From positions 1 through 35,212 of the forward strand of contig PGYR01000030.1 in the NCBI GenBank assembly GCA_002839765.1: a stretch of 35,212 nt of DNA, read 5' to 3'. Below, in pieces: positions 1-35,212 of this stretch. Each line of letters opens with the position of its first letter. Position 1 is the stretch's first letter. Made by a program: the position numbers and the translations under genes. The notes under the pieces were generated by a model. The model was not told where the DNA came from. It worked only from the letters and a program-made list of their open reading frames with translations, and made no database searches. Source of the stretch: Ignavibacteriae bacterium HGW-Ignavibacteriae-4. GTDB taxonomy: Bacteria > Bacteroidota > Ignavibacteria > Kapaibacteriales > UBA2268.

Positions 1-854
1 TCATAAGTAAAAAGGTAGCAGGAGCAGCATTGGATGTGTATGAAAAGGAACCGATGACTCAAAGTCCACTTTTTACACTTCCAGAGATTATAGTTACACC
101 CCATTTAGGCGCATCCACTGAGGAAGCACAGGTTAATGTGGCTGTTGATGTATCCTATGAAATTCTGCGGATACTACGAGGCGAACCAGTACAGAATGCA
201 GTTAACATACCCTTTATTAAGCCGGAATTAATGACAGTCTTAGAACCGTACGCTGTATTGACAGAACGACTGGGTAAGCTTGCTGCATGTCTAGCTGAAG
301 GGCCAGTTGATGATATAGAAATCAAATATGTAGGAGAGGTAGCGGAATACGATTTAAGCTCTTTAACAAATACGTTTCTGAAAGGCCTTTTACGACCAGT
401 TATGCATGAAGCAGTGAATTATGTTAATGCACCAATTGTAGCGAGGCAGAGAGGAATAAGTGTTAAAGAAATAAAAAATGCTAAGACTGAGGATTATACT
501 AATCAAGTTATAATTACTATCAAGGGCAATGGTAAATGGCAGCGTTCGTTCGCTGGAACTGTATTTAAAAATAATGAAATGAGAATTCTACGGATTGATC
601 AGTTTCCCTTAGATATCCAACCTACTGGAAATCTCGTTATTATTCAACATAAGGATAGACCTAAACTAGTTGGACAAATTGGCATGATTTTAGGAGAATA
701 CGACATAAATATTGCAGGAATGCAGCTAGGGCGCGAAAAACAAGGTGGAAACGCATTAATGATATTAACCGTTGATAATCCAGTTGAACAGCAGGTAATG
801 GAAAGAATAACTGAAGTTAGCGATATAAAAAGTGCGACTCATGTTGCTTTCTAA
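1..854 (+). CDS. serA: D-3-phosphoglycerate dehydrogenase, C-terminal part (cut by window edge)
   Basis: The frame is already open at base 3 and reads ISKKVAGAALDVYEKEP, the end of the nucleotide-binding domain of 2-hydroxyacid dehydrogenases. The TTG at position 30 is therefore internal, not a start. PHLGASTEEAQ follows (the catalytic His region), then the ASB/intervening domain (roughly residues 90-190 of the visible part) and a C-terminal ACT domain with NIAGMQLGREKQGGNALMIL. That layout is the long, ACT-regulated form of SerA, which oxidises 3-phosphoglycerate in the first step of serine synthesis. In such enzymes the ACT domain usually binds serine for feedback control. serS begins 27 bases after the stop, so the two are probably cotranscribed, pairing serine supply with serine charging. 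Confidence 0.95.
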   Translation, partial: ISKKVAGAALDVYEKEPMTQSPLFTLPEIIVTPHLGASTEEAQVNVAVDVSYEILRILRGEPVQNAVNIPFIKPELMTVLEPYAVLTERLGKLAACLAEGPVDDIEIKYVGEVAEYDLSSLTNTFLKGLLRPVMHEAVNYVNAPIVARQRGISVKEIKNAKTEDYTNQVIITIKGNGKWQRSFAGTVFKNNEMRILRIDQFPLDIQPTGNLVIIQHKDRPKLVGQIGMILGEYDINIAGMQLGREKQGGNALMILTVDNPVEQQVMERITEVSDIKSATHVAF

Positions 855-881
855 TTCACCGTAAGAAAGGAGAAGCTATTT

Positions 882-2162
882 ATGTTGGATATTAAACTAA
901 TACGTAATGACCCCGAATATGTAAAAGAGAGCTTGCTTAAGAGAAATAATTCTACTGATATTATAGATGAGTTCCTAAAGATTGATGAAGATAGAAGGAA
1001 AAGACTTCATATGACTGAAGAACTCAAAAGCAAAAGAAACACGGTTTCGGAAGAAATAGGCAAGCTAAAGAAAGATGGTCTTAGTGCTGATAGCCTTATG
1101 CAAGAGATGAAACTTGTTTCTCAGCAAATTAAAGAGTGGGATGATGAAATCCGGATTATTGAGGAAAAGATAAACGGTCTAGTTCTTAAAATCCCCAATA
1201 TCCCACATGAAACAGTACCTATTGGTTCGGATGAAAGTGCTAATAGGCTTGAGCGGCGCTGGGGCACACCAAAACATTTCAGTTTTGTTCCAAAGCCTCA
1301 CTGGGAAATAGGAGAACAGCTCGGTATTCTGGATTTCGAAAGAGCCGCAAAAGTAACAGGAGCAAGGTTTGTGTTTTATAAAGGCTTGGGAGCTCGCATA
1401 GAAAGGGCTTTAATAAATTTCATGCTTGATTTGCATATTAACGAACATGGATATACAGAACTAATCCCGCCCTTTTTAGTAAATAGAGATAGCATGATTG
1501 GAACAGGTCAGCTTCCAAAGTTTGAAGAAGATATGTTTCATCTGGAAAATGTCGATTACTTCTTAATACCTACTGCAGAGGTACCTGTAACTAATATTTA
1601 TCGTGATGAGATTATGAGTGAAGCAGATTTGCCAATCTATCATGTGGCTTACACACCTTGTTTTAGAGCCGAAGCCGGTGCACATGGAAGAGACACGCGG
1701 GGTCTTATTAGGCAACATCAGTTCAATAAGGTAGAAATGGTAAAGTTTGCCCATCCCGCAAATTCCTATGACGAACTTGAAAAGCTAACTGCAAACGCTG
1801 AGAAGGTACTACAGCTACTCGAGATTCCGTATCAAGTGGTTTGTCTCTCGTCGGGGGATATAGGCTTCTCGTCAGCGAAAACTTATGATATTGAAGCATG
1901 GCTTCCATCATTTAATACATACCGTGAGATTTCTTCATGCAGTAATTTCGAAGATTTTCAGGCACGACGTGCTAATATACGTTTTCGCCCAACGGTCAAA
2001 GGCAAACCAGAATTTGTACATACATTAAATGGATCAGGTCTCGCTATTGGCAGGACAACGTCGGCAATTCTTGAGAACTACCAAGATGAAGGCGGGAATG
2101 TAGTGGTTCCCAAAGTCTTACGGCCTTACATGGGGGGAGTAGATCGGATAACAGTAGGTTAA
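882..2162 (+). CDS. serS: Seryl-tRNA synthetase
   Basis: The 426-aa protein has normal bacterial SerRS length. Residues 1-105 form the long antiparallel coiled-coil arm ([18 protein letters not shown], then charged heptads) that reaches the long variable arm of tRNA-Ser. The class II core follows, with motif 2 visible as [21 protein letters not shown] and motif 3 as [18 protein letters not shown]. It charges serine on the three tRNA-Ser species encoded just downstream. The start is ATG after AAGGAGAA with normal spacing. No convincing terminator follows it before the tRNA promoter. Confidence 0.98.
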
Positions 2163-2197
2163 TTGACAGCGATTTGATTATTGACAGCGATTTGATA
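2162..2197 (+). repeat. Two-copy 18-bp tandem repeat carrying a TTGACA box
   Basis: ATTGACAGCGATTTGATT (2162-2179) is followed directly by a second copy differing only in the last base (2180-2197). Each copy carries a perfect TTGACA. Only the second has a -10 at the correct distance (TATATT, 17-bp spacer). The duplication starts at the serS stop codon. Confidence 0.85.
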
Positions 2198-2209
2198 ACA
2201 TGTTATATT
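2181..2209 (+). promoter_or_regulatory. Promoter for the tRNA cluster
   Basis: A -35 TTGACA (2181-2186), a 17-bp spacer and a -10 TATATT (2204-2209) form a near-consensus sigma-A promoter about 50 bp before tRNA-Ser(UGA). Confidence 0.75.
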
Positions 2210-2258
2210 AGTCTTTGCCTGTCGATGAGTGTATAATTATTTTCCGGTTATGCAAGCT

Positions 2259-2348
2259 GGAGGGGTGTCCGAGCGGTTGAAGGAGGCGGTCTTGAAAACC
2301 GTTGAACTCTTGCGGGTTCCGTGGGTTCGAATCCCACCCCCTCCGCCA
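2259..2348 (+). tRNA. tRNA-Ser(UGA)
   Basis: The acceptor GGAGGGG pairs with CCCCTCC. The anticodon loop CTTGAAA gives anticodon TGA. There is a long variable arm, a T-loop TTCGAAT and an encoded CCA. It reads UCA and other UCN codons. Confidence 0.97.
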
Positions 2349-2401
2349 TATTACGTATCACCATCAAAAGATGCATTATTATATTTGGAATAAACTCGTA
2401 T

Positions 2402-2431
2402 TTGACTTAATACCCTTATTCCGTGTATAAT
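2402..2431 (+). promoter_or_regulatory. Second promoter within the tRNA cluster
   Basis: TTGACT (2402-2407), an 18-bp spacer and TATAAT (2426-2431) sit 18 bp before tRNA-Ser(GCU), a typical placement for a stable RNA promoter. Confidence 0.7.
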
Positions 2432-2448
2432 ACAATGTGCAGTTCAAG

Positions 2449-2542
2449 GAGAGATGGCCGAGTCGGCTGAAGGCGGTCGCCTGCTAAGCGATTATACGGG
2501 CTTAAACCTGTATCGAGGGTTCGAATCCCTCTCTCTCCGCCA
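2449..2542 (+). tRNA. tRNA-Ser(GCU)
   Basis: The acceptor GGAGAGA pairs with TCTCTCC. The anticodon loop CTGCTAA gives GCT. A long variable arm (ACGGGCTTAAACCTGT) and an encoded CCA are present. It reads AGC and AGU. Confidence 0.97.
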
Positions 2543-2560
2543 CTTACAAACAACTTACGT

Positions 2561-2637
2561 GTGCCCGTAGCTCAGCTGGATAGAGTATTTGACTACGAAT
2601 CAAAGGGTCGCAGGTTCGAATCCTGCCGGGCACGCCA
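2561..2637 (+). tRNA. tRNA-Arg(ACG)
   Basis: The acceptor GTGCCCG pairs with CGGGCAC. The anticodon stem-loop is TTTGA-CTACGAA-TCAAA, giving ACG, and CCA is encoded. In bacteria A34 of this tRNA must be deaminated to inosine by TadA in order to read CGU, CGC and CGA. The tadA gene lies less than 200 bp downstream. Confidence 0.97.
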
Positions 2638-2658
2638 TTAACTTAATAAATAAAATTA

Positions 2659-2703
2659 GGTCACTTGCTAGTTGCCATTTAGGCCGGGCAAATGACCATT
2701 TTT
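2659..2703 (+). terminator. Hairpin with U-run between the two tRNA-Arg genes
   Basis: GGTCA-c-TTGC pairs with GGCAA-a-TGACC across an 18-nt loop and is followed by ATTTTT. It may end or process the upstream tRNA transcript. Confidence 0.5.
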
Positions 2704-2727
2704 AAATCTAAATGATTATTATTTTAT

Positions 2728-2806
2728 GCGCCCGTAGCTCAGGTGGATAGAGCGGCGGATTCCTAATCCGCGTCTGCCGCAGGTTCGAATCCTGCCGGGC
2801 GCACCA
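2728..2806 (+). tRNA. tRNA-Arg(CCU)
   Basis: The acceptor GCGCCCG pairs with CGGGCGC. The anticodon arm GCGGA-TTCCTAA-TCCGC gives CCT, and CCA is encoded. It reads AGG. It ends 17 bp before the tadA start, so the tRNA is probably cut from a shared tRNA-tadA transcript. Confidence 0.95.
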
Positions 2807-2823
2807 TAGTTTTAGAGGTATTA

Positions 2824-3276
2824 ATGATGGAACATGAAGTTTTTATGAGAGAAGCTCTCCTTGAAGCCGAGAAGGCTTTTCAAAAAGGGGAGGTACCCGT
2901 TGGTGCGGTGGTAGTTCTTAAAGGTGAAATAATCGGCCGTGGCCATAATCTAAGAGAAACAACTAGTGATTCAACAGCTCATGCTGAAATAATAGCTCTC
3001 CGTAAAGCAAGTAAAAACCTTAATAACTGGCGCTTATCAGACGCGGTTGTATATGTAACTTTAGAGCCATGTCCGATGTGTGCTGGGGCAATGCTTCAGA
3101 GCCGTATTGATCGAGTAGTATATGGAGCAGATGATTCTAAGGCCGGTTCAGCAGGAACGTTAATTAATATCCTGCAGTTTCCAGGATTTAATCACAGTGT
3201 AAAGATTACAACAGGAATATTGGCTGATGAATGTGGGGCTATTTTGCAAAGATTCTTTAAGGAGCGTCGCAATTAA
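2824..3276 (+). CDS. tadA: tRNA-specific adenosine deaminase TadA
   Basis: The 150-aa protein belongs to the cytidine/deoxycytidylate deaminase fold. The zinc and catalytic motif H53-A-E55 and the second motif P82-C83-P84-M85-C86 are complete. It deaminates A34 of tRNA-Arg(ACG) to inosine, and that tRNA gene is in the same cluster. Adjacent ATG codons at 2824 and 2827 both fit the weak GAGG at 2815-2818, and the second has the better spacing. The flanking N-terminal helix (MEHEVFMREALLEAEKA) is typical of TadA rather than of guanine deaminase. Confidence 0.95.
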   Translation: MMEHEVFMREALLEAEKAFQKGEVPVGAVVVLKGEIIGRGHNLRETTSDSTAHAEIIALRKASKNLNNWRLSDAVVYVTLEPCPMCAGAMLQSRIDRVVYGADDSKAGSAGTLINILQFPGFNHSVKITTGILADECGAILQRFFKERRN

Positions 3277-3328
3277 TCAGTTAAGTAGATACAAATACAA
3301 ATATATATGATCGTAATGAAGAAAATAT

Positions 3329-3418
3329 GGAGAGGTGGCCGAGTCCGGTTGAAGGCGCACGACTCGAAATCGTGTGAGGGTTAAACCTCCGTGGGTTCGA
3401 ATCCCACCCTCTCCGCCA
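3329..3418 (+). tRNA. tRNA-Ser(CGA), integration target
   Basis: The acceptor GGAGAGG pairs with CCTCTCC. The anticodon arm CACGA-CTCGAAA-TCGTG gives CGA. A long variable arm with a GGGTTAAACCTCC core and an encoded CCA are present. The gene is intact, but everything 3' of the anticodon loop was probably supplied by the integrative element. A second 3' half with a different variable arm (ACCGCAAGGTTCC) lies at 11884-11939. The hybrid still folds with full acceptor pairing. It reads UCG. Confidence 0.95.
3363..3377 (+). repeat. attL core (15 bp)
   Basis: CTCGAAATCGTGTGA is identical to 11884-11898. It spans the anticodon loop and 3' anticodon stem of tRNA-Ser(CGA), a known class of crossover site for tyrosine integrases. 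Confidence 0.8.
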
Positions 3419-3431
3419 TATTGCAAGGGTT

Positions 3432-3466
3432 ATGAGGATTGTTAGTAATTGGCAGTCCTCATTTTT
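3432..3466 (+). terminator. Terminator after tRNA-Ser(CGA)
   Basis: ATGAGGA (3432-3438) pairs with TCCTCAT (3456-3462) and TTTTATT follows. It lies inside the element, so it came with the integration and replaces the original tRNA terminator, which is now at 11950-11983. Confidence 0.8.
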
Positions 3467-3496
3467 ATTGCTTTTTCTAATAAATCTTCTAATAAA

Positions 3497-4645
3497 CTAG
3501 CCTGCTACTTTACTGAATAGGTCATTAATTTTATTAGCGGCATTTTTCTTCATTTCGAAATCAATATGACTATAAATATTTCCAGTCGTACTAATATCGG
3601 AATGACCTAACCATACTTGGACTTCTTTTAAAGATATCCCTAATTTACATAGATAAGATGCGGTACTGTGCCTTAAATCATGAAACCTAATAGGAGATAA
3701 ATTATTCTTGGTAATAATCCTTTTAAAAGCATGGTCTAATGTTGAAATATTTGTAGGTGTTCCGTCTGCATACTTACAAACATAATCATTATTTAGATAT
3801 TTGTTACCGAAAAGTAATTTGTCCTCTGACTGTTTTTTCTTTAAGGTTTTAAGATAATCTGCTACCTTTGGTATAAGTGGTAATGTTCTTAGGCTAGATT
3901 CTGATTTGGGTTTTTTCTCAACATTCGTACAGACTCTTGTTCTTGTGTTACATACTATCAAAGAGCTGTCCTTAAAATTAATATCTCTCCATCTTAATCC
4001 TAATGCCTCTCCACGCCTAAAACCATAATGTACAGTCAAATATACTGCTGATTCAATATTCGAGCCTTTAGTGACCTCTAAGAGCGTTTCTAGTTGTTCA
4101 ATAGAGTAGTATTGAGCGTTATACTTTTCAATTTTAGGCAATGTTACATTAGAAATTGGATTAGTAGCTATTAAGCCCATCTTTACTGCATAATCTAAAC
4201 ATTTTTTAATGTTGGCATGATGCTTCTTGAGAAATTTAGCAGATAAGCCACCTTTACCATCTACTCTTCCGTTTTTATACTTTTCATTAATATAATTTTG
4301 GAGATGAATTGTTCTTAAATCCTGTAGCTTAATACCTTTTTCTTTAAAATAAGGGGCAATATGAGTTTTAACGTTAGTACAATATCCATCAAAAGTAGTA
4401 ACTTCAATCTGATTTTTTATGGTGTTATCTAACCAATCAACAATAAAATCAGAAAACAATGTTTTGCTCGGGTCTATATAAGTCCCATTTTCAAGTTCGG
4501 TTTGAAGCTTCCTTAATACCTTCGTTGCTTCTCCTTTCTTTTCTGATTTTGTGCTAAACCATTTTTGCTGCCATTTACCTTGATTGTCCTTTTGAGCAAT
4601 CACAGCATAATAATACTTCCCTTTTTTATGTAAACTTCCGTTCAT
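3497..4645 (-). CDS. int: Tyrosine-type site-specific integrase
   Basis: The 382-aa protein has the Tn916/phage integrase layout: an N-terminal arm-binding domain (residues 1-60, GSLHKKGKYYYAVI), a SAM-like core-binding domain (about 65-170) and a catalytic domain. The catalytic residues are visible: Arg in YGFRRGEALGLRW, the HDLRH box, His in WLGHSDISTT and the nucleophile Tyr in GNIYSHID. It joins the element to tRNA-Ser(CGA) and probably removes it with the small excisionase encoded upstream. The start ATG follows AGGAAAGGAG in the minus-strand sense. It reads toward the tRNA and ends 78 bp from it. Confidence 0.95.
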   Translation of the reverse strand: MNGSLHKKGKYYYAVIAQKDNQGKWQQKWFSTKSEKKGEATKVLRKLQTELENGTYIDPSKTLFSDFIVDWLDNTIKNQIEVTTFDGYCTNVKTHIAPYFKEKGIKLQDLRTIHLQNYINEKYKNGRVDGKGGLSAKFLKKHHANIKKCLDYAVKMGLIATNPISNVTLPKIEKYNAQYYSIEQLETLLEVTKGSNIESAVYLTVHYGFRRGEALGLRWRDINFKDSSLIVCNTRTRVCTNVEKKPKSESSLRTLPLIPKVADYLKTLKKKQSEDKLLFGNKYLNNDYVCKYADGTPTNISTLDHAFKRIITKNNLSPIRFHDLRHSTASYLCKLGISLKEVQVWLGHSDISTTGNIYSHIDFEMKKNAANKINDLFSKVAG

Positions 4646-4677
4646 ATTTGATATAGCTCCTTTCCTGATTAGAAATT

Positions 4678-4724
4678 AGCTATACCTTCCATTATTCAAG
4701 CTTAGTTTATTAGAAGGTATAGCT
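4678..4724. repeat. 12-bp perfect inverted repeat between xis and int
   Basis: AGCTATACCTTC (4678-4689) and GAAGGTATAGCT (4713-4724) surround a 23-nt centre. A T-run follows on the plus strand only, so as a terminator it would not act on int transcription. It could be a binding site for the excisionase or a control hairpin in the xis-int message. Confidence 0.6.
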
Positions 4725-4737
4725 TTTTGCAATCCTT

Positions 4738-4911
4738 CTAATTTATTTGAACGAAGTCTATTACAGATTTCTTGGGGATTTTATATACTTTACCGATAGT
4801 GATTGCCTTTATTTCTCCATTAGATAATAGTTTATAAGCTGTATTTTTACCTATTTTAAGCATGTGGCATAATTCATTTACATTTAATACATCATCATAA
4901 TTTTCAAACAT
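4738..4911 (-). CDS. xis: Excisionase-type HTH protein, 57 aa
   Basis: The minus strand encodes a 57-aa protein starting MFENYDDVLNVNELCHMLKI and continuing with GKNTAYKLLSNGEIKAITIGKVYKIPK in shorter stretches. This is the MerR-like/HTH_17 excisionase fold, with a helix-turn-helix and a basic wing. A strong GGAGGAG precedes the ATG. It lies just upstream of int in the same direction, the standard xis-int order of Tn916-like and phage modules. The expected role is directing integrase toward excision. Confidence 0.85.
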   Translation of the reverse strand: MFENYDDVLNVNELCHMLKIGKNTAYKLLSNGEIKAITIGKVYKIPKKSVIDFVQIN

Positions 4912-4941
4912 ATAGTAAATCTTATCTCCTCCTTCGTATTT

Positions 4942-5904
4942 TTAAACCGCTTTCTTAAATATAGAATTCAAAGGGTTCATTAAATTATAGTTATTCTGAA
5001 TAGGGTTTATATTAAGATTCTGTATTTGCTTTATTTGATAATATGAGTAAACATTATCAACATTTTCTAATTGCTGCACTTCTTTAATTTTTTGCATTAA
5101 CGAATCCCTATTTTTGGAAGTATTTAGTATTCTACTTATAATATTGTTCGAATAATAATCGCCTATATAAAATATTGGGCGTAGATATTCATTGAAAAAG
5201 TAATCTCTCATATACCAATAATTATCAATAGTTCTTTTTAGTCCATACCTTTTTTCATAATTATTGAGAAGCCCTGTTAGTATTTGTAATTCATATCTTA
5301 ATAAATTTATATTGCATTCTTCTATATATCCTCTACTAACCGCTTCTGCTTCTTTGTCATAAGTATTAACTCGATAATTATTTGCTTTATAATAAACTGT
5401 AGCTGGGTTTTCTTCAGAGTCATGATAATTCCTTTTAGAAGCTGAATATCTTTTCATCCTAGCCTTACTCAATATTGTTAATAAGCTCTTTTTTTCTTGT
5501 TGATTCTTACACTTAAAATCAAACTTATAATCTATTCTGTTTAAAGTTTCGCTTTTTAGAAATTCATGATGATAAAATATCCTTTCGTGAATAATTGAAT
5601 AATATTTTTTCTTAAATGTTGTTAGGTCATCAAATTCAATGGTTGGCTTGTTAAGCAATATTGGAGCGTTAACTATTATAAATAAATAATGCATTGGGTT
5701 ATTTCTTATTGGGTATTGAATTTTTAATCCCTCTTTTACTAGATTGACTTGGAAGCCTCTAAAAATATTGTTGTTTGCTAATATTGAAAATATCACATTT
5801 TCTTGTAATTTATTGTATTGATTTTTTCTGCACTCATGTTCTAAATATCCGATAAAGAAATGATCTACTGGAATAATATATCTTAATTCTATTGTGTGAA
5901 TTAT
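4942..5904 (-). CDS. Phage/plasmid-type replication initiation protein with apparent AUA start
   Basis: The reading frame has no ATG, GTG or TTG near its ribosome site; the first GTG (5796) lies 100 bases inside. A clear AAGGAGG (5913-5919) is followed 8 nt later by ATA at 5904-5902, after in-frame stops. From there the product reads MIHTIELRYIIPVDHFFIG, which matches from memory the usual N-terminus (MIDTIxLRY) of the gene II/X phage/plasmid Rep family. Later motifs fit too: RIDYKFDF, VNTYDKEAEA and LLRYELQILTG, the last resembling the family's LRxExR segment. The length is 320 aa from ATA. The expected role is nicking the element's origin for rolling-circle replication after excision. The family call is moderate and the start codon is inferred. 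Confidence 0.65.
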   Translation of the reverse strand: MIHTIELRYIIPVDHFFIGYLEHECRKNQYNKLQENVIFSILANNNIFRGFQVNLVKEGLKIQYPIRNNPMHYLFIIVNAPILLNKPTIEFDDLTTFKKKYYSIIHERIFYHHEFLKSETLNRIDYKFDFKCKNQQEKKSLLTILSKARMKRYSASKRNYHDSEENPATVYYKANNYRVNTYDKEAEAVSRGYIEECNINLLRYELQILTGLLNNYEKRYGLKRTIDNYWYMRDYFFNEYLRPIFYIGDYYSNNIISRILNTSKNRDSLMQKIKEVQQLENVDNVYSYYQIKQIQNLNINPIQNNYNLMNPLNSIFKKAV

Positions 5905-6010
5905 ATTAGTATCCTCCTTATATTTTTATTAATATTTACCTGATAGTTACTGACATAGGGTTTAATGGATAATTCTTCTATAATGTAGTTACAAGTATTT
6001 TTATGAAAAC

Positions 6011-6058
6011 AAAAAAGTAACTCAAAACAGCCTATATGTATATAGGCTCCTGGTTACT
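6011..6058 (-). terminator. Attenuator-like terminator in the rep leader
   Basis: On the minus strand the outer stem AGTAAC/GTTACT encloses a second stem AGCCTATA/TATAGGCT and is followed by TTTTTT. It sits directly after the stop codon of the mini-ORF at 6059-6085 and about 110 bp before the rep start. Ribosome position on the mini-ORF could therefore affect it. Confidence 0.75.
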
Positions 6059-6085
6059 TTACGAAGAATCAAATATTTTTTTCAT
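6059..6085 (-). CDS. Leader mini-ORF, MKKIFDSS
   Basis: Eight codons follow a strong GTAGGAGGAACATC-ATG ribosome site. The stop codon abuts the 5' arm of the terminator at 6011-6058. The ribosome site lies in the 3' arm of a hairpin (6095-6135). The layout is that of an attenuation leader; no function for the peptide itself is claimed. Confidence 0.5.
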   Translation of the reverse strand: MKKIFDSS

Positions 6086-6094
6086 GATGTTCCT

Positions 6095-6135
6095 CCTACA
6101 TGTTGTTTTGACGTGTCGAGAAACAACAAAGTAGG
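6095..6135 (-). promoter_or_regulatory. Hairpin that hides the mini-ORF ribosome site
   Basis: In plus-strand coordinates CCTAC (6095-6099) and TGTTGTTT (6101-6108) pair with AAACAACA (6121-6128) and GTAGG (6131-6135). On the minus-strand RNA the 3' arm contains the AGGAGG of the mini-ORF at 6059-6085. The 12-nt loop carries CTCGACAC, complementary to GTGTCGAG inside the upstream leader ORF (6207-6214). Two alternative pairings are thus possible. Confidence 0.6.
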
Positions 6136-6169
6136 AAGTTACTTATCAATTTAATTTAGGGAATTTTAC

Positions 6170-6220
6170 TTACCTTAATCCAATGGTTTTAATAGGCGAG
6201 CTGCTCCTCGACACAGCCAT
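6170..6220 (-). CDS. Leader peptide ORF, 16 aa
   Basis: It encodes MAVSRSSSPIKTIGLR after AAGGGG at good spacing. Its third to fifth codons overlap the sequence that can pair with the loop of the hairpin at 6095-6135. Translation of this ORF would change the fold downstream, as in translational attenuators. No homologue is recognised. Confidence 0.5.
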   Translation of the reverse strand: MAVSRSSSPIKTIGLR

Positions 6221-6305
6221 GATACATCCCCTTACCTTTCTATTAATATAATCTTATCGATATAAGCCGAGGAAAATATGCTTACATCAAATTATAATTA
6301 ACTTT

Positions 6306-6334
6306 ATTATACCATTATTTCCAGATCCTGTCTA
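6306..6334 (-). promoter_or_regulatory. Minus-strand promoter for the leader and rep-xis-int
   Basis: On the minus strand: -35 TAGACA (6334-6329), a 17-bp spacer and -10 TATAAT (6311-6306). Transcription would start near 6299, giving a leader of about 395 nt before rep. Between 6335 and 6466 nothing gene-like is visible except a weak 7-bp inverted repeat (CTTCAAT 6425-6431, ATTGAAG 6454-6460). Confidence 0.75.
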
Positions 6335-6466
6335 GCTCTATTTATTAACCTTATGATGTATTTCGTATCAACTAACATGTGGATGAGGCACTAAGTGCAA
6401 AGGGTACTGCGAGAATCGAAAAGACTTCAATTTTTGTTTTCTACCCCCTACCCATTGAAGGCGGAC

Positions 6467-6493
6467 AAAAAAAGAAGAGCTATTTGCCCTTCT
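6467..6493 (-). terminator. Terminator of the resolvase gene
   Basis: On the minus strand AGAAGGGC-aaata-GCTCTTCT is followed by a run of seven T. The hairpin overlaps the resolvase stop codon (6494-6492). Confidence 0.88.
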
Positions 6494-7073
6494 AACCTTC
6501 ATTCTTTGCCTTCCGCTTCCTCATTTCTCTTGTTAAAGTTGCTTTACTAATCTTAGTCATTTTCTCAACTTGTGTATAAGAATAATCTTTCAGCAAATCC
6601 AACGCCATATCTATCTGCGTTTGAGTAAATTGCTTTGGTCTACCTTCCTTGAATCCTGGCTTAGTCTTTGCAATTGCTTTACCTTCTTGAGTACGTTCCA
6701 CAATCATCTCCCTTTCGAATTGAGCAAAAGCAAAAAAAATTGTTCTAATCAAAGTACTTGAAGGGGTATTGTCCAGAATTCCCATATTCAGTATATAAAC
6801 CTTTATTCCCTTATTAATCAATTCTTCAACTATTGTAGAACCCTGAATCGTAGTTCGTGCAAATCTATCTAATTTCGTTACAACTAGCATATCCCCTTCT
6901 TGAAGTTTATTTATTAACTCTTTAAACTTCGGTCTATCAGTTTTAGTACCTGTATAGCTTTCTTCAATTATCTCTTGGCATCCGCTACTTTTTAATAAAC
7001 CTACTTGACTTTCTAAAGAATTACCATTTGTCTCCTGTCCTTTTGTTGATACTCTTGCATACCCATAAATCAT
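6492..7073 (-). CDS. Serine recombinase (resolvase/invertase family)
   Basis: The 193-aa protein begins [14 protein letters not shown], with catalytic Ser9 in the YARVS motif. The family residues follow in [11 protein letters not shown] (the D and R of the active site) and [13 protein letters not shown] (the E helix). The short C-terminal HTH ([20 protein letters not shown], then [18 protein letters not shown]) marks a Tn3/Hin-type resolvase, not a large serine integrase. Since the element also encodes a rolling-circle Rep, a likely role is resolving dimers or maintaining the excised circle. A remnant of an unrelated transposon is the alternative. Res-like repeats lie immediately upstream. 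Confidence 0.93.
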
Positions 7074-7096
7074 AATTCATAACTCCTTTTAGCAAT

Positions 7097-7186
7097 ATAG
7101 TATTGACTATAAGTTTTGACTACGTTGTATGGCTTAATAATACATCTTCTAGAAATCATAGTCAATACTTTTGAGTTATGACTACG
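7097..7186. repeat. Res-like site with inverted and direct repeats
   Basis: ATAGTATTGACTAT (7097-7110) recurs inverted as ATAGTCAATACT (7158-7169). TTTTGACTACG (7114-7124) recurs directly as GTTATGACTACG (7175-7186). The array lies between the divergent resolvase and DUF262 genes, where resolvase binding sites are normally found, and it overlaps the resolvase promoter. Confidence 0.65.
7137..7165 (-). promoter_or_regulatory. Resolvase promoter overlapping the res-like site
   Basis: On the minus strand: TTGACT (7165-7160), a 17-bp spacer and TATTAT (7142-7137). The -35 box is part of the inverted repeat at 7158-7169, so resolvase binding could repress its own gene. Confidence 0.65.
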
Positions 7187-7339
7187 CATAAATACAATTT
7201 ATGTATTTGTGATAGAAAAATGAGTTAGTTTACAAATTTCGACAATATTCCCCTTACAAAAATGATAATAATGGTATATTTTTATAACAAGAGTTTGATT
7301 GCTAGTAATAATAAATTTCCAAATGGAGGCTGCCGACCA

Positions 7340-9895
7340 ATGGGGTTATATTTTTTAAAGGATGATGAAATAAGAGAAATCTTCAAATCCCATATAAAAA
7401 TCGAATCAAAAGTTGTTTCTATAGAGTCTCTTTTTGCTAATGTAAGACGTATGAATAATACGGTGTATGATCCTTACTATCAAAGAAATTATGTATGGGA
7501 AAAAGATAAGGCAACTTATTTCATAGAAAGCATCTTGCTGGGTACTGAGATACCTCCACTCGTATTCTTTAATACTGGTAGCATAATCGAAGTAATTGAC
7601 GGTAGACAGAGATTTGAAACAATAAAGAAGTTTATCAATAACGAATTTCACTTAACAGCTAAAGGTTTAAGTTCTATAAAAGGCTTTGCAAAAAAGAGTT
7701 TTAATGATCTATCACAAGAAATACAATCTACATTATGGGATACTACTTTGAGAATTATTGAATTTGGTGTTATTAATGAACCTAGACTTGATGAAAGAAA
7801 AGAGGACTTAATTAAGAAAGAGATTTTCAGAAGGTATAATTCAGGCATTACACCTTTGAAAAATTTCGAAATCGAAAAGGCTATATATATCGATGATAAT
7901 CTTAGTAGCTTTATGAAAAAACAATTAAAGAATTCGATGGTGTTTAAAAATATTTTAGAATTATTTTTTGTAGATAGGGATATGGAATTAATTGACAAAA
8001 CAGTCACCCTAGAAAAGGTAATGCAAAAATTGAGATTATTTTTGGTATTGCCTTTAATACCAATTAATTATTATGCTACAACTAACAAGAGAAAAGATCT
8101 CATTGCCAGGCTATATGAAAACATGTCAAATTATAATGATGATGTAGATAAATTTTACTTAAATTTTATCAATAAAATTAATATCTTGGTTGATATTAGG
8201 AATATTATTATAAAGAATAAATTAAACCATAACAGACTGGTTTTTGAGTGTCTATTTTGGGCAATCTCAATTATTGAAAAAGAAGGTATTAATGTTAGTA
8301 AAATCAAAGGAGAGACTTATCTAAGATTAACCAAATGTATTTCTAATAATATTGATAAATATGAAATGACGAATAGTCATTTCTATAAGGCGTTGATTGA
8401 AAGATTTAGTTTTACTGCTAAATTCTTTGAGAATGAGTATAAAATCAACTTAGACCTATATTTAAGTAATTATGATAAATTCAAGCCTGACTTAAAGGAA
8501 ATATTTAATGAAGATGATACTTCAAAACTAATGATTTATGACACATTAAGATTAAATAGACCTGATGCGTCAACCACAACTATAGAAGACATATGTAGGC
8601 AAATGCTTAAACGAAGATTTCTATTAAGACCATCGTATCAACGAGGAGAGATAATAAATAAAGCTAAATCGTCCTCGATAATTGAAAGTATTCTTTTGGA
8701 TATAAAAATACCTCCAATATTTATTTATAAAAGAGAAAGTGGTATCTCCGAAGTTGTAGACGGTCAACAAAGATTATTATCTATATTAGGTTTTATCGGA
8801 CAGGAGTTTATAGATGAAAATGGAAATCGTGTTAAGACTGAGAAAAACAATTTTTCACTATCTAAACTGACTATATTAAGTGAATATAATGGAATGAAAT
8901 ATCAGGATTTATCAGACCAAAAAAAAGACAAAATATTAGATTTTAACTTATCTATAGTAATTATTGATGAAAAGTTGAATCCACACTTTGATCCTATTGA
9001 TTTGTTTATTAGATTAAATAATAAACCATATCCTATAAAAGAAAACTCGTTCGAGATGTGGAACTCATATATAGATAAAGAAATTGTAACAACAATTAAA
9101 GAGAATACACGTAAACACTCTAAATGGTTTTATTCAAAGGTTAATAGCAAGAGAATGGAAGACGAAGAACTATATGCATCACTTGTTTATTTAGAATACA
9201 AGATTAAAGATATTAAAAATGAAGGGTTTGATATTGAAGATATAATAGATGTTTATGTGAGAAGTAATAGAATAAATGCACGGATTAAGCATAAAACCGA
9301 AATTACAAAGACACTTAATGAAGTAACAAATGAAGAGAGCACAAAATTAGAGTTTTTAAAGTGCATAAAAATCATTGAAACTTTTATAAAAAAAGTCAGG
9401 ACTATATTAATAGATAAGGATACAGAAAATGCAGACCAGTATTTAAGGGAAGAATTAGATAGGATGTTCACTCAAAACAGAAGGACATTTCAAAATTTTT
9501 ATACACTGTGGTATATATTATGTTATCTTAATTATGAAATGATAAAATATAATCGAATTAAAATAAAAGGAGACATAACTACGTTGTTTCAATTGATGAA
9601 AAATGTACCAGGAAATGATAATAAAAAGTTAGATGAGTTCTTATCATTAATTAAAGACCTTTGGTCAACGTATAGAATACAAGATAGAAACGTTATACTG
9701 TCAGAACAAGAAAAAGCAGAGCTGATTAAAATACAAAAAAACATTTGTCCAATTTGTAATAGCCCATTATTTTTCGGTGACGATATCCATATAGATCACA
9801 TTAAACCATTGGCTATTGGAGGTCGTGATTCAATAGTGAATTTACAAGCAACTCATAAAGATTGCAATCAAAAGAAAAACACGAAATATATATAA
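7340..9895 (+). CDS. Tandem DUF262 - HNH endonuclease protein, putative anti-phage nuclease
   Basis: From the ATG at 7340 (GGAGG at 7325-7329, 10-nt spacing) the protein has 851 aa. An earlier ATG at 7262 lacks a ribosome site. Two DUF262 domains are visible. The first is at about 25-110, with YYQRNYVWEKDKA and the signature DGRQR at 87-91. The second is at about 405-500, with SYQRGEI and DGQQR at 474-478. Both keep the motif needed for NTP hydrolysis in the DUF262 (ParB/Srx-like) fold. Long helical segments follow each. The C-terminus is a canonical zinc-supported HNH: CPIC (803-806), D819-H820, N834 and H839-xx-C842. DUF262 is known from the GmrS half of GmrSD type IV restriction and from SspE and BrxU, where it controls a nuclease. 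Those use DUF1524, whereas this protein carries a plain HNH. A defence role is inferred. The gene is strongly AT-rich and monocistronic. Confidence 0.85.
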   Translation: MGLYFLKDDEIREIFKSHIKIESKVVSIESLFANVRRMNNTVYDPYYQRNYVWEKDKATYFIESILLGTEIPPLVFFNTGSIIEVIDGRQRFETIKKFINNEFHLTAKGLSSIKGFAKKSFNDLSQEIQSTLWDTTLRIIEFGVINEPRLDERKEDLIKKEIFRRYNSGITPLKNFEIEKAIYIDDNLSSFMKKQLKNSMVFKNILELFFVDRDMELIDKTVTLEKVMQKLRLFLVLPLIPINYYATTNKRKDLIARLYENMSNYNDDVDKFYLNFINKINILVDIRNIIIKNKLNHNRLVFECLFWAISIIEKEGINVSKIKGETYLRLTKCISNNIDKYEMTNSHFYKALIERFSFTAKFFENEYKINLDLYLSNYDKFKPDLKEIFNEDDTSKLMIYDTLRLNRPDASTTTIEDICRQMLKRRFLLRPSYQRGEIINKAKSSSIIESILLDIKIPPIFIYKRESGISEVVDGQQRLLSILGFIGQEFIDENGNRVKTEKNNFSLSKLTILSEYNGMKYQDLSDQKKDKILDFNLSIVIIDEKLNPHFDPIDLFIRLNNKPYPIKENSFEMWNSYIDKEIVTTIKENTRKHSKWFYSKVNSKRMEDEELYASLVYLEYKIKDIKNEGFDIEDIIDVYVRSNRINARIKHKTEITKTLNEVTNEESTKLEFLKCIKIIETFIKKVRTILIDKDTENADQYLREELDRMFTQNRRTFQNFYTLWYILCYLNYEMIKYNRIKIKGDITTLFQLMKNVPGNDNKKLDEFLSLIKDLWSTYRIQDRNVILSEQEKAELIKIQKNICPICNSPLFFGDDIHIDHIKPLAIGGRDSIVNLQATHKDCNQKKNTKYI

Positions 9896-10525
9896 TCCAA
9901 AGGGTGAACATAATACTATTACCGTACTAGAGCTAATAGAAGCATATATTTTTATATTTATAATAAGGTTTTTTGTTTAACACTTTAAATATTATAACTA
10001 ATCGTTCGCATAACATGGAGAGTAGGACAGATGACTTCTTTTCTAAGAATTTATATAGATCGCATTCGTTTCGGTCATATTATGAAAGGTATGTTTAGAA
10101 GAGATATAAACACATGCTAACCTCTATTTTTAATATCAAAATTCAGTGGTTTAATTACATAAAATAGGGTATAGAATCAATTAAAAAAGGCAGGGATATA
10201 TTTTACTATACACTGCCTTAAATAGAGCCTTATTTCTTAAATAATTCAATTAAATTTTAATCAATTAGCATACATCAGCTATGGGATATTTCAATACATG
10301 AAAGAACAAACACTTAACTAAATATTAAAAATTAAAAATTATTAGGTGATAATAATTTTTACATTATTCGGAACAACATGTTCTGGATACAGCAACAGAA
10401 AAATAGAAAATTTGATGTTAAGAAATTTATGACTGATTTATCGAATTAAATATTAGACCAGTATTTATTACATCAACTACTTTTTCAACTAATTCTAAAG
10501 AGTTTTCCAATGCTTTAGAGGTAAA
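9896..10525. other. 630-bp AT-rich gap without a recognised gene
   Basis: Only short reading frames occur, for example ATG 10015 with 27 codons, without ribosome sites or family resemblance. The one clear structure is a minus-strand terminator at 10183-10219. The spacing suggests lost cargo or an RNA gene. Confidence 0.5.
10183..10219 (-). terminator. Minus-strand terminator with no upstream gene
   Basis: On the minus strand AAGGCAG pairs with CTGCCTT across a 19-nt loop and TTTTTT follows. No minus-strand protein gene precedes it between 10220 and 11800. Confidence 0.6.
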
Positions 10526-10557
10526 ATTATATCGAAGGATTGAAAAATCGATATAAT
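10526..10557. promoter_or_regulatory. 10-bp perfect inverted repeat, operator-like, before the J-domain gene
   Basis: ATTATATCGA (10526-10535) and TCGATATAAT (10548-10557) are exact inverted copies 12 nt apart, a centre distance of 22 bp (two helical turns). The right arm contains TATAAT (10552-10557), which could be the -10 of the gene starting at 10600. A dimeric regulator binding here would block that promoter. Confidence 0.55.
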
Positions 10558-10599
10558 AATAGATAGCAAACTAATTTTACTTCTTGGGGGGGTGAGTTT

Positions 10600-11388
10600 A
10601 TGACATTATATGAAATCTTAGAAGTTAGTCCAAATGCTTCAAAGGAAGTAGTTAAGATGGCTTATGAAACCTTAGCTAAAAAATATCAACTAGATAATCA
10701 GCCAAACGAATACAAACAACAAGCGGAGAGTATTCTGAAACTATTAAATGAGGCTTATTACACCCTTATAGATGATGAAAAACGGAAAAGGTATGATAAG
10801 CTAAGTACTTTTAATCAAAACGATGATATTTTAAATGACTATCAGCAAGAAATAAAAGATAATATACAACAAGATGATAATATACAACAAGATGATAATA
10901 TACAACAAGATGATAATATACAACAAGATGATAATATACTAACATCTAACAAAAAAAACGAGACGGAATTCTATTTTGGTTTTGGCGGCTGGTTATATTT
11001 AGTAGGGCTTCACTTAATATTAGGCTTAATTTCCAAACTTAAACTTGTTGAGGAGACAATACCTTTGCTTCATGAATCTACTTTTGCCCATCTATCTACA
11101 ATTATTTACACTGAACTTATAATGAATATATTTATCATTTTCTATATTATATTTGCACTTTATTTAATGTATAAATGCAAAAAGATGTTTCGTAATGTAA
11201 TGATTGGGTTCTACTTATTTAATCTATCAATAATATTAATTGATTATTTCATTGTTGCAGTTTTCTCGGATTTTGTAATAGATAAGCAACAAGCATTTGA
11301 AAATATTATTATTCCTGTTATCGCTTGTGCTATTTGGATACCGTATATGATTAAATCAAAAAGAATAAGGAATACATATATTCTTTAA
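10600..11388 (+). CDS. J-domain-like / DUF2569 membrane protein
   Basis: The protein has 262 aa. Residues 1-68 look like a J domain (LYEILEVSPNASKEVVKMAY, then LNEAYYTLIDDEKRKRYDKL), but the HPD tripeptide that stimulates DnaK is replaced by QLD in KKYQLDNQP. It is therefore unlikely to act as a normal DnaK cochaperone. Residues 87-112 are perfect DNIQQD repeats. The rest has four probable membrane helices (about 129-147, 171-191, 199-221 and 233-251) with the DUF2569 features GGWLYLVGL at the start and WIPYMIKSKRIRNTY at the end. The start follows GGGGGGGTGAG. Its role is unknown. Its place beside a putative defence nuclease makes a membrane-linked role in the element conceivable, but that is inference. 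Confidence 0.75.
   Translation: MTLYEILEVSPNASKEVVKMAYETLAKKYQLDNQPNEYKQQAESILKLLNEAYYTLIDDEKRKRYDKLSTFNQNDDILNDYQQEIKDNIQQDDNIQQDDNIQQDDNIQQDDNILTSNKKNETEFYFGFGGWLYLVGLHLILGLISKLKLVEETIPLLHESTFAHLSTIIYTELIMNIFIIFYIIFALYLMYKCKKMFRNVMIGFYLFNLSIILIDYFIVAVFSDFVIDKQQAFENIIIPVIACAIWIPYMIKSKRIRNTYIL
10861..10938 (+). repeat. Perfect 18-bp tandem repeat, 4.3 copies
   Basis: AATATACAACAAGATGAT is repeated four times without any change (10861-10932), with a partial fifth copy. It is in frame and encodes NIQQDD, linking the J-like domain to the membrane part. Perfect identity at DNA level points to recent slippage. Confidence 0.95.
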
Positions 11389-11883
11389 TGTACTTATTGA
11401 ACATGTGTAGTAATTAAAAAAGACAGTACCTTTCCTAACAATAAAGCTATTATTGTTAGATCTGTGATCATCTATAGGTTACTTAGCTATATTATCAAAA
11501 TTAACATTATTAATTTAGAAAATCAGTAAAGATTCAATTAAATAAGGTGAAGTATATACTCGACTTTAGACTGATAATAATTAAGGATTATTCCATTAAT
11601 AGATAAATTAAATAATTTGTTAGTGTATAATGCCAACAATTATAAATGACTGGTTTATCTCAAAGACTAACAAGAAAGATAACATCGCTCACCATAACAT
11701 ATTGTTAAGGATACATTACTTTTTTCTAATAAATTTTCAATAAAAATTCTTAAAAATGAAATATAGTAATGATAATGTTTATAATAGTTATAGATTTTAA
11801 AGTGCTAAAAATCTAGTTATAACAAGGGATTAAAGGAGTTTGAATAATGGAAGGTAAAGCAGTTTAAAGTATAGTATCTAACT
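11389..11883. other. Right-end gap of the element
   Basis: No recognisable gene is present. It contains a hairpin with a 9-bp stem (CTAACAATA 11435-11443, TATTGTTAG 11451-11459) lacking a U-run. Near 11833 there is a ribosome site followed by a six-codon frame (ATG 11847). Integrase arm-binding sites would be expected here but are not evident by eye. Confidence 0.5.
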
Positions 11884-11939
11884 CTCGAAATCGTGTGAAC
11901 CGCAAGGTTCCGTGGGTTCGAATCCCACTCTCTCCGCCA
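11884..11939 (+). repeat. attR: displaced 3' half of tRNA-Ser(CGA)
   Basis: It begins with the 15-base core CTCGAAATCGTGTGA. A variable arm ACCGCAAGGTTCC, a T-arm GTGGGTTCGAATCCCAC, an acceptor strand TCTCTCC and GCCA follow. There is no 5' half. Joined to the 5' half at 3329-3377 it would make a complete tRNA-Ser(CGA) with one G-U in the acceptor, so it is most likely the original chromosomal 3' end. Confidence 0.85.
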
Positions 11940-11949
11940 TTGAAAGAGT

Positions 11950-11983
11950 AAGGCTCCAGGGTTTTGACCCTGAAGCCTTTTTT
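11950..11983 (+). terminator. Original tRNA-Ser(CGA) terminator, now orphaned
   Basis: AAGGCT-c-CAGGGT pairs with ACCCTG-a-AGCCTT and TTTTTT follows. It lies 10 bp after the displaced tRNA 3' half. Confidence 0.88.
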
Positions 11984-12231
11984 GCTGCTTAACGGTCATC
12001 CTCACCAAGAAACATTGGAGAGACTGGCTGCTTAGTACAAACGCAACTTGGTAACTGCATCAGCGAGAGATAAGTCCAATTATTAAAGGCGTCTTGTTGG
12101 AGCATGGCAGTTAATGCGGCTGTGATCGTGGCCATATTGAATGATTTTGGGAAGGATTAATGAATGAAAATACTCAAGATAGCCAGTTATCATCGAGTTA
12201 ATTAAATGAACGAGAAGGTGGAGGAACAACG
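11984..12231. other. Gap before the HTH regulator
   Basis: No intact gene is present. A short frame reading MAVNAAVIVAILNDFGKD ends near 12159 and has no convincing start signal, so it may be the tail of a lost gene. The last 20 bases hold GGAGG for the next gene. Confidence 0.4.
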
Positions 12232-13266
12232 ATGATTACGTTGCAGCAGTCGGTTGATACCTTTATTAAAAAAACTACGAGATATAAAAGAACAAAAGCG
12301 AATCTAACAAATTTATTTATTTCATCATCACAAAAAGGGAAAAAGGACACCACTTTTGCTATATTTGAGCAAAGGGACGCCGTGAAAATCCTAGATAAAC
12401 CACTGACTGATCCTCTTGTATTGGGGACTTTGCCCCGGTTGATAAAAGAATCTGTCATAGCTTATAACAGCCAAAAAGAAACGGCCATCAATATATATCA
12501 GCAATATACCAAATTTGTCATAGATGAGTATTGTTTTGACCTCAGCATTACTTTTCCACCAATATTTTCTTCAAGCTTTGATAGACAGCTCTTTATTTTA
12601 AAACTTCTTCATGAGGGGCAATGGGAGGTAAACGATTTAGCGGATCATTTGTGGATGGGGGTGAGAACCATAGAGGCTGATATAGCCGCCTTAAAAGGGA
12701 ATGATGATAGTATTAGAATCATGGGTAATGTATTAGTGGTGGAAGGTATGGAAAGAAGAAGCAAGAAGCTCTCATTCCAATCGACCGTACATCCGCTTTT
12801 TCTTACGCCTAATCTGACACAGGTGGTCGTTATGCTCCAGGGCCTCAAAGTAATGGAAAATCATAAGGTATACCGAGTTTATGCCAGGCGTCTTGCGGTC
12901 AATATCTGGACACAGCTTTCTGATTATGGACGAAAGAGGATACTAATAGTAACTGGTTTGCTTTCCTTGGATGAATCACGGTATCGCGAGCTGGATCAGA
13001 ATTTTAATTCATCTCTTTTTGCGACAGAAGAGCAATGTTCTTATAGACACGGAGCAGAAAATGTTATGGATTACCTAAAGAATGGTAAGGAGTGTGTACT
13101 AGAAATAATGGAATTTCATGGTGACAGGAAAATTTTAAAAAAATGTATTATCAAAGGGCTTAATGAAAATTGGACACAAGTCACAATTCAGTGCGAAGAA
13201 GAGCATAAGATTATAAGTCTCGATAGTATTTTGAGTGTAGGGGAAAGCGAAGAATTATTATATTAG
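12232..13266 (+). CDS. Winged-HTH transcriptional regulator with WYL-like C-terminus
   Basis: The 344-aa protein starts at ATG after GGTGGAGGAACAACG. A DeoR/WYL-type helix-turn-helix lies at about 118-156 (FILKLLHEGQWEVNDLADHL, then GVRTIEADIAAL), followed by a beta wing (IRIMGNVLVVEG). The N-terminal 110 residues match no family I recognise. The C-terminal 60 residues (VLEIMEFHGDRKILKKCIIK, then ISLDSILSVGE) resemble the beta-rich ligand-sensing end of WYL proteins, but the WYL triplet itself is not visible. It probably binds DNA; the target is unknown. The gene lies just outside the element's right boundary and is less AT-rich. Confidence 0.6.
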   Translation: MITLQQSVDTFIKKTTRYKRTKANLTNLFISSSQKGKKDTTFAIFEQRDAVKILDKPLTDPLVLGTLPRLIKESVIAYNSQKETAINIYQQYTKFVIDEYCFDLSITFPPIFSSSFDRQLFILKLLHEGQWEVNDLADHLWMGVRTIEADIAALKGNDDSIRIMGNVLVVEGMERRSKKLSFQSTVHPLFLTPNLTQVVVMLQGLKVMENHKVYRVYARRLAVNIWTQLSDYGRKRILIVTGLLSLDESRYRELDQNFNSSLFATEEQCSYRHGAENVMDYLKNGKECVLEIMEFHGDRKILKKCIIKGLNENWTQVTIQCEEEHKIISLDSILSVGESEELLY

Positions 13267-13284
13267 GTCTTATAAGATATATAT

Positions 13285-13393
13285 GATTAAGGGATAGAAT
13301 CTTGAAGCTCAGCTTCATAGCCTAATTCTTAATCCGGTTCTATACTAAGAGTGTAGAAAACATTCTAAGAGCCGGAACAGAAGAAGGCTTTTT
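13285..13393 (+). promoter_or_regulatory. Structured leader with alternative hairpins before the GGCT-like gene
   Basis: Stem one pairs GATTAAG (13285-13291) with CTTAATC (13328-13334) around an inner hairpin TGAAGCT-c-AGCTTCA. Stem two pairs TCCGGTTCT (13333-13341) with AGAGCCGGA (13368-13376). A competing terminator pairs AAGAGCC (13367-13373) with GGCTTTT (13386-13392), followed by T-rich sequence. Stem two and the terminator share 13368-13373, so only one can form. It matches no riboswitch consensus that I can recall. Confidence 0.5.
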
Positions 13394-13424
13394 GTTTTTT
13401 GACAATGTTGGAGGGAGAAAAGTG

Positions 13425-13808
13425 ATGAAGCAAAACATAGTCTTTGTTTATGGTACTTTGATGCAGGATAGAGCTAATCATAACTCATACTTATCAGATG
13501 GACAGTTCATAGATAAAGCGGTGCTTCACGGATATGCCCTTTATGACCTTGGAAGCTATCCGGGTATAGTATTGGACTCACGGGATTCAGTTGTGGGCGA
13601 GATATACAGTATAGACCCTCATGTGCTAGCAAGGCTTGATGTTCTGGAAGGGGAAGGTGTTCTTTATCTAAGAAAGAAAGTGATAGTTGCTCAAAATACT
13701 GGAGAGAGGATTAAAGCATGGGCCTATATATGGAATGGCTCTATTTCCAGAAGGGTTAAGGTAGAAACGGAACAACAGCCTTGGAAACCAGAAAATGCGA
13801 AGATATAA
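13425..13808 (+). CDS. Gamma-glutamylcyclotransferase-like (AIG2/GGCT fold) protein
   Basis: The start ATG at 13425 follows GGAGGG (13410-13415) at 9-nt spacing; upstream TTG 13392 lies in the terminator U-run and is rejected. The product has 127 aa. The substrate-loop motif VYGTLM, the GSYPGIV turn and the VVGEIYSI strand are typical of the fold. The expected catalytic acid is Glu in LDVLEGEGVLYLRKKV. Members release 5-oxoproline from gamma-glutamyl-amine or peptide substrates; the exact substrate is not predictable. A second member of the same fold follows directly. Confidence 0.8.
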   Translation: MKQNIVFVYGTLMQDRANHNSYLSDGQFIDKAVLHGYALYDLGSYPGIVLDSRDSVVGEIYSIDPHVLARLDVLEGEGVLYLRKKVIVAQNTGERIKAWAYIWNGSISRRVKVETEQQPWKPENAKI

Positions 13809-13836
13809 AATTAATAATATAATGAAAGGAAAGATG

Positions 13837-14424
13837 ATGATGAAATACTATGCTTATGGTAGCTGTACAAACCTGAATTCTTTTAATGAAACACTTAATA
13901 CAGGGGGTTTTGATGGTCAGTATAAAATTATTAGTGTAGGAAGAAGTGAGGGGTACAAATTAGCGTTTACCCGCAAAATGAACAGCAGCTCAGGTGCCTT
14001 GGATATCATAGAATCAGCAGGCGACTATGTTTTGGGCGTGGTTTATGAGATTCCTGATGCCGCAATATCTACAATAAATAAAAGGGAGGGTTACCCAACG
14101 GCTTATAAACACTTAAAAATCAATGTCTCTCTGGGAGAAGAAAAGTTAGAGGTTCTAACCTATGTAGTGGTTGATAAACATCGTGAGGAAGTATGTCCTT
14201 CAAAAGAATACTATAACCGTGTTCTTGAAGGTATGAAGAATAGATTCCCTAAAACGTATATTAATCAATACTTCATAAGTCACTATAACGAAAAATTTGG
14301 AGGAACTGAGAGTTTATTGGGAGAAAGTAATCTGTATCATGACGCTGATCATGATGCCCAGTTCAAAAAGCAATCCTTGGGAGTTATTGAGGAGAATGAA
14401 TTATTCTATCGGCTTCTACGTTAA
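13837..14424 (+). CDS. Second gamma-glutamylcyclotransferase-like protein
   Basis: AGGA at 13827-13830 best fits ATG 13837 (six-nt spacing). ATGs at 13834 and 13840 are alternatives, and the far-upstream ATG 13795 would overlap the previous gene. The product has 195 aa and begins with KYYAYGSCTN, the glycine-rich loop of the GGCT fold. The probable catalytic Glu is in KREGYPTAYKH. The C-terminal 70 residues extend beyond the core and resemble the longer GGCT-like enzymes. Only 28 bp separates it from the preceding member, so the two form an operon. Confidence 0.78.
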   Translation: MMKYYAYGSCTNLNSFNETLNTGGFDGQYKIISVGRSEGYKLAFTRKMNSSSGALDIIESAGDYVLGVVYEIPDAAISTINKREGYPTAYKHLKINVSLGEEKLEVLTYVVVDKHREEVCPSKEYYNRVLEGMKNRFPKTYINQYFISHYNEKFGGTESLLGESNLYHDADHDAQFKKQSLGVIEENELFYRLLR

Positions 14425-14436
14425 ATAGCACAACAC

Positions 14437-14634
14437 TTGGGAAATGACAATGATGTGGTTAATCATATTAATCTAACTCCAGAAATGTTTCGGATATTGG
14501 TTAAATGCACAGAACTTGCATTTCGAGGGGAACTTGATTTTGGTCATAGAATTCCTAGAGGTCTGGTTAACAAACTCTCTTACGAATACCAAAGATTAAC
14601 CGGCCTAGATACGTCTATGGCTCAGTTAGAGTAA
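14437..14634 (+). CDS. Small hypothetical protein, 65 aa
   Basis: It begins with TTG and lacks a good ribosome site. It is acidic at the N-terminus, with a helical segment (TPEMFRILVKCTELAF) and no membrane region. It lies 12 bp after the GGCT pair and ends before a strong terminator, which supports a real gene in that operon. No family recognised. Confidence 0.45.
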   Translation: MGNDNDVVNHINLTPEMFRILVKCTELAFRGELDFGHRIPRGLVNKLSYEYQRLTGLDTSMAQLE

Positions 14635-14728
14635 TATATTACCCAAGAATATATACTTAAGACGATATCATCACTCGCCTAAAATTTAAGCAAATAATCC
14701 ATCAAAATCAAAAATCTTCGGTATAAGC

Positions 14729-14766
14729 AAATTAAGCAAGCTCACAAAGCTTGCTTAATTTATTTT
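14729..14766 (+). terminator. Terminator of the GGCT operon
   Basis: A 14-bp perfect stem AAATTAAGCAAGCT / AGCTTGCTTAATTT with loop CACAA is followed by ATTTT. Confidence 0.85.
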
Positions 14767-14781
14767 AAAGAGGTGATTACT

Positions 14782-14979
14782 TTGAAAAAAGAGGTCGTCG
14801 TAGCAGATGAAACCGGCTATATTACTCGTCACTTTGAAGATTGCTGTAATTGCGGCACTCTAGGCAGCCTCAAGGTTTATGAGTGCCATTTTGAGACCTG
14901 GATTCAGGTAGAAAGGAGCTGCAGTGTATGTTGGTTCCTGGATAGGAAGGTCCATAAGAGTACCCTCTTGGTAAACTAA
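14782..14979 (+). CDS. Cys-rich small protein, 65 aa
   Basis: The TTG at 14782 is preceded by AGAGGTGA at good spacing, preferred over GTG 14773 inside that ribosome site. The product has six cysteines arranged CCNC ... YEC ... CSVC, suggesting one zinc or iron site. It is monocistronic, between two terminators. No family recognised. Confidence 0.5.
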   Translation: MKKEVVVADETGYITRHFEDCCNCGTLGSLKVYECHFETWIQVERSCSVCWFLDRKVHKSTLLVN

Positions 14980-14980
14980 A

Positions 14981-15009
14981 AGGAACCAGAAATTCTGGCT
15001 CCTTTTTTT
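14981..15009 (+). terminator. Terminator of the Cys-rich gene
   Basis: AGGA-a-CCAGA pairs with TCTGG-c-TCCT and is followed by seven T. Confidence 0.85.
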
Positions 15010-15026
15010 GTCTCTTATCCAGATGG

Positions 15027-15330
15027 TCAAAAAACATCCTGCAAGTACCGAATATCTTCCGGATCTCGACCTTTGGCCAATGAGAGCAGCTCATCTAACA
15101 TTCCATCAGGCTGGTCAATCTTCACATTATCAGAAAGGAGGTAATCAACCGTAACCACTAAGCCGTTTGAGATATTCACTAGCATCTCTAAGGAAGGGTT
15201 TTTAGATCCACGCTCAACCTGGCCAATATATGAGTCATTGCATCCGGCCATTTCTGCAAGCTTTTTCTAGGGTTATTCTCGTTCTTTGCCGCTCTTCTCT
15301 AATCCTATTTCCAAGGTTCTAGAGTACCAT
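15027..15330 (-). pseudogene. XRE-family regulator with nonsense codon and frameshift
   Basis: A good ribosome site (AAGGAGGGG) precedes ATG at 15330, but codon 4 is TAG (15321-15319). The frame then reads LGNRIREERQRTRITLEK and shifts at an A5 run (T5 at 15262-15266 on the plus strand). The +1 frame continues LAEMAGCNDSYIGQVERGSK and on to a normal C-terminus (DELLSLAKGRDPEDIRYLQD). Restoring both sites gives a continuous Cro/C1-type HTH with the usual YIGQVERG recognition helix. The remaining 74-codon piece lacks the first helices and should not bind DNA. Confidence 0.8.
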
Positions 15331-15408
15331 ATAGTATATCCCCTCCTTACTAGTCAAATATAGACTATTATTTGGGAAAGGATTAAGGCACTATTGGTAC
15401 AATATGGC

Positions 15409-15438
15409 TTGACTACTGGCATAATTTGGGGGTATGAT
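15409..15438 (+). promoter_or_regulatory. Promoter of the DUF1232 gene
   Basis: TTGACT (15409-15414), an 18-bp spacer and TATGAT (15433-15438) lie 80 bp before the start codon. Confidence 0.5.
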
Positions 15439-15519
15439 GAAAGAAAATTTCAACTTTATTCGACAATTTATAGCGGAAGATACTAGAAGAGAAGAATAGA
15501 AAGGGGATAATGCAGGAAA

Positions 15520-15933
15520 ATGGCAAACGAAGACTACTCAAAAGAATACTCTGAGCAATCATTCTGGGGGAAGATAAAAGGATTCGCGAAGGTAGCCGGT
15601 ATAAAAGTAGTTTATGTAGCTTTGATACTTTATTACACATTACAAGATCCCAATGTGCCTAAGAAAGCCAAAGCCATAATCATAGGAGCCCTTGGTTATT
15701 TTATCTTACCAATTGATTTAGTACCTGACCTTATTCCGGTAGCTGGTTATAGCGATGACTTTGCTATGTTATTTTGGGCTCTGTTGCAGGTCATGACTCA
15801 TATTAACCGAGGAATAAGAGCAAAAGCAAAACAGCAGTTAACTGAGTGGTTTGGAAATATTGACTTCCAGGATATACACGATATCGATTATAAACTAGAT
15901 AACCCAGACGATGATCCTAAACTAAGTTTATAA
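15520..15933 (+). CDS. YkvA-like DUF1232 membrane protein
   Basis: The product has 137 aa. Its core ALGYFILPIDLVPDLIPVAG, followed by YSDDFAML, is the diagnostic DUF1232 motif. Two hydrophobic segments (about 27-42 and 50-65) plus a third near 85-100 suggest membrane association. The C-terminus is acidic (DDDPKLSL). The function of the family is unsettled. It starts at ATG with AGGA just upstream and is followed by its own terminator. Confidence 0.9.
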   Translation: MANEDYSKEYSEQSFWGKIKGFAKVAGIKVVYVALILYYTLQDPNVPKKAKAIIIGALGYFILPIDLVPDLIPVAGYSDDFAMLFWALLQVMTHINRGIRAKAKQQLTEWFGNIDFQDIHDIDYKLDNPDDDPKLSL

Positions 15934-15950
15934 GGGAAGACACAAAGAGG

Positions 15951-15987
15951 AGCTACTATCCGATTTATGCGGTAGTAGCTTTACTTT
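15951..15987 (+). terminator. Terminator after DUF1232 gene
   Basis: AGCTACTA (15951-15958) pairs with TAGTAGCT (15973-15980), then TTACTTT. Confidence 0.65.
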
Positions 15988-16015
15988 ATATAGGAAGTGG
16001 GGTAATAAAGATGTT

Positions 16016-16183
16016 TAGAATTAAACAAAAAACCGATTGATAACTTGCTCGATGTCACCGGTATAACCGGTTATGACATAGCCCGGAGAATTAGAATATA
16101 TGATATGCTTACCCGGGAGGACCTAGATCAGGTCAAGCAGGTGGACTTTGAAGCGAAACTTGGCTAAGCTGGTGAAATACGGA
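16016..16183 (+). pseudogene. Decayed small ORF
   Basis: An open frame without a usable start reads LNKKPIDNLLDVTGITGYDI and then ARRIRIYDMLTREDLDQVK, stopping after AKLG. Shifting the frame just before that stop gives NLAKLVKYG. The sequence looks protein-like (amphipathic helices, coherent codons) but lacks start and ribosome site. The family is not recognised. 16184-16343 holds nothing further except the ribosome site of the next gene. Confidence 0.4.
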
Positions 16184-16343
16184 TAACCTGGAACAAATTT
16201 TAGCTGAGGTTGGTAGCGCATGTAGATAATAAGGCTAGAGTTTTAGCAAATATGCTTAGGACAATCACTTGAAATATTTATAGACAAATTGTTCATATTA
16301 ATATAAGATTTATATAAATCAAAAAAAGGAAGGTATCATTCAT

Positions 16344-16625
16344 ATGATTATAACTACAAATGCAATTGTTTCTAATTCCGAAATGATAAAAAACTATAAA
16401 TCTTGCAGGGAAAAAGCAGAAACATGTGGCAAGGTTTTTGTTTTGAAAAATAATCAACCAGATGCAGTATTGTTTTCGCTTGCTGAATATGAAAGGCTTT
16501 CGGTGTTTATTGAGCATCTGGAGAGTCTTGAAGAAGAAGATATTCAGAAGATTACGGAGTCTTTACCTAAGGAAGGAAAAAGAAAAATATATTCCATTGG
16601 CCAATTGAGAATTGATACAGAATAG
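16344..16625 (+). CDS. Phd/YefM-family antitoxin without a partner toxin
   Basis: The 93-aa protein has the Phd/YefM N-terminal DNA-binding domain: a short strand (IITTNAIVSN), helix, then VFVLKNNQPDAVLFSLAEYE, the family's strand-turn-strand and following helix. The C-terminal half is acidic and helical (EHLESLEEEDIQKITESL), the part that normally wraps the toxin. A good AAGGAAGG precedes the ATG. No RelE, Doc or PIN toxin gene follows; 16626-16874 has no recognisable gene. It may be an orphan regulator or act with a distant toxin. Confidence 0.8.
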   Translation: MIITTNAIVSNSEMIKNYKSCREKAETCGKVFVLKNNQPDAVLFSLAEYERLSVFIEHLESLEEEDIQKITESLPKEGKRKIYSIGQLRIDTE

Positions 16626-16874
16626 TTACAAGTCCTAATAGTGGCTACATTGACTAATACCGTATATCATGATCATCTTTCATATCTTGAGAGGTGATTT
16701 TTCTTCTGCATGCATGTACGAACAATTATTATAAATACAGTAAGAAGAATAATTCCAAAAATATGTATACAAATTATCATAATTAGTATATGATGAATTC
16801 ATAGTAAGGAAATCACTGGAATTAATCTGAAGGAATGACGGGCTCACAAGAAGTGAAAAAGAAAGGGAAAAATT

Positions 16875-17354
16875 ATGCTAAATGTATGGGCATTAATGCG
16901 GCACAAATTTCTCATCTTAATTGTTTTCCTATCATTGCTTTGCCCTTCCCCTGTTCATAAGGCAACGGCAAGCGCTTATATTGATTATGAAGTACCTGTT
17001 AATAATTTGACTATTTCTGAAACCACACATCTTGATGTTTGGAAGCTGTGTGAGAAAAATGATTTCTCTTATGAGTTGTTCTTAGCAGTATTACATATAG
17101 AAGGTGTAAATGATCCAAAAACCGTTAGTATTGAAGCAGAGATTGAGAATCTGGTAAATATCAGGAATTATTGGAGTCAGCAAGGCTTCCCTGATGAGAT
17201 TGTTTTTGATCTGATGTTACTATCAAGAGAAATTGGGATTGAAGGCTGTGAAATTTTCATAAAAGATAGTGACTCTAATAAGCTGAAAAGTGATTATGTT
17301 CAAAAGGTTACTGAATATAAATACTATCTTGAACAAACCCAGATAATTATTTAA
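16875..17354 (+). CDS. Exported protein, possibly lysozyme-like
   Basis: The 159-aa product has a clear signal peptide (MRHKFLILIVFLSLLCPSP, cleavage probably after TASA near residue 34). The mature part has DVWKLCEKNDFSYELFLAVL-HIEG, resembling the helix leading to the catalytic Glu of lytic transglycosylases, and a conserved-looking YWSQQGFPDEIVFDLMLLSR segment. The typical GLMQ motif is missing, so enzymatic activity is doubtful. It would act outside the membrane. The start has AAAGGGAAA upstream. Confidence 0.55.
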   Translation: MLNVWALMRHKFLILIVFLSLLCPSPVHKATASAYIDYEVPVNNLTISETTHLDVWKLCEKNDFSYELFLAVLHIEGVNDPKTVSIEAEIENLVNIRNYWSQQGFPDEIVFDLMLLSREIGIEGCEIFIKDSDSNKLKSDYVQKVTEYKYYLEQTQIII

Positions 17355-17448
17355 TAAACAAAAAAGTAACCCGTGCTCTTAGATTTTAGGTTTGATTAGT
17401 TTAACGTTTAAAATAATGTGTTTAAATTGATGAATTGGGGGGAAAACT

Positions 17449-17679
17449 ATGCTTTGGTTTTTAGTGATTGGACTTATCGCGGGATGGTTAGCAGGTAAAG
17501 TTGTTAAAGGTGGAGGATTCGGCCTTATCGGCGATCTGGTTGTCGGTGTAATAGGATCTTACATCGGCGGATACATATTCAATTTTTTAGATTTAAGTGT
17601 CTACGGAACATTAGGTGAAATTATTATGGCTACTGTAGGGGCGATTGTACTGTTGTGGGCTATACGACTTATTAAATAA
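17449..17679 (+). CDS. GlsB/YeaQ/YmgE family membrane protein
   Basis: The 76-aa protein has three hydrophobic glycine-rich helices: LVIGLIAGWLAGKVVKGGG, GDLVVGVIGSYIGGYIF and MATVGAIVLLWAIRLI. The GWLAGK...GDLVVGVIGSYIGG pattern is typical of the stress-linked transglycosylase-associated family, despite its name not an enzyme. The ribosome site GGGGGGAAA is strong. A LapA-like gene follows 90 bp later. Confidence 0.92.
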   Translation: MLWFLVIGLIAGWLAGKVVKGGGFGLIGDLVVGVIGSYIGGYIFNFLDLSVYGTLGEIIMATVGAIVLLWAIRLIK

Positions 17680-17769
17680 GCAGATGAGTAACTGTGTTTG
17701 GGTAACCTGCTGATCGAAAATTGTTATTACATACAAAAAATAAAGTAAAAAATAAAGGAGTGTTGAGAT

Positions 17770-18054
17770 ATGCAAATTTGGTTTGTTGTTTCGTTGATTT
17801 TTTCAATAATCGTGGTTGTCTTTGCAGCACTAAACTCCGAGGTCGTGACTATAAAGCTCTTCTGGGTGAATTATGAACTTTCGCAGTCGGTGGTAATACT
17901 TATATCTGCAGCTTTCGGTGCTGCAATTGCTATTTTTCTCGGTCTTTTCAATCAACTAAAATCAAGCCTCAAAATCAGAGCATTGACAAGTAATTTGGAA
18001 AATGCCGAAATGAAGAATAGAACCCCGGTGTCAAAAGAAGTATCGAGTAATTGA
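17770..18054 (+). CDS. LapA-domain (DUF1049) membrane protein
   Basis: The 94-aa product has two membrane helices (about 3-22 and 42-63) around a short loop FAALNSEVVTIKLFWVNYEL, the hallmark of the LapA/DUF1049 domain, then a cytoplasmic charged tail. AAAGGAG precedes the ATG. In Gram-negatives the family works in LPS assembly; in Firmicutes its role is not established. Confidence 0.85.
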   Translation: MQIWFVVSLIFSIIVVVFAALNSEVVTIKLFWVNYELSQSVVILISAAFGAAIAIFLGLFNQLKSSLKIRALTSNLENAEMKNRTPVSKEVSSN

Positions 18055-18122
18055 GTGGTAATAGAAAGCTAGGATGTTTTGAAAAATCAATAGCTTAAAT
18101 AGGCTAAAAAAGGAGATTTTTT

Positions 18123-18701
18123 ATGAAAGAGGTTTCTATACAAGCAACAGAAAGAATAAAAAAACCTGGTAAATTTAGAGAAAAAGGTTTTGTGCCCGGG
18201 GTACTTTATGGAGATAATATTGCAGCAACAACTTCAGTGAAATTTGAGGAACTAGCCTTAAAAAAGGTTCTTACTGACCATGGGTCTAATGCAAAACTAT
18301 GGATTGAGTTTAACAATAATAGGAAGTTTGGCTTTATTAAGGCAGTACAAAAGGATGCTATTACAGGGAGGGTTATACATATAGATGTTCACCTCGTCTC
18401 AAAAGAGGATGATCTGAGACTAGAAATTCCTATAGTCTTTAAAGGTGAGGACGATTTGAAGCTAAGACAATTGCAGCTACAGGTATACAAATCTGAGATA
18501 ACTGTTTTTGGAAAGATGGACCTGATGGTTGACGCAATTTACGTAGATGTATCAGAAAAAATGTTGGGAGATACGATCACTTTAAATGATTTAAATTTTG
18601 ACAAGCAGCTTAAGGTAAGTGAAAAAGAAGATGAAGTCTACGGTATAATAAGTAATTTAAGAATTCAGCCTACTGATACGGCCGCCGTTGATCCAATATA
18701 A
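18123..18701 (+). CDS. ctc: Ribosomal protein L25 / general stress protein Ctc
   Basis: The 192-aa protein has the L25-like 5S rRNA-binding domain (residues 1-92) with the signature FREKGFVPGVLYGD and the strand ITGRVIHIDVHLVSKEDDLR. It is followed by the TL5/Ctc C-terminal beta domain (IPIVFKGEDD, IYVDVSEKMLGDTITLNDL). It binds 5S rRNA in the large subunit; Ctc forms are stress-induced in Bacilli. AAAGGAG lies before the ATG. Confidence 0.93.
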   Translation: MKEVSIQATERIKKPGKFREKGFVPGVLYGDNIAATTSVKFEELALKKVLTDHGSNAKLWIEFNNNRKFGFIKAVQKDAITGRVIHIDVHLVSKEDDLRLEIPIVFKGEDDLKLRQLQLQVYKSEITVFGKMDLMVDAIYVDVSEKMLGDTITLNDLNFDKQLKVSEKEDEVYGIISNLRIQPTDTAAVDPI

Positions 18702-18737
18702 CGAAAGTAAGATAGGAAAAGTTCAAATTGACATTGT

Positions 18738-18778
18738 AACCAGATATTCCATGCGTTATTGGATATCTGGTTCTTTGT
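18738..18778 (+). terminator. Terminator after ctc
   Basis: AACCAGATAT-t-CCA pairs with TGG-ATATCTGGTT and is followed by CTTTG. Confidence 0.7.
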
Positions 18779-18923
18779 TATGAATACCAACATTCAGGTG
18801 ATTAAGTAAATGATTTCGTTTAAAATAACATGGTCATTCTTAAAGCTTTAAAAAATAAAATAAATATGATTTAATATAAAGATATTCTTGTAATTAAATA
18901 TTATTGAATAAAGTGAGGGTATA

Positions 18924-20480
18924 ATGAGCGTACTTAACGTAGAAAATGTAAGTCACAATTTTGGAGGCCGAGGCCTTCTTGAGAATGCCTCCTTTCGCCT
19001 GTTAAAGGGTGAGCACGTGGGCTTAGTAGGAGCTAATGGGGAAGGCAAATCAACCATCTTAAGAATTATTACAGGTAAACTCATGCCCGATGCGGGCAAA
19101 ATTGAATGGGCCAAAAGGGTCACGGTGGGCTATCTGGATCAGCATACTGTTCTTAGCCAAGGCAAGACAATTCGGGATGTTTTAAGGGAAGCCTTTCAGA
19201 ATATGTTTGAGATGGAAGCGGAAATGCTGCAGATATATGAGCGGATGGGTGAAGCATCGGAAGAACAATTAGTGGAGATGATGGAGGACGTAGGTGAGAT
19301 ACAGAGCATTCTCGAGAACAATGGTTTTTATATCATTGATGCTAAAATCGAGGAAGTTGCTAATGGATTAGGCTTAGGTGAAATAGGCCTGGACCGAGAT
19401 GTAGATGATTTAAGTGGAGGACAGCGTACAAAAGTACTCATCACCAAGCTGCTATTACAAAATCCAACTATTCTTATTTTGGATGAACCCACGAACTATC
19501 TTGATGCTGAACATATCCAGTGGCTTAAAGTATATCTAAAGAACTACGAAAACGTTTTCGTCCTGGTTTCTCACGACATTCCTTTTTTAAATGAGGTGGT
19601 AAATGTCATTTACCATATTGATAACACTGTTTTGACAAGGTACTCAGGTAATTATGATGAATTTATGCAAATGAATGCACAAAAAAAGCGACAAGAAGAA
19701 AAAGCCTACGAGAAACAGCAAAAAGAGGTGGAACGGTTAGAAGATTTTATTGCTCGCAATAAGGCTCGGATCTCAACGACCGGCAGAGCTAAGAGCAGGC
19801 AGAAACAGTTGGATAAAATGGACTTGCTGGAAAAGCCCAAAGAGAAAGCTAAGCCAATTTTCGGCTTTAAACAAGCTCGTACACCCGGCAGGTTCATAGT
19901 AGAGGCCCGAGACCTGATACTGGGCTACGATACTGCGTTAACCCACCCCCTTAACTTAACCCTAGAAAGAGGCCAGAAAGTAGCTATTCGGGGTGTGAAC
20001 GGCTTGGGAAAGTCAACACTTCTAAAAACACTGCTCGGTCAGCTTAAACCATTCTCCGGTACGGTTCTTCTAGGAGATTACTTATCTCCGGGCTACTTTG
20101 CCCAGGAATCAATTAATAGTAACGTGAATAGTGCTCTGCAAGAGGTCTGGAATGAATTCCCTGGCTTAAGTAATTACGAAATTCGTCAAGCCTTGGCTAA
20201 ATGTGCTTTGACTACAGAGAATATCGAGAGTAAGATGGTAGTTCTTAGTGGTGGGGAGAATGCTAAGGTGCGTCTATGTAAGGTCATGCTGCAGGAAAAT
20301 AACTGGCTTGTTCTCGATGAGCCCACGAATCACTTGGATGTGGAGGCTAAATCAGAACTAAAGCGGGCGTTAATGGCATTTAACGGGACAATATTACTAG
20401 TCTCGCATGAACCGGAGTTTTATACAGATTGGATCAGTGATGTGTGGAATTTAGAGGAATGGACAACTAAAGTCGTCTGA
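18924..20480 (+). CDS. ABC-F family ATPase
   Basis: The 518-aa protein has two ABC domains and no membrane part. Walker A1 is GANGEGKST (36-44), signature LSGGQ (163-167) and Walker B ILILDEPTNYLD. Walker A2 is GVNGLGKST, signature LSGGENAKV and Walker B WLVLDEPTNHLD. The roughly 60-residue charged linker (KKRQEEKAYEKQQKEVERLE, then GRAKSRQKQLDKM) is the P-site tRNA interaction motif of ABC-F factors, which rescue or tune ribosomes. No large C-terminal extension is seen. The overall form resembles the YbiT/YkpA group. A resistance role is possible but unsupported; no leader peptide is evident upstream. Confidence 0.92.
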   Translation: MSVLNVENVSHNFGGRGLLENASFRLLKGEHVGLVGANGEGKSTILRIITGKLMPDAGKIEWAKRVTVGYLDQHTVLSQGKTIRDVLREAFQNMFEMEAEMLQIYERMGEASEEQLVEMMEDVGEIQSILENNGFYIIDAKIEEVANGLGLGEIGLDRDVDDLSGGQRTKVLITKLLLQNPTILILDEPTNYLDAEHIQWLKVYLKNYENVFVLVSHDIPFLNEVVNVIYHIDNTVLTRYSGNYDEFMQMNAQKKRQEEKAYEKQQKEVERLEDFIARNKARISTTGRAKSRQKQLDKMDLLEKPKEKAKPIFGFKQARTPGRFIVEARDLILGYDTALTHPLNLTLERGQKVAIRGVNGLGKSTLLKTLLGQLKPFSGTVLLGDYLSPGYFAQESINSNVNSALQEVWNEFPGLSNYEIRQALAKCALTTENIESKMVVLSGGENAKVRLCKVMLQENNWLVLDEPTNHLDVEAKSELKRALMAFNGTILLVSHEPEFYTDWISDVWNLEEWTTKVV

Positions 20481-20547
20481 AAGCAGAGAACTTCGATACA
20501 TGAAGCTCTATAATAATCATTCTATCCGGTTATTTGAAAAAAATATC

Positions 20548-20575
20548 TTGATAGAATAATTATTAAGTGTAAAAT
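20548..20575 (+). promoter_or_regulatory. Promoter of the amino-acid ABC transporter operon
   Basis: TTGATA (20548-20553), a 16-bp spacer and TAAAAT (20570-20575), 38 bp before the glnH start. Confidence 0.5.
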
Positions 20576-20612
20576 TATCTTGTAAGACTTATAAGAATTG
20601 GGAGGTATGACT

Positions 20613-21401
20613 ATGTTTAAAAAGGTTCTCGTGTTTGTGATTATTGGTGCATTTATATTAGGTCTGGGACTCGCAGGATGCGGAAAACAAGCGGATTCCC
20701 CAGATGGACAAGCTTCAGAAGAGGTGAAAGAGCTAATTATTGGTTCAGATACTGCATTTGCTCCGTTTGAATATCAGGATGAGAAAAGCCAGGAGTACGT
20801 CGGTTTTGACATGGATCTTATTGAAGCTATCGGTCAACAAATGGGCTATGAGGTCAATGTGCAGGGTATGCCCTTTGATGGTCTGATCCCAGGATTGGAA
20901 GCTGGTAGTATTGATGCAGTTATTTCTGCTATGACAATTACTGAAGAGCGTGCTAAAAAGGTAAACTTTTCAAAACCATATTACAAATCAGGTCTGACAA
21001 TTGTTGTGAAGTCGGATAATACTACTATTAAAAGCTTTGAGGATTTGGAGGGTAAGAAGATTGCAGTGCAGATCGGCACAACCGGTTCCAATACTGCTAA
21101 GACTATTAAAGACGCTGAAATTCGCGAATTTAACACTGCCCCGGAAGCATTTTTGGAGTTGAAGGCCGGTGGTGTAGACGCTGTAATCAATGATAAACCT
21201 GTAAACGATTATTACATTACCCAAATGGGCGGGAAAGATGGGAAGACAGTTGGTGAACCACTGACTGCTGAAGACTATGGCATTGCGACAGCTAAGAAAA
21301 ATACTGAGTTGGCTCAGATGATTGATAATGCACTTGAAGAGTTGAGAAGTAATGGTGAGTACGCCAAAATCTATGAGAAGTGGTTTGGTAAGGAACAATA
21401 A
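20613..21401 (+). CDS. glnH: Polar amino-acid ABC transporter, substrate-binding lipoprotein
   Basis: The start ATG at 20613 lies 7 nt after GGGAGGT; the TTG and ATG upstream fall in the ribosome site. The product has 262 aa. The signal peptide ends in the lipobox LAGC, so the protein is anchored outside the membrane by a lipidated Cys. The mature protein is a family 3 solute-binding protein: TAFAPFEYQ, YVGFDMDLIEAIGQQMGY, GSIDAVISAMTITEERAKKV and FSKPYYKSGL. Arg in the TITEERA segment and Asp in DAVIND are typical ligand contacts. Glutamine is the likeliest ligand, but other polar amino acids are possible. Confidence 0.9.
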   Translation: MFKKVLVFVIIGAFILGLGLAGCGKQADSPDGQASEEVKELIIGSDTAFAPFEYQDEKSQEYVGFDMDLIEAIGQQMGYEVNVQGMPFDGLIPGLEAGSIDAVISAMTITEERAKKVNFSKPYYKSGLTIVVKSDNTTIKSFEDLEGKKIAVQIGTTGSNTAKTIKDAEIREFNTAPEAFLELKAGGVDAVINDKPVNDYYITQMGGKDGKTVGEPLTAEDYGIATAKKNTELAQMIDNALEELRSNGEYAKIYEKWFGKEQ

Positions 21402-21406
21402 TCTAA

Positions 21407-21448
21407 AAGCAGGTTGGGGTGGCGATTAGAGGCGCGCCCCATCTTCTC
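21407..21448 (+). other. Intergenic hairpin between glnH and glnP
   Basis: GGGGTG (near 21416-21421) can pair with CGCCCC (near 21434-21439), and a pyrimidine-rich stretch ending in TTTTT follows. It may partly stop transcription or protect the glnH message, giving more binding protein than permease. Confidence 0.4.
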
Positions 21449-21492
21449 CTTTTTGCGAGTAGTCAAATTCTGCAGCATGTAAGGGTGAAATT

Positions 21493-22158
21493 ATGGACTT
21501 TGATTTTAATTTAATTACTAACTCGTTTCCACTGCTACTGACAGGTGCCAGTGTGACGCTGAAAATTACGTTAATCAGCGTTAGCTTGGGCCTTATGATT
21601 GGCATGTTTGTAGGAATTGCTCGGCTAGCCAAATTCTGGCCGGTTCGATTTTTTGCAGCTGTGTATGTTGATTTTATTCGTGGCACACCGCTTTTGGTGC
21701 AAATTTTTATTATTTATTTTGCTATGCCGCTTGTATTGGGACAAAGGGTTGATCCATTTGTGGCAGCTATCACTGCCTGTAGCATCAATAGCGGAGCCTA
21801 TATTGCTGAAATTTTCCGTGCAGGAATTCAATCGATAGACAAAGGTCAGACGGAGGCAGGACGCTCTTTGGGTATGACCTGGGCGCAAACTATGCGCTAC
21901 ATTATCCTACCGCAGGCCTTCAAACGGATCATTCCGCCATTGGGAAATGAATTCATTGCTATGCTTAAGGATTCCTCACTGGTATCCGTAATTGGTTTCG
22001 AAGAATTGACCCGCCGTGGTCAACTGATTATTGCAAGGACTTATGGGGCTTTCGAGATTTGGTTGACTGTTGCGTTTATGTATCTGGTCATGACTCTAAC
22101 CATTTCCCGTCTTGTTGATTACCTGGAGCGGAGGTATAAAATCGATGATAGACGTTAA
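21493..22158 (+). CDS. glnP: Polar amino-acid ABC transporter, permease
   Basis: The 221-aa HisM/GlnP-type permease has about five helices. The first contains [20 protein letters not shown] and the family mark [10 protein letters not shown] follows it. The EAA loop that contacts the ATPase is visible as [20 protein letters not shown]. Its stop lies 14 bp inside the ATPase gene, so translation is coupled. It forms the membrane channel of the GlnHPQ importer. Confidence 0.93.
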
Positions 22159-22864
22159 AAATTTGCATAAAAAATTCGGTAAGCTCCATGTACTAAAAGG
22201 GATCGATGCACATATCTATGAAAAAGAAGTCGTCGTAATCATTGGCCCTAGCGGATCGGGTAAAAGCACTTTCTTGCGTTGTATAAATTTCCTGGAAGAG
22301 CCGACTGAAGGTGAAATTATGGTTGGTGGAATTTCCCTAAATAATAAAGCGAACATCAATACCGTCCGAACTGAGGTTGGTATGGTTTTTCAGCGCTTTA
22401 ATCTGTTTCCCCATTTGAATGTTCTTCAGAACATCGGTTTGGCACCGGTTAAGGTGCGAAATATTTCAACTAAAGAGGCGGAAAAGATTTCGATAGAACT
22501 ACTAGCTAAGGTAGGATTATCGGATAAAGCTAGGGCTTATCCTGAACAGTTATCTGGCGGGCAACAACAGCGAGTAGCTATTGCGCGAGCGTTAGCTATG
22601 AGGCCGAAGGTGATGCTATTTGATGAACCGACATCATCGCTGGACCCGGAAATGATCAAGGAAGTGTTGGATGTCATGAAGAATCTAGCCTACGAAGGGA
22701 TGACTATGGCCGTAGTTACGCATGAGATGGGCTTTGCTCGTGAGGTTGGTGATAGAGTTTTATTTATGGATGAGGGACGAATTGTAGAGGAAGGTACGCC
22801 TGAGGATATTTTTACAAATGCGCGTGAAGAGCGGACCAGAAGCTTTCTCTCTAAGATACTATAA
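22145..22864 (+). CDS. glnQ: Polar amino-acid ABC transporter, ATP-binding protein
   Basis: The ATG at 22145 follows GGAGGT (22130-22135); the TTG at 22112 would add unrelated residues. The product is 239 aa, normal for GlnQ. Walker [11 protein letters not shown]-loop [11 protein letters not shown], signature [15 protein letters not shown], Walker [15 protein letters not shown] and switch VVTHEM are all intact. It powers the importer. A truncated paralogue lies at 24157-24511. Confidence 0.95.
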
Positions 22865-22902
22865 TTTATTTAACAAAAAGATGAAGTAAGGAGTCTTATA
22901 AG

Positions 22903-23811
22903 GTGAGTTCAAGAAAATCTAACATCCTGCTGCTTATTTGTGCAGCAATATGGGGGTTTGCCTTTACCGCTCAGCGTCTCGGGATGGAGTATATAGGCCC
23001 ATTTACGTATAATGGGGTACGATTTGCTTTAGGCAGTATATCTTTGCTGCCTTTCATTTTTTACTTTGATATGAAGAAAAAAAGAAGGGGTCATACAATC
23101 ACTAGTTGGAAATATGAGGCTAGACAGGGATTGATCGTCGGGATAGTGCTTTTTATAGCGGCATCTTTACAGCAGGTTGGCCTAATCTATACAGAGGCCG
23201 GGAAAGCGGCTTTTATTACTGGGATGTATGTGGTGATGGTTCCTCTGGTAGGTATCTTAATTTTGAAACATCGTGTTTCCAGAAACACTCTTCTAGGGTC
23301 GGCTACGGCAGCTGTTGGTCTTTATCTATTAAGTGTTAAGTCAGGCTTTAACATTTCTATCGGTGATTTGTATGAGATAGCGGGAGCTGTTTTCTGGACC
23401 GTACATATTCTAATGCTTGACATATTTGTTAAGAAGATGGATACATTGAAGCTGGCCTTGTTTCAGTTTATTACCTGTTCGGTGCTCAGCTTGATTATCG
23501 CGTTCCTATTTGAAACAATAACACTTCACGGTATACAACTTACTCTTATCCCAATTGTATATGGAGGGGTTTTCTCGGTTGGGTTAGCCTATACACTGCA
23601 GATAATTGGACAAAAGCACGCACAACCGGCGCATGCGGCGATTATATTAAGCTTGGAAACTGTTTTTGGGGCTTTGGGTGGATTTCTAATCATTAATGAG
23701 TTTTTGGGTGGCAAGGAATATATTGGCTGTATGCTGATGTTGGCCGGAATGCTGATATCACAGTTTAACAATTCCCCTAAACCTGATATAGTCGAGGGAA
23801 CCGAAGCATAA
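22903..23811 (+). CDS. EamA/DMT-family transporter
   Basis: The 302-aa protein has about ten membrane helices in two EamA repeats. The first repeat opens with LLICAAIWGFAFTAQRLGME and the second with ISIGDLYEIAGAVFWTVHIL. The start is GTG after AAGGAG with 9-nt spacing. DMT members usually export small metabolites such as amino acids; the substrate is not predictable. A strong terminator follows, so it may be transcribed with glnHPQ. Confidence 0.9.
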   Translation: MSSRKSNILLLICAAIWGFAFTAQRLGMEYIGPFTYNGVRFALGSISLLPFIFYFDMKKKRRGHTITSWKYEARQGLIVGIVLFIAASLQQVGLIYTEAGKAAFITGMYVVMVPLVGILILKHRVSRNTLLGSATAAVGLYLLSVKSGFNISIGDLYEIAGAVFWTVHILMLDIFVKKMDTLKLALFQFITCSVLSLIIAFLFETITLHGIQLTLIPIVYGGVFSVGLAYTLQIIGQKHAQPAHAAIILSLETVFGALGGFLIINEFLGGKEYIGCMLMLAGMLISQFNNSPKPDIVEGTEA

Positions 23812-23854
23812 AAACCCCCAACACTTTTACTAGTGCGTTGGGGGGTTCTTTTTT
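23812..23854 (+). terminator. Strong terminator after the EamA gene
   Basis: The stem AACCCCCAAC / GTTGGGGGGTT is followed by CTTTTTT. Confidence 0.92.
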
Positions 23855-23870
23855 AGGAGGAGTAATATTG

Positions 23871-24100
23871 ATGAATACCTTTACATATGAGAGACAATTG
23901 AAAAATATCTCGAATGGGTGGAACCAGTATTAGCAGAGGCAGATTTTCAAGAGAGTAAAAGAATTGCAGCAAAATTCTTAGAAGCAGAGGGGCCTCTTCT
24001 CCAAGAGAGATTAGTTAGATGGTGTGAGAACCCTTGGTTAACAATGTCAATTATTTTATTAAAGCCATGGAGAGAAAACAACACAAGGCTGGAAGCATAA
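23871..24100 (+). pseudogene. Carnitine/choline O-acyltransferase, N-terminal fragment
   Basis: ATG 23871 with AGGAGGAG upstream reads MNTFTYERQ and is then out of frame. The +1 frame continues TIEKYLEWVEPVLAEADFQE, SKRIAAKFLEAEGPLLQERL and VRWCEN, which matches the N-terminus of the carnitine acyltransferase family (PxLEKYLEWxxPLL pattern). An internal deletion must lie near 23895. The frame then ends at 24100, long before the catalytic His domain, so the gene is dead. Confidence 0.65.
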
Positions 24101-24156
24101 GCTTTGCCATGAGTGGGGGTTATCCACCATTTAATTACTATAATGATGAGAATGAG
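24100..24156 (+). pseudogene. Solute-binding protein fragment
   Basis: The frame reads [19 protein letters not shown], the start of the mature part of a family 3 amino-acid binding protein (compare TAFAPFEYQDEKS in glnH). It has no signal peptide and breaks off at the junction with glnQ-like sequence. Confidence 0.6.
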
Positions 24157-24511
24157 TATTGGACTCTCTGATAAGGAAATAGCCTATCCAGCGATGTTAT
24201 CCGGTGGCCAACAACAAAGAGTGGCTATTGCCCGGGCTCTAGCTATGGAACCGACTGTTATGCTTTTTGATGAGCCAACCTCAGCGCTTGATCCTGAGTT
24301 AGTTGGGGAAGTTCTTGCGGTTATGCGGACACTTGCTGAAGAAGGTATGACCATGGTGGTTGTTACCCATGAAATGGGTTTTGCTCGGGAAGTTGCCGAT
24401 TGGATTATTTATATGGATGAAGGATTAATTGTAGAAGAGGGTACTCCGGAAGAAATATTCAGTCATCCTAAAATGGAAAGAACAAAGAGCTTCCTAGGTC
24501 AAATATTATAA
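24157..24511 (+). pseudogene. GlnQ-like ATPase, C-terminal half
   Basis: From about 24158 the frame reads [20 protein letters not shown] and continues through Walker [15 protein letters not shown] and [13 protein letters not shown] to a normal end. Walker A and Q-loop are absent, so no ATPase can form. It is close to glnQ at 22145-22864, but the sequence differs throughout, so it is a paralogue, not a recent copy. It is what remains of a second SBP-permease-ATPase operon. Confidence 0.85.
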
Positions 24512-24549
24512 TGAATTTGTTGTAGTAATATTTAAAGTTTATACTCAAA

Positions 24550-24590
24550 AATAAAAGGGAGGACACTTTTAGGAGAGCCTTCCTTTTATT
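24550..24590 (+). terminator. Terminator-like hairpin
   Basis: AATAAAAGGGAGG pairs with CCTTCCTTTTATT (13 bp with one G-U). There is no good U-run beyond the stem. Confidence 0.55.
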
Positions 24591-24625
24591 ATGCTCGGTA
24601 ATGTTTTAATGAGAAATTTTGATTT

Positions 24626-24653
24626 TTGCGTGTATATTCATTTATGTTATAAT
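24626..24653 (+). promoter_or_regulatory. Promoter of the carboxynorspermidine operon
   Basis: TTGCGT (24626-24631), a 16-bp spacer and TATAAT (24648-24653). The leader to the first gene is about 160 nt, AT-rich, with no structure recognised. Confidence 0.5.
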
Positions 24654-24818
24654 AGCTTTTAGATAAATGGAGAGAATACAAGTATTAAGGGGATAATAGA
24701 TAATAGAGGACAAATCAGACGAAAAAATACCGGTACATTCCGTTTTTATAAAAAAGAAATATTTTGTATAATCATTCTTAATTGTTTAATAAAAATATTG
24801 AAATTGGGGGCTAAAAAA

Positions 24819-26018
24819 ATGGGAAAAGCTTTGATAATCGGTGCTGGTGGAGTAGCTAGCGTTGTAGTACATAAGTGCTGCCAGAATTATGAGGTTTTTG
24901 AAGAAATCTGTATAGCGAGCAGAACCTTAGAAAAATGTGAGGCTATAAAGAACAAACTGCTTGGAAGTCGTACAAAGATTCAAACAGCTCAAGTTGATGC
25001 TGATAATACTGAGATGGTAATTAGTCTTATCAAAAGCTTTGAACCCGATGTTGTTATTAATGTGGCTCTTCCTTATCAAGATTTAACTATCATGGATGCC
25101 TGTTTAGCCACGGGGGTAGATTACGTTGATACTGCTAATTATGAACCACCTGACATACCTAAATTCGAATATAAATGGCAGTGGGCATACAAGGAAAAAT
25201 TTTCTGAAAAAGGTATAACTGCATTATTGGGGAGCGGCTTTGACCCGGGTGTTACGGGAGTGTTTTGTGCATATGCACAAAAACATTACTTTGATGAAAT
25301 ACATTATATAGATATAGTTGATGCTAATGCTGGTGACCATGGCTATCCGTTTGCAACAAATTTCAATCCTGAAATAAACATACGTGAAATTACCGCAAAC
25401 GGAAGATATTTTGAAAACGACCAATGGATAGAAACTGCTCCTTTAGCTATTAAAGGAGTATATGATCTCCCAGAGATAGGACCTAAAGATATCTATCTTC
25501 TATACCATGAGGAATTAGAATCATTAGCGGTTAATATAAAAGGGATAAAGAGAATTAGGTTTTGGATGACTTTTTCGGAAAAATACCTTAATCATCTAAA
25601 TGTCCTACAAAATGTGGGAATGACGTCCATTAAACCGATAGAATATGAGGGTCGGCAGATTATACCTTTGCAGTTTCTTAAGGCAGTACTTCCTGATCCA
25701 GCTTCTTTGGGACCAAGAACAAAAGGTAAAACAAACATAGGGTGTATCATTCAAGGTATAAAAGACGGAAAACCTAGAACTTATTATGTGTATAATGTCT
25801 GCGACCATGAGGAGAGCTACAAAGAAGTGGGTTCGCAGGCTATTTCCTACACAACAGGTGTTCCTGCGATGATAGGAGCCTCACTTGTAATAAAAGGTAT
25901 CTGGAAAAAACCAGGTGTCTTCAACGTTGAAGAGTTTGATCCTGATCCATTTATGGAAGCTTTGAATAAGTTTGGTTTACCCTGGCAGGAAAGCTTTTCA
26001 CCCAAGCTATTGCCATAG
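24819..26018 (+). CDS. Carboxynorspermidine synthase (saccharopine-dehydrogenase fold)
   Basis: The ATG at 24819 follows GGGGG at 8-nt spacing; the TTG at 24798 is rejected. The product has 399 aa. The N-terminal Rossmann loop is GKALIIGAGGVASVVVHKC. The family segments NVALPYQDLTIMDACLATGV, YVDTANYE and GSGFDPGVTGVFCAYA follow. It reductively joins aspartate semialdehyde with putrescine (or diaminopropane) to give carboxyspermidine (or carboxynorspermidine) with NADPH. The decarboxylase gene nspC follows 40 bp later, which separates this call from lysine-pathway saccharopine dehydrogenases. Confidence 0.9.
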   Translation: MGKALIIGAGGVASVVVHKCCQNYEVFEEICIASRTLEKCEAIKNKLLGSRTKIQTAQVDADNTEMVISLIKSFEPDVVINVALPYQDLTIMDACLATGVDYVDTANYEPPDIPKFEYKWQWAYKEKFSEKGITALLGSGFDPGVTGVFCAYAQKHYFDEIHYIDIVDANAGDHGYPFATNFNPEINIREITANGRYFENDQWIETAPLAIKGVYDLPEIGPKDIYLLYHEELESLAVNIKGIKRIRFWMTFSEKYLNHLNVLQNVGMTSIKPIEYEGRQIIPLQFLKAVLPDPASLGPRTKGKTNIGCIIQGIKDGKPRTYYVYNVCDHEESYKEVGSQAISYTTGVPAMIGASLVIKGIWKKPGVFNVEEFDPDPFMEALNKFGLPWQESFSPKLLP

Positions 26019-26058
26019 TTTTATTATTTAAGTAGAGTATCGGAATGGAGATTAAGCT

Positions 26059-27195
26059 ATGAAAATTGACTTCTATGCGTTACCATCACCATGTTATATA
26101 GTTGATGAAAGACTATTAAGACAGAACCTTGAAATACTGGACTCTGTACAACAGCGTACTGGTTGTAAAATTCTCCTCGCTTTAAAGGGATTTTCAATGT
26201 ACTCTATATTTCCGATAGTAGCCCAATATCTTAAGGGTATTTCAGCCAGTTCGCTATTTGAGGCTAAGCTTGGTTATGAAGAAATGGGCAAGGAAGTCCA
26301 CGTTTACGCACCGGCATATATTGAGGAGGACTTTGAAGAACTTCTTGGTTACTGTGACCACATTGTCTTTAATTCCTTTGATCAATGGAATAAATATAAA
26401 GAAAAGATCAAGAGCATTAATTACAAAAAAATAGAATGCGGGATTAGAATAAACCCGGAGTATTCCGAAATACAAACTCCTATTTACAATCCTTGCTATC
26501 GGCATTCAAGACTGGGTGTAACGTTATCTAATTTCCAGCCTGAATATCTAGAAGGACTGGATGGCCTTCATTTTCATACTCTGTGCGAGCAAAATTCGGA
26601 TACACTTGAGAGAACAGTTAAAGTAGTAGACGAAAAGTTTGGAGAATATATTAGGAAGATGAAATGGCTAAACCTAGGCGGAGGTCATCATATTACTAGA
26701 CCGGATTATGATATTGAAACCCTTGTTCGCACTATCAATTTCCTAAAAAACAAGTATTCAATTGATATTTACTTAGAACCAGGTGAAGCTATAGCACTAA
26801 ATACTGGCTACCTTGTAGCTACGGTTCTTGATATTGTAGATAATGATATGAAAATAGCTGTTTTAGATGCTTCAGCAGCATGTCACATGCCGGATGTTCT
26901 TGAGATGCCCTATAGACCAGAGATTATTGCTGCGGGAAAACCAGGTGAGTATCCGTATACTTATAGACTTGGTGGTAATACTTGCCTGGCTGGAGATATT
27001 ATTGGCGATTATTCATTTAAAGAACCCTTAAAAAACGGTGATAAACTCGTTTTTTGTGATATGGCTCACTATACAATGGTTAAGAATAATACATTTAATG
27101 GGGTAAACCTTCCATCTATTGCTACATTTACAGAAAAAGAGGGTATTAAGGTGTTAAAAAGCTTCGCTTATGGAGATTACAAATCCCGCTTATAG
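26059..27195 (+). CDS. nspC: Carboxynorspermidine decarboxylase
   Basis: The 378-aa PLP-dependent fold III decarboxylase has the PLP lysine expected in ILLALKGFSMYSIF. The glycine-rich phosphate loop is LNLGGGHHITRPDYD, and the residues EPGEAI and CLAGDIIGDY are typical of the alanine-racemase-like fold. It decarboxylates carboxyspermidine/carboxynorspermidine to the free polyamine. With the preceding gene it gives an S-adenosylmethionine-independent route to spermidine. Confidence 0.93.
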   Translation: MKIDFYALPSPCYIVDERLLRQNLEILDSVQQRTGCKILLALKGFSMYSIFPIVAQYLKGISASSLFEAKLGYEEMGKEVHVYAPAYIEEDFEELLGYCDHIVFNSFDQWNKYKEKIKSINYKKIECGIRINPEYSEIQTPIYNPCYRHSRLGVTLSNFQPEYLEGLDGLHFHTLCEQNSDTLERTVKVVDEKFGEYIRKMKWLNLGGGHHITRPDYDIETLVRTINFLKNKYSIDIYLEPGEAIALNTGYLVATVLDIVDNDMKIAVLDASAACHMPDVLEMPYRPEIIAAGKPGEYPYTYRLGGNTCLAGDIIGDYSFKEPLKNGDKLVFCDMAHYTMVKNNTFNGVNLPSIATFTEKEGIKVLKSFAYGDYKSRL

Positions 27196-27229
27196 TAATA
27201 GAGAGTAAATATCTATGCAAGTAGAATGT

Positions 27230-27269
27230 GCCTCATTACATCAAAAAATGTACTGAGGCGTTTGTTTTT
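27230..27269 (+). terminator. Terminator after nspC
   Basis: GCCTCA-t-TACAT pairs with ATGTA-c-TGAGGC and is followed by GTTTGTTTTT. Confidence 0.85.
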
Positions 27270-27387
27270 AGTTATATATTTAAAAAAATAGTTAATCGAC
27301 AAAATCTAATAAAATTCGACAAAGGTATAGCATAAATATAGTAGAATTATAATGTATAAGGAAAATAAAAAAGGTATGTGTCGAAAA

Positions 27388-27470
27388 CCACAATAAAGGC
27401 AAACCCATTCGAAAGATGGGGACGCAAAACCACGGGTCTAAAGCGGAGCTAAGACAGCCGGGTTGCCGTG
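27388..27470 (+). promoter_or_regulatory. c-di-GMP-I (GEMM) riboswitch aptamer
   Basis: The conserved core is present: AAAGGCAAACC, a GNRA-type hairpin CCCAT-TCGAAAG-ATGGG, GGACGCAAA, ACCACGGGTCT, then GACAGCCGGGTTGCCG. These are the landmark positions of class I c-di-GMP aptamers, including the tetraloop and its receptor. It precedes a gene for a c-di-GMP synthesis/breakdown enzyme. Confidence 0.93.
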
Positions 27471-27518
27471 AATAGTTATTGGAGGAATTACCTTCACGGC
27501 AAGGTGATTTTTTGTTTT
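27463..27518 (+). terminator. Expression platform terminator of the riboswitch
   Basis: TTGCCGTGAA (27463-27472) pairs with TTCACGGCAA (27493-27502), then GGTGATTTTTT. The 5' arm overlaps the last conserved bases of the aptamer, so ligand-bound folding should compete with termination, giving an on-switch. The direction is inferred. Confidence 0.8.
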
Positions 27519-27597
27519 ATACTCTAAAAAATAATTGAACAAAAGGACCTAATTGAGACTTACCTCTTTTGAAAATGTTTTGTTACAGGGGGACTTT

Positions 27598-30500
27598 ATG
27601 CTAGACATTAATTTTATCAGAGATAATAAAGGTAGAAAAGATGCGGAAGAACGACAAAGTATAGAATATCAGCAGTTGATTTCGATATTTGAGGGCATGC
27701 AAGAGAGTATCTATATCAGCGACCCTGATACATACGAAATATTATATGCGAACAGCGTTTTTACAGATAATTACGGACTAGCAATTGGAGAGAAATGTTA
27801 TAGGGTACTTCAGAGTTTAGATTCCCCGTGTCCTTTTTGTACTAATAATTATATTTTTGGAGAAAATCTGGGTAAATCATATATCTGGGAGTCCTACAAT
27901 GTACTCAGCCGTCGTTGGTATCGCTGTACAAATAAAGCGATTAAGTGGCCAGATGACAGGTACGTTCGCTTTGAAATGGCAATAGATATTACTGAATATA
28001 AGAATACAGTCGAAGCCCTTCGTGAGAGTGAGGAAAAATATCGGATAATATTCAATAAGGCTAATGATGCTACATTCTTATTTGAAGATAATTTAGAAGA
28101 GATGCCGGGACGATTTATTGAAGTCAACGATGCGTCCATCCAAAGGTTAGGCTACAGCAGAGAAGAGCTATTGACAATGACGCCGTTAGATATTTCTACT
28201 TATAAGCAAGAGGATATCAATTATAACGAGATTCTAGAATCAAGAAAAAAAGGATTCGCTTGGTTTGAAATGACGGGTATTACAAAAAACGGGGAAAGAA
28301 TTCCTGTAGAGGTAAGCGTACATAATTTTTCGCTAGATAGTAAAAAGGTTGGTTTGGCTATTTCTCGTGATATCAGTAAAAGAAAAGAACTAGAAAAATC
28401 CATATCTCAACGGATGGCTTTTCAAGAAGCAATTGCGAAGGTCTCTAGGTTGTTTGTGTCGCCTACCTGTGTTAATTTTAATACAGTTCTGAAGATATTT
28501 GCGGAACTCTATGGTGTTAACAGGTCATATATATATCAATATAGTAATGATGAGATGTTGATGGAAAATATCTATGAATGGTGCGATCTTAAAACACAAT
28601 CCCAGATAGCGAGCCGCCAGAAAGTGGATTGCAATAAGTTCTTATGGGGGATAGGGAAAATATTAAAGGAAAAATATATTGCAGTGAATAAATTAGATGA
28701 ACTTCCTCCTTGGGCTATCAATGAAAAGGAAATTTTACTAGCTCGGAATATAAAATCATTTATCGCCGTTCCAATTAAATCAACTGTCGGGGAATTAATT
28801 GGGTTCATGGGCTTTGAAGATTTAGAAAGAAATCGTGTGTGGCAAAAAGAAGAAATAGAAGCACTAACAGTTTTAGCAGAGATGATAGGTGGTTATTGGC
28901 AACGTAAATGTGTGGAAGATGAACAGGACGAGACTAATCAGCTACTGCAGCAGATAATAGAATTTCTTCCCGACGCAACCTTTGTTATTAATAATGACAA
29001 GAAGGTCATAGCTTGGAATCGTGCTATTGAGGAAATGACGGGGGTAATAAAAGAAGAAATAATCGGCAAAGGTGAATGTGCATATTCTATACCTTTCTTT
29101 GGGATACGTAGACCATTATTGATTGATCTAATTTTTGAAGAGGACAATACAATAGAAATTTTATATAAACATATCAAGAGAAAAGGTGAAACATTATATG
29201 CTGAAACTTATGTTCCAGATTTATATGAAGGGAAAGGGGCATTCAACTGGGGATTAGCTTCTCCTCTTTATGATCCCGCGGGGAAAATGATCGGGGCTAT
29301 AGAATCCATGCGCGAAGTGACAGAACAAAAAAAATTGGAAGAGAAATTGCACTATATGGCAAACCATGATGCTCTGACGAGTATTCCCAATAGGTACTCC
29401 CTTGAAGAAACCTTAAAAAGTACGATAACAAAAGCAAAAGTAGGAGTAAAAAGCGCACTCTTTTTTATTGATATTGATAACTTTAAATTGGTTAATGATA
29501 CTATGGGCCATGCGGTAGGTGATAAACTATTAATTGCTCTAATTAAAATAATTGAATCCAGTTTAAGGAAAGATGATATATTGGCGCGTTTGGGTGGGGA
29601 TGAGTTTGCCGTAATATTAGAGGACACAAGTCAAATAGAAGCGGAAAAGATTGCAGAGAAACTGAGATGGGCAGTTTGCGAAAGTGAAGTGCAGATCGGC
29701 GACCACGAAGCGAACCTAAATCTAAGCATTAGCATTGGTTGTATAATAATTGACGGTGAACTAAACCATGAAAAATGTTTATCACTTGCAGATGCAGCTT
29801 TATATACAGCTAAAGAAGAGGGGCGTAACAGGGTATTTTTTGCTAAGCCTAATGAAGAACCGTTAGATAAGCTTACAGAAACAAATCAGATAGTTAGCCT
29901 TGTAAAAAAAGCCTTACAGAAAAAACTGTTTACAATTGATTATCAGCCTGTTGTATCTCTAGTTGACGGTAAGATCATACATTACGAAGCACTGCTGCGG
30001 CTTAAAGACAAACAAGGAAAAATGCTATCTCCAGCCAAATTTATACCACTAGCTGAAAAGTTTGGTCTAATGCCTAGAGTTGATTTATTGGTAGTTCAAA
30101 TGGTTTTAAAGACACTCCATAAGTTTCCGCAACTAAAGGTTTTTGTTAACATGTCCGGTCTAACTCTTGATGATGAAATAATATTACAGCTAATAGAAAA
30201 TATGATCAGCGAAAGCGGAATTGAGCCTTCGCGGTTGGGCTTTGAGATTACAGAAACAGCAGCCGTTAAAGATATTCTAAGGGCTGAACGCTGGGTAACT
30301 AGGTTAAAAAACATAGGGTCCCTATTTGCATTAGATGATTTTGGCACTGGGTTTTCTTCTATTGCTTATCTTCACCTATTGCCAGTTGACTATATTAAGA
30401 TTGACGGCTCATTTGTACGGGAAATGGACAAGGATCCTGTTCATAAGGCAATGATTCAATCAATAAACACTATTGCTAGCACTCTTGGGAAGAAAACAGT

Positions 30501-30636
30501 TGCGGAGTCTATCGAAAGCGAAGAGATTTTGAACATGTTGAAAAATATAGGAGTAGATTGTGGGCAAGGATTCTATTTAGGACGTCCTGGTTCCCTGCCA
30601 GAAGATATAGATGCTTATGAAAATATTATTGAATAA
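27598..30636 (+). CDS. PAS-PAS-GAF-PAS-GGDEF-EAL signalling protein
   Basis: The start ATG 27598 follows AGGGGGA; the TTG at 27553 is rejected. The product has 1012 aa and no membrane helix. The order is PAS (about 25-135, with a CPFC pair at 78-81), PAS (145-262), GAF (280-435), PAS (447-575), GGDEF (580-750) and EAL (765-1005). The cyclase site GGDEF (666-670) and the inhibitory I-site RKDD (657-660) are complete. The phosphodiesterase motifs EAL (797-799), NMS (851-853) and DDFGTG (913-918) are also present, so both activities look possible. It makes or degrades c-di-GMP in response to signals read by the PAS and GAF domains. Its own message carries a c-di-GMP aptamer. Confidence 0.93.
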   Translation: MLDINFIRDNKGRKDAEERQSIEYQQLISIFEGMQESIYISDPDTYEILYANSVFTDNYGLAIGEKCYRVLQSLDSPCPFCTNNYIFGENLGKSYIWESYNVLSRRWYRCTNKAIKWPDDRYVRFEMAIDITEYKNTVEALRESEEKYRIIFNKANDATFLFEDNLEEMPGRFIEVNDASIQRLGYSREELLTMTPLDISTYKQEDINYNEILESRKKGFAWFEMTGITKNGERIPVEVSVHNFSLDSKKVGLAISRDISKRKELEKSISQRMAFQEAIAKVSRLFVSPTCVNFNTVLKIFAELYGVNRSYIYQYSNDEMLMENIYEWCDLKTQSQIASRQKVDCNKFLWGIGKILKEKYIAVNKLDELPPWAINEKEILLARNIKSFIAVPIKSTVGELIGFMGFEDLERNRVWQKEEIEALTVLAEMIGGYWQRKCVEDEQDETNQLLQQIIEFLPDATFVINNDKKVIAWNRAIEEMTGVIKEEIIGKGECAYSIPFFGIRRPLLIDLIFEEDNTIEILYKHIKRKGETLYAETYVPDLYEGKGAFNWGLASPLYDPAGKMIGAIESMREVTEQKKLEEKLHYMANHDALTSIPNRYSLEETLKSTITKAKVGVKSALFFIDIDNFKLVNDTMGHAVGDKLLIALIKIIESSLRKDDILARLGGDEFAVILEDTSQIEAEKIAEKLRWAVCESEVQIGDHEANLNLSISIGCIIIDGELNHEKCLSLADAALYTAKEEGRNRVFFAKPNEEPLDKLTETNQIVSLVKKALQKKLFTIDYQPVVSLVDGKIIHYEALLRLKDKQGKMLSPAKFIPLAEKFGLMPRVDLLVVQMVLKTLHKFPQLKVFVNMSGLTLDDEIILQLIENMISESGIEPSRLGFEITETAAVKDILRAERWVTRLKNIGSLFALDDFGTGFSSIAYLHLLPVDYIKIDGSFVREMDKDPVHKAMIQSINTIASTLGKKTVAESIESEEILNMLKNIGVDCGQGFYLGRPGSLPEDIDAYENIIE

Positions 30637-30692
30637 AAATATAGTATACAGTTAATAATCCTAACGATATATATAAATTGATGTGATATAAT

Positions 30693-30721
30693 TTATCCAT
30701 TGGAATATTTCCAATGGATAA
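30693..30721 (+). repeat. 13-bp perfect hairpin
   Basis: TTATCCATTGGAA (30693-30705) and TTCCAATGGATAA (30709-30721) form an exact stem with a 3-nt loop. It is separated from the following terminator by GGGCAATGACG. Confidence 0.8.
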
Positions 30722-30732
30722 GGGCAATGACG

Positions 30733-30763
30733 CCTCGTAGATTTATTATCTACGGGGTTTTTT
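30733..30763 (+). terminator. Terminator downstream of the GGDEF-EAL gene
   Basis: CCTCGTAGAT pairs with ATCTACGGGG (one G-U) and six T follow. Confidence 0.88.
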
Positions 30764-30770
30764 AATTTTC

Positions 30771-30842
30771 AAGATACAATTTCCTTGCCCATATGGAACA
30801 AAGATGGAGAGATAATTGGAGTTCAAGGTGGTGATATTAATT
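30771..30842 (+). pseudogene. C-terminal scrap of a Cache-type sensor domain
   Basis: The frame reads ISLPIWNKDGEIIGVQGGDIN before TAA at 30840-30842. This is the pattern of Cache domains (xPIxxKDGxIIGVxGxDI). There is no start, and the frame is preceded by the terminator, so it is a relic. Confidence 0.4.
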
Positions 30843-30845
30843 AAT

Positions 30846-32240
30846 CTATAAAAGATTATATTTCCTTATTTTTCTATAGAGTCGTGGTCGGGGTATTTGT
30901 AGTATTTCAGATGATTTTTTAATATTTCCATTAGTCAAAAGCAAGATTCTTTGGATCGTTTCCTTTTCGAATTTCTCAAGAGAATTATCTAGGCCTTCAT
31001 TATCAGAGGTCTTTTGAGGTGTTTTATCATTCTGTAGAATATAGAAGGGAATATCCCGTATAGTTAATATGCTTTCTTCTGAGTTTAGTAACATCTTTTC
31101 TATAACATTCATTAATTCTCTTACATTGCCAGGCCAATTATATCTGGTTAGTAATTCAACGACATTTTCACTAATTGTCTTATAAACACCGAGTTCGTCA
31201 TTTAAAGTGGATAGTAAATGGCTTATTAGTAACGGAATATCTTCTTCCCTTTCACGAAGCGGAGGGACGATCAGATTAAGTATATTCAATCTAAAATATA
31301 AGTCATGGCGGAATAAGCCCTTTTCCACGAGGCTTTCTAAATTCTTGTTGGTAGCTGCAACAATACGCACATCGATCGGAGAACTTTTTTTGCTACCGAC
31401 TTTATCAAGTTCCTTCTCTTGTAGAACTCTGAGAAGTTTAGCCTGTAAAAACAAGGGAATATCGCCGATTTCATCCAGGAAAAGTGTTCCACCATTTGCC
31501 AATTCGAATTTTCCGGCTTTGCCCCCCTTTTTTGCGCCAGTAAAGGCCCCTTCTTCATAGCCGAACAGTTCAGACTCAAACAAGGCTTCAGGGATGGCGG
31601 CACAGTTTAATCTGATAAAAGGATATTCACTTCGTGAACTTGCATTGTGTATGGCGTGGGCAAAGAGTTCTTTGCCTACACCGCTTTCTCCCATAATTAA
31701 AACGGTCGATTTGCTTTGGGCAATTCTAAGTAATTTATCCTTAGTTTCTTTAATTTTTGGACTAATACCAATTATATTGGTTAAGGAATATTTTGCCTTT
31801 TGCATACTTCTTAGTTCTTTTTTATAGTAGCGGAGTTCATGCTCGAGTTTTTTATATCGATCTGCAACTTCCTGTAGTTCCTCCAAGGTGTTAAATAAAA
31901 GCATACCAAAGCAGCCAATGACTATTCCATTTTCTTTGATAGGAATACGATGAACAATAGCCTCTTGTCCATTAATAAAACTATGACGCCAGGCGATTTC
32001 GGCGTCTCCGGTTTGTAAGACGATAGGAATTCTACTATTGGTTATAACGTCCATTATTTTTTTACCAATAACATCTTTCTTTTCTTTGTTAAGAAAGTTT
32101 CCATAGGCCTTGTTCAGTAGTTGTATTTTTTGTTGTTGGTCTACAATGATCATAGGAATTGGGACCGTTTCAAAAACATGCATAAATAAATCAATAAAGT
32201 TCCTATCAAAATGAAAGGGCATTTCCCGATAGTCAGACAT
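30846..32240 (-). CDS. PAS-domain sigma-54-dependent activator
   Basis: The 464-aa protein has a PAS sensor (about 15-118), a coiled linker (120-150), an AAA+ domain (155-385) and a Fis-type HTH (425-464). In the AAA+ domain Walker A GESGVGKE (184-191), the sigma-54 loop GAFTGA (231-236) and Walker B TLFLDE (252-257) are intact, as is the RLNILNLIVPPLREREEDIP segment. It binds an upstream site and opens sigma-54 promoters when the PAS domain senses its signal. It lies beside, and reads in the same direction as, the CoA-transferase/thiolase genes, the usual place for their regulator. The start has AGGAGGGA upstream. Confidence 0.93.
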   Translation of the reverse strand: MSDYREMPFHFDRNFIDLFMHVFETVPIPMIIVDQQQKIQLLNKAYGNFLNKEKKDVIGKKIMDVITNSRIPIVLQTGDAEIAWRHSFINGQEAIVHRIPIKENGIVIGCFGMLLFNTLEELQEVADRYKKLEHELRYYKKELRSMQKAKYSLTNIIGISPKIKETKDKLLRIAQSKSTVLIMGESGVGKELFAHAIHNASSRSEYPFIRLNCAAIPEALFESELFGYEEGAFTGAKKGGKAGKFELANGGTLFLDEIGDIPLFLQAKLLRVLQEKELDKVGSKKSSPIDVRIVAATNKNLESLVEKGLFRHDLYFRLNILNLIVPPLREREEDIPLLISHLLSTLNDELGVYKTISENVVELLTRYNWPGNVRELMNVIEKMLLNSEESILTIRDIPFYILQNDKTPQKTSDNEGLDNSLEKFEKETIQRILLLTNGNIKKSSEILQIPRPRLYRKIRKYNLL

Positions 32241-32313
32241 TACTAGTCCCTCCTATTAATTTCTTTATACTAATTTTATCACAAACTATAGTTGCTACAT
32301 TTATCAATATGAG

Positions 32314-32358
32314 AAAAAACAAGAAAAGATGGGATTTTCCCACCTTTTCTTGTTTTTT
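32314..32358 (-). terminator. Terminator between CoA-transferase and regulator
   Basis: AAAAACAAGAAAAG-a-TGGG pairs with CCCA-c-CTTTTCTTGTTTTT. It is A/T-flanked on both sides and can act in either direction. It separates the CoA-transferase message from the activator gene. Confidence 0.85.
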
Positions 32359-32384
32359 AATTTGCTAGTATTGGTAATAAATAA

Positions 32385-33962
32385 TTACTTATAATCTTTA
32401 CTTAAGATTTCTCCACGTATTCCCATAGGTACGTCAACGAAAATACGATGATCCATTAACTTTAAATCTGGAGAGATAGTAGGTGTGAATTCCATCTGTT
32501 CTAGAATATCACGTTGTAGATCAATACCAGGGGCTATCTCAACTAACATAAGCCCATCTTTTGAAAGTTTAAATACAGCTCTTTCTGTGATATAGAGAAC
32601 ATCCTGCCCAATATCATTAGCATAATCCCCGCTAAAAGTTATTTGTTCAACAGCTTGGACAAATTTTTTGTGTTTACCTTCTTTGTTGATCTGTAGTTTT
32701 CCATCGTGTATTTCAATATTGGAGCTTCCTGCTGTGAAGGTACCGCAAAATATGACCTTCTTAGAATTCTGTGAGATATTGATAAATCCACCACAGCCAA
32801 CGGCTCTGTTGTTAAACTTACTAACATTAATATTCCCGTATTGATCAGCCTCGGCAAGTCCTAAAAAGGTAACGTCCAGACCACCTCCATCGTAGTAATC
32901 AAATTGATAGGGATGATCTATTAAGGCATCTGGATTTGTTGAAGCTCCAATGTTTAGTCCTGGACCAGGGACTCCACCTATGGCTCCCGATTCAATCGAT
33001 AAGGAGATGCTTTCGCCTAACCCTTCCTCAAGTGCTACAGTGGCGACACCATCAGGAACACCAATCCCCAAGTTTATTACACCCCCGGGAATAAGTTCAA
33101 AAGCAGATCGTCGAGCGATAATCTTTCTTTCATTCAACTCTAGCATGGATAGACTGTCTAGAGGAACTTTTATTTGGCCGCTATAGGCAGGGTTATAATC
33201 CACGGTAAAAGACATCATATGGTTTTCAGGTTTAGCAATTACAATATGATCCACCATAATTCCTGGAATTTTTACATGCTGGGGATTGAGGCTTCCACGT
33301 TTAGCCAGTCGTTTGACTTGTGCAATAACTATGCCTCCAGAGTTTTTAGCAGCCTGAGCGATGGATAGTGTTTCGAGGAAGACGGCCTCTTCTTCCATAG
33401 TAATGTTGCCAAACTCGTCGGCGGTAGTTCCTCTGATTAAGGCTACATTAATAGGCAAATGCTTATATAATAATAATTCCTTGCCGGCAACATTAATTAA
33501 TTCAACTGCATCTTCCTTGGTCTTACTATTCATTTTTGCCCCTTCAATTCTGGGGTCCGCGAATGTCTTTAAGCCCACATGAGTTATTACGCCTACTTTA
33601 TTTCCGGCAATGGCCCTGAATAAATGAGTGACTACACCCTGGGGGAAGTTATATCCTTCGATGATATTATTTGAGATTAATGCTGCCAATTTTGGTGCTA
33701 AACCAACATGACCACAGATTACTTTTTTAGTCAGTCCCTCATGACCAAAATGGTTCAACCCAAAGGGTGATTTACCATCACCTTGGCCAGCACCATAAAC
33801 AAGTGTCAAATTAGCAGGATGCCCTGTTGCCAAGAATCTTTCTTCAATGGCCACAGACAATTCTTCTGGATGCCCAAAACCAACAAACCCATTTACTCCA
33901 AGTGTGTCTTCATCTTTTATTAACTCTGCAGCTTGTTGGGATGATATCACTTTGTTTGACAT
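32385..33962 (-). CDS. Acyl-CoA:acetate/3-ketoacid CoA-transferase (fused alpha-beta)
   Basis: The 525-aa protein carries both halves of a family I CoA-transferase: an alpha part (1-270, with GFVGFGHPEE, VYGAGQGDGK and LIRGTTADEFGNIT) and a beta part (275-525, with GGVINLGIGVPDGVA). The catalytic Glu is E324 in SIESGAIGGVPGPG, which forms the glutamyl-CoA intermediate. The single-chain form resembles YdiF and propionate CoA-transferase. With the thiolase upstream it fits breakdown or synthesis of short-chain 3-ketoacids. It starts 29 bp after the thiolase stop, in one operon. Confidence 0.93.
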   Translation of the reverse strand: MSNKVISSQQAAELIKDEDTLGVNGFVGFGHPEELSVAIEERFLATGHPANLTLVYGAGQGDGKSPFGLNHFGHEGLTKKVICGHVGLAPKLAALISNNIIEGYNFPQGVVTHLFRAIAGNKVGVITHVGLKTFADPRIEGAKMNSKTKEDAVELINVAGKELLLYKHLPINVALIRGTTADEFGNITMEEEAVFLETLSIAQAAKNSGGIVIAQVKRLAKRGSLNPQHVKIPGIMVDHIVIAKPENHMMSFTVDYNPAYSGQIKVPLDSLSMLELNERKIIARRSAFELIPGGVINLGIGVPDGVATVALEEGLGESISLSIESGAIGGVPGPGLNIGASTNPDALIDHPYQFDYYDGGGLDVTFLGLAEADQYGNINVSKFNNRAVGCGGFINISQNSKKVIFCGTFTAGSSNIEIHDGKLQINKEGKHKKFVQAVEQITFSGDYANDIGQDVLYITERAVFKLSKDGLMLVEIAPGIDLQRDILEQMEFTPTISPDLKLMDHRIFVDVPMGIRGEILSKDYK

Positions 33963-33991
33963 ACTTAGCCTCCTATTTTCAATAAAAATGC

Positions 33992-35173
33992 TTATTCGAC
34001 TTCTATTAGACCTTGAGCCATACCGCTGCAGATTGCCGCAATACCTGTTTTCTTATTCTGTCTTTTTAGTTCATAGATTAAGGTCATCAGGATTCTTGCT
34101 CCAGAAGCACCAATGGGATGGCCAACAGCTACAGCAGAACCATTAACATTAACCTTTTCATCCATGGTTTTTTCGTTAATGTCAAGAATTTTACAGCTTA
34201 CTAAAGGTACAGCGGCAAAAGCTTCATTAATCTCTATTAAATCAACGTTCTCAATTGACATGTTTCTTTTTTGCAAAAGCTTTTGTATAGCTAGGCCAGG
34301 AACAGAAGCAATATATTTGGCATCTCTGGAGGCTTGGGCATAATCGGTAATAGAGGCAAGGGGCTTAATGCCGAGTTCTTCAGCTTTCTTCCTTGTCATA
34401 ATTACAACAGCAGATGCTCCATCATTCATACCAGGGGCATTTCCAGCAGTTATTGTGCCTTTCTTAGTAAAAACGGGGGGTAAAGTGGATAATTTTTCGA
34501 GAGTTGTTTCGGGTCTGGGGGACTCATCCTTATCAAAAACTACAGGACCCTTTCTTGTCTTAATCTCGATTGGCATACGTTCGTCAGAGAACTTGCCGGC
34601 TTCTTCCGCCATTTGCCACCTTGTTTGGCTACGATAAGCCCACTTGTCTTGACTTTCACGAGAAATTTCAAATTCCTCAGCAACTTCACTAGCGATAACT
34701 GCGATATGGACATCATTAACAGGACACCATAAACCATCATGTACTAGAGCATCCTTCATAGTGACATTACCCATTTTACTACCCCAACGAGTATCGTATG
34801 AAACATAGGGTACGTTGCTCATGCTTTCCATACCACCCGCAACGATGATTTCAGCATCACCGGCTTTAATAATTTGTGTTCCTAATGTAACAGCCTTTAA
34901 AGCTGAACCGCAAACCTTATTAATAGTAATGACGGGAACATCTGCTGGAATACCTCCTAATATGGAGGCCTGCCTGCCTGGTATTTGTCCGGTGCCAGCT
35001 GGAACAACCATTCCCATAATTACCTCATCAACCTGACTACCTTCAATACCAGCTCTTGTTAAAGCTTCTTTAATGGCCATTGCGCCTAAATCAACTGCCT
35101 TTATAGCTTTTAGGCTTCCGCCGAAACTTCCAAACGGTGTTCTGACCGCACTAACGATAACGATGTCATTCAT
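33992..35173 (-). CDS. Acetyl-CoA C-acetyltransferase (thiolase)
   Basis: The minus-strand ATG at 35173 follows GAGGAG with 8-nt spacing; the GTG at 35182 overlaps that ribosome site. The product has 393 aa. The acyl-carrying Cys is C88 in NKVCGSALKAV. GHPIGASGARI gives the His (H352) and CSGMAQG the second Cys (C382). In most thiolases the last motif is CxGGGxG, so the M-A pair here is a mild variant. It condenses two acetyl-CoA to acetoacetyl-CoA or the reverse. It is the first gene of the minus-strand operon; the promoter lies outside the window. Confidence 0.95.
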   Translation of the reverse strand: MNDIVIVSAVRTPFGSFGGSLKAIKAVDLGAMAIKEALTRAGIEGSQVDEVIMGMVVPAGTGQIPGRQASILGGIPADVPVITINKVCGSALKAVTLGTQIIKAGDAEIIVAGGMESMSNVPYVSYDTRWGSKMGNVTMKDALVHDGLWCPVNDVHIAVIASEVAEEFEISRESQDKWAYRSQTRWQMAEEAGKFSDERMPIEIKTRKGPVVFDKDESPRPETTLEKLSTLPPVFTKKGTITAGNAPGMNDGASAVVIMTRKKAEELGIKPLASITDYAQASRDAKYIASVPGLAIQKLLQKRNMSIENVDLIEINEAFAAVPLVSCKILDINEKTMDEKVNVNGSAVAVGHPIGASGARILMTLIYELKRQNKKTGIAAICSGMAQGLIEVE

Positions 35174-35212
35174 GTAATTCACTCCTCGTATAATAGTTTA
35201 AAATATTTTGAT

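Follow-up and report, generated by a model that had tools for sequence, protein, structure and literature searches.

The window analysed here, a stretch of 35,212 nucleotides, carries a gene for a protein in which two DUF262 domains, each with its complete set of motifs, are followed in the same chain by a single HNH nuclease domain, and this gene is the cargo of a mobile element integrated at a tRNA gene. Throughout the family to which the protein belongs the two DUF262 domains are retained, and the HNH domain is exchanged, in almost every member that lacks it, for an adjacent partner gene of one of four kinds. Our preferred reading, which we regard as reasonably probable, is that of a GmrSD-like anti-phage enzyme in one chain, in which the tandem NTPase module detects infection and controls a replaceable effector.

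Domain architecture of the window protein

The reading frame is open already from position 7262, which would give 877 aa; this start was dropped in favour of the ATG at 7340, which has a ribosome-binding site (GGAGG, ten bases 5' of the ATG), and an 851-aa product from this ATG is likely. A scan for promoters and terminators returned sites in numbers about equal to those in shuffled sequences. The order of elements along the protein is DUF262, helical region, DUF262, helical region and HNH, as follows.

7340..9895, + strand: gene of the tandem-DUF262 and HNH protein, 851 aa (open reading frame, Pfam, GGAGG at 7325-7329)
7397..7939, + strand: first DUF262/GmrSD_N domain, about residues 20-200, with QR at 48-49 and FxxxN at 163-167 (Pfam, alignment, model)
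7598..7612, + strand: first putative NTPase motif, DGRQR, residues 87-91 (D in 72, G in 71, Q in 72 and R in 73 of 73 members)
7940..8554, + strand: helical region 1, residues 201-405, less conserved (model, conservation)
8567..9109, + strand: second DUF262/GmrSD_N domain, about residues 410-590, with QR at 434-435 and FxxxN at 556-560 (Pfam, alignment, model)
8759..8773, + strand: second putative NTPase motif, DGQQR, residues 474-478 (73 of 73 members)
9110..9673, + strand: helical region 2, residues 591-778, about where relatives without HNH stop (relatives, model)
9746..9883, + strand: HNH nuclease domain, residues 803-848, with Cys 803, 806 and 842 and with D819, H820, N834, H839 and N843 (Pfam, alignment, model)

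In Pfam, GmrSD_N (PF03235, DUF262) matches in two stretches with 110.6 bits over the whole protein, and the HNH family PF01844 matches once with 43.9 bits, above its curated cut-off of 21.4; the catalytic D-H-N-H-N pattern of the latter is present, and its D819-H820 pair is encoded at 9794-9799. These matches and the motif positions bear out the architecture read in the earlier note, namely two DUF262 domains, each with an intact DGxQR motif (residues 87-91 and 474-478), ahead of an HNH domain. The two halves of the protein are recognisable duplicates of one another (BLASTP E = 1e-12, 29% over 172 columns). An RNA-guided nuclease was also considered and rejected, the matches to Cas9d and IscB covering the HNH part alone and lying far under their cut-offs.

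The structural model of the window protein has a mean pLDDT of 84.7 and a pTM of 0.49, so that its domains are usable and the arrangement of the two halves is not predicted. No match was found at E<=0.01 in a profile search of PDB structures or at E<=0.001 with Foldseek against the PDB, where BrxU was the top entry at E=0.0024. Alignment with VIA-align paired the second half with SspE (Z 8.4, rmsd 3.5, 141 residues aligned), the C terminus with the HNH domain of Cas9 (Z 8.6, rmsd 2.7, 64 aligned), and the first half with the ParB-like protein PadC (Z 6.8, rmsd 3.0, 95 aligned), all at Z values near those obtained with unrelated models. The fold matches lean on the sequence matches.

Conservation of the two DUF262 sites

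The scan of genome contigs, from which the best 80 of 96 matching stretches were used, gave 79 loci, and viral contigs gave a further 6, of which 2 (L091 and L092) are good relatives and both end without HNH. From these we assembled a family of 73 distinct full-length proteins, the window protein included; open reading frames shorter than 740 aa, four identical loci (L020, L033, L056 and L047) and the weak viral loci L093-L096 were set aside, and alignment A2 comprises 71 rows, L006 and L030 being absent from it. The search for homologues with the same order of both DUF262 domains, proposed in the earlier note, shows this order in 73/73, far beyond chance. Members come from Bacillota, Bacteroidota, Cyanobacteriota, Chloroflexota, Pseudomonadota, archaea and other groups. 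Counting the window's own genome, a relative is present in 6 of 395 genomes of a phylum sample and in 6 of 391 genomes of a class sample. Matches occur in 90 of 72,556 plasmid records, one of which (Priestia) extends over at least 80% of the query, and in 19 of 50,697 phage records, where at most 27% of the query is covered, at the first DUF262. A DNA search of E. coli genomes with one AbiC-type core gene (L088) returned no match.

The QR, DGxQR and FxxxN motifs of both DUF262 domains are kept in 71-73 of the 73 members. Within the first half, Q48, R49, D87 and Q90 are each present in 72, G88 in 71, and R91, F163 and N167 in 73; within the second, Q434, R435, D474, G475, Q477, R478 and N560 are present in all 73 and F556 in 71. 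One row is gapped at most first-half positions, and we take it to be that of L014, of which the part following the break in the first motif was used. That locus has a stop at 8255-8257, inside the first DGxQR motif, and is open in the remainder; the stop may reflect a pseudogene, recoding or a sequencing error. Mean conservation of the majority residue is 0.65 and 0.67 in the two DUF262 domains, compared with 0.40 and 0.45 in the helical regions. Conservation of both motifs among homologues had been named beforehand as one part of the support for the proposal, and consistent decay of one DUF262 as evidence against it; such decay was looked for and not found, both domains being intact across the 73 members.

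These data bear on a reading of the protein as a conventional GmrSD-type restriction enzyme in which the duplicated DUF262 is redundant and only one NTPase site matters. The recognisable duplication of the halves would fit such an enzyme, as would the Priestia plasmid relative (L011), which retains the second half alone. Both sites, however, remain intact in 71-73 of 73 members, and the middle residue of the DGxQR motif differs in a fixed way between them, position 89 being R in 70/73 and position 476 being Q in 73/73. Because of this fixed difference the two sites look, as judged from the alignment, specialised rather than redundant, and we consider a redundant duplicate improbable.

Several members depart from the common layout. 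The Priestia gene (5977-7680 of its locus) encodes the second DUF262 and the HNH domain and has no first half, which may mean that the first half is dispensable or that this gene has decayed. Three loci, L020 (identical to L007), L031 and L036, have DUF4379 treble-clef zinc fingers fused N-terminally before the two DUF262 domains, seen as three stretches by Pfam in L020 and L036 and read by eye in L031. At L036 a gene that appears by eye to be SIR2-like (3822-5228) lies 16 bp downstream of the DUF4379-DUF262-DUF262-HNH gene; it has no PHROG match.

Exchange of the HNH domain for partner genes

The HNH domain is carried by 35 of the 73 members, that is, 34 with an aligned D-H pair together with L030, in which HNH lies in a shifted frame; the other 38 end before it. 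Among the 34 aligned HNH forms, D819, H820, N834 and N843 are invariant and H839 is present in 33. The three zinc cysteines (803, 806 and 842) are kept together in only 16, so that the predicted catalytic residues outlast the putative zinc site.

Beside the core gene of 35 of the 38 HNH-less members lies a partner gene, and for the remaining 3 (L069, L071 and L074) the contig ends upstream. Clustering of the neighbours at 72 loci gives three partner families, an AbiC-like membrane protein (17 loci), a PIN_8 protein (9) and a protein with a methyltransferase-like fold (7); a further 2 loci have a Schlafen AlbA_2 protein. Each kind is found always on one side of the core gene, which it overlaps or from which it is separated by no more than 33 bp. 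The AbiC-like gene is just upstream, at position -1 in 16 of its loci and in two pieces at L053; the PIN_8 gene is directly downstream; the methyltransferase-fold gene is directly upstream; and the Schlafen AlbA_2 gene (PF04326) is upstream. Pfam recognised putAbiC (PF16872) in 2 of the 17 and PIN_8 (PF18476) in 2 of the 9, in each case both of those scanned, and SLFN_AlbA_2 in 2 of 2; the other members of the partner groups were assigned by similarity to those scanned. No Pfam match was obtained for the 3 of 7 methyltransferase-fold proteins scanned, and a model of this family (mean pLDDT 58) resembles SAM methyltransferases (best Z 14.2, rmsd 2.9, 158 residues).

Profile searches for the four kinds of partner detected none at any of 34 HNH loci, 27 of which have at least 1 kb on both sides, and there is none on the short flank of the 35th (L006). 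Mutual exclusion of HNH and partner gives a Fisher p of 2e-17, a value that ignores kinship and uses groups defined after looking. At L083, from a Nanoarchaeota bin, an HNH form has a Schlafen AlbA_2 domain fused behind the HNH (at about 3944-4477).

A quick tree built on the core that all members share shows 5 changes of effector state, against a possible minimum of 4. At least 3 changes of the HNH state are required even when only the well-supported branches are counted, and placing the HNH forms in one clade is rejected (p-AU 2.5e-6). Of the members truncated by a contig end, two are placed by the tree with forms of known partner: L069 groups with the AbiC forms, L071 with the methyltransferase forms. 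Because HNH occurs on both sides of the tree, which is unrooted, we infer a direction of change: the distribution suggests that HNH was ancestral and was replaced several times.

Comparison with known systems

As judged by profile matches, the nearest known defence protein is NsnA of PADLOC. It is the best PADLOC model for the window protein (191 bits, two matched stretches) and for all 7 other members scanned (189-208 bits, two stretches each). In 4 of these 7 the best stretch falls in the first half and spans almost all of the 385 positions of the model; in the remaining 3, and in the window protein, it falls in the second half. In a plasmid locus, consecutive genes give matches to NsnA, NsnB and NsnC, a system which we take to be the one named Menshen. 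With hhalign, the family aligns to NsnA of the nsnABC locus in the first half (34% over 185 columns, E=2e-18). The NsnA of that locus has one DUF262 and stands beside NsnB, which is related to OLD/GajA-type ATPases, and NsnC, whereas the window protein joins two DUF262 domains in one chain with HNH in cis. Of the components of Menshen, the window has the NsnA-like DUF262 protein; neither NsnB nor NsnC was detected with PADLOC at E<=0.1 among 5 window neighbour proteins and 6 partner proteins of relatives.

Two pairs of proteins from Vibrio cholerae provide a parallel in composition. TgvA/TgvB and GrwA/GrwB each have a DUF262, with DUF1524 on one protein per pair; both genes are needed for protection (PMC11411939, PMC12137116), and mutation of the DUF262 in either Grw protein abolished it (PMC12137116). 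Like these pairs, the window protein combines one nuclease with two DUF262 domains, neither of which has lost its motifs. In those pairs the domains are divided between separate adjacent genes and the nuclease is of the DUF1524 type, in contrast to the one open frame and PF01844 HNH of the window; relatives of the window protein, unlike TgvAB and GrwAB, also have other partners. The earlier note had started from the premise that known DUF262 defence proteins carry one DUF262 with a DUF1524 nuclease, which holds per chain for GmrSD, BrxU and SspE and fails at the level of the system for TgvAB and GrwAB, in which two DUF262 domains are paired with one nuclease. Its suggestion that a built-in pair of NTPase domains controls one nuclease is borne out in part: it fits both motif sets and the TgvAB/GrwAB precedent, and it leaves out that the module also occurs apart from HNH, about half of the members lacking that domain, nearly always with a partner gene in its place.

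The Vibrio systems also bear on a reading in which the module silences its effector and frees it on infection to act against host RNA, membrane or chromosome, in an abortive-infection or toxin-like manner. The AbiC-like and PIN_8 partners of the HNH-less relatives are not typical restriction effectors and would suit such a scheme, as would the descriptions of GrwAB cultures that later lysed, with non-dividing filamentous cells (PMC12137116), and of TgvAB cultures inhibited at a high dose of some phages (PMC11411939). The HNH domain of the window, on the other hand, resembles those of Cas9 and restriction enzymes, and we think abortive infection rather unlikely.

Membership of the GmrSD-type Type IV enzymes is consistent with the motifs: like GmrSD, BrxU and SspE, the window protein has DUF262 with QR, DGxQR and FxxxN, as these are defined in PMC12137116. 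By fold it resembles BrxU, the top Foldseek entry, and SspE, which is among the top VIA matches. GmrSD, BrxU and SspE differ from it in having one DUF262 per chain and DUF1524 (PMC12137116, PMC10952713), as opposed to PF01844 HNH here; a C-terminal DUF1524 (PF07510) is absent from the window protein in Pfam at E<=0.1, where PF01844, HNH_5 and HNH_4 are found instead. Further systems with DUF262 and without DUF1524 are listed in a review (PMC10952713). Protein A of PD-T4-2 gives a DUF262-type match that is weaker than that of NsnA (54 bits), and its 363-position model has room for a single DUF262-type domain. Two DUF262 domains in one chain were not found described in those parts of the open-licence literature that were available, including PMC4619093, PMC12137116, PMC11411939 and PMC10952713.

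The mobile element and its genomic context

The gene is carried as cargo by an 8.5-kb element that sits at a tRNA-Ser gene and has the following further features.

3329..3418, + strand: tRNA-Ser(CGA), the integration target
3363..3419, + strand: left attachment repeat, at the 3' end of tRNA-Ser(CGA)
3497..4645, - strand: tyrosine integrase of the element, beside the left repeat (PF00589, 97.8 bits)
4942..5796, - strand: element gene with sub-threshold Pfam matches alone, one of them to phage replication protein PF05144 (E=0.083)
6492..7073, - strand: small serine recombinase/invertase-like protein of the element
10600..11388, + strand: J-domain and DUF2569 protein, the second cargo gene (Pfam)
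11884..11940, + strand: right attachment repeat, 84% identical to the left copy

The attachment repeats are 57 bp long and lie 8521 bp apart from start to start, and the GC content of the element is 28.5%, against 38.5% in the rest of the window. The repeats of the tRNA-Ser 3' end, the integrase and the low GC content confirm the earlier note's statement that the gene is cargo of a small mobile element. The product of 4942..5796 has no PHROG match, and an 18-bp tandem repeat lies at 10861-10931, within the J-domain/DUF2569 cargo gene.

An empty integration site was not found by DNA search in 3 other genomes of the genus, where the DNA query matched, outside the window's own assembly, a single 41-base stretch in 1 of the 3. 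The reason is probably that the contig is foreign to the assembly under which it is filed. Besides serS and tadA of the window (882-2159 and 2824-3273), the assembly contains a second serS (contig C49) and a second tadA (contig C14). The serS of C49 is 93-96% identical to those of three genomes of the same genus, compared with about 50% for that of the window. The window contig is probably a contaminant, and relatives of the assembly would then tell little about its host.

Residence on an element, next to a serine recombinase, could mean that the protein serves the element itself, for example by keeping out competing elements or regulating excision, and not phage defence. The recombinase, however, is in no neighbour family that recurs in at least 3 of the 72 loci, and many of the Pfam families listed near HNH forms are ordinary chromosomal ones, mostly metabolic or transport; we give a function for the element little credence. 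In an uncontrolled scan with PADLOC and Pfam there was no clear defence-island signal among 101 neighbours of the HNH loci (149 were eligible, 139 were within the size limit and 101 were scanned). PADLOC matches near HNH forms are scattered over 63 families, and of the 25 listed nearly all occur in one member each.

Proposed mechanism and implications

In the single-chain anti-phage enzyme that we favour, the two non-equivalent DUF262 domains, of ParB fold, would form an intramolecular pair together with the helical regions, and this pair would recognise some property of the incoming phage DNA, most likely a modification. Nucleotide binding or hydrolysis by the pair would then release the C-terminal HNH domain, which would cut or nick DNA, and in sister lineages without HNH the same tandem-DUF262 module would gate the neighbouring putative effector. 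By analogy with SspE and BrxU, it is likely that DUF262 senses DNA modification and that nucleotide turnover controls the nuclease.

A more general proposal, on which we are evenly divided, is that tandem DUF262 constitutes a platform for sensing infection and gating, with at least five interchangeable outputs swapped about 5 times over its evolution, the sensor remaining unchanged and the NTPase gating each output directly. The outputs would be HNH in cis and the AbiC-like, PIN_8, methyltransferase-fold and Schlafen AlbA_2 proteins in trans. Such a plug-in immune hub, built from a Type IV restriction sensor, would follow a logic comparable to that of CBASS or Thoeris. The exclusive swap of HNH for four kinds of neighbouring gene suggests that the sensor, and not the cutter, is the conserved unit of this family, and the HNH-less loci are candidate two-gene defence cassettes.
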